64,000 bases of DNA from Anaerolineales bacterium (GTDB lineage Bacteria; Chloroflexota; Anaerolineae; Aggregatilineales; UBA2796). Shown piece by piece: positions 1 through 64,000 of this stretch. A program made the position numbers and the translations under genes. The DNA lies in contig JABTTZ010000003.1 of the NCBI GenBank assembly GCA_015075625.1, positions 434,001 to 498,000 on the forward strand. Reading direction: 5' to 3'. Every line of letters begins with the position of its first letter. The stretch's first letter is position 1. The notes under the pieces are model-generated. The model was not told where the DNA came from and made no database searches. It saw only the letters and a list, made by a program, of their open reading frames with translations.

Positions 1-2433
1 ATTCAGGGCAGCGTTCAGAACATCGCCAATGACCGAATCGAGATCAAGCGCCCCCGAAATCTTGCGCGAGATCAGTTCAATGGTGGTCAGTTCATTTACC
101 CGCTGCTCAAGCGCCATATCCATTTGGTTGAACAACTGCGCGTTGCGGATAGCGCTGGCGGCTTGGTTCACCATCGCCTCAATCAATTGCCCTTCACCGG
201 GGGCTTGGCTGTGTTCGGTTTCATGCCCAATGAGGATCAACCCAAAAACGGTCTCCCCGCTAATCATGGGAATCAGTTGGGCGTGGTGTATTTTTGCCCG
301 CCGCAGCATCTCTACATCGTCAGCATTTTGGGGCAGCGTGATCGGTGCCGCACTGCGAATGGCTTTCATTGCCGAGGTAGAGGCGGGGGTAATCGACTCA
401 AGGGCAATTCCCCGCGCCCCAATACAGCGCAAACTGCCATCGGGGTCTATCAGTTGAAGGGAAAGCGCATTGGGAGCAGCCACTCTCGCTAAGGCATCAA
501 AAACCGTCTCGGTGACGCGGACAAGATCAAGCGAAGCGTTGAACATCCGCGAGGATTCGTATAACTGGGTAAGCTGCCCAGCCCGATTTTGGGTATCCCG
601 ATGGAGACGGGCGTTAGCAATGGCAGCCACCACCTGATTCGCCAAGGTGGACATGATCTCCAGTTCAGATTGGGTGAAGGTATGCGCCTCGGTATAGAAG
701 ACGGCGAGGAAGCCAACCCCCTGCGCACCGGTCACCAGAGGGACCGCCATCAAGCCCATGTAGCCTTCGACCTCGGCAAGGGTTCGCCAGCCGCGCCCGC
801 GTGGGTCGCTGTGAACGTTGGCTATTGCCATAGGCTCACCACGCCGAAGGAATTCTAAGGGTCCGCGCCTATCCCCGCGTGAAATCTCCCGCAGTTGGGC
901 GGTGAAATCTTCGCCCAAGCCGATGGAGTATGCCAAACGCAAGGCGGATTCCGATTCGTCATTGAGGAACACGCCAACTTTATCGGCAAAGCCGACCTCA
1001 ATAACGACATTGCAAATGCTGTGCAGCACCGTTTGAAGATCTAGCGAGGCATTGACCAACGAGGAGATATGATTTAGGAGGGCGAGTTTATCCGCCATCT
1101 CGTAAACACGGTTGTAAAGGTTCGCATTGCGCAGCGCAGCAGCGGCTTGGGTTGCCACCGTGGCGAGGACTGTTGCCCCATACTCTCCAAAGGCATTTGG
1201 ATCGGTATTGCTTTGGATCGAGATCACCCCAAAGGTTTCGTTATCCGCCCGCAGCGGGACTGCGGCAAAGCAGACCGTGCCAGAACCAAAGGGCTGCATC
1301 CCCATCTCAATCAAACGCTGGCGGACATCCTCAATGGTGCCTTGAATGAAAAGGGGCTTTCCGGTACGGATCACATATTCGGTGATCCCGTTGGTCATTT
1401 GGCGCGGTTCCCACGCTTGGCGAATACCGTTGAACATTGCCAGTGGGAAGCTAATCACATCCGTTTCATGGTCAACAAGGGCAATATAAAAGAGCGGCGC
1501 CCCAACGAGGGCGTGAATCTGTTCGTAAATCTTTTGCATCAGGTCTTCGGGGGCAAGCGTTGCCGAAAGCGCCTGACCGATGCGGTTGATCGTCGCCATT
1601 TCCTCAATGCGCTGCTCCAATTCGCGGCGGGAGCTTTCCGCTGAACGGAACAGGGCGGCAATGAGAAGGCTGCCCATCGAGAGGAGGATGAACCCCGGAA
1701 GTTGCCCATCATTCAAGCTGAGCGCTTCCAAAAGGGCGATGGGCATGGCGAATAGTTCGATCAGAAAAAAACGGAACAGCGTTTGCACAAGGCGCTGTGA
1801 CCCGCGCATCATCGGCAGTGGCGTGCAGAGCAAAATAATGGTCACATAAAGCAGCGCACGGGCAAAAAAGAGGAGAATAAACAGGCTGAAGGAACTAGGC
1901 AATAGCGTAATGGCGGGCAGTTCCCCCCCCAACCGAGCATACAGCCATCCAGCTAAAAGGGTGGACACAGCGCTTGCGCCGCCGTTAAAAAGACAAGAGA
2001 TAACCGCTTGGGAGAGGGTGTGTTGGGTAAGCGTCAGCCGTTTGCCAAGCAGCCCCCGCCCTACTTCAAACAGCGCCGCCCCAAGAAAGCACACCGTAAG
2101 AGTGGGCATCTCCCCAAAGGAAAGGAATAACGCCATCGGCGCTACATTTTGAAAGCCAGTGTAAATCCCTGCCTGTACCCGAAACGAAAGCAGCGACAAC
2201 CCAGCATACATCAGCGCATAAAAGAGAATTCCACCCACTGTAGGTCCGGTGAGCGGTAAGGATTGTTCTTTTGGAAAGAGGAGGATAGGGATTAAAACCG
2301 CCAAACCGGTAAGGAAAATTGCCATTGGGAGACGGGGAAGAATCGCCCGTGCCGCACCTTTGGCGGGTGGCGGTTCAGCCGCGAGTACAAGTTTACCCGC
2401 ATAGGTTTCGGACGGCGTGATTCGTTGTCCCAT
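1..2433 (-). CDS. Multi-GAF membrane sensor protein, C-terminus beyond window
   Basis: A single open frame runs on the minus strand from ATG at 2433 to the window edge (811 codons), so the gene is partial. The first ~270 residues are hydrophobic, with several membrane segments (for example around LPMAIFLTGLAVLIPILLF) and no recognised catalytic site. Linker helices then introduce GAF-type sensor domains at about residues 280-440, 450-610 and 620-780, each beginning with a similar phrase (INRIGQALSATL, LNHISSLVNASL, QLYESSRMFNASL). A fourth starts at the edge (IELISRKISGALDL). The family normally ends in a histidine kinase, GGDEF or phosphatase output, which would lie outside the window; the output type is therefore unknown. 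Role inferred as a membrane-anchored small-ligand or redox sensor. Confidence 0.85.
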   Translation of the reverse strand, partial: MGQRITPSETYAGKLVLAAEPPPAKGAARAILPRLPMAIFLTGLAVLIPILLFPKEQSLPLTGPTVGGILFYALMYAGLSLLSFRVQAGIYTGFQNVAPMALFLSFGEMPTLTVCFLGAALFEVGRGLLGKRLTLTQHTLSQAVISCLFNGGASAVSTLLAGWLYARLGGELPAITLLPSSFSLFILLFFARALLYVTIILLCTPLPMMRGSQRLVQTLFRFFLIELFAMPIALLEALSLNDGQLPGFILLSMGSLLIAALFRSAESSRRELEQRIEEMATINRIGQALSATLAPEDLMQKIYEQIHALVGAPLFYIALVDHETDVISFPLAMFNGIRQAWEPRQMTNGITEYVIRTGKPLFIQGTIEDVRQRLIEMGMQPFGSGTVCFAAVPLRADNETFGVISIQSNTDPNAFGEYGATVLATVATQAAAALRNANLYNRVYEMADKLALLNHISSLVNASLDLQTVLHSICNVVIEVGFADKVGVFLNDESESALRLAYSIGLGEDFTAQLREISRGDRRGPLEFLRRGEPMAIANVHSDPRGRGWRTLAEVEGYMGLMAVPLVTGAQGVGFLAVFYTEAHTFTQSELEIMSTLANQVVAAIANARLHRDTQNRAGQLTQLYESSRMFNASLDLVRVTETVFDALARVAAPNALSLQLIDPDGSLRCIGARGIALESITPASTSAMKAIRSAAPITLPQNADDVEMLRRAKIHHAQLIPMISGETVFGLILIGHETEHSQAPGEGQLIEAMVNQAASAIRNAQLFNQMDMALEQRVNELTTIELISRKISGALDLDSVIGDVLNAALN

Positions 2434-2866
2434 AGCGAATTAATTGTACATGTATCTACAGATTTTTGCTGATCGTTTTTGATTACACCAATGCATTGTC
2501 CACATTAAGCCAACCATTCTCAGTAACACACCTTAGGCAGGTGGGGTTGCTTCCCCTGTGCTTTGACAAAGAAGCAGCGCGAGGGGAAAGCCCCCTCAAA
2601 AACCGGATTTTCCCCTCTCCCGCGTAGCAGGAGAGAGGGCTAGGGGATGAGGGTTACCTTCTCAGGTGCAATAGATACAAGGATAGATACATAGCGCATT
2701 TTCAAGACGATTGTCCCTTAGGGATGGATATGCCGGCTCATCGCGCTATACTTATCGATTGGGGCAAGTTGTGGTGATCAAAGGATAAAACAACTCCGCT
2801 CGTTACTTCTTGTAAGAAAATTGGTTACCATTCAACCAGCAAGATTCCTGCACTTAAGATTGAGGC
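2434..2866. other. Intergenic region with one dispersed hairpin repeat
   Basis: About 430 bases between two divergently transcribed genes. It should hold both promoters, but I cannot assign one confidently; a TATACT at about 2746 is a possible -10 for the plus-strand gene. The middle part contains a copy of the dispersed G/C-run repeat described at 2585-2660. No coding potential was seen. Confidence 0.5.
2585..2660. repeat. Dispersed palindromic G/C-run repeat, fragment
   Basis: Contains two short stems: GGGGAAAGCCCCCTC, and CCCCTCTCC opposed to GGAGAGAGGG around a short loop, followed by the phrase CTAGGGGATGAGGG. The same phrases recur near 22.3, 48.3, 52.6, 54.3 and 57.5 kb, always between genes. 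Confidence 0.6.
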
Positions 2867-4213
2867 ATGATCGATCTACCCGCCCTGATCCGCGAACGTT
2901 TGCCCCTCGGCACAACCCACCTTCTCGAAATTCTCGCTGCGGAGGGGGAACGGATGGGGGTTGAGGTCTATATTGTTGGTGGATTTGTCCGCGATCTTCT
3001 TTGGGGAACGCCCAAACTTGATCTAGACATCCTGATCGTCGGGGATGCTCATGCCTTTGGCGATTCCTTTGCGGCACGTTTTGATGGGCAATGGCACAAG
3101 CATATCCCCTTTGGTACGGGGCGCTGGCTGCCCGGCAAAGAAACCCCACAGCGAACAGGAATTCCCCGTTCAGAACTTCCTCTTTTTTTCGATTTTGTCA
3201 TGGCGCGGCGGGAAACCTATAGCCGTCCGGCGGCGCTCCCCACCGTAGAAGGCGGCAGCCTTGCCGATGATCTGTTTCGCCGCGATTTCACCATCAACAC
3301 ACTTGCCATGCGCCTCAGCCCGCCGCCCTTTGGGGCGCTGAGCGATCCTCATGGCGGTTTGGCAGATTTCAGGGCGAAGGTGATTCGTGTCTTGCATGAT
3401 CGCAGTTTCATCGATGACCCCACGCGCTTGTTTCGAGCGGCACGCTTTATGGTGCGCCTTGATTTCACCCTTGAGCCACACACAGCGGGCTTAATTCCGC
3501 CCGCTTTGTCCGTTGTGAATGCCCTCACCTCGGCACGGATTCGCCATGAACTCGACCTCATTTTTCAGGAAGCGTTTCCTGAACGGGTAATGCATATCCT
3601 CAATCAATGGGGTGTCTTAGGCAATCTTCACAAAGGATTAGTGTTTCATGAGGAGATGGCAAATCACTTTGCCCAAGCGCGAGAGTTTGTGAAAGACCCA
3701 CCAGCGGGCATGAGTCCTCCCCCTCTTGCTGCGCTGTTGTGGGCGTTGTGGGGGAGATTCGTGGCTGATCCGGCAGCCTTTGCCGCACGCCTGGCGTTGG
3801 ATCGTCAAACGACACAGCTTTTGATGGCTGTTCACAAAGCAGTGACACTGTTTCCGGCGTTGGATGAGGCGGCGCTGACGCCGAGTGCGGTGGTTGCCCT
3901 GATTGAGTCGGTTAAGGAAGGCGTATCTGAAACTCTTTATGCGGCGATGCTCCTTCTTTCCCCTACCCCTCTTGTCAAGCGTCATGTCGTTTGCTATGCT
4001 ACACAATGGCGTTTCACCTACGCTCACCTGACGGGTGACGATCTGTTGGCAATGGGTGTCCCACGCGGACAACAGATTGGGGTCTATCTCCAACGGCTGC
4101 GGACGGCGCGTTTAGACGGTCTGCTAAAAAGCACGGACGATGCCCCCCAAGCCACAGAGGAACGCACATTGGTAAGGCAGTGGTTGGCTGAGGAAAAAAC
4201 AGACCAGTCTTAG
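2867..4213 (+). CDS. CCA tRNA nucleotidyltransferase / poly(A) polymerase family protein
   Basis: 448 residues. Class II nucleotidyltransferase of the CCA-adding/poly(A) polymerase family, which adds nucleotides to RNA 3' ends in the cytoplasm. The N-terminal catalytic head shows the phosphate-binding GGFVRDLLWG (about residues 38-47) followed by LDLDILIVG, which carries the two metal-binding aspartates. RRDFTINTLAMRL and then DPTRLFRAARF are the ATP/CTP-recognition motifs B-D. The C-terminal ~200 residues are helical and divergent. Sequence alone does not separate the CCA-adding enzyme from poly(A) polymerase, so no symbol is given. The next gene starts within a few bases of its stop, suggesting co-transcription. 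Confidence 0.9.
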   Translation: MIDLPALIRERLPLGTTHLLEILAAEGERMGVEVYIVGGFVRDLLWGTPKLDLDILIVGDAHAFGDSFAARFDGQWHKHIPFGTGRWLPGKETPQRTGIPRSELPLFFDFVMARRETYSRPAALPTVEGGSLADDLFRRDFTINTLAMRLSPPPFGALSDPHGGLADFRAKVIRVLHDRSFIDDPTRLFRAARFMVRLDFTLEPHTAGLIPPALSVVNALTSARIRHELDLIFQEAFPERVMHILNQWGVLGNLHKGLVFHEEMANHFAQAREFVKDPPAGMSPPPLAALLWALWGRFVADPAAFAARLALDRQTTQLLMAVHKAVTLFPALDEAALTPSAVVALIESVKEGVSETLYAAMLLLSPTPLVKRHVVCYATQWRFTYAHLTGDDLLAMGVPRGQQIGVYLQRLRTARLDGLLKSTDDAPQATEERTLVRQWLAEEKTDQS

Positions 4214-4226
4214 TTTGTATGACCCT

Positions 4227-4760
4227 ATGACCAGCACCACCCCACGTACTTTGAATATCCAACTTCAGATCACCTTTCGGCTTGCCGTGAAAGACGATTT
4301 GCCCAAGTTGGAATGGGGTGGGGAATACAAGCACTTCCGGCGCGTCTTTCAGCGCACCTACGAAGAACAGCTTGCCGGTGAACGGCTCATGCTCTTGGCA
4401 ATCTGCAATGATTACCCCATCGGGCAAGTCTTTATGCAGCTTGAAAGTTGGGATCGGATGTTCTGGGACTTTCGCAAACGGGGCTATTTTTACTCCGTGC
4501 GTGTCATGGAGGCATTCCGAGGGATGGGCTTAGGGACGGCAATTCTGCATGAGGCTGAGCAGGTGTTGATCGAACGGGATTACCATTCCGTCAGCATCGC
4601 CGCCGCACACACAAACACTGGCGCACGCCGTCTTTACGAACGCAATGGCTATCGTGTTGTTGCTGAAGATTCTGGGCGGTGGAGCTATGTCGATCACGAG
4701 GGACGGACACAGCAGGTGAACGAACCGTGCTGGATACTCGAAAAAACACTCCGTCCATAA
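4227..4760 (+). CDS. GNAT family N-acetyltransferase
   Basis: About 177 residues. Acetyl-CoA-dependent N-acyltransferase fold. The acetyl-CoA loop is visible as VMEAFRGMGLGTAILHEAEQ (R/Q-x-x-G-x-G/A type), followed by the typical beta6-beta7 stretch TNTGARRLYERNGYRVV. The acceptor substrate cannot be read from sequence. I chose the ATG at 4227; an in-frame TTG at 4215, two bases after the upstream stop, would add four residues and neither has a clear ribosome-binding site. It follows the nucleotidyltransferase gene almost directly and precedes a cupin gene by about 30 bases, so the three probably form one transcription unit. Confidence 0.85.
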   Translation: MTSTTPRTLNIQLQITFRLAVKDDLPKLEWGGEYKHFRRVFQRTYEEQLAGERLMLLAICNDYPIGQVFMQLESWDRMFWDFRKRGYFYSVRVMEAFRGMGLGTAILHEAEQVLIERDYHSVSIAAAHTNTGARRLYERNGYRVVAEDSGRWSYVDHEGRTQQVNEPCWILEKTLRP

Positions 4761-4792
4761 CACTTGAGACTAGGTAGAGGTAGACACTGACT

Positions 4793-5155
4793 ATGACGAT
4801 GAAACCAACGATCAGCAAAGACACCATGCGCGATGTGCGGATTGTTCGCTGGCGGGGTGGGCAGCACCCTACACAGCAGACGATCAGCGGGCAGATGGAG
4901 CGCGAAGGGTTACGCCCTTATGCGTGTGCACACGGACCGAATGCCCGCCTTCCGATTCGCAGTCACGGCTTTCACAAAGTCCTCTATTGTGTGGAAGGCG
5001 CTTTGGAGATCGTTTTCCCCGATATGGAACAGCGTTTGATCATGCGCCCCGGTGATCGCCTCGAAATCCCTCGTGGGACTCGTTATGCAGGAATCATCAG
5101 TATTCATGGCGCACGGCTTTTAGAAAGCGTCGCTGTTACTTCCCTGTTGTCCTAA
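4793..5155 (+). CDS. Cupin domain protein
   Basis: 120 residues, a single small beta-barrel of the cupin superfamily. The first cupin motif is reduced (IRSHGFHKVLYCVEGALEI), keeping two histidines, and the second reads MRPGDRLEIPRGTRYAG. Such one-domain cupins bind a metal and serve as small enzymes or ligand sensors; the ligand is not evident. It lies in the same direction as, and close behind, a GNAT gene. Confidence 0.75.
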   Translation: MTMKPTISKDTMRDVRIVRWRGGQHPTQQTISGQMEREGLRPYACAHGPNARLPIRSHGFHKVLYCVEGALEIVFPDMEQRLIMRPGDRLEIPRGTRYAGIISIHGARLLESVAVTSLLS

Positions 5156-5170
5156 CCCCCCACCTTCCTA

Positions 5171-5593
5171 ATGAACACACCTCGCCGCCCTGACGATACC
5201 GACGACACCCCGCCGGATGATCTCTCGCGGCGGGTGCTGCTCCCCAAAGCGCCGCCACCTTTCACCGTAAACAGAGGATGGCTGTTCATCGTTGCCGCGC
5301 TGATCATCCTCGCCGTTGGGCTGGTCTTGATTAACCTCAACGTCCTTCCCCCTGTGGTGATGACCTGGCTTCCCCTTGTCGTCCTCCTTCCCGCGCTTTT
5401 GATCATCCTCATTGCGGTTGCCCGCCGTAGCCCGCGTGGGGTGCTTGGTGGGGCTGCCCTTCTGGGCATTGCCCTTAGTTTGCTTTTGGCTGCGCAAGGC
5501 GTTGCCGCAGTGGGATCTACCCTCGTGGGGATTACGCTGGTCACTGTTGGGGCGGGGTTGTTCTTGCGCGGGTTGCTGCTGCGCGGGGCATAG
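5171..5593 (+). CDS. Small membrane protein, four predicted helices
   Basis: 140 residues. A polar, Asp-rich N-terminus of about 35 residues is followed by four hydrophobic segments at roughly residues 38-58, 62-84, 90-112 and 115-135, with positive residues (ARRSPRG) between helices 2 and 3. The spacing of two helix pairs recalls the LiaF-type transmembrane domain, but I see no decisive motif. It starts 16 bases after the cupin gene and may be its co-transcribed partner. Function unknown. Confidence 0.65.
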   Translation: MNTPRRPDDTDDTPPDDLSRRVLLPKAPPPFTVNRGWLFIVAALIILAVGLVLINLNVLPPVVMTWLPLVVLLPALLIILIAVARRSPRGVLGGAALLGIALSLLLAAQGVAAVGSTLVGITLVTVGAGLFLRGLLLRGA

Positions 5594-5743
5594 AATCGTA
5601 CCCCTCGGCGTCTTGTCTCAACCCCTTTCTTGTGTTCTTCTTGCACACTATCGGGTAAGGTTCATATCCTTTAACGCATCCAATAGAATACGCGAGAGAT
5701 AAAATGCGCCCTCTATTGGGTGCGCCTGTATTGGGAGGTCTGT

Positions 5744-6922
5744 GTGAGTAAAAAAGTACGTGTAGCGATCATCGGCGTGGGGAACTGTGCCTCCTCACTG
5801 GTACAGGGTGTCCATTATTACCGTGATCGGAAGGTGGGTGATTTGGTGCCCGGGTTGATGCATGTCGAACTCGGCGGCTACCACATCCGTGATATTGAAT
5901 TCTCCGCCGCCATTGATATTGACGCGGATAAAGTAGGGAAAGACCTCAGCGAGGCAATCTGGGCGGGGCAGAACAATACAGTCAAGTTCACCGATGTCCC
6001 TTTCCTCAATGTTACTGTGCAGCGCGGAACAACGCTGGACGGGTTGGGGAAATACCTCTCACAGCGCATTGATGAAGCCCCCGGTGAGCCAGTGGATTTG
6101 GTGACGCTCCTCCGCGAGACGCGCACCGATGTCGTCGTCAACTACCTACCAGTGGGAAGCGAACAAGCGACACGCCACTATGTGGAACAGATTCTAGAGG
6201 CGGGCTGCGCCTTTGTGAACTGTATCCCCGTTTTTATTGCCCGCGAACCGGAATGGCAGCAGAAATTTGCTGAGCGTCGTCTACCGCTCATTGGCGACGA
6301 CATTAAAAGTCAGGTGGGGGCAACCATCGTCCACCGCCAATTGGTGAATCTGTTCAAAGAGCGCGGCGTGATTGTCGAACGGACCAGCCAACTAAATGTC
6401 GGCGGGAACATGGACTTCTACAACATGTTGGAACGCTCCCGCTTGGAGAGCAAGAAAACAAGCAAAACGAACGCCGTCACCAGCCAACTGCCTTACGATC
6501 TGGGCGAGGAAAATGTTCATGTCGGTCCAAGCGATTACGTGGCGTGGCTGACAGATCGGAAATGGGCGCATATTCGGATTGAGGGGCGCACCTTTGGCGA
6601 TGTGCCACTTAACCTTGAACTGAAATTGGAAGTGTGGGATAGCCCCAACAGTGCCGGCGTCGTCATTGACGCTGTGCGCTGCGCCAAACTGGGCTTGGAT
6701 CGCGGCTTGTACGGCACGTTGGAAGGTCCTTCCGCCTACTTCATGAAATCACCGCCTATTCAGCACGCTGATGATCTGGCGCACGATCTGACGGAGGCTT
6801 TTATCGCTGGTGACCCGAAAGCGAACCTTGTCCAGACCGGCGACGACGTTTTTACGCTGGCGACGAATGGGGCGAATGGGCATTACCCCGCCAACGGCAA
6901 AAACAGCAACGGGCATTCCTAA
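5744..6922 (+). CDS. ino1: Inositol-3-phosphate synthase
   Basis: 392 residues from the GTG at 5744, chosen because GGGAGG lies six bases upstream. Converts glucose 6-phosphate to inositol 3-phosphate with NAD, the first step toward inositol lipids and inositol-based thiols in the cytoplasm. The NAD-binding N-terminus is [13 protein letters not shown]; the catalytic domain shows [15 protein letters not shown] and [13 protein letters not shown] followed by a lysine-rich stretch ([14 protein letters not shown]) typical of the family. The length matches the short actinobacterial/archaeal form rather than the eukaryotic one. The C-terminal ~20 residues ([18 protein letters not shown]) are a low-complexity extension. 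Start choice is quite secure; an upstream in-frame GTG at 5720 lacks a ribosome-binding site. Confidence 0.93.
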
Positions 6923-6935
6923 TCCCGCTTAGACA

Positions 6936-6959
6936 CCCCCTTGACAGGTGTCAGGGGGG
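6936..6959. terminator. Hairpin between convergent genes, possible terminator
   Basis: CCCCCTTGAC and GTCAGGGGGG can pair around AGGT, with one G-T wobble, 13 bases after the inositol synthase stop and before the convergent sirtuin gene. No U-run follows on the plus strand, so it is only a candidate bidirectional terminator. Confidence 0.35.
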
Positions 6960-6988
6960 GCTACCTGCACGCGCATCAGATTATCAGA

Positions 6989-7771
6989 TTATTCCTCTAG
7001 CAAACGCACCAATTCGGGAAGTGCCTCTCCTGATGGAGCGCGAATCACCACATCTGCCATCGCCTCAATCTCGTCTGGGAATGGGTTGACATCAATGACC
7101 GTCGCCTTCCCCCACCGTTTCGCTGTATAGGGCAGTGAGGCGGCGGGCTGAACCATCCCCGACGTACCAACCACCAGCAACACATCACAGGTTTGTGCCA
7201 AATTCGCCGCCCGATGTAATGCCTCAGCGGGCAGGGCTTCGGTAAACCAGACAATATCGGGGCGGACATAGGCAGTTGTGCAATGCGGACAGCGGGGCGG
7301 GACTTCCGCCTGATCCCACTCGAAGGAATCAAGATCAACGGATGTGGGCGCACCCTGACAATCGGCAAAGCACTTGAATTTTGTGATATTCCCATGCAGT
7401 TCGATCACATCGGTGCTGCCTGCGGATCGGTGCAAGCCGTCTACATTTTGGGTGATCACGACGACCTTGCCAAAGAGGGATTCCATCCTGACAAGGGCGT
7501 AATGCCCCGGATTCGGGGTGACCTTTTTCAGCATATCACGACGATAGGCGTACCACTCCCAAACCAAGCGTGGATTGCGGCGGAAGGCATCTGGTGTGGC
7601 AAGCTCTTGAGGGTCGTAACGCGCCCATAAACCCTCTTGGGCGTCGCGGAAGGTTGGCACGCCCGATTCCTTCGAGACACCCGCCCCGGTGAGAACGACA
7701 ACCTGTTTTGCCCCTCGAAGTGCGTCCGCCGCCTGGCGAAGGGCATTCGCAAAATCATTGATAGGTGTCAC
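6989..7771 (-). CDS. cobB: NAD-dependent protein deacylase, Sir2 family
   Basis: 260 residues. Removes acyl groups from lysines using NAD in the cytoplasm. The Rossmann motif is VVLTGAGVSKESGVPTFRD near residue 25; the catalytic site ITQNVDGLHRSAG precedes ELHGN with the catalytic histidine. The zinc site is partly kept: FKCFADC and PPRCPHC give four cysteines. NAD-binding VVGTSGMVQPAA follows. The start is GTG at 7771, whose bases overlap the TGA stop of the upstream TyrRS gene (GTGA), so the two are probably translationally coupled. The pair of tyrosyl-tRNA synthetase and sirtuin has no obvious pathway link. Confidence 0.92.
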   Translation of the reverse strand: MTPINDFANALRQAADALRGAKQVVVLTGAGVSKESGVPTFRDAQEGLWARYDPQELATPDAFRRNPRLVWEWYAYRRDMLKKVTPNPGHYALVRMESLFGKVVVITQNVDGLHRSAGSTDVIELHGNITKFKCFADCQGAPTSVDLDSFEWDQAEVPPRCPHCTTAYVRPDIVWFTEALPAEALHRAANLAQTCDVLLVVGTSGMVQPAASLPYTAKRWGKATVIDVNPFPDEIEAMADVVIRAPSGEALPELVRLLEE

Positions 7772-8913
7772 GCCAACAGCCCCTCTAGCTCCGCCATCAT
7801 CTCGCTGTGTTCGGCAAAAATACGGCGCACCGGTTCAAGCAAGACGATCAGCGCCTCTGCCAAACCGCCCTTCAAATCCATCACATGGAGGCTGCCATCG
7901 GCATAGGCGGCTTTGAGATCATCGAGCGTTTGGTAGTGGACGTTGCCGCCGTTTTCCGGTTTCCGCTCAATGGTTAAGCCGTCTGGCTGGTTATTAAACA
8001 CGAGGTGGTGCGCCCAATCGAGGACGGGGTTGAATTCCATCCCTTCGTTGGCGGGCGGACAAAATGCCTTCCGAATCTTCTTGCGAATCTCGTCCGGTGT
8101 GTCATGAATAAAGACTGCCGAGGCGGGTTTCGATTTGCTCATTTTCATCTGGGTGCGCAGTTCGCGCAGCCGTTCTTCGTTAACGGGCCACTCTGGGGGT
8201 TTTGCCAAGCCAAGCAGCAAGTGATGGTGAATGGCTATCGGCTTCATTTTCTTGCCGCTGGCATCCGTCATGGGCGAAATCGTCAGCGCGTTTGCCACGT
8301 CACGGGCGATCACATGTGCCTTGCGCTGATCGATCCCACCTTGTGCGATGTGCGCTTCCAACATAAACACATCGGTCACTTGCATGGGCGGGTAGATCAG
8401 CTTGGCAAAATCAATCGATTCGCCCTCCGTGCGCCCCATGATGCTGATGCTGCGCACGATGCGGTTGAGCGTTGTGTTTTTGCTTACATCGACCAATGTT
8501 TCCCAGTAGCGATCATTGTGATGGTAGAACTCTGAGCCGAGGACGAATTCGAGATCGTCGGGGTTTCCCTCTAGTGCGGCGAGGCACGCCCGCAACCCAA
8601 CCTGAAAATACCCCCGCGCAATGTACTTGATCTTCTCTCGATCTCCGCCCAGTTTGTCGTTGATCCAGGTGTGCCAATCGGCAAGCAAGACGCGGCATTT
8701 CACACCGGCGTGTTGCAAATCGCGCACCTTTTGCATACACATCAGCCCCGTGCCGAGGTGAAGTTTTCCCGAAATTTCCAAGCCAATGTAGTGTTGGAGC
8801 GTCATCCCCTGATCGAGCAAAGCGGGGAGTTCCTCCGCGCCAATGACTTCCTCAAGATTGCGCGTGATCAACGCAACGCGCTCAGCAGTGGTCAAGGTCG
8901 GTGTAGCCGTCAT
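7768..8913 (-). CDS. tyrS: Tyrosyl-tRNA synthetase, archaeal/eukaryal type
   Basis: 381 residues from ATG at 8913, chosen because GGAG lies five bases upstream; in-frame ATGs at 8958 and 9003 would add residues of no recognisable homology. Charges tRNA-Tyr with tyrosine. The class I signature HIGH is present as HYIGLEISGKLHLG (41-54) and the second as KMSKSKP (257-263). The tyrosine-binding stretch YPPMQVTDVFML and the end phrase LHVMDLKGGLAEAL match the archaeal enzyme (as in Methanocaldococcus) rather than the bacterial one, and there is no C-terminal S4 RNA-binding domain. This is an unusual form for a bacterium and suggests ancient transfer. The sirtuin gene overlaps its stop. Confidence 0.92.
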   Translation of the reverse strand: MTATPTLTTAERVALITRNLEEVIGAEELPALLDQGMTLQHYIGLEISGKLHLGTGLMCMQKVRDLQHAGVKCRVLLADWHTWINDKLGGDREKIKYIARGYFQVGLRACLAALEGNPDDLEFVLGSEFYHHNDRYWETLVDVSKNTTLNRIVRSISIMGRTEGESIDFAKLIYPPMQVTDVFMLEAHIAQGGIDQRKAHVIARDVANALTISPMTDASGKKMKPIAIHHHLLLGLAKPPEWPVNEERLRELRTQMKMSKSKPASAVFIHDTPDEIRKKIRKAFCPPANEGMEFNPVLDWAHHLVFNNQPDGLTIERKPENGGNVHYQTLDDLKAAYADGSLHVMDLKGGLAEALIVLLEPVRRIFAEHSEMMAELEGLLA

Positions 8914-9035
8914 GGGGTCTCCAAGAAGTGAATCGATCTGGGCAAATAGTATGTTCATTATAGCGGGGTGGGTATAATCCTCGGTAGAGTCACTTTGCCT
9001 CACAAACGCCCCACACAGAGAACGGAAAAACCTTT

Positions 9036-11828
9036 ATGCGTGGTCTATTGGTTGCTATCGATCTGGAAACGACAGGCTTGGATGCCCGTACCGATCAGAT
9101 TATTGAGGTTGGCGCGGCGAAATTCCAAGATGGCGAAATGATCGAAACCTATACGACCCTTGTTGACCCCGGCGTGCCGCTCTCGCCGCGCATCACGGAG
9201 ATCACTGGGATCAAATCGACGGATTTATATGGCGCTCCTAAGATTGTGGAGGTGCTGCCGCGCCTCATCCGTTTTGTGGGGGATGCGCCACTGGTCGGGC
9301 ATAATGTCGATTTCGACCTGCGCTTCTTGCACAAACAGAAAGTTCTTCTAGCAAACCCTGCCATTGATACCTATGAGCTGGCGGCGGTGCTGCTCCCAAC
9401 GGCGGCACGCTATAACTTGAACGCGCTTATGCAGCTAATGAATATTGAGCCTGAAGGGGCGTATCACCGCGCCCTCACCGATGCCATTGCCGATGGGCGG
9501 CTTTATTTCGCCTTTTGGCAAAAGCTCTTGAAAGAATTGCCCATTGGCGTCCTTCGGGAGATCGCTTCCCTTGCCGCGCCGCTGCCATGGAAAGGGACGC
9601 TCGCCTTTCAAGCGGCGGCGGCGGTGCGCGAGGGCGAACGTCCCGCTGCCCAAGATGTCGTGGCAAAGGCATTTAGCACCCCTGCCCCCGCGCCGCAAGC
9701 ATTAACGCCTAGCGATACCGTCATTCCCGATATTGAGACGCTCTCGCTGAACCTTGCCTTTGCCCTCCCTGAGGACACCCCCCCCGCCGACTTTGATTCC
9801 CAAGCATGGATGCTGCGGGCGGTGACTGGTGCCTATCAAGGAAACGGAAAGGTCTTGATCGAAGCAGACGCGGGCAACCCTGCCGCATACCTACTGCCAG
9901 CCGTAGCCTGGGCGCGGCGCGGTGTGCGCACCCTGATCGCGGTGGGGACAAAACGGCGGCGGCGCGATCTGCTTGCCCCTCATGGAGGGATTGCGGCGGC
10001 TCTGAAAGCGTTGAACGCCGAGGATATTCGCGTCGCCGCCATCCGCCCGCGTGGGGAATACCTCTGCCCCGCTCAGGTCAACCAAATGCGGGCGCACGGA
10101 GCAACGACGAACGATGAACTACGCCTTCTTGCCAAAACACTGGTCTATTTGGCGCTTGGCGGGCGGGCGGCGGAAGAAGAACTCTCTGTGCGCGGGCTGA
10201 GCGAAGTCTTGGCCTGGACGCAGTTAAACGCGGGCGGCTGCACGGGTGAACGCTGCGAATCCCTGATGAAGGGTGTTTGCCCCCTCCATCGTGATCGTCA
10301 GGCGGCGCAAGGGGCGCACCTCTTGATCACCGATCACAAGACGCTGGCGGCGGATAAGGCAAATACCGATCCCTTGATTCCCCCCGCCCCCCGCCTGATT
10401 GTAGACGAGGCGCGTCTCTTTGAGGATAACGGCACGGACGCCCTTCGGTTTCGGCTGGATGCGCAGAAGATCAAACGGGAGATGCTCACCCTCGGCAGGC
10501 GAGATCGCGGCTTGCTTGGGGCGATCCTCACCATTGGGGAGGGAACACTCCCCGAAAAAACCTTCAGCGGCTTGGCAAACGGGATTGGGAATCTGGCCGA
10601 TGCCTCTGCCGATATGCTTCACCAAATGGATATTCTCTTTGCTGCCATTCGCCATTTCCTTGAAAACACGGCGGACGCCCGCCCCAACGAATTCTCTGCA
10701 CAGGTGATCCTCACCAATGGGCTGCGGGGAAAAGCGCCCTACAGCGCCGTCAACGCCGCTTGGGAGACGCTTGGGGAGTACATGAAGGCGCTCACCGATG
10801 TGTTGCCCAGTTTGGTGGGGCGCTTGCGGACGCTCCACGAAAAGCACATCCTCCCCCGTTTTATCGAGATCGCCGCTGGCTTGGAACGCCTGATCACGAT
10901 GATCGATACCTATCACCGTTGGCTGGAGTCCTTCATCGTCGGGCGCGACACGAACGCCATTTACTGGGCGGAGATCATGCCCGGCAGCGAACGTCCGGGG
11001 ATGCTGCTGCATAGTGCGCCGCTGAGCCTTGCGGCGTTGTTTACGCGCCACATTGCCGCCAACACAGAGACAACCATCCTGACCGATACGCGGCTGCGTG
11101 TCGGTGGCGAGATCAGCTACCTACAAAAACGATTGGGCGTCCTCGATTTTGATCTGCAAACGATTCCCTCCCCCGCCGCCGCCGCACCAACGATCCTCCT
11201 CTACACCCCCTCGGATATTGCCGAGAGTAAGCAAGCGGACGCCTATCAAAAACAGATCGCCAAAGGGATCATCGAATTGGCGGCGGGCGTGCCTGGACGC
11301 ATCCTTGTTATGTTCACCGGCGTGACGCAGCTTCGCCAAACCTCACAGGCGGTTGCCCCCCGTTTGGCGTTGGGCAATATCCCACTCCTGAATCAGGCGG
11401 ATGGCACACAGCAAAGCAGTCTGATTGAGCAGTTCCGCTCAGTAGATCGGGCGGTGCTGCTGGCTACCCGATGGTTGTGGGAAGATGCCGATTTGCCACC
11501 CGATGAGATTGCCGCGTTGATCATTATCCGCCTCCCCTTCGCCCCTCCCGGTGAGCCGATCATTGCCGCACGGGGCGATACTTACGGTCATGAGGCGATG
11601 GTTGATTACACGATTCCTCATGCGGTGCTGCGCTTCCGGGGCGATTGTGATGGGTTTCTTCAGGGGCGGCGTGGGCGAGGCGTTTTAGCTGTCTTTGATA
11701 AACGCTTGATCACAAAGGAATATGGATCGGCGTTTGTGGATTCCCTTCCCCCCGCCCGCGCTGTTTCTGGGGCGCTGGCAGAACTCCCCGAAAAGGCGCG
11801 GCTGTGGCTGGCGGGCGAGGCGGTGTAG
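9036..11828 (+). CDS. DnaQ-type exonuclease fused to degenerate DinG-like helicase
   Basis: 930 residues. The N-terminal ~165 residues are a DEDDh 3'-5' exonuclease with all catalytic residues visible: IDLETTGL (D9, E11), HNVDFDLRFL (D94) and HRALTDA (H144, D149). The rest follows the XPD/DinG helicase plan, as in bacterial exonuclease-DinG fusions, but ATPase motifs are lost. The Walker A position reads EADAGNPAAYLLPA (about 276-289), without the Gly-Lys-Ser/Thr. The DEAH position is VDEAR (456-460), and motif VI near the end (RGDCDGFLQGRRGRG) lacks the usual Q-x-x-GRxIR. Four cysteines (344, 402, 407, 415) that would hold an iron-sulfur cluster remain. I infer an active nuclease with a non-ATPase DNA-binding arm. 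It is divergent from tyrS. Confidence 0.88.
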   Translation: MRGLLVAIDLETTGLDARTDQIIEVGAAKFQDGEMIETYTTLVDPGVPLSPRITEITGIKSTDLYGAPKIVEVLPRLIRFVGDAPLVGHNVDFDLRFLHKQKVLLANPAIDTYELAAVLLPTAARYNLNALMQLMNIEPEGAYHRALTDAIADGRLYFAFWQKLLKELPIGVLREIASLAAPLPWKGTLAFQAAAAVREGERPAAQDVVAKAFSTPAPAPQALTPSDTVIPDIETLSLNLAFALPEDTPPADFDSQAWMLRAVTGAYQGNGKVLIEADAGNPAAYLLPAVAWARRGVRTLIAVGTKRRRRDLLAPHGGIAAALKALNAEDIRVAAIRPRGEYLCPAQVNQMRAHGATTNDELRLLAKTLVYLALGGRAAEEELSVRGLSEVLAWTQLNAGGCTGERCESLMKGVCPLHRDRQAAQGAHLLITDHKTLAADKANTDPLIPPAPRLIVDEARLFEDNGTDALRFRLDAQKIKREMLTLGRRDRGLLGAILTIGEGTLPEKTFSGLANGIGNLADASADMLHQMDILFAAIRHFLENTADARPNEFSAQVILTNGLRGKAPYSAVNAAWETLGEYMKALTDVLPSLVGRLRTLHEKHILPRFIEIAAGLERLITMIDTYHRWLESFIVGRDTNAIYWAEIMPGSERPGMLLHSAPLSLAALFTRHIAANTETTILTDTRLRVGGEISYLQKRLGVLDFDLQTIPSPAAAAPTILLYTPSDIAESKQADAYQKQIAKGIIELAAGVPGRILVMFTGVTQLRQTSQAVAPRLALGNIPLLNQADGTQQSSLIEQFRSVDRAVLLATRWLWEDADLPPDEIAALIIIRLPFAPPGEPIIAARGDTYGHEAMVDYTIPHAVLRFRGDCDGFLQGRRGRGVLAVFDKRLITKEYGSAFVDSLPPARAVSGALAELPEKARLWLAGEAV

Positions 11829-11863
11829 GATTCGGGTAGGGGTGGTGCTGTGTGAATAACTAT

Positions 11864-11996
11864 CTCACCTTACGCAGTGGAATGTGTTTACCTCGTATGC
11901 ATGGATAAGGGGTAGATTGAGGGGGGAAACCCCCTCAAAAAATGCATTCCCCCTCGTGTAGTGGGAAAGGGAGTGAGGGTCTGTGCGTAAGGTGAG
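11864..11996. mobile_element. MITE-like element with TIRs and a 7-bp target duplication
   Basis: 133 bases bounded by inverted repeats CTCACCTTACGCA-CAG (left arm 11864-11877, right arm 11981-11996). It is flanked on both sides by TAACTAT (11857-11863 and 11997-12003), a perfect 7-bp direct repeat consistent with target-site duplication. The interior holds G/C-run stems (GAGGGGGGAAACCCCCTC). It has no coding capacity, so it must have been moved by a transposase elsewhere. Related but decayed ends are seen at 52.49-52.66 kb, 57.40 kb and near 26.83 kb. Confidence 0.8.
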
Positions 11997-12153
11997 TAAC
12001 TATTGCGCTTGGCTGCATGGGCTGAATTCTCGTGATTTACCCCATCCTGGCTCCCCCCACATCACCTAACCAGAATCGGGTACAATCCAAGATGATTGCA
12101 ACCTGAATTGATCCCACATAATCACCTTAAAGGGGGCGCACCGCGCTGAGGCT

Positions 12154-12693
12154 ATGCGAAAAGTACTGTATATCTTGGGGCAGTTGAACGACGAAGATGT
12201 GGAATGGCTGGCAGAGGTGGGGCGGCGCGTTGATCTTGACCCCGGTGCAGTGTTGATCAAAGAGGGATCACGTCTCACCGAACTTCATATTGTTCTCAGC
12301 GGTGTCTTAGCCATCTCTGCTCAGGGGCGGGCGTTGGCAACACTTGGCGCGGGCGAGATGCTCGGTGAGGTGTCCTTCGTTGATTCCCGCCCCACTTCGG
12401 CAACGGTGACGGTGGTGAACAAAAGCCGCGTCCTGTCTATCCCCATCCCTGATCTTCATTCTAAGTTGGGCAGCGACCCCGAATTTTCCTCACGATTCTA
12501 TCGCGCCCTCGCTGTTTTCTTGGCATATCGCCTGCGCGACTCAACGGTCATGCTTGGCTATAGCTCCGGGCAAGGACCGATTGACCGCACGAAAGATGCC
12601 AGCGATGAACTTGATGATAACGTCATGGACACCCTTTGGTTGGCGGGCAGCCGCTTTGAGCGCCTCTTAAAGCGGTTGGATAGCGCGGGCTAG
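12154..12693 (+). CDS. Cyclic nucleotide-binding domain protein
   Basis: 179 residues. A cNMP-binding beta-barrel fills residues 10-120: DPGAVLIKEGSRLTELHIVLSG, then GEMLGEVSFVDSRPTSATV, which is the phosphate-binding cassette (G-E-x-x-x-x-R-x-x-A plan, here GEVSF...RPTSA). No helix-turn-helix follows, unlike Crp; the C-terminal part is helical with an acidic segment. It may therefore act as a ligand-responsive regulatory subunit rather than a DNA-binding factor. The TAG stop lies exactly in the terminal repeat of a mobile element, so the original C-terminus may have been slightly longer or altered. Confidence 0.85.
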   Translation: MRKVLYILGQLNDEDVEWLAEVGRRVDLDPGAVLIKEGSRLTELHIVLSGVLAISAQGRALATLGAGEMLGEVSFVDSRPTSATVTVVNKSRVLSIPIPDLHSKLGSDPEFSSRFYRALAVFLAYRLRDSTVMLGYSSGQGPIDRTKDASDELDDNVMDTLWLAGSRFERLLKRLDSAG

Positions 12694-12919
12694 TAGTCCA
12701 TCAAGAAGATTCCTAAAAGAACCCCAATCCCTCTGCCCCCTTTCTCCGCGTGCGGGGAAAGGGGGAAAGACGAACGGCGTCTTTTGCCTTTTAAGCCCCG
12801 AAGGGGTGGTTACTTTTAGCCCGCTGCTTTAGTAGCGGCGGGCGCTCACGGGCGGCGATGGACGCAATGCCTTGCGCCCCTACGAGAATGACACGAATTG
12901 CCTTCCTGACGGACTACTA
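12691..12919. mobile_element. MITE-like element with TA-flanked inverted repeats
   Basis: 229 bases. The ends read GTAGTCCATCAAGAA (from 12693) and TTCCTGACGGACTAC (to 12917), inverted copies with two mismatches, each flanked by TA, as expected for Tc1/IS630-type insertion. The interior contains the dispersed motif with CCCCGAAGGGG and CCCGCTGCTTTAG-TAGCGGCGGG stems, shared with copies at 26.6, 48.3 and 57.6 kb. The left end provides the stop codon of the upstream cyclic-nucleotide-binding gene. Confidence 0.7.
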
Positions 12920-12987
12920 GTCGCCGCCTCTAGACTTCCCCTCTGTCGTATATCCAGAAAGACGGAGTGGTGCTTGTGCGGTATGGT

Positions 12988-13947
12988 CTATCCAACAATC
13001 GGCAGATCGCGCAGGCTGACTCCTTCAAGCGTGATGTAGGCGGTTGAAACCCACCCCGAAATACCCTTATAGGTGATCAATACCCACCCGCCCGTTGTAT
13101 TACGCCCATAGACGGGGAGGATATTTCGCGCCGGAACACGCCCAATGCGGACAAATGCCGTTGAGGGTCCAAGCCGAATATTCAAGTTATAGCGTATACG
13201 GGCGGTGGCAAGCGCTGGTCCGGGTAAGACAGCCCCCGTCACCTGTTGGCTGCGATCAATCCGATCTGGCATGAGGCGCAGCGCGGCGACATCCCCTTCC
13301 CAATCCCCACGACGCACCCAGACCAAATTTTCCCCACCGACATAAAGTGCTACCCACGAGGAATCGGCGTTCCGATAGAGGGCGGTGAATTCCCGTTTGG
13401 CGGGAACGGTTAGGGGCAGTGGGTCGCTATCCGGCGCGGGGTAGAGGATGCTCTCTGTGCGCGTCGTCCCTTTTACCCCCTCCGCCAAAAATTCGGCAAG
13501 ACGTGCCGCCGGATTTGCCGCCGGAAAGCACATACTCTCGGTGGCAAGCTCTGCCACCACCCGAAGCGGGCGAGCGATCATATCGGTATCAATGACACGG
13601 AAGCGAAGCGGGTTTGCCGTAGGCACAGCCCCTGCCACAAAGGGCAAACTGACGACGAACGCCTGATCGCTCACCCCCACTTGCCGTGCCGAATCTTCGC
13701 TGTAGAGAAGCTGCCCTCTGCCATCGATCACCTCGAAACGAAAGCGGTCAAACCCATCTTGATCAAGGGTGACGCCCGTCACTGCCACATCCACCGAGAA
13801 GGTGCGACAAGACGCCTGAAAGCGCTTGATCGATGCCATGGGGGCGGCGGCATTGGCGGCGCTCAGCGGGGCTGCTGTCAGTAGCAGCGCGGCGATAAGA
13901 AGGTACGTCAGGCGGACACGTCCGATGCGTAGAGTGGGCATCATCAA
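12988..13947 (-). CDS. Secreted SH3-domain protein
   Basis: 319 residues. The N-terminus has a signal peptide (LTYLLIAALLLTAAPLSAANA) and the mature part is extracytoplasmic. Residues ~40-180 look like beta-sandwich sequence of unknown type. The C-terminal ~70 residues are a bacterial SH3 domain (IRYNLNIRLGPSTAFVRIG ... WVLITYKGISGWVSTAYI), a fold that binds cell-wall or surface ligands. A second weaker SH3-like stretch may lie around residues 180-230 (REFTALYRNADSSWVALYV). No catalytic domain is visible. Several ATGs cluster at the start; the first was kept. Confidence 0.75.
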   Translation of the reverse strand: MMMPTLRIGRVRLTYLLIAALLLTAAPLSAANAAAPMASIKRFQASCRTFSVDVAVTGVTLDQDGFDRFRFEVIDGRGQLLYSEDSARQVGVSDQAFVVSLPFVAGAVPTANPLRFRVIDTDMIARPLRVVAELATESMCFPAANPAARLAEFLAEGVKGTTRTESILYPAPDSDPLPLTVPAKREFTALYRNADSSWVALYVGGENLVWVRRGDWEGDVAALRLMPDRIDRSQQVTGAVLPGPALATARIRYNLNIRLGPSTAFVRIGRVPARNILPVYGRNTTGGWVLITYKGISGWVSTAYITLEGVSLRDLPIVG

Positions 13948-14070
13948 TCCCTTTCAACACAAGATTTTCATGAGAGTTTACAGGGAAACCCCTATTCATA
14001 CCTGACGCTTGCCCACCGTCCCCCGTTATAATGAGCGCCGATTGTTTACCAGGAAGGCATTGTCTTTTCT

Positions 14071-14556
14071 ATGCAGCGAATCAATTTTTGCCCTTGTTGT
14101 GGGGCAGCCATCAGCGAAGGCGAACTGTTTGGACATCTCCGCCAATACTGTTCGGCTTGCGATTACATTCACTACCTAGACCCCAAAGTAGCGGCGGCGA
14201 TCTTCCTTGAAGTGGATGGACAGGTGCTGCTGGTGCAGCGCGGCGTTGACCCCGAACGGGGCAAATGGGCGCTTCCGGCAGGGTTTGTCGAGCGCGACGA
14301 AGACCCCGCCCTTGCCGCCGCCCGTGAGATGTTGGAAGAAACCGGACTGATGGTCACCATCAGCGGGCTGCTGAATGTGTTGTTTGATAGGGGCGTGATC
14401 GTTTGCGTCTATGGGGCGACCATTACAGGGGGAACGCTCCAAGCCATGGACGATGTTACCGATGTGGGGTGGTTTCGCCCCAATGACATTCCCACCCTTG
14501 CCTTTGCCAGCACCCACCAATTGGTTGGCGACTGGCAAGCTCGCCAAAAAGCGTGA
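14071..14556 (+). CDS. Nudix hydrolase with N-terminal zinc ribbon
   Basis: 161 residues. Hydrolyses a nucleoside diphosphate linked to another group, substrate not determined. The N-terminus is a zinc ribbon (CPCCG ... YCSAC), as in NADH pyrophosphatase-like Nudix proteins. The Nudix box is intact: GFVERDEDPALAAAREMLEETGL, matching G-x5-E-x7-R-E-x2-E-E-x-G. The length is that of stand-alone ribbon-Nudix proteins, shorter than NudC. Its stop is 10 bases from the convergent galactokinase stop. Confidence 0.92.
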   Translation: MQRINFCPCCGAAISEGELFGHLRQYCSACDYIHYLDPKVAAAIFLEVDGQVLLVQRGVDPERGKWALPAGFVERDEDPALAAAREMLEETGLMVTISGLLNVLFDRGVIVCVYGATITGGTLQAMDDVTDVGWFRPNDIPTLAFASTHQLVGDWQARQKA

Positions 14557-14566
14557 TCCGCATCGC

Positions 14567-15748
14567 TCAGACCAAGGCGACACCGCTCCCCGCGCCGGGT
14601 TTTGCCTTATAGACCGTCGGCGTCCGTCCGGTGATAGCCTCGTATGCGGCTGCCACCCGTTCCCCAAAGAGCGCCGCCAGATCGTCCTCGACAAGGGCGA
14701 TCACCGCGCCACCAAAGCCGCCGCCCATCATTCGCGCCCCGTAACATCCCCCTTCGCGCTGCGCCAAATATGCCATGATGTCCAACTCCTTGATGCTCAC
14801 CTCGTAAAGGTCGCTCAGGCTGACATGGCTTTCGTTCAGCAGCCGCCCCGCCGTCGGCATATCGCCCCGTTCCAGTGCCGCCACCGCTGCTAATGTACGA
14901 GCGTTTTCGTGGATGGCGTGCGCCGCACGGAGGCGGTGTGGCGTTGTTTGTGTCAGCGCGGGGAGTTTGCCGATGTCCCGTAGAAACATATCCGGCGTCA
15001 CATCACGCAGCGCCTTCACCCCAAACAGCGTTGCGGCTTCCTCGCTATGCCGACGGCGGGCAGCGTATTCGCTATCGACCAATTCACGTCGCGTCGCCGT
15101 ATCGAGCGTTAGGATCGACACCCCCGCCGGAATTGGCACGGGCGTTAGGGTGGGGAGACCGCTTTCCGGGAGGCGGCAATCGATCAAGATGGCGTGTCCG
15201 GCTTGCCCCACCGCCGAGATCATCTGATCCATAATCCCTGAGGGAATCCCCACAAACTGATTCTCAACATCGACGCCCAAAAGCGCCTTATGGGGCTGGG
15301 AAAGGGGAATCGCCAACATCGCGGTGATCACTTCCACCATGGCCACTTCCACCGCCGCCGAGGAACTGAACCCACCGCCGCGTGGCACATTCCCAATGAT
15401 CGCCATATCCATCCCCCGCAGGGTATACCCGCGCTTGCCGAGGATGAAGGGGACACCACGCGGATAGCGCGTCCAATGGGGAAGGGTGGGGTCTTGGAGG
15501 GTATCTAGCGTGAAGGTGCTAAATCCATTGTAATCGAGGGAGAGGACGTTAATGACCCGATCCTCGCGGAGGCGTGCGGCAACATAAATGAGCTTATCAA
15601 TGGCTGCCGGCAAAACATAGCCATCGCTGTAATCGACATGCTCTCCAATCAGATTCACACGCCCCGGCGCATAGCCGAGATGCGTAGGGGCATAGCCATA
15701 CTGTTTTTCAAAAGCGGCGCGAACAGCACCAGCGAGATCAGTCAACAT
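14567..15748 (-). CDS. galK: Galactokinase
   Basis: 393 residues. Phosphorylates galactose at C1, the entry to the Leloir pathway. All GHMP-kinase signatures are present: GRVNLIGEHVDYSDGYVLP near the N-terminus (the galactokinase signature), the ATP-binding PRGGGFSSSAAVEVA, and the C-terminal MMGGGFGGAVIALV. The start at 15748 was chosen because it lies just after the upstream gene's stop at 15768 and begins with the family's usual N-terminus (LAGAVRAAFEKQYG); a longer frame runs into the preceding gene. No other Leloir genes are in the window. Confidence 0.93.
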   Translation of the reverse strand: MLTDLAGAVRAAFEKQYGYAPTHLGYAPGRVNLIGEHVDYSDGYVLPAAIDKLIYVAARLREDRVINVLSLDYNGFSTFTLDTLQDPTLPHWTRYPRGVPFILGKRGYTLRGMDMAIIGNVPRGGGFSSSAAVEVAMVEVITAMLAIPLSQPHKALLGVDVENQFVGIPSGIMDQMISAVGQAGHAILIDCRLPESGLPTLTPVPIPAGVSILTLDTATRRELVDSEYAARRRHSEEAATLFGVKALRDVTPDMFLRDIGKLPALTQTTPHRLRAAHAIHENARTLAAVAALERGDMPTAGRLLNESHVSLSDLYEVSIKELDIMAYLAQREGGCYGARMMGGGFGGAVIALVEDDLAALFGERVAAAYEAITGRTPTVYKAKPGAGSGVALV

Positions 15749-15767
15749 AGGCGTGAAGAAATCCTTT

Positions 15768-16343
15768 CTAAGGTAATTTTGGACTCTTGGGTTTACTCGC
15801 TGGCGCAACGGCTGCTTTGCGGCGGCGTCTCGTCGGTGTGTTTCGCCGTTTACGCGCCGTTGGTCTGCTCCCCCCCCGTGCCTTAAGCCGTTTTGCCCTT
15901 GCCACTGCCCATTCTTCTAAATCTTGCAGCGATTCGGCAAGATAGACGTTCAGACGGGTAAATTGCGCTTTCAATGCCGCTGCGTGGCTGCTCACTAGTT
16001 TTCGCGCACGCATCGAGGCATCTTCCATAGAGTTGGAGAGCGCATCATCGCCAAATTCGGCGGCGAGGTCAAGGTACAGCCCAAATGCCTGCTTGCGCTT
16101 CATGGCGCTAAGGGCAACCCACCCACTTTCGGCAAGGCTGGCAAGGCTGGCGGTGTCGGGCAGAATCGCCATGACAATCACCCGCGCCTCTTGGAGCGCT
16201 TGCACCTCTTGGCGGCGGGCGCGTTCGTCCCACTCCCCTACAGCCGGATCAAAACAGGTAATGCCTGCCTCGGCACACGCTGCCTTGATCGGCTCACGCC
16301 AGCCGCTGCGCCCGATTGTTCCCATTAAGAAAATATCGATCAT
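15768..16343 (-). CDS. Nucleoside 2-deoxyribosyltransferase-like protein with basic tail
   Basis: 191 residues from ATG at 16343, preceded by a GGGAGG-rich ribosome-binding site. The N-terminal ~110 residues start IDIFLMGTIGRSGWRE and continue with DPAVGEWDERARRQEVQAL, the layout of the nucleoside 2-deoxyribosyltransferase-like/TIR-like fold. The last ~40 residues are a run of Arg/Lys/Pro/Ala (KRRNTPTRRRRKAAVAPASK) suited to binding nucleic acid or polyphosphate. Enzyme activity is uncertain. It lies between galK and a nuclease-fold gene, all in one direction with short gaps, so these form a probable operon. Confidence 0.65.
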   Translation of the reverse strand: MIDIFLMGTIGRSGWREPIKAACAEAGITCFDPAVGEWDERARRQEVQALQEARVIVMAILPDTASLASLAESGWVALSAMKRKQAFGLYLDLAAEFGDDALSNSMEDASMRARKLVSSHAAALKAQFTRLNVYLAESLQDLEEWAVARAKRLKARGGSRPTARKRRNTPTRRRRKAAVAPASKPKSPKLP

Positions 16344-16371
16344 CCGCCTCCCCCTCCCGATTTCCCCGATC

Positions 16372-17478
16372 CTACACCCCAAATTCACTCTGCACGAGTT
16401 CTAATGTTCCTACGATTCCCGATAACTCGCTGATCAATACAACAGCCCGAAGCGCCTGTCGAACATCCATAAAGCGCACGGCACGCCGAAAACTTTCGGG
16501 CAGCGAGGCAATCTCCCCTCGAATATGATCAATGTTTGGGGCGGCAGCGACGATAATCAGGCGTTGGACGGTGGGGTTGTTCTGCGCCCGCTGCAAATTC
16601 AAAATGAGCGAATCGACCGATCCTCGCCGCTGCACCTCAAAGACATAGGTGATCACCCCCAGATTACCGATCCGCGTCTGCCAAACGACATCCACCCGCG
16701 ATCCCCGCGCAATCGTTTTCTCTTTTTCGGCGCTAAAGCCAAGCCACTGCCCAATGTTGACAAGGTGTTCCACCACCTCATCATGATCAAAATCCGGTGC
16801 GGCGTCCTCTGTGGGGGGCGCGGGCGGTGCTTCCGGCGGTGTCAGGCGCTCTCGCGCTGTTTCCCAGACGGCAAACAAAAAGTAGTTCACGCCGAGGTAA
16901 TCCAATTCCTCAATGCGGTGAGCGGCGAGTTCTGCCTGAAGTGCGGCTAAGAGATCGTTGAAGGCGCTGTACTCCGCCCCACTGATCTGCGCTTTGCGGA
17001 GGGCGGGAAATGCCTCGCGGAACCCGAGCAGGTCAAGCGCTGCCCGCGCCATATCGTTCCATAAACCACACTGTTCAGGGTGAACGAACGCCAAAATCTC
17101 GGTGATGGACGCCGCGCCAAGCCCTTTCACTGCCCGCCGGAAGGCATCGTAGCGGGCGGGGAGCGCCGCCTTGCCCCACAATACATTTCGTAAGGCATCA
17201 ATCAGGACGGGAAGGGTGTTCTCGCGGATCAGCTTCTCCACAAGGTAGCCCTTGTTCCCCCACAGGCGGCTTGACCACAACGCGCTAATCACTTGCCCAA
17301 ATTCCAACTCCCCCATCGTCCGCAGCGCCTCTAGGGAGAGCAATCCGCTGTAGAGTTCCCGACGGGCGCGGTATTCAAGGATATTGGCATCCGTCTCGGC
17401 GTCGTCAAGGTAACGACGAAAGACAGGCACGAAACGGGCAATAGCTTCTTGTTGCAGGGGAGAAAGGCGCGTCGTCAC
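16372..17478 (-). CDS. Hypothetical protein with PD-(D/E)xK-like C-terminal domain
   Basis: 368 residues from GTG at 17478, which has GGGAG nine bases upstream and overlaps the previous stop as GTGA; an ATG at 17502 is an alternative. Residues ~1-200 are helical (ALRNVLWGKAALPARYDAFRRAV) with no family I can name. The C-terminal ~120 residues show VDVVWQTRIGNLGVITYVFEVQRRGSVDS, where an aspartate, then a buried strand ending in E-x-Q, fits the restriction-endonuclease-like fold. The E-x-Q variant in place of E-x-K is known in that superfamily. It may be a DNA-repair or housekeeping nuclease, but activity is not established. Confidence 0.6.
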   Translation of the reverse strand: MTTRLSPLQQEAIARFVPVFRRYLDDAETDANILEYRARRELYSGLLSLEALRTMGELEFGQVISALWSSRLWGNKGYLVEKLIRENTLPVLIDALRNVLWGKAALPARYDAFRRAVKGLGAASITEILAFVHPEQCGLWNDMARAALDLLGFREAFPALRKAQISGAEYSAFNDLLAALQAELAAHRIEELDYLGVNYFLFAVWETARERLTPPEAPPAPPTEDAAPDFDHDEVVEHLVNIGQWLGFSAEKEKTIARGSRVDVVWQTRIGNLGVITYVFEVQRRGSVDSLILNLQRAQNNPTVQRLIIVAAAPNIDHIRGEIASLPESFRRAVRFMDVRQALRAVVLISELSGIVGTLELVQSEFGV

Positions 17479-17873
17479 CGGTGGGCACTCCCGCTGAGCC
17501 ATCCCCTACGGAGGGTAACCCACCAAAGGGGGATAAGAAGAAGGCTGCTCAGCGCGAGATGAAAGCCGACGAGCGTTCGGTCATAGTCGGCACGGAGAAA
17601 GGGGGCGGTCAGCAGCAGACCGCTGAACGCATAGCCGGTTAGGAAGGGAGCGGTTACCCGCAGCCCCCACCGCCGCCGCCAAAGGTAGCCATAACAGGTG
17701 ATTCCCAAAACACTTCCCCATCCAGCGTTGAAGGTAAGGCGACCCCAAAGGGGAAAGGCGCTAGATAACGTTGGATAGAGTGGCGCATCCTGCACCGCCC
17801 CCCAAACGCCGATCCAAAGGGCAAGGGATGCCCCGCCAAGCAGCACAGCAATCCACAATGGGCGATCATTCAT
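17475..17873 (-). CDS. Small membrane protein, four predicted helices
   Basis: 132 residues with four hydrophobic segments at about 7-27, 45-63, 72-90 and 100-120, and a basic WRRRWG loop between helices 2 and 3. No motif is recognised. It is the first gene of a minus-strand run; its TGA overlaps the likely GTG start of the downstream nuclease-fold gene, which suggests translational coupling. Function unknown. Confidence 0.65.
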   Translation of the reverse strand: MNDRPLWIAVLLGGASLALWIGVWGAVQDAPLYPTLSSAFPLWGRLTFNAGWGSVLGITCYGYLWRRRWGLRVTAPFLTGYAFSGLLLTAPFLRADYDRTLVGFHLALSSLLLIPLWWVTLRRGWLSGSAHR

Positions 17874-18011
17874 GGCGTGGATTTTACCTGATCAGAGGAG
17901 GGAGGGGATACCAGGTTAGGAGCAAAAGCAGCTATCGCTGGCAACCTGCCCCACATTGATCCTTTCGCCGCTCTGCGGTATTGTTTCGGATATCTATCAG
18001 GAACATACACA

Positions 18012-18608
18012 ATGATCGTCGTCATTGACTCCGGTGTTGCCAATTTGCGCAGCGTGGCTAACGCGCTGAACTTCCTCGGTGCATCGATGCACATCACCGA
18101 TACCCCCGCCGAACTGACCCGCGCCGATAAAATCATCCTTCCCGGCGTTGGCGCGTTTGAGGCGGGGATGAATACTCTCCGCGCCCGCCACTTTATTAAT
18201 CCGCTGCGAGAGTATGCGGCGCGTGGCGTGCCGATCCTCGGCATTTGCTTGGGGATGCAGTTGATTTTTGAGCGTAGTGAGGAAATGGGCGATCATGAAG
18301 GCTTAGGCTTGATTCCGGGCAGCGTGGTTCGTTTCCCACCAGGGGAAAAAGTGCCGCATATGGGCTGGAATCAACTCACTATCCAGCGCGAGTCGCCCCT
18401 TGTGGTGGGGATCAACGATGGCGCTTATGCTTACTTCGTCCACAGCTACTATGCCCAAACTGCCCCGGAGCATGTCATTGCTGCCTGTGCGTACTCGGTT
18501 AGCTTTCCGGCGGTGGTGGCGCGGGGCAATGTCTATGGAGCGCAATTTCACCCCGAAAAAAGCCAAACGACGGGGTTACAATTGCTCCGTAACTTTATGG
18601 TCATGTAA
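18012..18608 (+). CDS. hisH: Imidazole glycerol phosphate synthase, glutaminase subunit
   Basis: 198 residues. Class I glutamine amidotransferase that feeds ammonia to HisF in histidine biosynthesis. The catalytic cysteine lies in PILGICLGMQLIFERSEE, the oxyanion strand is PGVGAFEAGM, and the His/Glu pair is in GAQFHPEKSQTTG. Length is normal. hisA follows after 27 bases. hisF is not next to it in this window. Confidence 0.96.
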   Translation: MIVVIDSGVANLRSVANALNFLGASMHITDTPAELTRADKIILPGVGAFEAGMNTLRARHFINPLREYAARGVPILGICLGMQLIFERSEEMGDHEGLGLIPGSVVRFPPGEKVPHMGWNQLTIQRESPLVVGINDGAYAYFVHSYYAQTAPEHVIAACAYSVSFPAVVARGNVYGAQFHPEKSQTTGLQLLRNFMVM

Positions 18609-18635
18609 CCCACACAGGAAAGAAGGGGACGGACG

Positions 18636-19358
18636 ATGATCATCTACCCGGCTCTTGATCTACGCGGGGGGAAGGTAGTTCGCCTCAAGCAAGGCAATCC
18701 AAACCAACAAACTGTCTACAGCGACGACCCTATCCATGTCGCAGACCGTTGGATTGCCGCAGGCGCAGAGTGGCTTCATGTGGTGAACCTTGACGGCGCG
18801 TTTGACGAGGAGAACGGCAACGAACAAATCGTTGAGGAGCTTTGTGCAACCGGCGTCCCAATCCAGTTCGGCGGCGGGTTACGCAGCCTTGAAGATATTG
18901 CCCGCGCCTTTGATCTGGGCGTCACCCGCGTTGTCTTGGGAACAATGGCAGTCCAAGACCCGGGCAGTGTTGAGGCGACCATTGCCCGCTGGCATCCTGA
19001 CGCGGTGGCAGTAGCCCTCGATGCCCGCGATGGAATCGTCACCATGCGTGGCTGGCAAGAAAACGCCGGCATTACAGCGCTCGATCTCGGCAAACGCATG
19101 ACGGCACTAGGGGCGCGGCATGCCCTTTACACCGATGTCAGCCGTGATGGGGAGCTTTCCGGCGTGAATGTAGCGGCAACAGTGACCCTTGCCCGTGAAA
19201 CAGGCTTGCAGGTCATTGCCAGTGGTGGTGTCACCTCTCACGGGGATGTCGTCGCCTTGCAGGAAAGCGCCCATGTCGCCGGCTGTATCTTAGGGACAGC
19301 CCTTTACGAAGGGTTGGTTGATCTGGCAGAAGCCATTCGTTTAGCGCGGGGCGAATAG
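18636..19358 (+). CDS. hisA: ProFAR isomerase
   Basis: 240 residues, a (beta/alpha)8 barrel that isomerises ProFAR to PRFAR, the fourth step of histidine biosynthesis. The two catalytic aspartates are in YPALDLRGGKVVRL (Asp8) and YTDVSRDGELSG. Phosphate-binding loops are FGGGLRS and IASGGVTSHGD. The family resemblance to PriA (the dual HisA/TrpF enzyme) cannot be excluded by eye. Preceded by a GAAGGGGAC ribosome-binding region and co-directional with hisH. Confidence 0.95.
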   Translation: MIIYPALDLRGGKVVRLKQGNPNQQTVYSDDPIHVADRWIAAGAEWLHVVNLDGAFDEENGNEQIVEELCATGVPIQFGGGLRSLEDIARAFDLGVTRVVLGTMAVQDPGSVEATIARWHPDAVAVALDARDGIVTMRGWQENAGITALDLGKRMTALGARHALYTDVSRDGELSGVNVAATVTLARETGLQVIASGGVTSHGDVVALQESAHVAGCILGTALYEGLVDLAEAIRLARGE

Positions 19359-19376
19359 CTTCCTTATTTTGGCAAA

Positions 19377-19413
19377 GGCATCCATCCGCCTATCTCTTAG
19401 GGTGATGGATGCC
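19377..19413. terminator. Hairpin between convergent genes
   Basis: GGCATCCATC (19377-19386) pairs perfectly with GATGGATGCC (19404-19413) around a 17-base loop. It sits between the hisA stop and the stop of the convergent secreted protein. No strong U-run follows on either side, so it is a candidate bidirectional terminator only. Confidence 0.45.
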
Positions 19414-19435
19414 GGATATACGCTTAGGGCAAGGG

Positions 19436-20536
19436 CTACCGCCGAACCCCTTCAAGTCGCAGCAGCGTTGTGCTGTTCATCAAATCAGTCAGCTTGGCAG
19501 GCAGTTCCTCTAACAACGTCGTCTTATCCTCCGCCTTTAGGCGAGGGGTCTCTCCGTTGGAAAGGCGTTCGATCTGCCGCGTGATGTCTGTTGTGGCGGC
19601 AGCGATGATTGTCGCTGGATCAACGCCCTTTTCGGTGGCAATCTGCGCCAACGATTTTCCCTCGCGCAGTTGGGGTAAAAGCGCCCGTTGGGTCAAGCCT
19701 GTCGCCTTCGCTGTCTGGGCGATCAGAGCGGTGCTGTAGCGTAGTTCAAAAAGGCGTAGAAAACGATTTTCCGTTCCTTCTTCCTTCCTCGCCTCGCCTC
19801 GCTTGATCACCTCGTTCAAGACCCGTTCTAAGAGCGCGTCAAGACGGGCGGTGATTGCATCGGCAGTTTCTTGAGTCAGTTTTCCCTCGGCAGCAGCTTT
19901 TCGGATCGCCTCTACAACGACGGGTTTCACCGCTGCCTGAATTGCGCTCAGTTCACCCCCTTTTTCCTTAATCACCGCCGCCAGAGTCTTTCCCCCCACA
20001 AGCTCCCGAAGAAGGTCTTCAGGGGTCATCTCCAGACTGGTGGCAACTGCCTGAACAATTTCGGTGAGGAAGGCGTTCAATGCCTGACGGGGCGTATCCC
20101 CACCCCCTGCACGACGGGCGATCTCGGCAATGTTCCCCGATGTAACGCGGCTGATCGCCCGGTCAAGGCTGGCAATGAGCGTTTCACTTTGGGCTTGGGT
20201 CAGTGTTCCGGCGGTTACGGCTGTCTCAATCCTCTCCGTGACGGCGCTCTTGACCGCCGCCTTCACCGCCTTGAAATCACCGCCTTTTTCGGTGACAAGT
20301 TTTTCTAGCGAAGTTCCGCTGAGAACTTCTAGCAAAAGCTCTGCCTCTGTCAAGCCCGTAGCTTCCGTCGTAGCGCGGATCAGCGCCGTGACGATCTCCC
20401 GCAAGAGGGGAAAGCCAGTCTCCGGCGCTTGGGCGTGGGCGGGTTTCGGTGCGGCAATCATACCAAAGAGCATGGCGCAAAGAAGGACGAACGTTAGCCC
20501 TATTAAAGGGCGTTTTCCTGTAGGTAAGGGGATCAT
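19436..20536 (-). CDS. Secreted protein with three ~80-residue helical repeats
   Basis: 366 residues. A signal peptide (LIGLTFVLLCAMLFGMIAA ... AHA) is followed by three similar units. Each has a phrase of the form T-G-L-T-x-x-x-L-L, then G-x-(S/T)-L-x-x-(I/L)-x-x-E-K-G, then a helix ending near V-x-x-(R/A)-I, and a turn G-T-L-T-Q or G-K-L-T-Q. Examples are GLTEAELLLEVLSGTSLEKL, EMTPEDLLRELVGGKTLAAV and GLTQRALLPQLREGKSLAQI. The EKG phrase is perfect in all three. Family unknown to me; an exported, helical repeat protein, perhaps a structural or binding role at the envelope. Confidence 0.7.
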   Translation of the reverse strand: MIPLPTGKRPLIGLTFVLLCAMLFGMIAAPKPAHAQAPETGFPLLREIVTALIRATTEATGLTEAELLLEVLSGTSLEKLVTEKGGDFKAVKAAVKSAVTERIETAVTAGTLTQAQSETLIASLDRAISRVTSGNIAEIARRAGGGDTPRQALNAFLTEIVQAVATSLEMTPEDLLRELVGGKTLAAVIKEKGGELSAIQAAVKPVVVEAIRKAAAEGKLTQETADAITARLDALLERVLNEVIKRGEARKEEGTENRFLRLFELRYSTALIAQTAKATGLTQRALLPQLREGKSLAQIATEKGVDPATIIAAATTDITRQIERLSNGETPRLKAEDKTTLLEELPAKLTDLMNSTTLLRLEGVRR

Positions 20537-20795
20537 TGGTTAGCCTCCGTCTTGAATTGCTATCAACCTGAAGGGGCAGGTTTCCCTTACCGTTTAGTCT
20601 GTCGGCAATGTGTAAACAGGGTGTTATCGGCAGATGAGAAATAGCCTTTTCTGCGTCGTTTGGAGAATCACGAAGGGCGCATCCGTGAACCCTTTTCTCA
20701 TGGTTTCGGCATCACAATTTTTTCACAAATTCTTCACATAGTTAACGTTCACAACTTCACCAACGAAATCTCAATGAAATTCTCAATGGTTGACC
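20537..20795. other. A+T-rich intergenic stretch
   Basis: About 260 bases before a strong promoter, with no coding potential. It is clearly more A+T-rich than the surrounding genes and contains short CAATGAAAT/CTCAATGG direct repeats. It likely carries the promoter of the minus-strand secreted protein and upstream elements for the plus-strand promoter at 20796. Confidence 0.4.
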
Positions 20796-20823
20796 TTGAA
20801 CGTTGACCAAAGCTCCCTATAAT
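20796..20823 (+). promoter_or_regulatory. Sigma-70-like promoter
   Basis: TTGAAC (20796-20801) and a perfect TATAAT (20818-20823) separated by 16 bases. Two extra TTGACC copies at 20790 and 20803 flank the -35. This is the best canonical promoter seen in the window; it precedes a ~160-base untranslated stretch ending in an intrinsic terminator. Confidence 0.7.
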
Positions 20824-20829
20824 GGTGGG

Positions 20830-20994
20830 TGTAGCAATCGTAAAGAACTTTTCAAAAAGTAGAAAAAACTTGGCGAAAAGATTGGCGAATAAAGTTACGT
20901 TAGTCAACTTAGATATTCGCCCCGATTAATAGAGAGTTACAAACCAAAAGTTCCGCTCTCCGAAAAACAGCCCAGCAATGGGCTGTTTCTTTTT
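20830..20994 (+). ncRNA. Candidate structured small RNA or leader
   Basis: Lies between a canonical promoter and an intrinsic terminator, with no reading frame. Visible helices are GGCGAATA (20884-20891) with TATTCGCC (20914-20921), nested AAGTT/AACTT (20892-20896/20906-20910), and the terminator stem at 20966-20987. AGAGAG near 20931 can also pair with CTCTC near 20956. I do not recognise a known riboswitch or 6S/tmRNA signature. It could be an independent sRNA or an attenuating leader of the downstream glycine C-acetyltransferase gene, which starts 37 bases after the terminator. Confidence 0.5.
20966..20994 (+). terminator. Intrinsic terminator
   Basis: AACAGCCCA (20966-20974) pairs perfectly with TGGGCTGTT (20979-20987) around GCAA, followed by a T-rich run (TTTCTTTTT). 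This is a textbook Rho-independent terminator located upstream of, not downstream from, a protein gene. Confidence 0.85.
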
Positions 20995-21030
20995 GCCTAA
21001 ACCTCTCACACCATACTAAGGATACCTCTC

Positions 21031-22215
21031 ATGACCTCTACTAAAACTGCTTGGATCGAAACGGAGATGAACGCCCTCGCCGCACAGGGGCTACAAATAC
21101 ACATCCGCACCATTGAAAGCCCGCAGGGAGCGTGGTTAACCGTTGACGGAAAAAAGGTTTTAAACCTTTGCTCCAACAATTATTTGGGCTTGGCGAATGA
21201 TCCGCGTCTGGCGGCGGGGGCAAAAGCTGCCATAGAAACACATGGGGTTGGTCCCGCTGCCGTGCGCAGCATCGCCGGGACGATGGATATTCACCTTGCT
21301 CTTGAACGACGCTTGGCACACTTCAAAGGCGTTGAGGCGGCAGTGACCTTCCAAAGCGGGTTCAATGCCAATCTCGCCGTGATTCCAGCCCTTGTGGGGA
21401 AGGGTGATGTGATCTTTTCCGATGAGTTGAATCACGCCAGCATCATCGATGGGGCGCGTCTCAGCCGCGCTGAGATCATCCGCTTTAAGCACGCCGACCC
21501 TGCCGACCTTCGCCGCCAGATTGAGGCGACGAAAACAGAGGGGCGGCGGTTGATTATCAGCGATGGCGTGTTCAGCATGGATGGTGATATTGCCCCCCTT
21601 CCCGCCCTTTACGAAATAGCCCGCGAGTATGATATTCTACTTATGGTGGACGATGCGCACGGCGAGGGTGTTTTGGGGCGCGGCGGGCGCGGCATTGTCG
21701 ATCATTTCGGCTTGCATGGGAAGGTTGATGTTGAGGTGGGGACGATGAGTAAGGCGTTTGGGGTGGTCGGCGGCGTGGTTGCTGGCTCGCAGTTGCTCTG
21801 CGATTGGCTGCGGCAGCGGGCACGTCCTTTCCTATTCAGCAGCGCCATGACCGCCCCCGATGTTGGCGCGTGCCTTGCCGCCCTAGATGTATTGGAAGAA
21901 AGCACCGAATTGGTGGATCGCCTCTGGGCAAATGCACGCCTTTTTCAACAAGAAATGCGCCGCCTCGGTTTTGATACGGGCGCAACAGCAACGCCAATCA
22001 CGCCCGTTATGCTTGGGGAAGCGCCCCTTGCTCAGGCATTTAGCAAGGCACTTTTTGAAAAAGGCATTTTTGCGATGGCGATTGGCTTTCCCACAGTGGC
22101 AAAGGGCATGGCGCGAATTCGCGTCATGAGCAGCGCCGCCCACACCCCTTCTGATATGGAATTCGCCTTGGAAACGTTCGCCGCCGTCGGGCGGGAGTTG
22201 GGCGTCATTGTCTAG
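21031..22215 (+). CDS. kbl: Glycine C-acetyltransferase / 8-amino-7-oxononanoate synthase family
   Basis: 394 residues. PLP-dependent alpha-oxoamine synthase; condenses an amino acid with an acyl-CoA. The substrate-binding N-terminus is [15 protein letters not shown], the PLP aspartate lies in [16 protein letters not shown] and the Schiff-base lysine in [11 protein letters not shown]. Overall wording ([24 protein letters not shown]) fits glycine C-acetyltransferase (threonine breakdown) better than BioF, but the two are hard to separate by eye. No threonine dehydrogenase gene is adjacent. Confidence 0.85.
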
Positions 22216-22289
22216 GCGAATTTTGTATAATAGGTGTGAGGTAAATTTAGTGCGCCCACCATGTGCAGGCGTTCTTTCAAAATAAGCCT

Positions 22290-22400
22290 AAGCCCACCCC
22301 CTAGCCTCCTCCTCGTAATTGGAGAGGAGGAAGGCATTCGCCCCCTTTCCTTGCAGGCAGGGAAAGAGGATAGAGAGATAGGGGTTTTGAAATGGCGTTT
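22290..22400. repeat. Dispersed palindromic G/C-run repeat, fragment
   Basis: CCTCCTCCTCGTAATTGGAGAGGAGG is a nearly perfect stem, then CCCCCTTTCCTTGCAGGCAGGGAAAG a second, and a trailing ATAGGGGTTTTG. It is a diverged member of the same intergenic repeat family. Confidence 0.5.
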
Positions 22401-22456
22401 CTAAACAAGCCAATAAGCCCAAACCATCATTGCTCACACTATAGAGGGACGAAAAA

Positions 22457-22849
22457 ATGCCTATTACAATGGCGTTGGAAGAAGGGAATCGCATTCTGCG
22501 TGTGACATTTGCCTCCCCCTGGACGGTGGAGGAAATGATCCAATTTTCCCCTCAGGCGGCGGCTTGGTATGATGCCGCGCCAAAACCCATTCATTCTTTG
22601 CTCGATATTCGGCAGGCGCTGCCTATTCCGCCGCGCATTTTGCAACTGGGCAATACTCCCGGTATGAATAACCCGAAAGCAGGCATTATTGCCGTCTTTG
22701 GGGGGCGAGGTGTTGTACGTGTTTTTGCCGATGTGTATATCAAAATCTCGCGCACAAACAAACTGCGTTTTTTTGATACGGAGATGGAAGCGCTTACCTA
22801 TCTCCGCGAGGTGCTTGCGGCGGAGGAATCTGATGAAGCGACGAAATAA
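22457..22849 (+). CDS. Small STAS/SpoIIAA-like protein, copy 1
   Basis: 130 residues. The sequence runs as beta strand (NRILRVTFASPWT), helix, strand (IHSLLDIRQ), helix, strand (AGIIAVFGG), helix (VFADVYIKIS) and a final FFDTEMEALTYLRE. This is the SpoIIAA/STAS-like plan seen in small cytoplasmic proteins of unknown role, with the ending F-x-D-T-x-x-x-A-x-x-(W/Y)-L typical of it. Its neighbour at 22959 is a clear paralogue, about half identical by eye. No enzyme residues are apparent. Confidence 0.65.
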   Translation: MPITMALEEGNRILRVTFASPWTVEEMIQFSPQAAAWYDAAPKPIHSLLDIRQALPIPPRILQLGNTPGMNNPKAGIIAVFGGRGVVRVFADVYIKISRTNKLRFFDTEMEALTYLREVLAAEESDEATK

Positions 22850-22958
22850 TGTGTGTGTTAGGGTATTTGATTAAGGCAATTATTGAGAAGTCTAAGAGGT
22901 ACAATCAGATCGTAATCATCGGTTAGTGAATAGCGTTAGCATAGCTTAAGGATTGATC

Positions 22959-23378
22959 GTGACCGTCACAATGACCCTTGAGGAAGAAAATCGTATTTTA
23001 CGAGTTACATTCATTTCCCCCTGGACGGCGGATGAGATGGTGCGTAACTTTCCCCAAGCAAAGCAGTGGTACGACGATGCCACGCACCCCATTCATATGC
23101 TGATCGATATGCGCCAAAACCGCTACGCCCCACCGGGGGCGCTCCGCGCCCGCGAAGCGCCCGGTCTTACCCACCCTAAGGCAGGAATTGCGGCTGTTTT
23201 TGGGGCAAGCACGCTGATCCGCATGTTGGGTGAAGTTGTGATGCGTGTAGCACGTTCGGAGAATTTGAAATTCTTTGATACGGAAGCGTTGGCGCTGGCG
23301 TACCTGCGAGGGGTGATCGCTGCTGAACACCCCCAACCCGCGACGCCGCTATCTGAGGCAGAAAAATCACCTGTGTGA
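22959..23378 (+). CDS. Small STAS/SpoIIAA-like protein, copy 2
   Basis: 139 residues, paralogue of the preceding gene: LEEENRILRVTFISPWTADEM against LEEGNRILRVTFASPWTVEEM, and KFFDTEALALAYLRG against RFFDTEMEALTYLRE. The GTG start at 22959 is chosen because AAGGA lies seven bases upstream and because it makes the N-terminus align residue for residue with copy 1. The C-terminus has a ~15-residue extension. A GNAT gene begins one base after its stop, so the three are probably co-transcribed. Confidence 0.65.
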   Translation: MTVTMTLEEENRILRVTFISPWTADEMVRNFPQAKQWYDDATHPIHMLIDMRQNRYAPPGALRAREAPGLTHPKAGIAAVFGASTLIRMLGEVVMRVARSENLKFFDTEALALAYLRGVIAAEHPQPATPLSEAEKSPV

Positions 23379-23379
23379 G

Positions 23380-24324
23380 ATGATCACTATGACACCCTTC
23401 CCTTCATTGTGGACACCCCGCCCCTACCGTAGTGAGGATTTTCCCGCTCTTCTTGAGGCGCATCGGCTCTCTGTCGGGGCAGATCGCGGACGCCTTTACA
23501 ATGATGCCACCCTCCAACACCTGATCACCCCACCACCGGAGGTACGCAGTGGGCTGATCGTCGTCCCACTGGACACTTCATCGGAGGTTGCTGGCTGGTT
23601 ATGGTGGGAAGTACAAGGGGATCGCGCCGTCCGCATGGAAGGATTTGTTGCGCCGGCATTTCGACGGAAGGGCGTCGGGACAGCCCTTTTGGAAGGGGCG
23701 GAACGTGACCTGACATGGCGTGTTCCCGGCGCATCGCTCGCGTTGCGCACCTATGCCGATCTGACGGGCGCTGTGGCGCTTTTCCATGCGGCGGGCTACA
23801 TCCCTCGGCGGCACTTTAACCGCATGACCGTCGCGCTGGATCGGCGGTGGGAGGCAGTAGCCCTTGAAGGTGTCCATTTTGAAACCTTCCAGCGCGATCA
23901 CTTGGAACGCCTTGTCGATGCCGATAACGCCATTTTTTCCGACCATTGGGGATCACAGCCGCAGACCATCGAAGGCTTTGCCCGCGCTCAAATTGAGATG
24001 CGCCCTCATGATCCGCAGTTGTGGGTGTTGGCGCTCACAGGCGAGACGATTGTTGCTGAATGTCTGGCACATACCAGTCAAGAGGCTGCCCCCGGCGAAC
24101 GGGAAGGCTATATCGCCCATCTTGGTGTTCGGCGCGAATGGCGTGGAAAGGGTTTGGGGCGGGCAATCCTCTGTGAAGGGTTAAATCGGCTGCGGGCTGC
24201 GGGCTACCAAATCGCAAGCCTGATGGTCGATGCTGACAATGCGCCAGCGGTGAATCTCTATCGCGGGGTGGGGATGGATGTTGTCCGCGTCCGGGTCAAT
24301 TTCGGTAAGACGTTGGGGGGTTAG
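23380..24324 (+). CDS. Double-GNAT acetyltransferase
   Basis: 314 residues with two tandem GNAT domains. The N-terminal copy has GFVAPAFRRKGVGTALLEGA; the C-terminal copy has LGVRREWRGKGLGRAILCEG followed by VDADNAPAVNLYRGVGM. Both acetyl-CoA loops look intact. This is the architecture of mycothiol synthase (MshD) and related enzymes. Together with inositol-phosphate synthase at 5.7 kb that might hint at an inositol-based thiol, but other MshA-C genes are not in the window, so the role stays open. Confidence 0.85.
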   Translation: MITMTPFPSLWTPRPYRSEDFPALLEAHRLSVGADRGRLYNDATLQHLITPPPEVRSGLIVVPLDTSSEVAGWLWWEVQGDRAVRMEGFVAPAFRRKGVGTALLEGAERDLTWRVPGASLALRTYADLTGAVALFHAAGYIPRRHFNRMTVALDRRWEAVALEGVHFETFQRDHLERLVDADNAIFSDHWGSQPQTIEGFARAQIEMRPHDPQLWVLALTGETIVAECLAHTSQEAAPGEREGYIAHLGVRREWRGKGLGRAILCEGLNRLRAAGYQIASLMVDADNAPAVNLYRGVGMDVVRVRVNFGKTLGG

Positions 24325-24335
24325 CCGCCCCCGTC

Positions 24336-25445
24336 TCAACGCTTCATAATCAAGGTGATCAGCAAATAACCTGCCGTCAGCAGCAGCACTGCCACAGATA
24401 ATTCCAGCACAATAACAAACCAGCGCCCAGAGCGTGCCTGTTTGGGGGCGGGCGTTTGGTGTTCGCGTTGGTTAACCTCTGGTCGCTTCGCTGCTGCCGC
24501 TTTCGGCGTGCCGCCCGGTGTGGCGTGATCGAAGATCAGCGTGCGCAGTTCCTCTGGTGCGCCCACCCCAGGCGGGCGTGGCTTGATCGCCGGGCGTGTG
24601 TTCCGCTCCCTTTCGGGCAAGGCAAGCACAGCGCGGGTGAATTGTTGGGCAAAGCCGCCCGCCGTCGCCGGACGCGCCGAGGGAAGTTTTGCCAACGCCG
24701 TGAGAGGGACATCATCTAAGGCGGCGGGTAAATCGCTATTGAGAGCGCTTGCCGGTGGGGGCGTTCCCGTCCGCTGCATCTCAATCAGGACGGATAGACT
24801 TGGTGCGCTGAACGGGCGGTGTCCGGTCAAAAGCTCATAGAGAATCACTCCCAAAGCGTACACTTCTGTTCGGCTGCTAGGCGGTGCCCCGCTGATCAAT
24901 TCCGGCGCCATGTAGGCGGGCGTCCCAAAAATATCGCCATCCCCGGTGATGCTCGTATGGGCGGCAATCGAGGTCGCCAAGCCAAAATCGCTCAGGTAAA
25001 TATGCCCGTGTTTATCCATCAATAAGTTCGAAGGCTTCAAATCGGTATGGAAATACCCCTGACTATGGGCGTAATCGAGGGCAAAGGCGATCTCGGTGAG
25101 CAGTTGCACCGCTTCTTGGGGCGTGTAAAGCTGCCGTGATAAACGATCTGCCACCGACCCTGACTCAAAATAAGGCATGACAAGATAGGATTCGTCGGGC
25201 GTCAGGGCGTAATCCAGCAGGCGGACGATGTACGGGTGGCTTACCTGTTGCAGCGCGAGAATTTCGCGCTCAAAGCGGGCGAGGAGGATCGGGGTCGTTT
25301 GCCCACTCTCCGTAAAGACTTTCACCGCAACTGCCTTGTTCGTCGTCGTGTCTAGACAGCGGTAGACCTTCGACATGCCGCCTGTCCCTATCAACTTCTG
25401 GGGTTGATAGCGCCCCCCAAAACGTGTCTGATGAGTCGCTGTCAT
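24336..25445 (-). CDS. Membrane-anchored Ser/Thr protein kinase with HTD motif
   Basis: 369 residues. The kinase domain covers ~1-275: glycine loop IGTGGMSKVYRC, VAVKVF (Lys42), catalytic loop HTDLKPSN (133-140), DFG 153-155, and FGTPAYMAPEL. The usual HRD arginine is replaced by threonine, which in known kinases indicates independence from activation-loop phosphorylation (RD versus non-RD), so it is probably still active. A Pro/Arg-rich linker leads to one C-terminal membrane helix (IVLELSVAVLLLTAGYLLI) with only a few residues after it. Its ATG overlaps the stop of the upstream gene by four bases. Confidence 0.88.
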   Translation of the reverse strand: MTATHQTRFGGRYQPQKLIGTGGMSKVYRCLDTTTNKAVAVKVFTESGQTTPILLARFEREILALQQVSHPYIVRLLDYALTPDESYLVMPYFESGSVADRLSRQLYTPQEAVQLLTEIAFALDYAHSQGYFHTDLKPSNLLMDKHGHIYLSDFGLATSIAAHTSITGDGDIFGTPAYMAPELISGAPPSSRTEVYALGVILYELLTGHRPFSAPSLSVLIEMQRTGTPPPASALNSDLPAALDDVPLTALAKLPSARPATAGGFAQQFTRAVLALPERERNTRPAIKPRPPGVGAPEELRTLIFDHATPGGTPKAAAAKRPEVNQREHQTPAPKQARSGRWFVIVLELSVAVLLLTAGYLLITLIMKR

Positions 25446-25780
25446 GTCGCGGACTCAGGGTGCGTCTCACGGTATGTTTCGTAGGTGGCTTCGTCGGTCA
25501 ACACCCCTCCTTTGAGGGCGGAATCAATCAACACCCGTGACCGATCAAAGGTCAGTTCCACCTCAATCCGGTCATAGGAGGGTTTCCCCACCAGCGTTTT
25601 CCGCACGAAATAGCCCTTGTCGTCATCCGTCAAAGACAGATCATTGTTCAGGTTGATCTGAAGGGGATAGATATGCCCCGTGCTGTGGGATTTGATATAG
25701 AAGGTGGTGCGGGGCGATCCCCCGGCAGGGCGTCCGCCGCCGCCTGTGAGGAGGCGCATCAGTGTTTTTAGAATGGTCAT
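25442..25780 (-). CDS. Hypothetical protein co-transcribed with kinase
   Basis: 112 residues from ATG at 25780, with GAGGG eight bases upstream. It has a short hydrophobic/glycine N-terminus (LMRLLTGGGGRPAGG) then a beta-rich segment (FYIKSHSTGHIYPLQINL ... DRIEVELTFDRSRVLIDSAL). No family is recognised. The stop overlaps the kinase start as ATGA, so it may be a substrate or regulator of the kinase. Confidence 0.6.
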   Translation of the reverse strand: MTILKTLMRLLTGGGGRPAGGSPRTTFYIKSHSTGHIYPLQINLNNDLSLTDDDKGYFVRKTLVGKPSYDRIEVELTFDRSRVLIDSALKGGVLTDEATYETYRETHPESAT

Positions 25781-25859
25781 GGTGGCTACCCTCGTTTGCT
25801 TTTTATTGTAGCGCAGAGGGCGGTGATAGGGCGATCCCATCAAAATTCTCTGACAGGCG

Positions 25860-26513
25860 TCAGATTTCTTTCAGTTCCCCCGTTGTAACATAAATTGCCC
25901 GCTCACAAATGTTGGTCGCCCGATCCCCTATCCGCTCATAGTTATGGGCAACCCACAGCAGCAGCGTTGCCCGTTCAATCACGGCAGGGGTAGCCATCAT
26001 CAGGGTGATCAGGTCATCATACACTTTTCGGTTCAGCAGATCCACCTGATCGTCGCGCTCAATGACTTGTTCAGCTAGCAGGATCGTTCGTTCGTCAAAT
26101 GCCTTCACCGCTTGCCCTACCATCCAACGGCTGATCTCCGCCATTTGTGGCAACGCCACTAATGGGGAAAGCGCCGGTGCATCGGCAATACGCAAGACAA
26201 GCCTTGCCACACCCGCGGCGTGGTCGCCAATCCGTTCCAAATTGGTGGCAACACTCACCGTTCCAACCACAATCCGTAAATCTGTGCTATTGGGCTGTTG
26301 AGTGGCAAGCAAGTTGTAGCAGGATTCTTCAATGGTAAAGCGCAGACGGTTGATCGCATCGTCGCTGGCGTTAATCTGCTGAGCAAGCGCCATATCCCGA
26401 TCCACAAGGGCATAGGCGCTGCGGGCAATTGCCTGATCAACCATACTGGCAAGCCGTAACAGATCATCCCGTATCTCAATGAGTTTTTTATCAAGGATAA
26501 TCCGTCCCGCCAT
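25860..26513 (-). CDS. phoU: PhoU-like phosphate-uptake regulator
   Basis: 217 residues, the usual PhoU length, from ATG at 26513; the frame stays open upstream but that part is repeat DNA. Two PhoU helical bundles are visible with the metal-site phrases: NLERIGDHAAGVARLVL in the first and VAHNYERIGDRATNICE in the second, the E-x-x-x-D type that binds metal. PhoU links phosphate uptake by PstSCAB to the PhoR sensor at the membrane. No pst genes are adjacent. Confidence 0.92.
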   Translation of the reverse strand: MAGRIILDKKLIEIRDDLLRLASMVDQAIARSAYALVDRDMALAQQINASDDAINRLRFTIEESCYNLLATQQPNSTDLRIVVGTVSVATNLERIGDHAAGVARLVLRIADAPALSPLVALPQMAEISRWMVGQAVKAFDERTILLAEQVIERDDQVDLLNRKVYDDLITLMMATPAVIERATLLLWVAHNYERIGDRATNICERAIYVTTGELKEI

Positions 26514-26884
26514 AAGAAAATGCCTTGTTGGAAAAGAATTTACATTCTTTACTATAGGGGATTTTTTATTAAGGAACAAGGGCAAAATAACCCCGTATAG
26601 GCTATAGTCTCCGACCATCGTTTCCCCGCACGCGGAGAAAAGGGGAGAATACCTTCCCCCTCTCCGTAGGGGCGACCCGGTATGGTCGCCCGCCGCTAAA
26701 GCAATGGGCCAAAAGCAACCACCCCTTCGGGGCTTAGAAGGCAAAAGGCATCATTCGGCGTTCCCCTCAAACTGCCCCTTTGTCAAGACATACCGAAACA
26801 CAGGGGAAACAAATCCAACGGCGTAAGGTGAGTGAGTAAGATACAATCAAGGGGATGTAACCCAACCCACCACCGAGGGATCGC
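26514..26884. other. Intergenic region mostly filled by a dispersed repeat
   Basis: The first ~70 bases after 26513 are A+T-rich and should hold the phoU promoter. From ~26610 a repeat copy begins. GCGTAAGGTGAG at 26823-26834 matches the end of the MITE at 11864-11996, without a recognisable partner end. No open frame of interest. Confidence 0.5.
26615..26775 (+). repeat. Dispersed intergenic repeat, core family copy
   Basis: Shares with 57545-57680, nearly base for base, the ordered phrases CTCCGTAGGGG, GGTCGCCCGCCGCTAAAGCA, ACCACCCCTTCGGGGCTTAG and AAGGCAAAAG. The opposite orientation occurs at 12.75-12.86 and 48.36-48.44 kb. Each phrase can fold into a short stem. Confidence 0.7.
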
Positions 26885-27601
26885 ATGAGTCAGACAGATC
26901 TCAGCAGCCGTCTGAACGAGGCAATCGCGCATATTCAGGGACGCCAGTTGAACGAGGCGCGGACGATCCTTCGTGACCTCAGCACGCAGTACCCCTATGT
27001 GGAGGCAGTTTGGCTGTGGCTTTCGGCGGCAACCGAGGGCGAGGAACGCCTTGCCGCGTTGCATCGCGTGTTGGCGCTCAACCCTGCTAACGAAAAAGCG
27101 CGTTCGGCGTTGGTTGCTCTCACGGGTGATCCCGCCTCGCTGCCGCCGATCCCTGTCGCGCCGCCGCCGCCCCCACCCAAAGAACGAGTCCCGCTGAAAC
27201 TGGATGAAGGCACCGTCGCCACGATTGAAACATGGCTGATTATTGCCTTGATTGGCGTGGTCGCCTTTGTGTTGGTGCTGCTTGGGGGGACGATCTTGCG
27301 CCCGATCTTGAACCCGCCAACGGAGACGCCCACGCCAACCTTTACGCGGACGCCTGCCCCGCCGACGCCGACCGTCCCCACCGAGACACCGCGCCCAACC
27401 CTCACCCTGCCGCCTTCGTGGACACCGCGCCCGACGATCACGCCGCGCCCGACGCGGACACTTGCCCCGACGCTGACACCGCGCCCCTCGAACACGCCGG
27501 TGGTCACCCCAACGCGTACCTTGACGCCGACGTTCACCCCGCCGCCAACGCGAACGCCGCTTCCGCCCACCGAAACGCCAACGGTGGTGGTGTCCTTCTG
27601 A
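26885..27601 (+). CDS. TPR-like protein with membrane helix and Thr/Pro-rich tail
   Basis: 238 residues. The N-terminal ~80 residues form about two TPR-like helix pairs (EAIAHIQGRQLNEARTILRDL and ALHRVLALNPANEKARSALV). A proline patch (PPPPPK) and a membrane helix (WLIIALIGVVAFVLVLLGG) follow. The last ~100 residues are an extracytoplasmic low-complexity tail of Thr-Pro-Arg repeats (TPRPTITPRPTRT type), common in this phylum and a possible O-glycosylation spacer. The last base of its stop is the first base of the next gene's start, so translation is coupled to the FemAB genes. Confidence 0.8.
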   Translation: MSQTDLSSRLNEAIAHIQGRQLNEARTILRDLSTQYPYVEAVWLWLSAATEGEERLAALHRVLALNPANEKARSALVALTGDPASLPPIPVAPPPPPPKERVPLKLDEGTVATIETWLIIALIGVVAFVLVLLGGTILRPILNPPTETPTPTFTRTPAPPTPTVPTETPRPTLTLPPSWTPRPTITPRPTRTLAPTLTPRPSNTPVVTPTRTLTPTFTPPPTRTPLPPTETPTVVVSF

Positions 27602-28602
27602 TGGGCGATGCGGCATGGAATCGCTTTGTGGAGATGCATCCCGACGGGCATCTGTTGCAACTGGCGGATTGGGGGCGGCTAAAGGCGGACTTTGGCTGGC
27701 AATTCGAGATTGCCCATGTGGGAGACGCCGGAGCGCTCATTCTCTATCGTCCGCTGCCGCTGCGGATGGGGATGCTTGCCTACCTACCTGCCGCGCCGCT
27801 CTTTAGCCCTGACGAGGCGGTGAACGCCGCACTCTGGCGGGAGATTGCCCAGAAGGCGCGGCGGCGGCGAGCAGCCTTCGTGAAGGCTGAGCCGTGCAAT
27901 TGGTATCGCCCCCGCCCCGACCTTCCCGGACGGTTGGAACGCGCCGGATTCCTCCCTAGCCCACAGACCGTCCAACCACCGCGCACCGTCGTGATCGACC
28001 TGAGCGGGAGTGAACAGGACATCCTGAAACGGATGAATCAATCGACGCGGCGGAAGTGCAACATGGCAGAAAAGCAGGACGTGGCGGTACGGGTGGGGAC
28101 GGCAGCAGATGTGGCGAGTTTCACCGCTTTGATAGATATCACAGGGGTGCGGAACAAGTTTGGCGTTCACGAACCCGCCTACTACAAACGTGCCTACGAT
28201 CTTTTTGCGCCATCGGGACATGCGGCGCTCTTGATTGCCGCCCACGCCGGACAAGACCTTGCTGGCGTGATGGTGTTTCGTTGTGGGGAGAACGCCTATT
28301 ACTTGTATGGGGCGTCCTCCAACGCCGAGCGCCAGCGCATGGCGACCTACATCCTTCAGTGGGAGGCGATCCGGTGGGCGCGGGCGGGCGGGGCGCGGCG
28401 CTACGATTTGTGGGGCGTTCCCGATGCGGATGAGGCGACCCTTGAGGCGGAATTCGAGGGGCGGAGCGATGGCTTGTGGGGCGTGTATGGCTTTAAGCGC
28501 GGCTTTGGCGGGCGCATCGTGCGCAGCGTCGGGGCGTGGGACAAGGCATTGAATCCGGTCATTTATGCGGCGTACCGCTGGTATCTGAGGCGGCGGGCAT
28601 GA
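27601..28602 (+). CDS. FemAB-family peptidyl/aminoacyl transferase, copy 1
   Basis: 333 residues from ATG at 27601, which overlaps the upstream TGA by one base. FemX/FemAB proteins transfer an amino acid from aminoacyl-tRNA to the peptidoglycan stem peptide. The family's two GNAT-like domains are indicated by LLQLADWGRLKADFGW near the start, SEQDILKRMNQSTRRKCNMA in the middle, and YYLYGASSNAERQRMATYIL with YDLWGVPDADE at the C-terminus. The frame is open upstream to 27232 through the out-of-frame Thr/Pro tail of the previous gene, which is not real coding. Confidence 0.88.
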   Translation: MGDAAWNRFVEMHPDGHLLQLADWGRLKADFGWQFEIAHVGDAGALILYRPLPLRMGMLAYLPAAPLFSPDEAVNAALWREIAQKARRRRAAFVKAEPCNWYRPRPDLPGRLERAGFLPSPQTVQPPRTVVIDLSGSEQDILKRMNQSTRRKCNMAEKQDVAVRVGTAADVASFTALIDITGVRNKFGVHEPAYYKRAYDLFAPSGHAALLIAAHAGQDLAGVMVFRCGENAYYLYGASSNAERQRMATYILQWEAIRWARAGGARRYDLWGVPDADEATLEAEFEGRSDGLWGVYGFKRGFGGRIVRSVGAWDKALNPVIYAAYRWYLRRRA

Positions 28603-29675
28603 CCTACCGTATGCTGCCCTACAGCGGATCGGATTGGAATGGGCTGATCCTGCGCCTGCCGCACAGTCACATTTTGCAAAGCGCCGAATGGGGGGCGTTC
28701 AAACAGATTACGGGCTGGAAAGCGGCGCGGTACGTTCTCTACGATGCGGCGCATCAGATCAGTGGTGCGGCGCAAGTGCTGACGCGGCACGTGGGCCCCT
28801 TGGCGATGATGTATGCCCCGCGTGCGCCGCTGGTCAGCCATACCGATCACGCCGCGTTCGAGGCACTGCTGGTAGGCTTAGAACGCATTGCCCGCCGCCA
28901 GCCGACGGTGCAGATCAAGATTGATCCTGATGTGGTCATTGGGCGGGGTGTCCCCGGTGAGGCGGACGCCACTGAGGACGCCAACGGGTTAGCGCTGTGT
29001 GCGACGCTCAGGCGGCGGGGGTGGCGCTTTTCGGCGGAACAAGTTCAGTTTCGTAACACAATTCTGATCGACCTCACCCACAGCGAGGACGACCTGCTGA
29101 AGGCGATGGGGAGCGGAAAGCGGCGGAAGGTGGGCTATGGGGCGCGGCATGGGGTGACGATCCGTGCTGCAACATTGGACGATCTTCCGCTGCTTTACCG
29201 GCTGTATGCGGAGACGGGAAGCCGGAACGGGTTTACCACCCGCCCCTACGAGTATTACCTGAGCGAGTGGGGGATGCTGATGCGGGCGGGGATGGCGCAC
29301 GCCCTGATTGCCGAAGTGAACGGGCAGCCCGTTGCCCATGTGATTTTGTTCCTATTTGGGGAAACATGCCTCTATTTCACGGGGGCAAGCGTCAGTGATA
29401 ACGAGGTGCGCAAACTGATGCCCGCCGACATGCTCCAGTGGGAGGCGATGCGCTATGCGAAGGGGCGCGGCTGCACGGTCTATGACCTGTGGGGCGCTCC
29501 CAATGAGTTTGCTGAAGGCGATTCGATGTGGGGGGTGTTCGGTTTCAAACGCGATTTTGGCGGGGTGATCACGCGGCACATGGGGGCGTGGGATTACGCC
29601 CCATATCCGGCGCTCTATACGCTTTACACCCGCATCATGCCGCGCCTGTTGAACGCCATGCGGCGGCGAGGGTAG
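28599..29675 (+). CDS. FemAB-family peptidyl/aminoacyl transferase, copy 2
   Basis: 358 residues. Paralogue of the preceding gene, starting at an ATG that overlaps its TGA (ATGA). It shows the same landmarks: HILQSAEWGAFKQITGW, SEDDLLKAMGSGKRRKVGYG, YFTGASVSDNEVRKLMPADM and YDLWGAPNEFAEGDSMWGVF. The pair likely adds two successive residues to a peptidoglycan cross-bridge or related acceptor; the amino acid cannot be told from sequence. Last gene of the GC-rich left part before the broken insertion sequence. Confidence 0.88.
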   Translation: MTYRMLPYSGSDWNGLILRLPHSHILQSAEWGAFKQITGWKAARYVLYDAAHQISGAAQVLTRHVGPLAMMYAPRAPLVSHTDHAAFEALLVGLERIARRQPTVQIKIDPDVVIGRGVPGEADATEDANGLALCATLRRRGWRFSAEQVQFRNTILIDLTHSEDDLLKAMGSGKRRKVGYGARHGVTIRAATLDDLPLLYRLYAETGSRNGFTTRPYEYYLSEWGMLMRAGMAHALIAEVNGQPVAHVILFLFGETCLYFTGASVSDNEVRKLMPADMLQWEAMRYAKGRGCTVYDLWGAPNEFAEGDSMWGVFGFKRDFGGVITRHMGAWDYAPYPALYTLYTRIMPRLLNAMRRRG

Positions 29676-29835
29676 GAAGGCGGTTTGGGTCGTCCACCGT
29701 TGGTTGAAAGACGATGTGGTCGTTGCTGTGGGGGTCTCGGTTGTAAGAGTGCATATTTTAGGGTTTGAACTGCCCAGTTTGTAGCCCAACCCTCGGCAAG
29801 CCTAGGGCGTGTCTACAAAGTGGTAAAATGAGAGA

Positions 29836-30440
29836 ATGAGACGTTATGAATTAACCGGCGAAGAGTGGGCAAGGATTGAGCCATTGCTGCCGACCCAGAA
29901 ACCGAGAACGGGGCGACCCAACACGGATCATCGGCAAGTGGTGAACGACATCCTGTGGGTGCTCAAGAGTGGGGCGCCATGGCGAGATTTGCCAGAACGC
30001 TATGGGAAAGTGGGGACGGTCAGCAGCAGTTTTTATCGGTGGGTGGGGGCTGGGGTCTGGCAACGAGTGCTGGAGGTACTGCACGCCCAAGCCGATGAGC
30101 AGGGTCGAGTGGATTGGGAATTGCACAGGCACTAGTGGATGCTAGCGGCGTCAAGCGTCGCACTCCCCGTCGTCCGCCTAAACGACCCCAGCGGATCGTA
30201 GCCGATAAAGTCTATAACTCCCGCGCTTTCCGTCAGTTTCTGCGCCGGGGTGGGATTCGTTCAACCCTAATTGCCCAAGCCTGTCGCTGCGGCAATCCAT
30301 ACGGCACACCCTGGACAACCTTTGTGGGAGATCGTGCCAAACAGGGAGCGGGTATTGGGGCTGCCCTTGCTCCACTCGCTGTTTTTGCCCCTCACATCAC
30401 AGCTTCGTTGATGGTGTTGGCACTCGATTTTATGAGGTGA
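29836..30440 (+). pseudogene. IS5-family transposase remnant
   Basis: The first part (29836-30135) matches the N-terminal half of IS5-type transposases: YELTGEEWARIEPLLPTQ, then GRPNTDHRQVVNDILWVLKSGAPWRDLPERYG. Around 30115 the reading frame changes, and the continuation (PRRPPKRPQRIVADKVYNSRAFRQFLRRGGIR) belongs to the C-terminal half. The middle section, which should carry part of the DDE triad, is missing, and the end past 30290 is scrambled. Non-functional. It marks the left edge of the A+T-rich island. I could not define terminal repeats. Confidence 0.8.
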
Positions 30441-30634
30441 GACTGAGGGATACCTCGCTCATCAACGAAAGGACGAAGTTCATACCAGTCAGTCCGTTTT
30501 CGATAGGCGATATTTTGGATCATGAATTCATCACCATTCTGAAGGTCGCCAAAACGGACAGCCTGTCCGACAGGAAAATCAGCACGTGGTTTGTTGGCTG
30601 TCTTAGCTATCACGAAGCTATCTTTACCGCTCAT
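30392..30634 (-). CDS. Small hypothetical protein, C-terminus overlapping the IS remnant
   Basis: 80 residues, start ATG 30634. Phrases such as FPVGQAVRFGDLQNGDEFMIQNIAYRKRT suggest a small beta-barrel. The last ~15 residues are encoded inside the end of the insertion-sequence remnant, so the original C-terminus was probably replaced. Function unknown. Confidence 0.45.
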   Translation of the reverse strand: MSGKDSFVIAKTANKPRADFPVGQAVRFGDLQNGDEFMIQNIAYRKRTDWYELRPFVDERGIPQSHLIKSSANTINEAVM

Positions 30635-30638
30635 CGCA

Positions 30639-30992
30639 TTAATCTATCTCCTCGTATAACAAAAAAGTATAAGCGAAGATTCCAAGCAGCCCGCCCAAAA
30701 CAGCCCACACGATGCCTGCTAAAATCGAGCCGATCTGTTCTGTTAACAAGCCAACTGAAATCAACAAAGCTATGGCACTGAGCCAGTGTGGTACAAATCC
30801 CAACCTGTGCTTTCCCTGTGCAAGGAGAATGAATGTTAATGGCGTGAATTTGGACACGCTCATCAGGGTGGCAGTAAACACCAGAAAACCTGCTGCCAGC
30901 CACCAGTGATCGGAAAGCCAGACGCGCTTTTCAGGCGAAGCAGCGCCTATCCATGCACCAAGCAGCCCACCTGCAAGGGTAAAAATGGACAC
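30639..30992 (-). CDS. Small membrane protein, about four helices
   Basis: 117 residues. Hydrophobic stretches at about 3-20, 29-45, 65-85 and 87-112, with an acidic end (LLYEEID). No recognised motif. Its stop lies 4 bases upstream of the next small gene's start, so the two may be one transcription unit with the truncated methyltransferase gene upstream. Confidence 0.55.
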   Translation of the reverse strand: MSIFTLAGGLLGAWIGAASPEKRVWLSDHWWLAAGFLVFTATLMSVSKFTPLTFILLAQGKHRLGFVPHWLSAIALLISVGLLTEQIGSILAGIVWAVLGGLLGIFAYTFLLYEEID

Positions 30993-31006
30993 GCAACCTG
31001 ACTTGA

Positions 31007-31894
31007 TTAGTGGTACTCGTCAAAGAAGCCGAACAATTTCTCAAAGGCTTCATTCTCGATCTGGATAGCATCGCCGTACAGTTCCTCAATCTGATGTTGA
31101 AGAAACAGCCCGCCATTCAGATACGGCACATCACCGAGCAGGCGGCAAATCGGGGCAGGATGTTCTTTCTTCGCAAATCCTTCAAAGAATAAGGGGCAGA
31201 GGAAGTCACGATAAAAATTGCCGTCTATTTGAGAAAGGCGATTACGGAGGTAATCCACGTCGCCATCCAGAAAGCCCTTTTTCTGCACAAAATAGATGAA
31301 CATCAGGCGGTTGAGCATCACCGACGCATACCAGCGCTGGAAATCCTCATCAGGGATACCTTCAATGAATGCCAGAAACGCATCATGCTGGTGCTTGAAG
31401 CGGTCATAAAATCGCCGGGTCACACGCTCCATATCGAAGGCAACCCGTACACGACTGGTCACATCGACGATAGTGAGGTCTTCTTCTTCATCCAGACTGA
31501 AGGCGATGCCTGCCAGAATTTGCGCGATGTTCTCGCCGGACTGCCCTTTGTAATACTGACGCTCCCGGTTGGCAAGGGGTTTGCCTGTCTCACGCCGCAC
31601 CCACTGCCAGACCTGCTGATTGTTCTGGGTATCACTGTAGATAATGATGTTCTCGCGGTGCGCCTTCGCCACCTGCTGCTCAATCTTGCGGCGCAGCTTG
31701 TATTCAGGGATGTCGGCGATATGCAAGGCGACCATGCCCCGCTTTTCAGCAAAGGCATTCAGCGTCACGCGGCTGCCATCAGCAACGACTTCAAACTGGT
31801 TCCGCTGCTGGTCCCAGCCAAGTTCATCAATGAACAGGTCTTCAAAGCGGAAATCCTGGATGTGTGTACGTATGCGGGTGATGTTGACAGTCAT
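31007..31894 (-). pseudogene. Truncated Eco57I/type IIG-like restriction-modification protein
   Basis: 295 residues, only the N-terminal part of a family normally above 1000 residues. Recognisable family phrases are DLTIVDVTSRVRVAFDMERVTRRFYDRF, YASVMLNRLMFIYFVQKKGF, and LGDVPYLNGGLF followed by AFEKLFGFFDEYH. In intact proteins this last phrase leads into the segment with the DPPY/NPPY adenine-methyltransferase motifs, all absent here. The frame ends at a TAA at the truncation. Its start lies 4 bases after the stop of the GmrSD-like gene, so both were probably one defence operon. Likely non-functional for methylation. Confidence 0.75.
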
Positions 31895-31898
31895 AGGT

Positions 31899-33542
31899 TT
31901 ACAGGTTTCCCCTCAATTCAGCCAGATAAGCGTTCCCCGCTGCTGTTAATTCAACAGCACGCTTTTCAAGCCAAGTTTTATAGTTACTGGCAGAGGTGGT
32001 ACGAATATCATTACTGATGAATTGCTGTTCGAGTTTAGTTGGCGTAATCTTGTAACGTTCAATGTAGTCCATCGGATCCTTATCTCGGATACGAATGTTA
32101 ATGGTCTGTCCGATGGCAGCAATATTGGCAATTGTATCAATATCTTCTTCTTGGAAACCTTCCCGTTCTAATAATTTGACGGGAAAAACATGGTGCCATT
32201 GAGGGCTGAAACTTGCCAATACTTCATTTTTGTCGAAACCAATGCGATCTCCGGCTTCATTCCAATCAGCTGCCTTATTATGGTAAACCAGAAGGTAGAG
32301 CAGGAAACGTCCAAATCGACTCGAACGGTAGCTTTCGTAGAAAAAGTTCGTGTCAAGCTGCTTTTCATGGTCAAACTCACTGAGCAAACCAGCCAAAGCA
32401 ACTTGTACGGTTGTCGCATTACTGATATGTCGCAAATCTTCTTCTAGAGTGGTTGCACTTGATCCGCTGTAACGCCGGAAACGAGATGCTTGTAAGAACC
32501 AGTAAAGCATGGGTTCAAAAGGAGTATCAGGAAACTTATCAATCAATGCCATTAAAACAACCAGGGCGTTTTCGGTTGGCATTAAGCTACTGCTCAAAAT
32601 ACCATATTCTCGAAAACGTTTTATTGCCTTTCCCCATGCTTCTTTGGTTGCTGTCCAAGCATTAGTGATATTCGGCGAACTCCAAAAATCGTCGTTGATT
32701 TCTTTAAAACGAACCTTCTTCGTGCCAATGCCCGTCAATGTGCGGAACAATAAGTTGGGGTCGATATCAAAACCCGCCTCAGCAAGGAGTCTCAGGTAAG
32801 GCAAGAAATTGTCACGTACCCACGTTGGGTTTTTAGCTGCGACAATTCCTAAATAAATATCTGCCTCCGTAACGCGCGTCCCTTTACTGTTCATCCGCGA
32901 GAAAATCTCTACAACATCTTCCAAATCATGGTCAACAGTGATGGTGACTATCTTCTGCTTGCGAATTTCACTTACGCTGGATAAACGAGCATATACATCC
33001 ATTTGATCTTGACCATCACATAAACCATTGGCTTTGATTTCTCGTGCTAAGGTTTTGATAACTTCCTGACCTTGCTTGCTATCTGGATCTACATTGAGCA
33101 ACTCGGATATGGGGATATACCGCCGCTTTTTATCCTTTTTGATAACGGCATTTGCGACAGTAAAATGTGGTGCAGTATCTGTGTCAACGTCAAAACGAAT
33201 ATCATACTTGGCAAGAGTTTCTTTCCAGTTTTCACTCGATTCCCACCAATATGGTTTCCCTCCAAACAAAATACAAAGAGCCGTTGTACGTTGCTGTCCG
33301 TCAACCACCCAAAAGTTATGAGGACGACCATCTACCGCAGTACGTTCCTGAGTGCCATTTGGACTCTGCCAGATCAGAACGCTCCCTACGGGATAACTTA
33401 ACCAGAGCGACTCGATAAGATCACGAACTTGAGGTGCTTTCCATATAAAACCACGTTGAAACTCAGGGACGCTCCAATCGTGATTTACAGCCTTGTCGAT
33501 AATCTGCCAAATCGCAATGTCACCATGAGAATTTGTCGGCAT
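31899..33542 (-). CDS. GmrSD-like DUF262/DUF1524 endonuclease
   Basis: 547 residues from ATG at 33542, with AAGGA seven bases upstream. The N-terminal DUF262 (ParB-like NTPase) domain has VPEFQRGFIWKAPQVRDLIES and the signature VDGQQRTTAL. The C-terminal DUF1524 HNH-type nuclease has QWHHVFPVKLLEREG with the catalytic histidines and IANIAAIGQTINIRIRDKDP with the downstream asparagine. GmrSD/BrxU-type proteins cleave phage DNA carrying modified cytosines, using NTP. Both active sites look intact. Its neighbours are remnants of restriction-modification genes, so this may be the last functional defence gene of the island. Confidence 0.85.
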   Translation of the reverse strand: MPTNSHGDIAIWQIIDKAVNHDWSVPEFQRGFIWKAPQVRDLIESLWLSYPVGSVLIWQSPNGTQERTAVDGRPHNFWVVDGQQRTTALCILFGGKPYWWESSENWKETLAKYDIRFDVDTDTAPHFTVANAVIKKDKKRRYIPISELLNVDPDSKQGQEVIKTLAREIKANGLCDGQDQMDVYARLSSVSEIRKQKIVTITVDHDLEDVVEIFSRMNSKGTRVTEADIYLGIVAAKNPTWVRDNFLPYLRLLAEAGFDIDPNLLFRTLTGIGTKKVRFKEINDDFWSSPNITNAWTATKEAWGKAIKRFREYGILSSSLMPTENALVVLMALIDKFPDTPFEPMLYWFLQASRFRRYSGSSATTLEEDLRHISNATTVQVALAGLLSEFDHEKQLDTNFFYESYRSSRFGRFLLYLLVYHNKAADWNEAGDRIGFDKNEVLASFSPQWHHVFPVKLLEREGFQEEDIDTIANIAAIGQTINIRIRDKDPMDYIERYKITPTKLEQQFISNDIRTTSASNYKTWLEKRAVELTAAGNAYLAELRGNL

Positions 33543-33637
33543 TGGGCAATCCTTACTTGTGTTGTTAAATTTACGCTGTGGCGTAGACGGTCTCTCGCAC
33601 TTATCCAAAATAATGCGTTTCTCAGCTCCATAAGAGT

Positions 33638-34245
33638 TCAGTCGCCAGATAGCCTTAAACTACAAATAATGCGGGGTTCCTGAAACCCTGTTTCGCCGCC
33701 GTGGACAATGCACAGGCGGTCATCTTCGCGCAAGCTCATAACCAGTTCTGCCAGCGTTTCATCACTGATACCAGCTTTCAACTGGCGGTTGAGGGTATCC
33801 ACTGCTGTCTGGCGCAGCGGATAGCGGTAAATCTCATCAACGGCTTTATACAGTCCGCGTGCTTTGCACTCTGCTTCAAACAGTGTCGCTCGCTGCGTTG
33901 CCGCATAATGTTTCAGCCGCTCATAAGTGCGGAAGCGTGCGCCACTGGGTCTCCCAAGTTGCCCACCAACCGGGCTATTGTGCTGACTCTCAATGATCTG
34001 CCGGATACCTGTCTGTACCGCATTATGGTGATAATCAGTACGCGGCAAAGCGGGTGATTCCGGCGCACACCGGGCGGCGTTCAGGATTTCAAACTGCGAC
34101 TCGCTGACAATTTCGCCCTGCGGATTGATCCATGCAAGCATATCATTGCCGTCATTGGTGCGGAGATAGACCAGCACCCCTTCCGGCTCTTTCGGGTTCG
34201 AGATGTGGTAGCGTGTCGAAAAGCTGACGGGAGCCATCTGCGTGA
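33638..34245 (-). pseudogene. C-terminal remnant of a defence-type helicase
   Basis: About 200 residues. Sequence such as GNDMLAWINPQGEIVSESQFE, GGQLGRPSGARFRTYERLKHY, PLRQTAVDTLNRQL and LVMSLREDDRLCIV ... EPRIICS resembles, from memory, the far C-terminus of large SNF2/DEAD helicases encoded beside type IIG-like methyltransferases. Helicase motifs I-VI are missing. Upstream of ~34245 the frame continues only as nonsense over the AraC-like remnant. Probably the helicase partner of the truncated methyltransferase at 31.0 kb. Confidence 0.55.
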
Positions 34246-34784
34246 TGTGCCAGATTGACCAGTGTCTGATGGCGCAACCGCAGTAGTCGCAGGATTTGCC
34301 CAACCGCCTCCATAAACAACTCTTCGGTCTGTTCCGAGTCATGGAGCGTGCCTGCCATCAGCCGCAGCACCTGCGAGAGCGTATCACCCTGTGGCAGAGG
34401 AACAGCATGGAGCAGATGCGTCATGTCAAAGGGGATACCCAGGAAATCAGCCATCTCCGCAATGAACGCCGGACTGAGCATCAGCAGCAAAAGTCGGGCA
34501 TCATCGTCAGCGCGTGGTAAAGGGTCGAGCCTGTATGGTTGATCGGGGGCTGCGTCTGTGAGGAACAGATAATAGCTGCTGTCTATCACCGTATTAGCGC
34601 AGGCAAGGATAGTTTCTCCCAATGGACAAACAATAAACGCATGTCCCAATCGTGGCAGACTCATACGGTGGGGAATATCGCCATACCAGATTGCATTCAG
34701 AGGCGACACCGGAGTATCGACGGCATCTATCGCAGGCAAAGGAGCGGTCAAAATAATCATATCGTGTTCACGGTAAGCATTCAT
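34152..34784 (-). pseudogene. N-terminal remnant of an AraC-like regulator
   Basis: 210 codons. The part to about residue 180 resembles the ligand-sensing N-terminus of AraC-family regulators (AIWYGDIPHRMSLPRLGHAF, LLLLMLSPAFIAEMADFLGIP, EELFMEAVGQILRLLRLRHQ). The DNA-binding helix-turn-helix pair expected next is absent; instead the frame runs over helicase-derived DNA (last ~30 residues) and stops. This is a fusion by deletion of two truncated genes. The AraC assignment is by general pattern only. Confidence 0.45.
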
Positions 34785-34820
34785 GAGTCAGAATCGCCGT
34801 GTTACACGATGCAGTCTGAG

Positions 34821-35828
34821 TTACAGGCGATAGAGATGAATCATACCGGAAATATCACCCACCGCCAGCAGCGCTTTGTCGGGAGACCAGGCGAGCGCCG
34901 CTGGTGTGATTTTGGATAGCCCAGCATGGCGAAACGCTTTTTCATTCGCGTATTCTTCTCCGACTACCATATCGACAATGCCAATGTAGGGTTTGGCTTT
35001 GCCAGTCAGCGTTTTCGTCCATGCCCAGTAAATGACCTGCTGATTATCACCTGACCACATTGGAAGAATCGGTACATCATCGTAGAAGCCCCAGTCCCGA
35101 AAAATTTCTTTGCCTGTTGAGCTTTCATAGATGCTAAAGTTCCGCTTTTCGTCACCGTCGCCGCCGTGATAATAACCGCGCAGCGCGTAGAATTGACCAT
35201 TGGGACTGATGTGTAGCTCCGCTAAAGCCTGAATACCGGGGCGATACAGACACAAACGGTTTCCCGTGAAGACATCCCAAACCTCCACTACGGTGACATT
35301 TTGCGGCAGGACTTTGTCTCTGGAAATCCTGAAAGGATGACGCTTCGGCTTAGGCTCATCCACAATCACGACGGCTGTTTGCCCGTTCGCACTCAACTGA
35401 ACATAGGTGATGACAGGACACGAAACCTTAACCACTTTGTCGCCTAAGAACAATCGATTGCCTTCCGCCCTGATCCCTATCGTAAAATCAGCGTTCCATG
35501 CCGTTAATGGGTTCGCAGGGATGTGCTGTATGCGTGTCTGATGGCGCATGGCAATATCCCACACTGACACGTTTAAGCCTTCAGGTGCCTTAGCACTATC
35601 AATCAACACGAGGGTACTGCTATCGGTACCCCAGCGTAGCTCTGTCACTGTGCCTGTTTCCAGAATCACATCGGGCGCAGCATTTACCCCGGCTTGGTTG
35701 TCGATGAGGGTATAGATCGATACGCAGTTCGTGGGATGGTTGACCGCGAACTGCCCGCCATCAGGACTCCAGCATAGCACCACGAGATGACCGCCAGTTG
35801 TTTTGTCTAGTTTGCTGATGCGTTTCAT
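34821..35828 (-). CDS. Beta-propeller (WD40-like) protein 4
   Basis: 335 residues from ATG at 35828 (an ATG at 35840 is possible). Repeated units of ~40 residues have the form C-W-S-P-D-G-x-x-x-A-V and end in a hydrophobic strand, for example VVLCWSPDGGQFAV, HISPNGQFYAL, PMWSGDNQQVIYWAW and the final ALAWSPDKALLAVGDISGMI. This is a seven-bladed propeller with no catalytic domain and no signal peptide. It is last of four propeller genes in one direction, and more distant from the other three. Confidence 0.7.
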   Translation of the reverse strand: MKRISKLDKTTGGHLVVLCWSPDGGQFAVNHPTNCVSIYTLIDNQAGVNAAPDVILETGTVTELRWGTDSSTLVLIDSAKAPEGLNVSVWDIAMRHQTRIQHIPANPLTAWNADFTIGIRAEGNRLFLGDKVVKVSCPVITYVQLSANGQTAVVIVDEPKPKRHPFRISRDKVLPQNVTVVEVWDVFTGNRLCLYRPGIQALAELHISPNGQFYALRGYYHGGDGDEKRNFSIYESSTGKEIFRDWGFYDDVPILPMWSGDNQQVIYWAWTKTLTGKAKPYIGIVDMVVGEEYANEKAFRHAGLSKITPAALAWSPDKALLAVGDISGMIHLYRL

Positions 35829-35865
35829 AAAGCAATGCATTCCAAAATAAGACGGGAGAGGCTGG

Positions 35866-36765
35866 TCAACTAGTCGATCCCGTCAGCTTGAGCAATCCCT
35901 TGCGGTTGGTTGTGCGCCAGTCATAAAATTCCACCTCTTTGTTTTCCAGAAGCAGCGCAATATGGCGGTTGTCAGGATAGAATTCGGCGGCACAAATATC
36001 GTGTTGTGTAGTCAGGGTAGCTAACAGCAGACTCGCTTGATAGAGTTCCACCCGATTACGGTCAGTGTGGATAGCTACCACAGATGGAAATTCCGCCTCG
36101 TTGACGGCGACAAAACGTCCGGCAATTCGACCATTAGTAAGGTCAAAGACTTGTACTGCCTTACCTGCATATATGTCCCATAAAGTCCGGTGCTGATTCG
36201 TATTTTCCACCAGCAGGATGTGTCCTGACATTTGGAGTACGGGTTGATTGGCTGCGCAGTTGACCGAAAACTCAAAATGCGGTCTGCCACCTAAATGCAG
36301 GCAGTAGCCACGCGCCCATTCTCCCCAGGTGCTATCACCAGCGACAGTTACAGCAACAAAACCACCATCCTGTGATAAACAGGCATTACTGAAGTATGGG
36401 TTTCCACTTGATGTATCAACAAGTTCGGATAGCTGAACGGTGACAACTACTTCACTTTGCAGCACATCAAAGACTTCAATCGAACGGCGTTTCAAACGCA
36501 AACTGCAACGTTGCCCTGGCAGGTAATCGTGGGAAAGAATCGAATCGTTAGAACGGTAGCTTTCTTTGAACAGGTCAAATAGCTGGAATCTGTTGCCAGT
36601 TGATTCCAACAGAAAAGACCTTCCATCTTTTGCCATTCCAATCAGTTTGCCATCATGCTGGTGCAAGAGATAGCGATCTTGCAGACGCCAGAACTGTATC
36701 TGGTGTGCGTTCGCATAAATCAAAGTACTTCCATCTGGTGTGAAGCGAATTATTGGAATTGTCAT
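35866..36765 (-). CDS. Beta-propeller (WD40-like) protein 3
   Basis: 299 residues. Starts IIRFTPDGSTLIYANAHQIQFW, then GKLIGMAKDGRSFLLES, and ends AEFYPDNRHIALLLENKEVEFYDW. The same phrases in the same order occur in the two upstream neighbours (GRLVGIARDGQTFLTYD / GELFGIADDGKTFITRL), showing that these genes arose by tandem duplication. No signal peptide or enzyme domain. Gap to the next gene upstream is 14 bases. Confidence 0.7.
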   Translation of the reverse strand: MTIPIIRFTPDGSTLIYANAHQIQFWRLQDRYLLHQHDGKLIGMAKDGRSFLLESTGNRFQLFDLFKESYRSNDSILSHDYLPGQRCSLRLKRRSIEVFDVLQSEVVVTVQLSELVDTSSGNPYFSNACLSQDGGFVAVTVAGDSTWGEWARGYCLHLGGRPHFEFSVNCAANQPVLQMSGHILLVENTNQHRTLWDIYAGKAVQVFDLTNGRIAGRFVAVNEAEFPSVVAIHTDRNRVELYQASLLLATLTTQHDICAAEFYPDNRHIALLLENKEVEFYDWRTTNRKGLLKLTGSTS

Positions 36766-36779
36766 GGTCTGATTGCGAC

Positions 36780-37652
36780 TTATCTCTCCGGTGCTTGTAA
36801 TTCATCCACCACTGCCAGCGTCTCGATGTCATAAATGCGGATGCTGTGATCCTTCAGCAGAATAGCAATCCGGTTTCCACCGGGGTGAAACGCGCCCGCC
36901 AGTATTTTTTGGGACTCCTCAATTTCGCGCTTCTGCTCATCCTCATAAAAATGCCATGTTTTCCAGCCACAATGCACCAGAACATGCCGCTGCTGCACTG
37001 GGCTGACGGCGATGAACTCGCCAGTACATTGAAATTGACGTATTGGTTTGCCATTGGTCAAGATGAGAGAAGTAGCAGCGGGGGTAGAAACTGCCAGCAG
37101 CGGGTATGGCTCGCAGAACATGACGATTGGTATATAAATGAAGCGATTTACTGGAAAGTCGAACTTCTTCTGAAACTGACCATCCTCACCTCGCTCAAAA
37201 CACATCCCCCATGCGGTATCCTGCCCTCCAACATCCATAATAAAGGCAATCGCCAATAAATGCCCATCGGGTGACAATGACCAGTTATCACAAGCGCCAA
37301 ATTCTAACTGAAGCATGGTATGCATTTTAGGTAACTCAAGCCCAAGTGCATCGCGAAAGGTCAGGGTAAGCCCGTTCGCCTCGATCAGGTAGCGCTGGTT
37401 GGCGGCGTAGCCTGCGGGAGTGAGCGTTGATACAGCAATTTGTGTTCCTGTATCACTCTGCCACGCGCTGAATGATTTACTCTCTTTATCATAGGTGAGA
37501 AAGGTCTGACCATCGCGGGCAATCCCCACTAACCTGCCAGGGCATTCCGCTACAAACTGCTGATTGTGCCAGACGCGAACTGATGTGTATCCACCATGAA
37601 ACAGGAGGCTGCCATCGCCGCTCGAATACAGTGTATTGATTGGTTGCATCAT
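36780..37652 (-). CDS. Beta-propeller (WD40-like) protein 2
   Basis: 290 residues. Starts with TLYSSGDGSLLFHGGYTSVRVW and ends AGAFHPGGNRIAILLKDHSIRIYDI, parallel to its two neighbours. Soluble, with no signal peptide. The middle blades diverge strongly from the paralogues while the first and last are conserved, which suggests that the variable centre binds the partner. Function unknown. Confidence 0.7.
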   Translation of the reverse strand: MMQPINTLYSSGDGSLLFHGGYTSVRVWHNQQFVAECPGRLVGIARDGQTFLTYDKESKSFSAWQSDTGTQIAVSTLTPAGYAANQRYLIEANGLTLTFRDALGLELPKMHTMLQLEFGACDNWSLSPDGHLLAIAFIMDVGGQDTAWGMCFERGEDGQFQKKFDFPVNRFIYIPIVMFCEPYPLLAVSTPAATSLILTNGKPIRQFQCTGEFIAVSPVQQRHVLVHCGWKTWHFYEDEQKREIEESQKILAGAFHPGGNRIAILLKDHSIRIYDIETLAVVDELQAPER

Positions 37653-37672
37653 AGCCTCATAGCCTCCCAGTT

Positions 37673-39337
37673 TTATGGCATATTCTTTGGGGTGTCAAGT
37701 TGCAGTTTGCCTGCCAGTCGCCCTGTTTTCACTTTTCGTATCTCGATGCCACCACTTTTCAACGCGACGGCGAGTCTTTCACCGTTCGGGTGAAATTCGA
37801 TCTCAAGCGCTTGTGATGCCAGCTTGATCCGTCGCACAGCGCTGTCTGGCTGTTCCATATCCCGCAGGCTAATGCTGCTGTCGAAGCGGGTCTCTGCCAG
37901 CAGCATCTCAACAGGGTGAGCGCAAACGACACTGAACCCGGAGGGCAGTTCATGTATTCGTGTTCGGTTGCCAGTGGTGAGGTCATAGATATTCAGGGTT
38001 GACCCATATGGACTCATCAACCAATGATGTTCACGCGAGAAGAAAAGGTATGATGGGAAACCGTCTCTACCGCCGTCAAAATGGTAGGCTTCTTGCCCAT
38101 CGTCCAGCCGCACACAGACACCACCGTTCCAATCGAAACCACCACCGCTCACATAGTAGATAATCGCAAGATGCTGGTTATCAGGAGCGATCAGCCAGTT
38201 TTCCAGAATCGCATCTTCATGGATCGTCGTCTGGAGATCAATCGTTCTTGAAGGTATAACCCCAAAGACATCATCCAACCGAATGAGATGCCGGTAGCGG
38301 TCTGCCATCCCATGAAACCGCTGGTGCAGGGGATAGGTATCCGGTGATATACTGGCAAAGCCCAACGGTTCGCACCGCACAGCATCCCACAGGGTAAATT
38401 GCGGTTCAGGGATTGGGTCTGTCAGAAAAGTTTGTCGCCCTTCGCCCGAACGGGCTGCAATGTCGCGTTTTACCCAATCCTGATCCATAAGGCGGGTGAT
38501 GAAGGTTTTTCCATCGTCGGCGATTCCAAACAACTCACCGTCAGCCACCCCGCGCAGGCGGGCATTCTCGACATCCCACACGAACACCTGCTGCTGAACC
38601 GAATGAAGCAGCGTCGCCCCATCACGACTAAAAGCCAGATTCTTCAACAGCGCGGCGGGACTGGCAAAACGCGGCACATCAGTGGTCTGTCGCATCCTTA
38701 TCCTATCCTTGTCTCGCAATGACACCCAATAATTCGAGGGGTCATGTTCCCTTGAAGCATCACTCCATGTGAAATCACAACGGCTCTTTTGTGCGCCGCC
38801 GACAAGATGTGCCGCAAGGCTGAATACCCGTTTCCGTGCTTCATCTGTAAGCTCTATTTGCGAAATTTCTTCCTCAGGTAGTGAGCGAATAAATACCTGT
38901 TTGCGTTTTACAGACAGAACCAGACAACTCGTCCGCAAAACGACCACCTCACCATCGGCGCGTTTCCAGATCACATCACGGAAATAGTGGATCTTATATT
39001 CTGGCGGCTGGATAAGGGCTGCTTTTCCACGTTGAGTTGCCGCATCCTCACGGTAGTATTCCCAGCTTTTGCCGTGTAATGGTTTATCGCCGCCTTCGAG
39101 TGTTGCTGCAATACGTTCGGCATGTTTTCTGGAGTCTGGCATAACTCCCGCTAAGGGAATTTCCTCCTGTATGCCCATGCTGAGTCGATAAGGGGGATCG
39201 CCGGGCAGGAAGTCACAATGCCAACGGACAATCAGGACATCCCCATTGGCTCGTTTGACCACTGTATCGTAGTAATCATAGTACTTGTCACTCTTATCGA
39301 TGTAATCGAAGGGGTCAATATGCTCATCTTGTGTCAT
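37673..39337 (-). CDS. Two novel N-terminal modules plus beta-propeller (protein 1)
   Basis: 554 residues. The C-terminal ~320 residues (from about 235, LKNLAFSRDGATLLHSVQQQ) form a propeller paralogous to the next two genes. The N-terminal ~190 residues contain the same unnamed module twice. Copy A is about 17-105 (DTVVKRANGDVLIVRW ... EEIPLAG ... AERIAATLEGGD) and copy B about 112-195 (RDVIWKRADGEVVVLRT ... EEEISQIELTDEARKRV ... AAHLVGGA). The module also occurs at the C-terminus of the protein at 40373-41593. I do not recognise it as a named domain. First of the four propeller genes. Confidence 0.7.
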   Translation of the reverse strand: MTQDEHIDPFDYIDKSDKYYDYYDTVVKRANGDVLIVRWHCDFLPGDPPYRLSMGIQEEIPLAGVMPDSRKHAERIAATLEGGDKPLHGKSWEYYREDAATQRGKAALIQPPEYKIHYFRDVIWKRADGEVVVLRTSCLVLSVKRKQVFIRSLPEEEISQIELTDEARKRVFSLAAHLVGGAQKSRCDFTWSDASREHDPSNYWVSLRDKDRIRMRQTTDVPRFASPAALLKNLAFSRDGATLLHSVQQQVFVWDVENARLRGVADGELFGIADDGKTFITRLMDQDWVKRDIAARSGEGRQTFLTDPIPEPQFTLWDAVRCEPLGFASISPDTYPLHQRFHGMADRYRHLIRLDDVFGVIPSRTIDLQTTIHEDAILENWLIAPDNQHLAIIYYVSGGGFDWNGGVCVRLDDGQEAYHFDGGRDGFPSYLFFSREHHWLMSPYGSTLNIYDLTTGNRTRIHELPSGFSVVCAHPVEMLLAETRFDSSISLRDMEQPDSAVRRIKLASQALEIEFHPNGERLAVALKSGGIEIRKVKTGRLAGKLQLDTPKNMP

Positions 39338-39431
39338 GATGTTTTGTCTTTCAGATTACGACCTTCCTCATGTGAGCAATGCAATTCTGGACACCCTTCT
39401 TCATACCGTTCGATACTTCAAGCCTGCCGGA

Positions 39432-40370
39432 CTAAAACCCCAGACGACTTAACGCCGTAGTCCGAAAACCCATCAACGCGCGCAGATATGGAATACCATC
39501 CCCAACAGCATTCATTTCTTCGCGCCAATCCTCAGCATCTACGAGTATGTCCAGGACTCGTGACTCTACGTCTGCACCCTTCAGAAACGCCAACGCAACT
39601 GCCCCTGCCAGTTGGAACAGATGCGGCTGTGCTGAATCGAGTGTGTTTTGAACAATGGTTTCGATCAAATCATGGTCTGGAACGTGTAACAACCCGGCAG
39701 TTAGTGCCGCTGTTGATCGGGTTTCAATAGAAGGATGAGTGGAAAGCAGTCTAATGAGGACGGGTAAGGCATCTCGGTGTATGTCGGGAAACCAGGGGAT
39801 ACTGGATATAGCATATCTTGCCACAGCAGGATCATTGTCCATGCCTAACGTCAGTAGCTCATGAGCATAGTTTGACATTGCGATATAAGCATCGCGTTCC
39901 CAGATAAGAGCCAGCTTATCTAACATCGCAGCATTATCGCCCAATTGTTTATCTTCGGTATCATACATGGTTGCCGTTATGTGGTGGTATTCGGCTGCAA
40001 TCATGCTTTGAACAGGATCAAATCGCCGGGAGGGATAAGGCAGTGTGGAATCATCCAGCCAGTTATCCCCAAGAGTAATGCGAAACATACAGGTCATCAC
40101 TGAACTGCGATCCGGGGTAGAAGTATCTTTCACCAGTTCACACAGGAACGGGACTGCAAAATGACTGGCTTCCCATCGAGTACCCTGGTGGGCAAGGTTG
40201 TTCGTGAGGTCGTAGCACGCCCGTCTGCGAACCTCGTCATCCGGCGAGGTTAATGCACGAATGAGCTCCGGTATATCGGCTGCCGCCCCGTATGCATGGA
40301 AGTAGTGGCTCCAGTTGATGGCATCAAGCTCATCTAACATATGAAATTCCTGATTCACAAGAGCTAACAC
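39432..40370 (-). CDS. HEAT-repeat protein
   Basis: 312 residues of alpha-helical HEAT/Armadillo-type repeats, such as PELIRALTSPDDEVRRRACYDLTN, DPAVARYAISSIPWFPD, ALPVLIRLLSTHPSIETRSTAALTAG and LFQLAGAVALAFLKGAD. No enzyme domain. Proteins of this type are frequent in bacterial immunity-gene arrays and as binding scaffolds. Its ATG (40370) follows two bases after the stop of the 406-residue gene, which indicates an operon with it. An internal ATG at 40340 is a possible start. Confidence 0.7.
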   Translation of the reverse strand: MLALVNQEFHMLDELDAINWSHYFHAYGAAADIPELIRALTSPDDEVRRRACYDLTNNLAHQGTRWEASHFAVPFLCELVKDTSTPDRSSVMTCMFRITLGDNWLDDSTLPYPSRRFDPVQSMIAAEYHHITATMYDTEDKQLGDNAAMLDKLALIWERDAYIAMSNYAHELLTLGMDNDPAVARYAISSIPWFPDIHRDALPVLIRLLSTHPSIETRSTAALTAGLLHVPDHDLIETIVQNTLDSAQPHLFQLAGAVALAFLKGADVESRVLDILVDAEDWREEMNAVGDGIPYLRALMGFRTTALSRLGF

Positions 40371-40372
40371 CT

Positions 40373-41593
40373 CTATGATACAAGTGTCGCTTTCCCATAG
40401 GGGTTTTCTGTTTCATCGCTGTAATACGCATAACTTTTGCCATAAATGAGCGCATCCCCACCGTCCAGCGCTGCGGCGATACGTTCCGTATTTGCTTGCG
40501 ATTCTGGAGTTAACGTAGATAACGGAATTTCTTCTCGTGCTGCGATTGCCAACAGATCGGGCGGTTGACCGGGAAGGAAATCACCGTGATGCCGAATAAT
40601 GCGTAGCTCACCACTGGCGTTCTTTGCTACCAGATCGTAGAAATCAGCATATTTGCTGCTGGTATCAACATATTCCATCGGTTCGATGCACGGCGGTTTT
40701 AGGTTTTCCCCCTCTTTTAACATGCGTTGATAGGCTTCTTCTTGCCTCTGTTGTAGTTGGGGCAAAAAATCCCGAAATTTTTGCATCGTCCAATAGGTTG
40801 CCTGTTCCGCAAATTTCCCACTTTTGTAACTATAGCCATGCCGCACCCCCTTGATTGCCCGATAGGGGAATTCGATTGCATTGAAGGCGTTGAGTCTTTG
40901 AGTGGTCGGGTCAATCCAGAACAATTTACCTTTACGCCACCATCGCTCTAAATCCCAGACTTCAGGCTGATCTTGGACCTGCTCCCAGTACAGACTGGGG
41001 CGTGTATCTGCCCATGTGACATACCGAAGCGGCTGTCCGCCTGTCCATTCCATCAGTCGGCGGTGACGAACTGCGGCAGCGTTCTGAGCATAGTAGGTCA
41101 GCAGATAGAGTGTGTAGGTTGGGACAAATGTTTCCCCATCAATGCGACAAATTGGCAGGCTGTGCAGCACCACCCGTGATTCAAGGTCATCTGGTAGCAA
41201 ACAGGGGGAGATGAAGGGAACTTCGGGTTCTGTGCTTTGTAAGTGACCACCGTACAGCTCACGCTTTCGGGGTTTCATGCGATTTAGATTGAGAAAGCCA
41301 TGTACAGCGGTAAAGTGTTCGCAAGTATGATTCCCATTCGGACTGTAGCGCAATGTGTCGCCGTAAAAACTGAAACGCGACCGAGAATAGAGACTGTAAA
41401 GATCAATCTGCTGGCGATAAGGTTCATCGCAAAATGGACAGATGGATAGGGTATGTTCAGGAATAATGTGCCAATAGTAAACGAAATCGTTGTCCCATTC
41501 ATCCATCTCAGCTTCCACTTTACTTTGATAGCTGCCGGTGTTGGTCATCGCTTTGAATTGGTGATTGACCTGTGCTTGAAACTCTTTTACCAT
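40373..41593 (-). CDS. Unknown 406-residue protein with C-terminal novel module
   Basis: 406 residues. The N-terminal ~300 residues have no family I recognise; notable are one CPFCDEPY knuckle near residue 52 with CEHF downstream, and many aromatic residues (YVTWADTRPSLYWEQVQ, LERWWRKGKLFWIDP). The last ~100 residues (from about 305, EPMEYVDTSSKYADFYD) are the module also found twice at 37673-39337: DFLPGQPPDLLA / EEIPLSTLTPESQANTERIAAALDGGD / YGKSYAYYSDE. The first gene of the propeller/HEAT operon, or second after the GNAT gene. Confidence 0.6.
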   Translation of the reverse strand: MVKEFQAQVNHQFKAMTNTGSYQSKVEAEMDEWDNDFVYYWHIIPEHTLSICPFCDEPYRQQIDLYSLYSRSRFSFYGDTLRYSPNGNHTCEHFTAVHGFLNLNRMKPRKRELYGGHLQSTEPEVPFISPCLLPDDLESRVVLHSLPICRIDGETFVPTYTLYLLTYYAQNAAAVRHRRLMEWTGGQPLRYVTWADTRPSLYWEQVQDQPEVWDLERWWRKGKLFWIDPTTQRLNAFNAIEFPYRAIKGVRHGYSYKSGKFAEQATYWTMQKFRDFLPQLQQRQEEAYQRMLKEGENLKPPCIEPMEYVDTSSKYADFYDLVAKNASGELRIIRHHGDFLPGQPPDLLAIAAREEIPLSTLTPESQANTERIAAALDGGDALIYGKSYAYYSDETENPYGKATLVS

Positions 41594-41619
41594 GCCAAAA
41601 TCCTTAAGTTGGTATACTT

Positions 41620-42570
41620 TTAATAGGACTTTTTGATTACCTCCATGCTTCTGGTATCAATCTCTTTTTCATAGATATATTCATTATCATCAAATTCCAT
41701 GCCGACTTTTTTGAACAGGGATTGGGCTGGTTGATTGTCGTGTCGCGTAATCAGCATAATCCGGTTTGCCCCCTGAGTTCGCAGATGCTCAAAGGCATGC
41801 AGCATGAGGAACTGCGCCAGTTTAAGGTGCTGAAATGGAGGCTGAGTCTCAATGTAGTCAATCCAGCCAGCACGCTGCTGATTCTGTGCCCACTCAGCCC
41901 GACTAAATGAACATTCCAGATAAGCCGCCAACTGTCCATCAGGTGCTTTCACAATGAAATGCTGATATTCCCTGTTATGCAGCAAAGCGCGCTGATGTTC
42001 AATTGTTACTGGCGTGAATCCATATGTGGCTTGATAAGCCTCCAAATCCGCCTCGGTCAGCGGCAGTAGTTGAAAACCGTCGGGGAGATTGGTGGATGTC
42101 GATAGAGTATCAAGTGCCATCGTCATATAAACATTGTAGCCTGCGGTATTGCGGCTGAATCCCTGAGCTTCAAGCAGGTATATGTCATGTTCCATAGTTC
42201 GTTGCAGTAGGAAAACAGAAAGAGACAACTTCGTGGCTTTTTCGAGTGATTCAACCCCTGTACGCCCAATCGCCCAGTCCAACATAGCCGATGGCAATTC
42301 TGTTTCCAGCATATCAGGATGCAAAATCCGTTCCAGGGCATAGTAAGTACCTTCGCGCTGACGCTTCCATAATAAAGCACAGGCTGTTAAGTTGTTTTCG
42401 GTATCTTCCCACAGCCGTATATCCTGTTCGAGATCCCAGACACGGGAATCGAGCAGAAGCTGTAACCGCCAGACTGTAGGATAACGCATTACATTGCCAC
42501 CAGTACGGTAAGCCAGAAGCAATTGTATTATTTTTTCCTGATCACCGGGCATAAACGAGCGTGTTGTCAT
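41620..42570 (-). CDS. GNAT-type acetyltransferase
   Basis: 316 residues from ATG at 42570, with GGAGA eight bases upstream. The C-terminal half is a GNAT domain (DYIETQPPFQHLKLAQFLMLHAFEHLR, then TRHDNQPAQSLFKKVGMEF). The acetyl-CoA loop Q-x-x-G-x-G is replaced by QPPFQHLKLAQ, so cofactor binding is not certain. The N-terminal half looks like a second, decayed GNAT fold, as in double-GNAT proteins. Upstream of the propeller operon in the same direction. Confidence 0.7.
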   Translation of the reverse strand: MTTRSFMPGDQEKIIQLLLAYRTGGNVMRYPTVWRLQLLLDSRVWDLEQDIRLWEDTENNLTACALLWKRQREGTYYALERILHPDMLETELPSAMLDWAIGRTGVESLEKATKLSLSVFLLQRTMEHDIYLLEAQGFSRNTAGYNVYMTMALDTLSTSTNLPDGFQLLPLTEADLEAYQATYGFTPVTIEHQRALLHNREYQHFIVKAPDGQLAAYLECSFSRAEWAQNQQRAGWIDYIETQPPFQHLKLAQFLMLHAFEHLRTQGANRIMLITRHDNQPAQSLFKKVGMEFDDNEYIYEKEIDTRSMEVIKKSY

Positions 42571-42599
42571 AATGACTGTCTCCATAAGTGAGGTGCAAG

Positions 42600-42701
42600 C
42601 TAATGATCTATAGTGTCCCTTCGCTCTAGCCACTTCAATGCTTCTTTACGAATCTCGACATCCCTAGACTGTAGCTCTGCAAGGCGTTGTTCAAACGTCA
42701 C
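42600..42701 (-). CDS. Very small ORF between GNAT and membrane protein genes
   Basis: 33 codons from GTG at 42701, with a good GGAGG five bases upstream. Encodes a charged helix (EQRLAELQSRDVEIRKEALK). It lies 15 bases after the membrane-protein stop and 30 before the GNAT start, so it would fill an operon gap. No homology is known to me; it could equally be a leader or chance. Confidence 0.35.
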   Translation of the reverse strand: MTFEQRLAELQSRDVEIRKEALKWLERRDTIDH

Positions 42702-42716
42702 AGCTTCCTCCAATCA

Positions 42717-43367
42717 TCATGTAACTTCCGGGTGTCGTTTATCCCACCAGTTGAAGCCGATCCGCATGGCAAAAATCAACAGGATTACCAGTAAACCAGA
42801 AAACCGATCACCAAACGCAGTGGAGAAATTGAGAAACACGATGAGCATATTTCCCATATGAAACACCGTATACACGATGCCATAACGGATGATTCCCGAA
42901 CGAGTGAACCGGGTCGCACGCGGGTCAAAAAGCGAGATGAATACCCCAAGTGCAAGCCCATACCCACAGCCGTCCAGTACGCCGAGCGCTGCCCGCCGTG
43001 TTGTGTTGATGACGATTTCATCAGCAGCCATCGGGACAAGCCACCGCAGCATCTCTGCATCGACCACCACATAATAAAATGCTGTGATCACTGCCGTCAG
43101 ATACATGGTGAACAAAATCGTGCGCCAGTCGATGTGCCACTTTTTACGGCTGTCGGTGAACAGATAGGCGGCTGCGGTAACTACTGCAATAATGAAACTG
43201 AACAATCCGCCTAAAATCAGATCGCGTTCGATAGCTGCTGCATCGCCCCCAGCAAGTCCAGTCCGAATTGCGAATCCAAAACAGCCGAGAATCGGCGCAA
43301 GGGGAATAAGCAAGATTACTGTACGCAATCGGTAGCCAAAATGTTCAGTTGTTGTTTTTGCCTGCAA
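42717..43367 (-). CDS. Membrane protein, about six helices
   Basis: 216 residues with hydrophobic segments near 15-35, 50-70, 82-102, 125-145, 160-180 and 188-205. A CGYGLALGVFIS stretch and a GNMLIVFLNFS stretch have no named family. Likely first gene of the minus-strand run reaching the propeller genes. Function unknown. Confidence 0.6.
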   Translation of the reverse strand: MQAKTTTEHFGYRLRTVILLIPLAPILGCFGFAIRTGLAGGDAAAIERDLILGGLFSFIIAVVTAAAYLFTDSRKKWHIDWRTILFTMYLTAVITAFYYVVVDAEMLRWLVPMAADEIVINTTRRAALGVLDGCGYGLALGVFISLFDPRATRFTRSGIIRYGIVYTVFHMGNMLIVFLNFSTAFGDRFSGLLVILLIFAMRIGFNWWDKRHPEVT

Positions 43368-43568
43368 ACAGACAGACTCCGGGATTGAGTTTGCTCTCCA
43401 TCTATTTTATGACGAAATGAGTATCAAAGACTTGCGAAAAACTGCTAAAACCGTAAGCCATCAATGTGTATCAAAGTCTGTTAAGAAGATGTATTTTGAG
43501 CAGGCTGGTGTCGGATAACTGACCAGACTCGATACAATATTGTTGAAGTATAAAAGAGTGCAGACAGC

Positions 43569-43778
43569 ATGACATCACCAAATATCCATACACCACTTAC
43601 AACGAACGAAAAACAACTGGTTGATGTTCTACTGCCCCATATGACGAATCGCCAAACCCGTAGAACACTGGTCGAAAGGGCATTGTTTCGCTGTCTTGTA
43701 TCGTTGCAACACATGACTTGGAACGGTAATCCCTACAACGTTACAGTTCGTCTAATTCGTCTACGCGTATATCTTTAG
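43569..43778 (+). pseudogene. Remnant resembling an effector-associated (death-like) domain
   Basis: 69 codons. TTNEKQLVDVLLPHMTNRQTRRTLVERAL followed by WNGNPYNVTVRLIRL resembles the small helical EAD-type adaptor modules seen at the N-terminus of bacterial conflict proteins. It breaks off at about 43757, where DNA of the opposite-strand restriction gene begins. No downstream partner domain remains. The identification is by pattern only. Confidence 0.4.
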
Positions 43779-43911
43779 CGACGAACAGATAAGGGTTTTT
43801 CCTTTTGAGTAGCGTATCCAAACGGAGGCGCTGCAAGCCCTTCAACCGCGCTGCGTGAAACTCGCCAATATGCGCTTCGACGTAGGCTTGCACATCTGCC
43901 AAAGACAGCAT
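43741..43911 (-). pseudogene. Truncated PmeII-like restriction endonuclease
   Basis: 56 codons from ATG at 43911, which overlaps the methyltransferase stop (ATGA). SLADVQAYVEAHIGEFHAAR and LLKRKNPYLFVAKDI resemble the N-terminus of PmeII-type restriction endonucleases as I remember them. After KDI the frame leaves the family and stops at 43741, leaving no catalytic domain. The break coincides with the EAD-like remnant on the other strand and marks the right end of the island. Confidence 0.6.
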
Positions 43912-44741
43912 CAGAACAACCTTGCTGGTTCTTCGGCAATCTCGCGCTGCGCCAATTCAAAGTAATCGGGCAGAATCTCAATCCCAATCCCGCTGCGGCG
44001 TAAGCGTTTTGCCACGCGGATCGCCGTCCCCGATCCCATAAACGGATCAAGCACGGTGTCATATTCGCGGGTGAACAGCTTGATAAACCATTCAGGGAGC
44101 GCTTCGGGAAATGCCGCGCTGTGATTCTTATTGCGCGTTTCTGTTGCCATATGGAGGACATTCGTCGGGTACACTTTATCCCGTTCCAGCCAATTCGCCA
44201 CGCGCTTGCCAAACCCGCTGCCCACTTTGGAGGTATCTCGTACTTTGTCTGTCTCGCTCAGGTTTTTCAGGCGTTTCTCTGCCCAATCCCCCATCGGGAT
44301 CATCACCTCGTCCTGATACATGGCAAACTGGCGCTGTTTGTTGAATTGCAGCAAGCGTTCCCACGAATCCCGAAAGCGATTCGACCACTTCCCCGGATAG
44401 CTATTTTTCTTGTGCCACACAAATTCTTCCGTCCAAAGCCACCCTTGTTTGCGCATGGCAAGGATCAGTTCCAAGACATAGGTGTGCCGCTCCCCATCAA
44501 CGACTTTCTCTTTGATGTTGAGGATGAACGTCCCTGTCGGTTTCAAAACGCGAAGAAGTTCTTGGGAGATCGGTAAAAACCACGCCACATAGGCATCCGG
44601 CGGCACACCACCATAGGTTGCCTTGCGGTTATCGGCGTAGGGTGGGGAGGTGATGATCAGGTCAATGCTGTTCTCTTGGCGCGTTTTCAGCACATCCAGA
44701 CAATCCCCCAAAATGAGGTCTATCGTCACTACATCACTCAT
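43911..44741 (-). CDS. Site-specific DNA methyltransferase, beta class
   Basis: 276 residues from ATG at 44741 (an in-frame GTG at 44759 is possible). SAM-dependent amino-methyltransferase. The catalytic TSPPYADNR (motif IV, TSPPY) lies near the N-terminus and the SAM-binding DPFMGSGTAIRVAKRL near the C-terminus, the order of the beta class. TSPPY is usual for N4-cytosine enzymes, although adenine specificity is possible. It probably formed an operon with the restriction nuclease whose remnant follows; now an orphan methyltransferase. Confidence 0.9.
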   Translation of the reverse strand: MSDVVTIDLILGDCLDVLKTRQENSIDLIITSPPYADNRKATYGGVPPDAYVAWFLPISQELLRVLKPTGTFILNIKEKVVDGERHTYVLELILAMRKQGWLWTEEFVWHKKNSYPGKWSNRFRDSWERLLQFNKQRQFAMYQDEVMIPMGDWAEKRLKNLSETDKVRDTSKVGSGFGKRVANWLERDKVYPTNVLHMATETRNKNHSAAFPEALPEWFIKLFTREYDTVLDPFMGSGTAIRVAKRLRRSGIGIEILPDYFELAQREIAEEPARLF

Positions 44742-44881
44742 TGTGACCCATCCCCTCACTCATCCTCATCCTCTCTATCGCCTCTTGGGTAATGTCCCCT
44801 AGTGTACCTTATTCGCTTACGCACACACGCACAGGGTACTCTTCTTGCCTCTCCTCTGAAGTCTCGCCATAATTATTCGGC

Positions 44882-47800
44882 ATGATCAGCCCACACCTAT
44901 CCACAACACCCCTCGCCACCTTTGGCAACCGCTACCGCATTGGCGATACGCTTGGCATTGGCGGGATGGGCGCAGTCTACCGCGCCATAGACCGCCTCAC
45001 CGGACGCAGCGTGGCGATCAAGCGTGTTCTTATGGCGACAGAGCGCTTGCAATTCTCCCAGTCTACCGGCGCACGTGATCTGCGGCTTGCCCTCACCCAA
45101 GAATTCCGCACCCTTGCCAGCCTTCGCCACCCGCACATCATCAATGTTATTGACTACGGCTTTGACTCCGGCGGGCTGCCCTTCTATACGATGGAGTTGG
45201 TGGAAGGCGCACAGAACATCCTTCACTATGGGTTGGAAAAACTCCTTGAGCGCCGCTTGGAACTGCTTGCCCAAGTCCTCTTGGCGTTGGCATACCTTCA
45301 CCGGCGGGGGATCATCCACCGCGATATAAAGCCCGACAACATCCTCATCGATCAGGATGAGGTTAAGGTGCTGGATTTCGGCTTAGCCATTGCCCGCACC
45401 GATCTCCCTCTCGAATCCGAGACGGTGGGGACGCTTGCCTACATTGCCCCCGAAATGCTCAGCGGCAAACCAGCGATAGAGGCAAGCGATCTCTATTCCG
45501 TTGGCATGATCGCCTATGAACTGCTCAGCGGGCGCTATCCCTTTGACAAAGAAGAATTCGCCAAACTCACCGTCGCTGTCCTCCACGAAACACCCTCTTG
45601 GGAAGGTATTCCCCCTCACCTTCAACCCCTTTTGGCAACGCTTCTCCAAAAAGACCCCGCCAAGCGCTATCAAGATGCCTATGCCGTGTTGGATGAATTA
45701 CAGCGGATCGCCGGCGTGACCATCCCCCGCGAAAATGCCGTGATCCGCGAGAGCTTTCTTCAGGCAGCCGCCTTTGTGGGGCGCGAAAAAGAAATGACTA
45801 CCCTCATCGCCGCACTCCACCGTGCCAAAGAAGGCAAAGGAAGTGCGTGGCTGCTCGGAGGGGAATCCGGCGTGGGCAAAACACGTCTTCTTGATGAACT
45901 GCGTATTCGGGCATTGGTCGAGGGGGCGCTTGTTGTTCGCGGCAACGCCATTCCCGAATCAGCGGTGAGCGATGTGCTTTGGCGAGAGCCAATCCGCCGC
46001 CTTGTGCTGAACATCGAACTCACCCCCAGCCATGCGGCGGTCTTACAAACCCTCATCCCCGATCTGCAAACCCTGACCGAGGTCACCCCAACGGAGACGA
46101 TCCCCGAAGGGATGGAGCGCCGCGAACGCTTGAAATCGGCTGTCTTTGAAGTCTTTCGCGCCCAGCCACACCCCCTTGTTCTCATCTTGGAAGACCTTCA
46201 ATGGGCGGGCAACCTTGATCTCTTAAAAACGCTCCTCGAACAGGTCACCGCCCATCCCTGGCTCATTGTGGCGAACTTCCGCGACGATGAAGTCCCCTCT
46301 CTCCCCGCCAAACTCCCCGAAATGACTTTTATGAAGGTACTGCGTCTCGATAAACAGGCAATCACCGCGCTCAGCGTCAGTATGCTTGGCACAGCCGGTG
46401 ACGCCCCACCCGTCATTGATCTGCTTGAGCGGGAGACAGAGGGCAATGTGTTTTTCATTGTCGAGGTCGTTCGCGCCCTTGCCGAACGCGCCGGACAGCT
46501 GAGCGATATTGCCAATCAGACTCTTCCCCGTCAAGTCTTTTCGGGGGGCATTCAGACCGTCGTCCGGCGGCGTTTGGAGCGTGTCCCCGTTTGGGCAAAA
46601 ACCCTACTGGAATTGGCGGCGGTGCGTGGGCGCATAGTGGATGTTCCCCTCATGGAATGGATCGTCCGCCAGACGCTCAACATGCCCACTGTCTCCGCGT
46701 GGCTGATGGCATGTACGGGCGCCTCGGTGATGGTCATCCGCGAGGAACAGTAGGGCTTCAGCCACGACAAAATCCGTGAGGCGATCCTTGCCGATCTCCC
46801 ATCAGAGCGCCGCCGCACCCACCATACCGACATTGGGCGGGCATTGGAAAGCGTCCATAATGCCTCCCCCTATTTTGCCACCATTGCCTACCACTATCGC
46901 ATGGCGGGCGAGGGGCGGCGCGAACTAGATTACCTGATTCCAGCGGCACGGGCGGTAAACGCCAGCAACGACCCGACAGAGGTGAAAAAGATTGCAGATC
47001 GCGCCTTTGCCCTGTTAGAAACCCTCCAGATCGTCCTCCCTCCGGCAGAGATGAATGATCTCTATGATATGGCGGGGTGGTCGGCGCTTTACCTCGGTGA
47101 TGCCGCGAAAGCTGATCAGTATTTCCAAGCGCAGTTCAACAAGGCAGAGGCGATTCATCACCCCTATTTCAAAGCCGATGCGCTTGGCAACCTCTCCTCC
47201 GTCGCTTGGCAGATTGGCGATTACGCCGCCTCGCTCGATTACGCCACCCAAGCCCTTGATCTTTACATCACCCTCCGCGATCCATTCGGTATGGCGCAGG
47301 CACGCAACAAGATCGGTGCGCTGCAGCGCCTTCTTGGTGATTTGAACGGCGCTTACGAGAGCGGCATCGAGGCGCTTGCCCTCTACCAATCGATTGACAA
47401 CACCTTTGGCATGTCCGAGGCGTACCACAACCTCGGCTTGGTTGCCCAACTCCAAGGCGATTTCACGGCGGCGCTCCAGCATTTCACGGCGACGCTCACC
47501 CTCCAACGGAGCGGCGGCAACACCATGAACCTGAAATACACCCTTAACGCGCTAGGGATCATCAGCGCCACCGTCGGAAACTACGCGCAGGCAGAGACGT
47601 ACCTTCTGGAAAGCCTTGCCCTATCGCGGCGGGCAAATGTCCAGCGCCAAATGAGCAACACGCTTTGCAACTTGGGCAATATCACCCTCCGGCAAGGCAA
47701 CATCCCACAGGCATTCGCCTATCTGAAGGAGGCGGTGGGGATTGCCGAGACAATTGCCAACAATCGCATCATCTCATGGGGGAAAGAACGCCTCAGCGTG

Positions 47801-48292
47801 ATCGCCATTATGGAGGGCAGGGTTGAGTATGCCGCTGTGCTGCTTCAAGACGGTTTAGCGGTTGCTGAAAGGACAGGGGAATCATGGCTGATTGCCAATG
47901 CACAGGCGGGGTTGGGCTATCTCGCTGTGAAACAAGGGCATCTGCGGGAGGGGTTGACGCACTACCAACAAGCCCTTGCCATTGCCCACGCGCTGCGGAT
48001 GATCCCAACGGCGCTCGTCTATATGGCTCATATGGCGTGGGTTTTCGCCCTGCGCGGTGAGCCAGAACGGGCGGCGAAACTCTATGGTTTCATTGAGGGG
48101 CATAAGGCGCTCAACAGCGAGGCGCGTGAGGCGCTGTCCCTCGTCCTCCCAGAGATTCTTCTCGATCTGGAGGATGAAGCGTTTCTCGCCGCGAAAGCGC
48201 AAGGTCAGTCTATTCCCTTTGATGCACACGCCGAGGCGCTCTTAAACGAGGCTGACCCCAACAATCTAGTAGACGACCACAGTAATTTCTAA
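44882..48292 (+). pseudogene. Ser/Thr kinase-AAA ATPase-TPR protein split by an amber codon
   Basis: 1137 codons in one frame with a single TAG at codon 624 (46751-46753). The kinase has GIGGMGAVYRA, VAIKRV, HRDIKPDN (146-153) and DFG (165-167). The ATPase has LLGGESGVGKTRLLDELR (about 321-338) and LVLILEDLQWA, so Walker A and B are intact. TPR repeats run through the C-terminal ~450 residues. The context REEQ*GFSHDKIREAIL matches a phrase normally carrying Trp or another residue before x-F-S-H-D, so the TAG is probably a TGG-to-TAG change. Everything else looks functional. Either a nonsense mutation, a sequencing error, or read-through; a 623-residue kinase-ATPase alone could still be made. 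Confidence 0.8.
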
Positions 48293-48445
48293 AGAACCCC
48301 TATCCCCCCCGGTTACTGCGCAGCAGTCGCCTTTCCCTGTATACCGGGAAAGGGGGAGAAAGTCCCTCTCTTTGTTTACGGGGTAGGGTTTCCAAGCTCC
48401 GAAGGGGTGGTTACTCTTAGCCCGCTGCTTTAGCGGCGGGATCAC
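48285..48445 (-). repeat. Dispersed intergenic repeat, core family copy
   Basis: Begins with TTTCTAAAGAACCCC, then G/C-run stems (CTTTCCC ... GGGAAAG), CTCCGAAGGGGTGGTTAC and AGCCCGCTGCTTTAGCGGCGGG. The last phrases match 12.75-12.86 kb in the same orientation. The start, including CTAGTAGACGACCACAGT just upstream, mirrors the reverse complement of 54.38-54.42 kb. Confidence 0.65.
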
Positions 48446-48495
48446 TGGGATTACAATATCAACACAACCTCGATGGATAGGGGGGTGAAACAGTC

Positions 48496-48530
48496 CCAAA
48501 ACAAAAAGAGCGGGTCGCCTGACCCGCTCT
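48496..48530 (-). terminator. Intrinsic terminator of the Zn-ribbon/OB-fold pair
   Basis: On the minus strand AGAGCGGGTC and GACCCGCTCT form a perfect 10-base stem around AGGC, followed by TTTTGTTTTG. It lies 31 bases downstream of the stop at 48561. Confidence 0.9.
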
Positions 48531-48560
48531 CGCCTTTTCTCTTGGTGCGCCTACGTTGGC

Positions 48561-48863
48561 TCAGCCCCGCTCCACCAGAGGGCGGAATTTATAGCCATAG
48601 ACAATCGGCGCACTTGCCCCATCATTACGCAGCCGCCGTGTGACCATCTCTACAGGCATCCCGATTTCCGGTGCGCCCTCAAGGTCGGTCAGTTGCGCCG
48701 TGATCATCGGACCTTCGTCTAACTTCACCAGCGCTAAAACATAAGGGGCTTGTCCCTCAAAGCCTTCTGGCGCGTCTTGGATCAGTGTGTAGCTGTAGAC
48801 TTCACCTCGTCCGGTAAGCGGAACTTCCGTCAGGCGGTGTGCGTCTGTCCGTGTGTCGGTCAT
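48561..48863 (-). CDS. OB-fold protein (DUF35-type C-terminal domain)
   Basis: 100 residues. GRGEVYSYTLIQDAPEGFEGQAPYVLALVKLDEGPMITAQL and VEMVTRRLRNDG match the acyl-CoA-associated OB fold (DUF35). In most relatives this domain is fused behind a zinc ribbon and partners a thiolase-like enzyme; here the ribbon-like part is a separate gene 21 bases upstream and no thiolase is adjacent. Followed by a strong terminator. Confidence 0.85.
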   Translation of the reverse strand: MTDTRTDAHRLTEVPLTGRGEVYSYTLIQDAPEGFEGQAPYVLALVKLDEGPMITAQLTDLEGAPEIGMPVEMVTRRLRNDGASAPIVYGYKFRPLVERG

Positions 48864-48884
48864 GCGTGACCCCCTACGAACGCC

Positions 48885-49076
48885 TTAGCGTCCGGCTTTT
48901 TGCAGTTCCGCTTGCGCCATGCGTGGCAGACGAGTCACTTCGGTGGCTTCGACAGCCGCTGTTGGCTGTGGTGCGGTGCTGCGCGGCGGGAAGGCAATGA
49001 CGCCCGTCGCCTCGTCACGAACTGCCACCAATTGATACCGCTGCTTATTCAGTCGCCAGTTTTGCGGAACATTCAT
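48885..49076 (-). CDS. Cysteine-less rubredoxin-like ribbon protein (DUF35 N-terminal type)
   Basis: 63 residues. PQNWRLNKQRYQLVAVRDEATGVIAFPPRS follows the frame of the DUF35 zinc ribbon (W-R-x-x-x-x-R-Y ... FPPR), but every zinc-binding cysteine is replaced. The C-terminal 30 residues are Ala/Glu-rich. Its partner OB-fold gene lies just downstream. I infer a scaffold that no longer binds zinc. Confidence 0.65.
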   Translation of the reverse strand: MNVPQNWRLNKQRYQLVAVRDEATGVIAFPPRSTAPQPTAAVEATEVTRLPRMAQAELQKAGR

Positions 49077-49234
49077 GATCGTAAATCCTCGTTAGTCGCC
49101 TTATCGCTTTCGATGAGCGTGGTTGCTTGTGTTATTGCTCACAAAGATAACAGGTTGAGCCTATCAAAACCTATCACAGACACCCCAAAAGCTATCCGAA
49201 AGCCCCGCAACGCGCCTCTATCTTAGATTGCCTC

Positions 49235-49262
49235 TTTACATTTTTTTAGGCTGACCTAAAAT
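49235..49262 (+). promoter_or_regulatory. Promoter with DtxR/MntR-like operator
   Basis: TTTACA (49235-49240) and TAAAAT (49257-49262) are 16 bases apart. The spacer carries TTTTAGG (49244-49250) and CCTAAAA (49255-49261) as a perfect 7-bp inverted repeat with a 4-base centre, close to the TTAGG...CCTAA core of DtxR/IdeR/MntR sites and overlapping the -10. Repression by a metal-bound regulator is inferred. Confidence 0.6.
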
Positions 49263-49300
49263 AGAAACCAGAAAATTCATTATCACCTTGTGAGGGTTGT

Positions 49301-50500
49301 ATGGACGATTCAGACGTAGGCGGCAATCCATCTGTCAGTCGCCGTAAATTCATTGGCTTGAGCGCCGGTGCGACAGCCGTCACCTTAGGGGCGGGCTTGT
49401 TAGGGCGCTCGGCAAAGGCACAAACTGCTCAACCCGGCTCCTCCCTAATTCCCCCCGATGCGATCTGTGGTGATTCAACGACACGCCCGCAAATCCCCCC
49501 CGCGCAAGGGCATAGCGGGCATGGAACACAAATGCTGCTGGGACGTGTCGATCATGAACGCAACGGCTTTGATCCGATGGACATGCTCGTTGACTGGGAT
49601 TACGGCAAGGTCAGCACCCTGCCCGATGGACGGACGCTCCGTGAGTACGAATTCTCGGCGGGCGAACACGAGATTGAGATTGCGCCGGGGGTGTTCTTCC
49701 CCGCGTGGAGCTATAACGGGCGGGTGCCGGGTCCGACCATTCGCTGCACCGAAGGGGACCTGATTCGGGTCACCTTCTCCAACTTCAGCACCCACCCCCA
49801 CACCATCCATTTTCACGGTTTTCACAAAGCGGATATGGACGGCGTGCCGGGCATTGGTGCGGGGGAAATTCAACCGGGGCAATCCTTCACCTATGAATTT
49901 GACGCCGATCCCTTCGGCTGCCATCTCTACCACTGCCACGCCACACCGCTCAAGCGGCACATTCACAAGGGGATGTATGGTGCGTTCATCATTGATCCCA
50001 AGCCCGGACGCCCCCCCGCCCGCGAATTCATGATGATGATGAACGCCTTTGACACCAATTTTGACAGCGCCAACGAAATCTATGCCGTGAATACGGTGGG
50101 GCATGAGTTTATGCACCGCCCGATCCCGGTGAAGGTCGGCGAACTCGTGCGGATTTACCTGATCAATATCATTGAGTTTGATCTCATCAATTCCTTCCAC
50201 CTCCACGCGAATTTTTTTGACTATTACGATACCGGCACAACCCGCCAGCCCACACTCCGCATGGTCGATACGATCATGCAGGCTCAGGGACAGCGTGGAA
50301 TTCTGGAATTCAAATTCCGTTGGGCAGGCAAATTTATGTTCCATGCCCATGTTAGCGAGTTTGCCGAATTGGGCTGGATGGGCTTCTTCAACGCGGTGGA
50401 GCCAGACAAGTTTGACGACGCCTTAGCCCTTGCCGAGGTGGACGCCGAATGGGACAAGCGATCCGTCAGCGGCAGCACCACACCCCCGGAGGCATCATGA
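49301..50500 (+). CDS. Tat-exported two-domain multicopper oxidase
   Basis: 399 residues. A Tat signal (SRRKFIGLSAGATAVTLGAG) exports the folded protein. Copper ligands are visible: HPHTIHFHGFH in cupredoxin domain 1, GCHLYHCHATPLKRHIHKGMYG (type 1 copper Cys/His and bridging ligands) and, in domain 2, NSFHLHANFF and MFHAHVSEFAELGW. The HCHATPLKRHIHKGM arrangement resembles copper nitrite reductase, but a two-domain laccase or metal oxidase is equally possible. Spacing of GAGGG to ATG is good. The next gene overlaps as ATGA, so oxidase and metal transporter are made together. Confidence 0.9.
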   Translation: MDDSDVGGNPSVSRRKFIGLSAGATAVTLGAGLLGRSAKAQTAQPGSSLIPPDAICGDSTTRPQIPPAQGHSGHGTQMLLGRVDHERNGFDPMDMLVDWDYGKVSTLPDGRTLREYEFSAGEHEIEIAPGVFFPAWSYNGRVPGPTIRCTEGDLIRVTFSNFSTHPHTIHFHGFHKADMDGVPGIGAGEIQPGQSFTYEFDADPFGCHLYHCHATPLKRHIHKGMYGAFIIDPKPGRPPAREFMMMMNAFDTNFDSANEIYAVNTVGHEFMHRPIPVKVGELVRIYLINIIEFDLINSFHLHANFFDYYDTGTTRQPTLRMVDTIMQAQGQRGILEFKFRWAGKFMFHAHVSEFAELGWMGFFNAVEPDKFDDALALAEVDAEWDKRSVSGSTTPPEAS

Positions 50501-51702
50501 ATACCCAATCACAGCCAGAGGCAGCCCCGCCACCGGAAAGGTTGTCAGGGACAGTTTGGCTCTTGGCGCTCATTCCCTTCATTCTCTTGGGCGTCGTTCT
50601 CGCTTACCTTGTGGCGACGGGCGGCGGGCTAACGGAATTGGCGGGTCCACCTGTGGAAAAAATCACCATCCAGCGGATCACCTTGCCCGAAGCGGGCATC
50701 ATCCGTGTGGAGGTGATCAACGATGGTCCCCAAGAAGTGACCATTCCCCAAGTCTTGGTCGATGACGCCTATTTTTACTTCACCGTAGAGCCCTCCACAA
50801 CCATCCCGCGCCTCGGACGCGCCACCTTCACCATTCCCTACCCCTGGGTGAACCAAGAGTCACACACAGTGGGCTTGATCACCTCGCTAGGGACGACCTT
50901 TGTCGGGGTTATTGGGGCTGCCGTCCAAACCCCCCAACCCTCCGCCACGCTCTTTGCCCAGTTTGGCTTGGTGGGCTTGTATGTGGGCATTGTCCCAATC
51001 TTTTTGGGCTTGTTGTGGTATCCCTTCATGCGCCGCCTCAGCCGCCAAGCGATCAACTTCATCCTAGCGCTGACCGTTGGCTTGTTGGTCTACCTCGCCA
51101 TTGGCACCTGGTTAGATGCCAACGAATTCGCCGCAACACTGCCCGCCTTTTGGCAGGGCGTGCCGCTGGTCATCTTCATTGGCGTTATCACCTTGGGCGG
51201 TTTGCTTGCCTTTGGCAGTATGGGCAAAGGTAAGGAAAGCACCCCGCTCGGTATCTCTTATCGGATTGCTATTGGCATTGGCTTGCATAATCTGGGCGAA
51301 GGGCTGGCGATTGGCGCGGCGTTTGCTCTCGGTTCGGCGGCATTGGGGACATTCCTCGTGTTAGGCTTCACCCTTCACAACATTACCGAAGGCGTTGGGA
51401 TTGCCGCCCCTATTGTCCGCAAAAACCCGGGACTGCGGCATTTTGCCCTTCTCTTGTTGGTCAGCGGCGGACCCGCTATTGTGGGAACATGGTTCGGCGG
51501 CTTTGCTTTCGATCCCGTCTTGGCGACCGTTTTTCTTGCCGTTGGCGTGGGGGCGATTTTGCAAGTGGTCTGGGAAGTAGGGCGGCTTGTTGCCCGTGAT
51601 ACCCTGGCGCTTGGCAAGCCTCTGATCAATTGGGTGAATCTATGCGGGGTTGTCGTCGGTCTTGCCCTGATGTATTTCACGGCATTTTTCGTCAAATTCT
51701 AA
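50497..51702 (+). CDS. ZIP-family metal transporter with extracytoplasmic domain
   Basis: 401 residues from ATG at 50497, overlapping the oxidase stop. ZIP signatures are GIGLHNLGEGLAIGAAF and FTLHNITEGVGIAAPI, in which the histidines and glutamates line the metal path (zinc, iron or manganese). Unusually, a first membrane helix (LLALIPFILLGVVLAYLV) is followed by a ~100-residue soluble beta-rich segment (IIRVEVINDGPQEVTIPQVLVDD) that looks cupredoxin-like, before the eight-helix core. It may receive metal from the multicopper oxidase upstream. Confidence 0.85.
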   Translation: MNTQSQPEAAPPPERLSGTVWLLALIPFILLGVVLAYLVATGGGLTELAGPPVEKITIQRITLPEAGIIRVEVINDGPQEVTIPQVLVDDAYFYFTVEPSTTIPRLGRATFTIPYPWVNQESHTVGLITSLGTTFVGVIGAAVQTPQPSATLFAQFGLVGLYVGIVPIFLGLLWYPFMRRLSRQAINFILALTVGLLVYLAIGTWLDANEFAATLPAFWQGVPLVIFIGVITLGGLLAFGSMGKGKESTPLGISYRIAIGIGLHNLGEGLAIGAAFALGSAALGTFLVLGFTLHNITEGVGIAAPIVRKNPGLRHFALLLLVSGGPAIVGTWFGGFAFDPVLATVFLAVGVGAILQVVWEVGRLVARDTLALGKPLINWVNLCGVVVGLALMYFTAFFVKF

Positions 51703-51721
51703 ACGCAGAGGCATCCTAATC

Positions 51722-52453
51722 ATGGAGAACATTCTTCCTTCCAAGCCATCAGGCATCTCGTCAAAACTCGTGCGGACGGGGATCGTCCTCGCCGCCTTGA
51801 TCCTCATTGGTGGATTGAGCCTGTTCACCTTTGTCTGGCTCTCCGGCGGCAGCGGACAGCCCAGTGGCGACCTAAACACCATTGCCCCCTTGCAATTGAC
51901 AGAGACGCAAACCTTATTTCGTCTTGTCGCAGCGGAATCCGAAGTCCGTTTTGTCATTCAGGAAACGCTCCTCGGCATGCCGACAACGGTAGTCGGCGTC
52001 ACGAATCAGGTAGCCGGCGAGATTGGTGTTGACCTGAACTCGCCCGCGAAATCCCAATTAGGCGGGATTCGGATCAATGTGCGCACCCTAAAAACCGATA
52101 ATGAGATTCGGAATCGGGCGCTGCGTGGGCAAATTTTGCACTCGAATGAGGATCAGTACGAATTCGCCGTCTTTACCCCCACAAAGCTCATCGGCTTGCC
52201 AGAGACGAATCAGGTGGGCGTGCTGCCGAAATTCCAGATTGAGGGCGTGTTAGCGCTGCATGGCGTTTCCCATTCGGTGACCTTTGAGGCAGAAATTACC
52301 ACATTGGCAGCAGCGCGGATCACCGGGCGGGCAGTGGCAACCATTGCCTACCGTGACTTCAAGGTGAGTATTCCCGCTGTGGCAGGGGTGGCAAATGTGG
52401 GCGAAACCGTTCGCTTGGAAATTGATTTCACGGCGATCTCGCACGCATCCTAA
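51722..52453 (+). CDS. Membrane-anchored YceI-family protein
   Basis: 243 residues. An N-terminal helix (GIVLAALILIGGLSLFTFVWL) anchors an extracytoplasmic YceI domain, a lipocalin-like barrel that binds isoprenoid or similar lipids. Family landmarks are SEVRFVIQETLLGMPTTVVG, GGIRINVRTLKTDNEIRNR, LHSNEDQYEFAVF and LALHGVSHSVTFEAEI. Third gene after the oxidase and transporter with an 18-base gap. Confidence 0.88.
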   Translation: MENILPSKPSGISSKLVRTGIVLAALILIGGLSLFTFVWLSGGSGQPSGDLNTIAPLQLTETQTLFRLVAAESEVRFVIQETLLGMPTTVVGVTNQVAGEIGVDLNSPAKSQLGGIRINVRTLKTDNEIRNRALRGQILHSNEDQYEFAVFTPTKLIGLPETNQVGVLPKFQIEGVLALHGVSHSVTFEAEITTLAAARITGRAVATIAYRDFKVSIPAVAGVANVGETVRLEIDFTAISHAS

Positions 52454-52455
52454 CC

Positions 52456-52484
52456 TATCAGAGCGCACACCATGCGCCCTGATA
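52456..52484. terminator. Hairpin after the oxidase-ZIP-YceI operon
   Basis: TATCAGAGCGC pairs with GCGCCCTGATA (one mismatch) around ACACCAT, immediately after the yceI-type gene. There is no U-run, so a weak or Rho-assisted terminator is suggested. Confidence 0.4.
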
Positions 52485-52487
52485 ACT

Positions 52488-52660
52488 ACTAGGGCTTACG
52501 CAGTTAAACGTGTTTACCCTGTATTCATCGAAAGGGGAAGTTTGAGGGGGCTTACCCCTCAAAAAATGGATCCCCCCTTCTCCCAGTGGGAGAAGGGGGT
52601 ACACGCCGAAGGCGGGTCGCAGGGGGATGAGTGCAACTGTGTAACGTCTAAACTACGTGA
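52488..52660. mobile_element. Decayed MITE of the CTTACGCAG family
   Basis: The left end GGCTTACGCAGTT and right end AACTGTGTAACGTC are imperfect inverted repeats related to the ends of the element at 11864-11996. The interior also matches it (GTGTTTACC, GAGGGGG-CTTACCCCTCAAAAAATG) and carries a CCCCCTTCTCCCAGTGGGAGAAGGGGG stem. Flanks AACTAC on both sides suggest a remnant of the same target duplication. Confidence 0.6.
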
Positions 52661-52668
52661 GGTGGGCG

Positions 52669-54144
52669 TCACATCACCGGTGCGTGCGGCTTGCGGTGGA
52701 TGAACCGCCCGCCGCCGTTTTCGCCCAACCACGCCTCACCATCGACAATCTTTTTCCCACGCAGAAAGACCATCGCTGGTTTCCCGCGCACTTTCATCCC
52801 CTCATAAACGATGTAATCCGTTCGCATATGGGTGTTTTTCACGCTCAGGGTGTGCCGTGCCTTCGGGTCCCACACAACCAGATCAGCATCACTGCCAACG
52901 GAGATTGTCCCCTTTTTGGGGTACATCCCGAAAATCTTGGCGGGGTTCGTGCAGAGCAGTTCAACAAAGCGATTCGCTGAAATGCGCCCCTGATTCACCC
53001 CGTGTTCCCACATCATCATCATCCGTTCTTCCAGACCGGGCATCCCGTTGGGAATCTTGGCGAAGTTTCCCTTGCCCAATTCCTTACCCGGGCGACGGTT
53101 GCCCGCCTTTGCCTTCTCAAATTTATCCCAGTCTTTGTTGCCATGCTTGTCCAGCCAGCCTTTCCAATCGCCCTGCCCACCTTCCAACCAGAAATTACAA
53201 TGATCGGTGCTGACGGCTTGCAGTGTGCTGTCTTTCACCGCCTGCCACAGCACCTTCTGATCATGTACGGTGCGGATGGGCGGCGAACAGACGAATTTTG
53301 CCCCTTCAAAGCCCGCCGCACCGAGATGCTTTTCCGCCGTCAGGAAGAAATACTGCGTACACGACTCGCCCATCACCGGGTAGCCAAGCGCCCGTCCGCG
53401 CCGCAGCGCTTCTACGGCTGGCTCACAGGTCATATGGACGACATACAAGGCGCAGCCCGTCAGCCCCGCCATGACGACGGCGCGGTTTGTTGCCTCGCCC
53501 TCAATCTCCGGCGGGCGCGAGTGAGCGTGATAAATGGGGTCGGTCTTTCCCGCCGCCAGCAGCGCGGGGGTCAGCGATGCCTCCACATCACCGTTTTCAG
53601 CATGAACCATGACGATCATCCCGTGTTCGGCAGCGGTGCGCATCGTCTTAAACAGCGTCGTATCGTCAATCTGGAACACGTTTTTATAGGCCATGAACAG
53701 TTTCAGGCTGGTGACGCCCTCATCAAGTAAGGTGGGAATTTCCGCCAACACCTCGTCGCGCAGATCAGTGACGGCGAGATGAAAGCCGTAATCAATGTTG
53801 GCAATCTTCGCCTTTTCCCGCCATGTTGTCAGTCCATCATGAAGGCTGCCGCCCTTCGGCTGGATCACAAAGTCAATGTGCGAGGTTGTCCCTCCGAAAG
53901 CGGCGGCACGGTGTCCCGTCTCAAAGTCATCGTTGGAAATCGTCCCCCCAAAGGGAAGATCAAGGTGTGTATGAACATCAATCCCACCCGGGATCAGGTA
54001 TTTCCCCTTGCAGTTGACAACCTCATGCCCTTTCGTCGGAAGATTCTTCCCAATCAGTGTGACGATTTCCCCTTCAACGAGGACATCCGCTTCTACCGTC
54101 TCGGCGGCGGTAATCACCGTGCCGCCCTTGAATACAATACCCAT
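52669..54144 (-). CDS. hydA: Dihydropyrimidinase
   Basis: 491 residues. Hydrolyses dihydrouracil/dihydrothymine, or hydantoins, to N-carbamoyl amino acids. The binuclear metal site is in GGIDVHTHLDLPFGG (His58, His60) with the carboxylated lysine in TSLKLFMAYKN (Lys148), then MVHAENGD and VVHMTC with further histidines, and the late aspartate in TDHCNFW. Length matches D-hydantoinase/dihydropyrimidinase. It is the last gene of a minus-strand catabolic group and followed by a MITE remnant. Confidence 0.92.
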   Translation of the reverse strand: MGIVFKGGTVITAAETVEADVLVEGEIVTLIGKNLPTKGHEVVNCKGKYLIPGGIDVHTHLDLPFGGTISNDDFETGHRAAAFGGTTSHIDFVIQPKGGSLHDGLTTWREKAKIANIDYGFHLAVTDLRDEVLAEIPTLLDEGVTSLKLFMAYKNVFQIDDTTLFKTMRTAAEHGMIVMVHAENGDVEASLTPALLAAGKTDPIYHAHSRPPEIEGEATNRAVVMAGLTGCALYVVHMTCEPAVEALRRGRALGYPVMGESCTQYFFLTAEKHLGAAGFEGAKFVCSPPIRTVHDQKVLWQAVKDSTLQAVSTDHCNFWLEGGQGDWKGWLDKHGNKDWDKFEKAKAGNRRPGKELGKGNFAKIPNGMPGLEERMMMMWEHGVNQGRISANRFVELLCTNPAKIFGMYPKKGTISVGSDADLVVWDPKARHTLSVKNTHMRTDYIVYEGMKVRGKPAMVFLRGKKIVDGEAWLGENGGGRFIHRKPHAPVM

Positions 54145-54224
54145 AATGACTATCTCTCCCTATAAAAACGATCAAAAGTGGACACTCTGTAAAGCATCCG
54201 CACGGTCATTTTAGTAGATCATCA

Positions 54225-54418
54225 AGAAGGTAACCATAGAATGGGATAGCCCTCATCCCCCTAACCCCCTTCTCCCTACCGGAGAAGGGGGAATCAGGTC
54301 TTTGAGGGGGCTTCTCCCTAACCCCCTCGCCCGCAGAATTTCTCCCCTGTCCGTGTGTACGGGGAAAGGGAGCGGGGGATAGGGGTTCTTTAGAAATGAC
54401 TGTGGTCAACCACTAGTG
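54225..54418. repeat. Dispersed palindromic G/C-run repeat
   Basis: Contains CCCTCATCCCCCTAACCCCC, CTTCTCCCTACCGGAGAAGG and a second GGGGAAAGGGA-type stem. It ends GGGGTTCTTTAGAAATGACTGTGGTCAACCACTAG, which is the reverse complement (with few changes) of the beginning of the copy at 48.27 kb. The start TAGTAGATCATCAAGAAG at 54212 resembles the end of the element at 12.69 kb. Confidence 0.6.
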
Positions 54419-55441
54419 TGTTTTTGCTGCCGCCGATTTTTGGAAATGGGGCAGGACATGCTCGGCATATTCAGCGACGATCCGTTCTTCCTCCCCGCAC
54501 ATTAGGTAGATGTTGAACTGGGTCACTCCCGCTGCTTCAAGTTCCTTCAGTTTTTGGACATGCGCCGCCGCGTCGCCCAACAGCCCAAAGGAATCGATAA
54601 TCTCGTTGGAGATGAAGTCAAGGTGATCGGCATCTTTATCGGCATGGTGGCGGTAATCGTAGCCCTTCCGCCCCTCAATATAATCGGTCAGGCGGCTCGG
54701 AATGTCCCCTGCCCCGCCCTTCCCATACTTATCGACAATATCGGCAACATGGTTGCCCACCATCGCCGGGAACCAACGGGTTTGCGCCCGCGCTTTACCC
54801 ATATCGCCCACCCACGCCGGCGCTGCCGACATCACCTTAAAGTTCGCCATATCGCGTCCGGCTGCCTTGCCCGCTGCTTTCGCTTGGTCGGCAAACCACT
54901 TTACCAGCCATGGATCTGCCAGTTGGATGATCAAGCCATCGCCTGCCTCGCCTGCACCTTTCAGGGCTTTCGGTCCATAGGCGGCAATCCACACTGGAAG
55001 TTCATAGCCTTCCGCCCAGGGAATATCCACTGGTGCCACATCATCGGCATAGGTGACGCCCTCGCCGCGCACCATCTTTTTCAGTGCGTCGGCAAATTCG
55101 ACCATCGTTTCGATGGTCATTGGCTTGCGTCCCATCACCCGCCGCGAGGAATCGCCCCGCCCAATGCCCACATCAAACCGTCCGCCGCTTTGCATAGCAA
55201 GCGTCGCATACATGCTCGCCGCCACCGACCAATCGCGCACACCGGGGTTTGTCACACATGGACCAAAACGCATATGGTCGGTGTGTTCCATACACATTGC
55301 CATTGTCACATAACAATCGCGCCAGAGGATGTGCGAATCGAAGAACCAAGCATAACGAAAGCCAGCCACCTCTGCCTGCTTGCAAAGCGCCACCGTGCGT
55401 TTGGGAGAAATATCCCCTTTGAACGTAATCGCAAATTCCAT
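54413..55441 (-). CDS. LLM-class flavin/F420-dependent oxidoreductase
   Basis: 342 residues, a luciferase-like (beta/alpha)8 barrel. GFRYAWFFDSHILWRDCYV, CVTNPGVRDWSVAASMYATL, RFDVGIGRGDSSRRVMGRKP and PVWIAAYGPKALKGAGEAGDG are typical of the class, which uses FMN or F420. Located between hydA and the ureidopropionase gene in the same direction, so it should act in the same pathway, perhaps as the redox step on the pyrimidine ring or a related compound. Cofactor and substrate are not proven by sequence. Confidence 0.85.
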   Translation of the reverse strand: MEFAITFKGDISPKRTVALCKQAEVAGFRYAWFFDSHILWRDCYVTMAMCMEHTDHMRFGPCVTNPGVRDWSVAASMYATLAMQSGGRFDVGIGRGDSSRRVMGRKPMTIETMVEFADALKKMVRGEGVTYADDVAPVDIPWAEGYELPVWIAAYGPKALKGAGEAGDGLIIQLADPWLVKWFADQAKAAGKAAGRDMANFKVMSAAPAWVGDMGKARAQTRWFPAMVGNHVADIVDKYGKGGAGDIPSRLTDYIEGRKGYDYRHHADKDADHLDFISNEIIDSFGLLGDAAAHVQKLKELEAAGVTQFNIYLMCGEEERIVAEYAEHVLPHFQKSAAAKTH

Positions 55442-55463
55442 CCTGTTTATCCTTAATCTCTAG

Positions 55464-55527
55464 ATATTCTTTACGGCGTTAACTTTACACCGTAAAGAAT
55501 ATAAAAAGTTAACACCGTTAACTTTAC
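55464..55527. promoter_or_regulatory. Operator-like nested inverted repeats upstream of the LLM oxidoreductase
   Basis: ATATTCTTTACGG (55464-55476) and CCGTAAAGAATAT (55490-55502) form a perfect 13-bp inverted repeat with a 13-base centre. Next to it AAAGTTAAC (55505-55513) and GTTAACTTT (55517-55525) are a perfect 9-bp inverted repeat with a 3-base centre. GTTAACTTTAC-(A/G)-CCG occurs twice. It lies 23-86 bases upstream of the minus-strand start at 55441, a fitting place for a regulator of the catabolic operon. Confidence 0.6.
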
Positions 55528-55600
55528 GCCGTTTAGAAAACCACATTTAAGGGTTTGAACGGAAAACCAGACGTCGCGTAGGGCGTCCCTACAACGATCA

Positions 55601-56464
55601 TTACGGCTTCACCGGAACAGTCGCCTCGACCAGCGGCGCATATTGATCGGGGCGGCGGTTGAAATAGAAGTGCCAAGTGTTGCGCACCTCTTGGATCATG
55701 TCCATATCGAGATCGCGCACGATCAATTCCTCGTTGCGGTCACTACCCACCTCGCCCACGAACTGCCCACGCGGATTGCAGAAATAGCTTTCGCCATAAA
55801 AATCATCGTCACCGAGGGGTTCAATGCCCACGCGGTTGATCGTCCCCACGTAGTAGGTGTTGAAGATGGCATGTGCCGTTTGTTCGATGCGCCACAGGTG
55901 TTGGCTTAGCCCCCGCGAGGTGGCAGAGGGGATAAAGACGATCTCCGCGCCGTTTAAGCCAAGCGCCCGCGCCCCTTCGGGGAAGTGCCGATCATGGCAG
56001 ATGTAAACGCCGACCCTGCCAACGGCAGTATCAAAGACGGGGTAGCCGAGGTTGCCCGGACGGAAGTAGAACTTTTCCCAGAAACCGGGCAGTTGAGGGA
56101 TGTGTGTTTTGCGATATTTGCCCTTGTATGTCCCGTCGGCGTCGATGACGGCGGCGGTGTTGTAATAGACGCCAACGCCCTCTTGCTCGTACATGGGGAC
56201 AACCAAGACCATCTTCAATTCTTGGGCAAGTTTCTGCATCCGTTCGGTGGTCGGTCCGTCGGGGATTAGCTCTGTGTAGGCAAAGTATTCGGGCTTCTGA
56301 ACTTGGCAGAAGTAGGGACCGTAAAACAATTCCTGAAAACACATGACTTGTGCGCCCTGATCGGCTGCTTTACGGGCATAATCGATGTGTTTGGCGATCA
56401 TCGATTCCTTGTCACCCGTCCATGTTGCCTGAACCAGTGCGCCGCGAACGATTCGTTTGCTCAT
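55601..56464 (-). CDS. Beta-ureidopropionase / N-carbamoyl amino acid amidohydrolase
   Basis: 287 residues of the nitrilase superfamily. The catalytic triad is visible: Glu45 in CFQELFYGP, Lys119 in KYRKTHIPQL and Cys156 in YICHDRHFPEG. The wording (ELIPDGPTTERMQ, GFWEKFYFRPG) matches N-carbamoyl-beta-alanine amidohydrolase, which releases beta-alanine, ammonia and CO2 after dihydropyrimidinase. It is the natural partner of hydA. Confidence 0.9.
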   Translation of the reverse strand: MSKRIVRGALVQATWTGDKESMIAKHIDYARKAADQGAQVMCFQELFYGPYFCQVQKPEYFAYTELIPDGPTTERMQKLAQELKMVLVVPMYEQEGVGVYYNTAAVIDADGTYKGKYRKTHIPQLPGFWEKFYFRPGNLGYPVFDTAVGRVGVYICHDRHFPEGARALGLNGAEIVFIPSATSRGLSQHLWRIEQTAHAIFNTYYVGTINRVGIEPLGDDDFYGESYFCNPRGQFVGEVGSDRNEELIVRDLDMDMIQEVRNTWHFYFNRRPDQYAPLVEATVPVKP

Positions 56465-56524
56465 TGGGGAGGTCTCCTCATGGTTTCTAAATAAGAACTC
56501 TAGTGGTTGTTCATGGTAGGTAGA

Positions 56525-56749
56525 TTATGCGCCTTGAACAAGATAAATTGCGGGTCGATAGCGTGGTTCAGGAATGGGATAGCCTTCTTTTTCGGCGACT
56601 TCTAACCAGAGAGTTTGGGCGATCATCACTTCCGCCACTGCTTCTTCCGGTGTTTCCCCATGTGCTGAACAGGGGAACAAATCAGGAATATCCGCAATGT
56701 AACAGGCATCTTCTTCACTGTAGAAGACATTGATATGATAGCGTTTCAT
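56525..56749 (-). CDS. hicB: HicB-family antitoxin
   Basis: 74 residues: NVFYSEEDACYIADIPDLFPCSAHGETPEEAVAEV is the typical HicB RNase-H-like fold start. No separate DNA-binding domain is apparent, so autoregulation may rely on other parts. Its ATG overlaps the stop of the hicA gene by four bases. Confidence 0.88.
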   Translation of the reverse strand: MKRYHINVFYSEEDACYIADIPDLFPCSAHGETPEEAVAEVMIAQTLWLEVAEKEGYPIPEPRYRPAIYLVQGA

Positions 56750-57009
56750 TCCGCATCCTCATCGTCCAAATGGAGATCGTATTGCTCGACCAGACGCAAT
56801 AACTGGTGTGCTTGATAGATTTTTGCCTTATTCTGTAAAGGTTGAACAGGAAAGGGTCGTTGAATTTTGGGATGCCCAAAGACATGATGACTTCCATTCA
56901 CACGCTTCAAGATAAAGCCGAAACCTATCAAGAGGGCAATAAAATCCTCAAACCGAATATTTTGTGACCCCGCCAAAATCTGTTTGAGGGTTTTCTGGTT
57001 GCGGCTCAT
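56746..57009 (-). CDS. hicA: HicA-family mRNA interferase toxin
   Basis: 87 residues. FEDFIALLIGFGFILKRVNGSHHVFGHPK contains the catalytic G-S-H-H of HicA, which binds and cleaves mRNA. Order hicA then hicB is the classical one. The pair interrupts the pyrimidine catabolic cluster and likely helps maintain the region, or is a chance insertion. Confidence 0.88.
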   Translation of the reverse strand: MSRNQKTLKQILAGSQNIRFEDFIALLIGFGFILKRVNGSHHVFGHPKIQRPFPVQPLQNKAKIYQAHQLLRLVEQYDLHLDDEDAE

Positions 57010-57025
57010 GGTGTGCTGTGACTAA

Positions 57026-57379
57026 TCACCCCTCCCCGTATTCCCGCCCGCAGCGCTCCAGCGCCCGCTGCGCCTCTTTCGCGTTGATCTTTGGGGCGAC
57101 CTCGGCGTAAAAGCGGGCGGCGGTCTGTCCGGCTGCCGTCACTGCCGTCGGGGACGTATCGGCAAGGTTAAGGGTGTAATCCGCTTCGTTCAGCCCATCG
57201 ATGGGTTCTAGGGTGATCTCCACCACGTTTTCGCGGCGGACACGCTCCAAACGCACCCGCCGGTTTTCGGCGGCAGTGGCACGCTCTGCATCACCAGCAG
57301 CGGTGTAGTAATCGCGGAGTGTTTCCTCCAAGCCAATGGCAAAGGTGAGGATTGCCCCGAAGGTGTTCAACGACGACAT
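57026..57379 (-). CDS. Small helical hypothetical protein
   Basis: 117 residues from ATG at 57379, with GAGG four bases upstream; the frame continues upstream over repeat DNA. LNTFGAILTFAIGLEETLRDYYTAAGD and PTAVTAAGQTAARFYAEVAPKI suggest a ferritin/rubrerythrin-like helical bundle, but no E-x-x-H metal motif is seen. Sits 16 bases upstream of hicA. Function unknown. Confidence 0.55.
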   Translation of the reverse strand: MSSLNTFGAILTFAIGLEETLRDYYTAAGDAERATAAENRRVRLERVRRENVVEITLEPIDGLNEADYTLNLADTSPTAVTAAGQTAARFYAEVAPKINAKEAQRALERCGREYGEG

Positions 57380-57403
57380 AGTGCCTCTGATTATAGTTAT
57401 AGA

Positions 57404-57722
57404 CGTTACGCAGTTGCTCGCATCCCTAAGTACGACCACATTGAAAACACGGGGTAGAGACCCCCACCCTCTGCGACCCGCCTTCGGCATGTATCCGTTT
57501 CCGGTAAACGGAGAGGGGGATTTTCCCCCTTCTCCCCTACAACTCGCCTCTCCGTAGGGGTGACCTTGTGTGGTCGCCCGCCGCTAAAGCAGCGGGCTAA
57601 GAATGACCACCCCTTCGGGGCTTAGAAGGCAAAAGACGCCGTTCGTCTTTCCCCCTTTCCCTGTCTACGGGGAAAGGGGCGGGGGATAGGGGTTCTTTGG
57701 GAAGTTTTCCTGATGAACTACC
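57404..57722 (+). repeat. Composite dispersed repeat, core family copy
   Basis: Fills most of the 370-base gap. 57404-57418 has GACGTTACGCAGTT, a MITE end like that at 52.49 kb. 57545-57680 repeats the unit at 26.65-26.77 kb (CTCCGTAGGGG, GGTCGCCCGCCGCTAAAGCAGCGGG, ACCACCCCTTCGGGGCTTAG, AAGGCAAAAGACGCCGTTCG). The right end, TTCCTGATGAACTACC to 57722, mirrors the left end of the element at 12.69 kb. No gene is seen here. Confidence 0.7.
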
Positions 57723-57750
57723 GGGCTTTTGGACGCCCTACAAGGTGTCC

Positions 57751-59202
57751 CTACAACCAGCGCTCGATCAAAATCTTCCGATCTGTGTAGAACTCAATGG
57801 CGTCCTGCCCCTGCCCGTGTAGATCGCCAAAGAAAGATTCCTTTTGCCCGCCAAAGGGGAAGGATGCTGTCGCTGCTGCCACCCCGATATTCACACCGAT
57901 GTTTCCGGCGCGGACGCGGTATTTGAACTCGCGGGCATATTTCCCACTGGCGGTGAAGATGCTGGCGGCGTTCCCATAGCGGCTTTGGTTGATGATCGTC
58001 ACCGCACTCTCGAAATCTGGGACATGCATCACCAAGAGGACGGGTCCGAAGATTTCATCGCGGGCAACGGTCATTTCGGAAGTCACTCTATCAAGGATGG
58101 TCGGTCCGACAAATGAGCCGTTCTCGTAACCCTCCACCTTTTTCCCACGCCCATCCAAAAGGGGCGCTGCCCCTTCGCGGATGCCATCCTCAACCATCTT
58201 TTCGATCCGTTCCTTTGCCGCGCCGGAAATGACCGTCCCCATTTGGGTGGTCTCTGCCAAGCCATAGCCGACGCGCAGAGTGCTTGCCCGTTTGAGCAGT
58301 TCTGCCTTCAAGGGTTCGTAGGCATCGCCCACCGCGACGACCACCGACCCCGCCAAACAGCGCTGTCCGGCGCAGCCGAACGCTGATCCGATGATGTTGG
58401 TGACGCTCGCTTCCATGTTCGCATCGGGCATAATGGCGATGTAATTCTTCGCCCCGCCTTGCGCCTGAACGCGCTTGCCGTGCTTGGCGCACGTCTCGTA
58501 GACAATCTTGGCGACGGGTGTTGAGCCGACGAACGAGACACCGATGATGTCGGGGTGTTCCATCACCGCTATAGACGCCTCCTTCCCGCCTTGCACAAGG
58601 TTGACAACCCCTTCGGGAAGGTCGAGAGCGTCCAGCACCTCAAAGAGAAGCTGCATACTGATCGGCGTTTGGGGCGAGGGTTTCAAGACGAAGGTATTCC
58701 CTGTCGTGATCGCCGTTGGCAAGAACCACAGCGGGACCATCGCCGGAAAATTGAAGGGCGTGATTGCCGCATAGACGCCGAGCGGCTGGCGTTCGGCGGT
58801 TTCGTCAATCCCGGTGCTGATGTCCTCTGTTTTATAGCCGCGCATGAGCGCCGGAACGCCCGCCGCGAAATCGATGCTCTCAATGCCCCGCCGCACCTCG
58901 CCGCGTGCTTCGTCTTTCGTTTTCCCGTTTTCCTTGACGACCATTGCCGTGAATTCTTCAAAACGCGCCTCGATTGCCGCCTTTAGGCGGAACATGTATT
59001 GGGCGCGGCTGAGGACGGGCGTGCTGCGCCATTCCTCAAAGGCGGCAGCAGCAGCCTTCACCGCCTTGTCCACATCGGCACGGGGAGAATCGGGACATTC
59101 GGCAAGCAGTTCACAGGTGGCGGGGTTTTGCACAGGCGTGTAATGTGTTGCACTAGAGTCCACCCACCGTCCATTAATGTAGTTTTTCAATTTCGTTGTC
59201 AT
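57751..59202 (-). CDS. mmsA: CoA-acylating (methyl)malonate-semialdehyde dehydrogenase
   Basis: 483 residues. Aldehyde dehydrogenase superfamily; oxidises malonate semialdehyde or methylmalonate semialdehyde to acetyl-CoA or propionyl-CoA with NAD. FNFPAMVPLWFLPTAITTGNTFVLKPS is the family signature, with the catalytic cysteine in FGCAGQRCLAG (about residue 285). As the step after beta-alanine transamination, it completes pyrimidine carbon use. The start at 59202 fits the family (KNYINGRWVDS). Confidence 0.92.
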   Translation of the reverse strand: MTTKLKNYINGRWVDSSATHYTPVQNPATCELLAECPDSPRADVDKAVKAAAAAFEEWRSTPVLSRAQYMFRLKAAIEARFEEFTAMVVKENGKTKDEARGEVRRGIESIDFAAGVPALMRGYKTEDISTGIDETAERQPLGVYAAITPFNFPAMVPLWFLPTAITTGNTFVLKPSPQTPISMQLLFEVLDALDLPEGVVNLVQGGKEASIAVMEHPDIIGVSFVGSTPVAKIVYETCAKHGKRVQAQGGAKNYIAIMPDANMEASVTNIIGSAFGCAGQRCLAGSVVVAVGDAYEPLKAELLKRASTLRVGYGLAETTQMGTVISGAAKERIEKMVEDGIREGAAPLLDGRGKKVEGYENGSFVGPTILDRVTSEMTVARDEIFGPVLLVMHVPDFESAVTIINQSRYGNAASIFTASGKYAREFKYRVRAGNIGVNIGVAAATASFPFGGQKESFFGDLHGQGQDAIEFYTDRKILIERWL

Positions 59203-59288
59203 AGGGGATTGCCTTTATCTCGTTACTTTTACGTTCTATCGTGAGGGGCATATACCATACACCCCAACAGACTCCGCCCAAATGGGCT

Positions 59289-60632
59289 TTATGTTTTGCC
59301 TGTGTAATACGAATCGATCTGGCTGAGGGCGGCGTCAAGAATGGCGATGCCCTCGTCAATCTGGGCTTCGCTAATGATCAGCGGCGGGCAGTTGAAGATC
59401 ATGTTCCAGCGGACAAGCGTACTCAGCCCGTTTGCCTTCAGCGCCGCTGCAACGGTCTTCATTGGGTCGGAGAGCGGCTTGTTATACTCGCTCATCGGCT
59501 CACGGCTGTGGCGGTCTTTGACAATCTCCAACACCTGATGAAGCCCCGTCCCCCGAATCTCACCCACACAGGGGTGTTTTTCCGCGAGGTCGGTCAGCTT
59601 TTGCCGGAGAACCTTGCCCATCGCGGCAGAGCGGCTGATCAGGTTTTCGCTCTGGTAGACCTCAATATTTGCCACGCCTGCGGCACAGGCAAGGGCATGG
59701 GCGCTGTAGGTCAGCCCTGCCCAAAGCGTGTTTTTATCGAAATATTCAGCAATTTTGGCGCTGAGGATCGTCCCACCGAGGGGGATATAGCCGCTGGTAA
59801 TCCCTTTGGCAAAGACGAGAATATCGGGCGTCACATCGGGGTAATGGTTGATCCCGAACCATTCGCCTGTGCGCCCAAAACCGCTCATCACCTCATCGGC
59901 AATAAGCAGAATCCCGTACTTTCGGCAGAGTTCCCCAATCCGCGTCCAGAAGGTGGCGCTTGGCTGCATCACCCCGCTAGAGCCGCTGTAGCCCTCTAAG
60001 AGGATCGCCGCGCAGTATTCGGGACCCTCCATCTGGATGATTTCCTCGATCATATCGGCAATGACGAGATCACCTTCCTCTTGGGTTCGCCCCCGATAGG
60101 CAGGGCTGCGGTAGCTATACGGATCGGGGAAGCGGACGATCCCAGGGATGCCCGGCTCGTTTGCCAGACGGCGCGGATCACCGCCAGCGGTTGCCGCCCC
60201 GAACGTCCCACCGTGATAGGAACGGTAGCGGGTGAGGATTTTTGGGCGTCCGGTGAACAACCGCGCCGCTTTCATAGCATTTTCTATGCCATCTGTGCCG
60301 CCATTGCTGAACAAGGTTTTCGTCAGCGTGCCTGGGGTGATCTCTGCCAAAAGCGCACCGAGGCGGGCGCGGGGTTCGGTTGTCCCAGAGGGTTCAACAT
60401 AGGTCAGCTTTGCCACTTGTTCTTGAATGGCTTGAATCACATGGGGGTGGCTGTGACCGATGTTCACATTGACCAGTTGGGACGACCAATCAAGGTAGCG
60501 CTTGCCGTTCATATCCCAAACATAAACGCCCTCGGCACGTTCATAGGGGATGGGAGTCCACGCCCCCTGTGCCGACCAACTGACGAGGGTGTGAGCTTTG
60601 CTCTGTTCAACAATCTCTGCGTAGTTCCACAT
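59289..60632 (-). CDS. Class III (omega) aminotransferase, beta-alanine:pyruvate type
   Basis: 447 residues. PLP-dependent. LFSNGGTDGIENAMKAARLFTG, LIADEVMSGFGRTGEWFG (PLP aspartate) and FAKGITSGYIPLGG (Schiff-base lysine) are clear. In this setting it most likely converts beta-alanine (from the ureidopropionase) to malonate semialdehyde for mmsA; other amines remain possible. Divergent from the ABC permease gene across 150 bases. Confidence 0.88.
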   Translation of the reverse strand: MWNYAEIVEQSKAHTLVSWSAQGAWTPIPYERAEGVYVWDMNGKRYLDWSSQLVNVNIGHSHPHVIQAIQEQVAKLTYVEPSGTTEPRARLGALLAEITPGTLTKTLFSNGGTDGIENAMKAARLFTGRPKILTRYRSYHGGTFGAATAGGDPRRLANEPGIPGIVRFPDPYSYRSPAYRGRTQEEGDLVIADMIEEIIQMEGPEYCAAILLEGYSGSSGVMQPSATFWTRIGELCRKYGILLIADEVMSGFGRTGEWFGINHYPDVTPDILVFAKGITSGYIPLGGTILSAKIAEYFDKNTLWAGLTYSAHALACAAGVANIEVYQSENLISRSAAMGKVLRQKLTDLAEKHPCVGEIRGTGLHQVLEIVKDRHSREPMSEYNKPLSDPMKTVAAALKANGLSTLVRWNMIFNCPPLIISEAQIDEGIAILDAALSQIDSYYTGKT

Positions 60633-60673
60633 GAGGTAAAAAATGTCTCCAATCTAAAAAGCGTCCATCTTAG

Positions 60674-60738
60674 GGTAGTACCTCACCACAGTACTGTTTA
60701 GAAGAATCCCAGTGGTTAGTACCGTAATCGTTCTATAG
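60674..60738. promoter_or_regulatory. Divergent promoter region with AGTAC boxes
   Basis: GGTAGTACC (60674-60682), CAGTACTG (60689-60696, a perfect palindrome), GGTTAGTACCG near 60714 and CTATAGTACAG near 60732 share an AGTAC core. They lie between the aminotransferase and permease genes, a natural place for a common regulator. Candidate only. Confidence 0.35.
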
Positions 60739-60783
60739 TACAGCAAAATTGGGGAATGGGGGGTACGATTGAGGGAATGACCC

Positions 60784-62466
60784 TTGAGCGCCTTTAAACA
60801 AACCATGACAAACCTTGCTATCAGCCTCTCCAAAATGCCCGCTCGTCTTAGCCTGCGTCGCCTAACGATCCGTTTGTTCTGCGTGGGGGCGGCGGTCTTA
60901 TTGGCGATCATCGCCTATCGTTCGTACACTGCGCCGCCCGATTCCCCGTTGGTGACGGATTCGACGCTTGGCGAATTGGGGGCATGGGTGGCGGGGCGGG
61001 TGGGCGATGCTGCCCCAGAGTACAGCGCTCTGATCATAAAGACGATGCTCCTGATCCAAGCCGGACTTGCAGCACTTGGGGTGGGGATGATTGGGATCGC
61101 CCTCCTCCGTTTTGAACGCGGGAATGCTGTGCGCTCGCTCCTCCTTGTGGCGTTGATTCTGGCGGATGTGCTGATCTTTCTCGTTCCCGTGTTAGAAGGG
61201 GATTCGACGGCATTCCTCGTCCAGACGGCGATCTTCTTTTTGTTGGTGGGGCTGCTCATTGCGCCGGGGAAGGCGACGAAGGTTTTGGGCTTCATCGTCG
61301 TCCTCTCGGCACTGCTCTTGGGGTGGGAGGTGTTCAAAGGCTTTGCCGCTGCGGTGGACTATAAAATCACGCTGCCCCTGCCCGCCTACAGCGTGACCAC
61401 CTATCCTGACATAGACGCAGCGCTGGACACGCTCCAAAGCGGCGTGATCGATGCCGTGATTGTCGATAAAAAGGTGATCGATCCGCTCGTTCCGGCGGCG
61501 GATGCGGCGAACATGGGCGATCTTCCCCACCCAAGCTTGCGCTATCTGACGCGCTTTGAGGGTGAGCCGCGTCAGCTTACCTTGCCTCTGATTCCGCCCT
61601 TCCCGAAGCGTTCTGTGGTTATCGTGCGGGGGGACGAGGTGGGACGTTATACCTCTGTTGCCGATTTGGTTGGCTCACCGTTGGGGACGGTGGCGGGCGA
61701 TTTTGCTGAGGGAAAGTTTCTCTATCTGCCCCGCCAATGGCAGCTTGTGGAGCTAAGCATCGGGAACGACCTGAAACTGCCCCATTTGCAAGTGATTGCC
61801 GAGTCGCTGCTGCAACCGGCACGGCGCAACGGACCGGATTTGCTGCTGAGCATTTTGATCGACTCGGCGCGGGTGACGTGGGGCAAGGCGATTGTCGGCT
61901 TTCTGTTAGGGGTGGCGCTGGGCTTCCTGTTGGGATCGGTCTTTGCCCATTCGCGGCTGTTGGAGCGCGGGCTGCTGCCCTATGTTGTTGCCTCGCAGAC
62001 CGTCCCCATCCTCGCTATCGCGCCGATGGTTGTCATCTGGCTGAAGGATCAGTTTTGGTCGGTGGCGATCATCGCCGCTTACCTCACCTTCTTTCCGGTG
62101 ACGATCAACACGCTGCGGGGGCTGCGTTCGCCCAACCCAAATTCGCTGGAATTGATGCACACTTACGCCGCCTCGCGGTGGGCGATCTTTTGGAAACTGC
62201 GTTTCCCCTCCGCGCTGCCGTACATCTTCACCGCCTTGAAGGTTTCGGCAACGGCAAGCGTCGTGGGGACGATCATTGGCGAACTGCCATCGGGCATTGG
62301 CGATGGGTTGGGGCGAGCGATCCTGAACTTTAATCAGTATTACGCGACGGGACCGGAAAAACTATGGGCGGCGATCTTCATTGCCGCCTTGTTGGGGATC
62401 ACCTTTTTCCTCATTGTGGCGGCGGTGGAAGCGGTGGTACTCCCCAAGACGATGCGCGAGGGGTAA
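60784..62466 (+). CDS. ABC transporter permease with built-in binding-protein-like domain
   Basis: 560 residues from TTG at 60784, with GAGGGA seven bases upstream (an ATG at 60805 is an alternative). Residues 25-180 have about four membrane helices. Residues ~200-340 resemble a type 2 periplasmic binding protein (SVTTYPDIDAALDTLQSGVIDAVIVDK, RSVVIVRGDEVGRYTSVADLVGSPLGTV). The C-terminal ~220 residues are a SsuC/TauC-like permease with the cytoplasmic EAA-type loop ELMHTYAASRWAIFWKLRFPSALPYIF. The ATPase subunit is not in the window. It probably imports a pyrimidine or related substrate for the adjacent catabolic genes. Confidence 0.8.
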   Translation: MSAFKQTMTNLAISLSKMPARLSLRRLTIRLFCVGAAVLLAIIAYRSYTAPPDSPLVTDSTLGELGAWVAGRVGDAAPEYSALIIKTMLLIQAGLAALGVGMIGIALLRFERGNAVRSLLLVALILADVLIFLVPVLEGDSTAFLVQTAIFFLLVGLLIAPGKATKVLGFIVVLSALLLGWEVFKGFAAAVDYKITLPLPAYSVTTYPDIDAALDTLQSGVIDAVIVDKKVIDPLVPAADAANMGDLPHPSLRYLTRFEGEPRQLTLPLIPPFPKRSVVIVRGDEVGRYTSVADLVGSPLGTVAGDFAEGKFLYLPRQWQLVELSIGNDLKLPHLQVIAESLLQPARRNGPDLLLSILIDSARVTWGKAIVGFLLGVALGFLLGSVFAHSRLLERGLLPYVVASQTVPILAIAPMVVIWLKDQFWSVAIIAAYLTFFPVTINTLRGLRSPNPNSLELMHTYAASRWAIFWKLRFPSALPYIFTALKVSATASVVGTIIGELPSGIGDGLGRAILNFNQYYATGPEKLWAAIFIAALLGITFFLIVAAVEAVVLPKTMREG

Positions 62467-62528
62467 GGGAGAGCGTTTTCGGGTAGGGGCTACGCCCATG
62501 CACCCCCTCAAAACCAGAAATTCAGGAT

Positions 62529-63128
62529 TCAGAACCAGTGGGCGAAAGAACGAGCGCAGCGAAACTCAACAAAGTCGTACTCGTTGGAAGGGCTGCCCCT
62601 GACCCGATTCGTGCTGCGAACGAAGTCATCATGGTAGCGCTACGCCACGCCACGCAGTATACGCAGCACGGAGGTGCTATCTCCGGTGTCCGCGGCGGGG
62701 GAGATCGGTATCCGCCTAATTGCTGTCGCGTCCAGCCTGTCCCCCTTTGGTCGCAAATTGCTCGTTCGTCACCTCGTATTGGTCGATCCAAAACGGTTAT
62801 GTGATGCACACCTCATGGATCGGCTTTTCGTCCTCCCTAGCCTCGCTCCTCATTCTGAAACAGCCTACCGGCACCAACCCCATCGCCACATCATTGAAGT
62901 CGCGCTGGACGGGCGTCCACACTGTATTGGATGTACCTATTGGAAACAATGCCGGTAGTGGCGTTTGCGTAAAGGCAAGGGTAGGAGTTTCCGTTGGATT
63001 CACAATTACTTATCGTATTTGCCTAGGAATGCATTGACGCTTTTGTCGATGTTTCCTCCCATGCCGCCTTTGCCCAAAATTCCGATGATCTGGTAATCGC
63101 CAATGCGCTGCCCAATGAGGTCTGCCAT
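62529..63128 (-). pseudogene. Decayed Ser/Thr kinase-formylglycine-enzyme (SUMF1) fusion
   Basis: From ATG at 63128 the first ~25 codons read LIGQRIGDYQIIGILGKGGMG, the glycine loop of a Ser/Thr kinase; the rest of the kinase is missing. A Thr/Pro linker (MNPTETPTLAFTQTPLP from a GTG at 63003) then leads to WTPVQRDFNDVAMGLVPVGCF and EDEKPIHEVCIT, the N-terminal part of a SUMF1/FGE domain. A stop is followed in frame by PFWIDQYEVTNEQFA. The end (YHDDFVRSTNRV ... SNEYDFVEFRCAR, to 62529) is the FGE C-terminus. Several stops and deletions make it non-functional. Confidence 0.75.
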
Positions 63129-63192
63129 TATGCACCACCATTGGTGAGATCGGTATGCTGAGGGGAAGTATAACCAACAGGGGATTCAGAGA

Positions 63193-64000
63193 TCAATTCT
63201 GGTAGGCGGCGATCATCGCCTTCGCCACGACCTCCCACGTGAACGCACGCCGCACCCATGCCCGCGCCCGGTTCCCACATTCGCGCCGCTTGTTGGGGTC
63301 AGCAAGCGCCTCGCGAAGCGCCCCCGCCACGCCCTCAACGGTACGCTCTACCAGCCAGCCAGCCCCTTCGGTGGTGACCTCTGGTAGGTTACAGCCCGGT
63401 GTGAGGATCAGCGCTTGTCCTCCCGCCATCGCCTCCAACGCTGCCATACTCAGCCCTTCGCCAACGGCGGGCAAGACGAACACATCGGCTGCTTTGAGTG
63501 CCGCCAAGCGATCCGCCCCGCTGAGCATTCCGGCAAAAATCACCCGCCCCGAAACGCCTTCCGCCTCGGCAAGCTGACGGGCAGACGACTCGTAGCCAGC
63601 GTCCGGTCCGGCGATCAGTAAGCGGGCGTCAGGATCATGGGGCGCCGCCCGCGCAAAGGCGGGAATGAGGAATTGAAGCCCTTTTCGTTCGTGCAGGCGA
63701 CCCAGAAAGAGGATCACCGTCCCCGCACCCAAGCCATACTGCGCCCGCAGATCAAGGGAAGAAGCATCAATCTGTTGGGGGAGATCAGCCGCCACCCCGT
63801 TGGGGACAATGGCGATCTCTGGCAGGGGAAGGCGAAAGGATGTCCACAGCGCCCGCACCTCGTCTGCCTCCGCCCCGGTGAGGGCGATCAGGCGCGTCAT
63901 TTTCTGGGCAAGTCTACGCCCGAAAAGGCGATCCCATGCCCGCTTGAAGCCCGCCCGTCCCGCCCCATAACCGAGCGTCCCGTGCGGCGAACATACAATG
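63193..64000 (-). CDS. Group 4 glycosyltransferase, N-terminus beyond window
   Basis: The minus-strand frame is open to the window edge (269 codons). The GT4 C-terminal domain is clear: GAGTVILFLGRLHERKGLQFLI, ADVFVLPAVGEGLSMAALEAMAGGQALILT (the E-x7-E motif) and GAGWLVERTVEGVAGALREAL. Upstream, the frame gives SPHGTLGYGAGRAGFKRAWD and LTGAEADEV, typical of the inter-domain part. Transfers a sugar from a nucleotide-sugar to a polysaccharide or lipid at the membrane; donor unknown. Confidence 0.88.
   Translation of the reverse strand, partial: IVCSPHGTLGYGAGRAGFKRAWDRLFGRRLAQKMTRLIALTGAEADEVRALWTSFRLPLPEIAIVPNGVAADLPQQIDASSLDLRAQYGLGAGTVILFLGRLHERKGLQFLIPAFARAAPHDPDARLLIAGPDAGYESSARQLAEAEGVSGRVIFAGMLSGADRLAALKAADVFVLPAVGEGLSMAALEAMAGGQALILTPGCNLPEVTTEGAGWLVERTVEGVAGALREALADPNKRRECGNRARAWVRRAFTWEVVAKAMIAAYQN

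Follow-up and report, generated by a model that had tools for sequence, protein, structure and literature searches.

A six-gene array of zinc-site, HEAT-repeat and beta-propeller proteins in a Chloroflexota genome: a candidate orphan immunity locus

What is the function of six tightly packed genes that seem to encode little else than binding domains? Such an array is found in the window, i.e., the whole stretch of 64,000 nucleotides from an Anaerolineales bacterium analyzed here. A sequence-only reading had described its products as binding scaffolds only and had suspected an immunity or conflict locus. The six genes were re-derived at the coordinates given by this reading, all on the minus strand, yet the description as scaffolds only overlooks a zinc-site domain, which accounts for the larger part of the 406-aa protein. 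This domain provides the link to toxins on which our interpretation is built. The array is organized as follows:

30640..43750, no strand assigned: low-GC island containing the array, the lowest-GC 13-kb stretch of the window
41620..42633, minus strand: 337-aa GNAT acetyltransferase, 26 bp upstream of the array and on the same strand
34821-41593, all minus strand: six-gene array, of which the 406-aa gene (40373-41593) is transcribed first
40373..41593, minus strand: 406-aa protein with the zinc-site domain (~40-262), a linker helix and module M (~303-406), predicted orphan immunity protein
40808..41476, minus strand: zinc-site domain (residues 40-262 of the 406-aa protein), homologue of proteins encoded behind Rhs-TX cartridges
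40373..40687, minus strand: module M copy 3 (residues ~303-406 of the 406-aa protein)
39432..40370, minus strand: 312-aa HEAT-repeat protein with a GTG start
37673..39337, minus strand: 554-aa protein with M copy 1 (~7-110), M copy 2 (~111-205) and a beta-propeller (~231-546)
36780..37652, minus strand: 290-aa beta-propeller, paralogue of the 37673 propeller
35866..36765, minus strand: 299-aa beta-propeller, paralogue of the 36780 and 37673 propellers
34821..35840, minus strand: 339-aa WD40-type propeller without detectable paralogy to the other three

The array and its island

Each of the six genes is a long and intact open frame. The gaps between them measure 2, 94, 20, 14 and 25 bp (from 41593 to 34821), and the GNAT gene is possibly part of the same transcript. 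Promoter and terminator scans of the region did not rise above shuffled sequences. Family profile searches recognized no toxin family among the six genes. The surrounding island has a GC content of 48.9% compared to 56.6% in the remainder of the window; among stretches of 13 kb, the one with the lowest GC starts at 30600. No tRNA, Rfam family or common repeat was found marking the ends of the island. The host genome is a 4.68-Mb assembly that is 98% complete and belongs to the class Anaerolineae (Chloroflexota), from which the class genomes referred to below are drawn.

The island holds several further genes and gene fragments. Judged by profile matches, a defence gene adjoins a truncated type IIG gene: a GmrSD-like gene (31899-33608, minus strand; GmrSD_N 6.7e-29, PADLOC HEC-05 4e-32) is followed by a 295-aa gene (31007-31894, minus strand) that matches the first 304 of the 1100 positions of a type IIG restriction-methylation enzyme. 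Two overlapping frames (33638-34784, minus strand) that come immediately after the propellers have no clear family match and look like pieces of joined genes. What appears by eye to be an IS5-type transposase fragment (29836-30440, plus strand) lies at the left end of the island, and its frame at 30114-30440 has no Pfam match. A 69-aa frame (43569-43778, plus strand) stands alone at the low-GC island edge and matches the effector-associated domain (EAD) EAD8 at E 1.1e-5, scoring 26.5 bits where the cut-off is 27.

The zinc-site domain and its link to Rhs toxins

The zinc-site domain comprises residues ~40-262 of the 406-aa protein and is featured by an invariant CPxC...CxH signature. C52, C55, C91 and H93 (numbering of the 406-aa protein) as well as P45 and P53 show no variation across an alignment of 20 sequences, and the pattern of these three cysteines and one histidine is as expected for a zinc site. 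Searches of Pfam, NCBIfam, PHROGs and the PDB with the domain returned no match. It occurs at about 20 loci, all of them in Chloroflexota where named: it is present in 14 of the 396 class genomes (own genome included), at 17 loci in GTDB contigs, several of which are the same places as the class-genome matches, and in two of the 400 genomes of a phylum sample. Viral contigs contained none, and a search of plasmids with the 406-aa and 554-aa proteins gave no match. The domain alone, modeled for the member at locus L044, has a confident core (mean pLDDT 80, pTM 0.80); against the PDB this model found no Foldseek chain at E<=0.001 and a best VIA Z of 2.7 over 67 residues, which is no proof of a new fold.

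At four loci (L046, L047, L049 and L052) the zinc-domain gene lies behind a Rhs-type cartridge, and these cartridges have a previously undescribed C-terminal domain in common, here called TX, in which R, DLD and HG motifs are conserved:

L049:8372-9046: TX
L047:265-780: TX
L046:361-924: TX
L052:3263-3772: TX

The TX profile scores 181-262 bits in the four loci, which are also the four from which it was built, and the aligned sequences share 31-54% identity with the first one. No Pfam family exceeded its cut-off with TX (one match at E 0.005), the PDB gave no match, and neither viral contigs nor plasmids contained the domain. The order of its conserved motifs (DxD, then H) is reminiscent of nucleotidyl-cyclase toxins, a lead without support.

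The cartridge of L047, which is related to other Rhs C-terminal cartridges, is separated by 41 bp from the zinc gene, and that of L046, cut by the contig end, overlaps it. L049 encodes a Rhs protein of 3122 aa that contains 39 Rhs-repeat stretches and a Hint domain, and in which Rhs-Hint-TX is followed by a further C-terminal domain; behind it come a 132-aa gene and then the zinc gene. Similarly, a PT-TG-TX-DUF3990 cartridge in L052 is followed by a 94-aa gene and the zinc gene. Counted from the toxin gene, the zinc gene is thus first in L046 and L047 and second in L049 and L052. A single toxin domain is paired with a single downstream gene in the former two loci and two go with two in the latter, a one-to-one matching that cognate immunity would give. 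A reverse search with TX in 390 class genomes matched two genomes, both with the zinc gene adjacent, a test of n = 2 for a domain that was first noticed because it stands beside the zinc gene. Based on its location at the end of Rhs cartridges, we infer that TX is toxic. The four TX-adjacent loci and the reverse search, in which both genomes carried the zinc gene, make it probable that TX and the zinc-site domain are a new toxin/immunity pair. We consider it likely that the domain is the immunity partner of TX, and an immunity role of the domain is well supported. The association with defence or toxin genes for which the sequence-only reading had advised to look is seen in these homologues behind Rhs cartridges and in the GmrSD-like gene, type IIG N-terminus and EAD8 fragment of the island.

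Two looser cases exist: a Rhs gene lies 8 bp upstream of the zinc gene in L059, and a DddA-like Rhs cartridge directly downstream of it in L044. The toxin domain of L059 has TX-like features, but reached E 0.034 in a pairwise hhalign comparison and was left uncounted. In L052 an FGE-sulfatase-like gene (1763-2665) sits between two Rhs-type toxin cartridges.

About two thirds of the zinc-domain loci have no recognized toxin adjoining. In the family tree, the window copy falls within the half holding all four TX-linked members (97/99 support), on a long branch of its own, and a second subfamily of eight tree rows (97/99 support) includes part of the loci without a recognized toxin. A member of this second subfamily (L053:8969-10789) has the domain fused to N-terminal HEAT repeats, and at L054:1-1683 the domain is apparently flanked, as seen by eye, by a HEAT-like N-terminus and a pentapeptide-like C-terminus. 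The zinc-domain gene lies behind ABC-transporter genes in L050 and L051. A frame joining an ABC-transporter ATPase and a histidine kinase (HisKA_3, HATPase_c; L051:8354-9976) is located 24 bp upstream of the zinc-domain gene, with relatives in L025 and L050. At L048:9520-15538 the zinc-domain gene lies amid genes with CxxC zinc-ribbon-like motifs, of which two are mutual paralogues and none has a clear family.

Module M, the HEAT protein and the propellers

Module M is a stretch of ~100 residues with two copies in the 554-aa protein and one at the end of the 406-aa protein, as the sequence-only reading had proposed. Local alignments of M1-M3, M1-M2 and M2-M3 reach z = 57, 10 and 7.8, respectively, and none of the 500 shuffles reached the score in any of these pairs. 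The phrases K-x-A-x-G, R, EEI and A-A-x-L-x-G-G are kept across the copies, much as described before. A whole-genome profile search found exactly these three copies in the own genome. No M was found in the other class genomes (396 searched with the full 554-aa protein as query), in the proteins of the gathered neighbourhoods or in viral contigs. A match to a well-described housekeeping domain had been named as one of two results that would speak against the sequence-only reading; M, of which only three sequences exist, matched nothing in Pfam (E<=1), NCBIfam, PHROGs or the PDB, nor any of the EAD models in Pfam. M is unrelated to the extension found at the C-terminus of the zinc proteins of L025 and L051 (hhalign E 0.34). 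The model of the complete 406-aa protein is poor outside the zinc domain, M included (mean pLDDT 66.5), and its structural matches are accordingly meaningless. An immunity role of M can only be surmised.

The 312-aa protein scores above the cut-off with HEAT_2 (1.7e-11), HEAT_EZ and HEAT. A broader HEAT family, to which its first ~100 residues belong, is present in 10 of the 396 class genomes (own genome included) and, beyond Chloroflexota, on Streptomyces plasmids and in Bernardetia. The genomic contexts of the relatives are mixed. HEAT is listed among the immunity types (Zhang et al., 2012; PMC3482391), so that an immunity role of this protein is plausible by analogy. Similar to Imm-HEAT, a HEAT-repeat solenoid here sits in a toxin-free, immunity-like operon. 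Imm-HEAT, however, is located by a polymorphic toxin, e.g., Tox-REase-7 or Ntox34 (PMC3482391), whereas a scan for Rhs repeats found none near the relatives of the array protein (L083-L090).

The C-terminal propeller of the 37673 gene and those of the 36780 and 35866 genes are paralogues (z 14-33), in agreement with the duplicates reported before. Conserved first and last blades with divergent middles had also been claimed, which is weakly true: identity is 28-35% in the first fifth and 12-34% in the others, the last included. The fourth propeller (34821) has no detectable kinship with these three beyond general WD40 similarity (z 0.8-2.8) and matches ANAPC4_WD40 with 24.8 bits (cut-off 22.9); the other three stay below cut-off, yet score in several propeller models. 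A full-length propeller relative occurs in another class genome (L096:8641-9570; E 1e-13) and a fragment in L095, both solitary and without adjoining toxins. A search of plasmids with a propeller gave no match. On the opposite strand, the L096 gene adjoins what by eye resembles an ADP-ribosylglycohydrolase gene. We suggest an immunity role of the propellers only tentatively. A structural precedent is provided by Tsi1, the immunity protein of Tse1, in which a partial beta-propeller acts as toxin inhibitor (PMC3391265). Tsi1 is a periplasmic, fragmented propeller and the window proteins have WD40-like repeats; the likeness considered here is one of fold type.

An orphan immunity array and its alternatives

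Polyimmunity loci are tandem immunity genes in one orientation with short gaps and no toxins in between (Zhang et al., 2012; PMC3482391). Both layout features return in the array, with its tandem same-strand genes, gaps of 2-94 bp and lack of interrupting toxin genes. Its multi-domain proteins with repeated modules resemble those of the described loci as well, in which the repeated modules are immunity modules (PMC3482391). In contrast to described polyimmunity loci, no SUKH, SuFu or Imm family is recognized, and a new zinc-site family, HEAT repeats and propellers take their place. The own genome contains neither a Rhs repeat nor TX, which makes the window copy of the zinc domain an orphan. 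The sole PT-HINT match in this genome is not a toxin but an intein in SufB; the SufB gene (C1 near 1395906, L097) apparently contains two inteins.

We therefore favour, at about even chances, the view that an acquired island carries here an orphan, polyimmunity-like locus. The zinc domain would bind TX in the cytoplasm and thereby block it, and the window copy would guard against TX-type toxins from neighbours. More tentatively, the HEAT and propeller proteins may be additional binders of other toxins that arose by tandem duplication and divergence, and M may be a small binding module copied between two operon genes, yielding multi-domain, polyimmunity-style proteins. Counting against orphan immunity, a toxin association is found for one of the six array genes, the one with the zinc domain. 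The earlier suspicion of an immunity or conflict locus is supported by the zinc-site domain, whose homologues follow Rhs toxin cartridges, and not by M. The six-gene set, for which a search in other genomes had been recommended, is missing from every other class genome in a sample that includes no close strain; as far as searched, it is unique to the present genome, the other result that the sequence-only reading had named as speaking against it. Consequently, the array as a whole is without comparative support, while some of its parts have it.

A possible, if less favoured, alternative is that the products of the operon assemble into a single multi-subunit complex, serving a conflict system as scaffold or sensor. 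In this model M would be a homotypic assembly tag linking the zinc protein with the M-M-propeller protein, the body would be made of the HEAT and propeller proteins and the GmrSD-like nuclease would be the effector. HEAT repeats and propellers are indeed found in EAD conflict systems (Kaur et al., 2020; PMC7159879), and NTP-dependent conflict systems typically combine homotypic EADs with scaffolds of propellers, HEAT and pentapeptide repeats (PMC7159879). Small shared modules are a further likeness (PMC7159879). In line with this, M is common to two genes of one operon and found nowhere else, an EAD8 fragment lies next to the array at the island edge, and the GmrSD-like gene and type IIG N-terminus follow downstream on the same strand. 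However, the operon lacks the NTPase core and effector of EAD systems and M has no EAD match in Pfam; in the island as a whole there is no NTPase, vWA, GTPase or protease core, a kinase-AAA gene at 44882 being outside it and on the other strand. Moreover, in other places the zinc-domain family is found together with Rhs cartridges, in no case with M, and the gene set lacks the conservation expected of a complex.

It is unlikely that the array arose as a by-product of the decay of an island, formerly part of a toxin/immunity or defence region, and that its propeller and M duplications play no part in defence today. The neighbouring fragments (the 295-aa type IIG N-terminus, the overlapping frames at 33638-34784, the 69-aa EAD8 frame and the apparent transposase fragment at ~29836-30440) and a gene set unique to the own genome fit such decay, but the six intact long frames with tight spacing and the conserved zinc ligands of the window copy argue for selection. 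Ordinary physiology, with the proteins as signalling or trafficking scaffolds and an incidental toxin link of the zinc domain, is the least probable: WD40 and HEAT proteins are common and several zinc-domain relatives lie by transporters or other genes without recognized toxins, but the sporadic spread (14 of 396 class genomes, two of 400 in the phylum sample), the low-GC island and the four TX-adjacent loci point to an accessory conflict role.

If the orphan immunity reading is true, toxin-free immunity arrays reach a phylum from which no extended ones were reported, as these were known only from proteobacteria, bacteroidetes, firmicutes and actinobacteria (PMC3482391). A more far-reaching extension, which we regard as a long shot, holds that M and the WD40-type propellers constitute a new class of interbacterial immunity in Chloroflexota, with M exchangeable between zinc-domain and propeller antidotes and one operon making a family of toxin binders by tandem propeller duplication. 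The locus raises the question whether a complete WD40-type propeller can act as an immunity protein, given that no propellers were found among those of the 2012 survey (PMC3482391) and that Tsi1 is partial and propeller-like. TX and the zinc-site domain, neither of which has a Pfam family, would represent an undescribed toxin/immunity pair of Chloroflexota that is testable with two genes.
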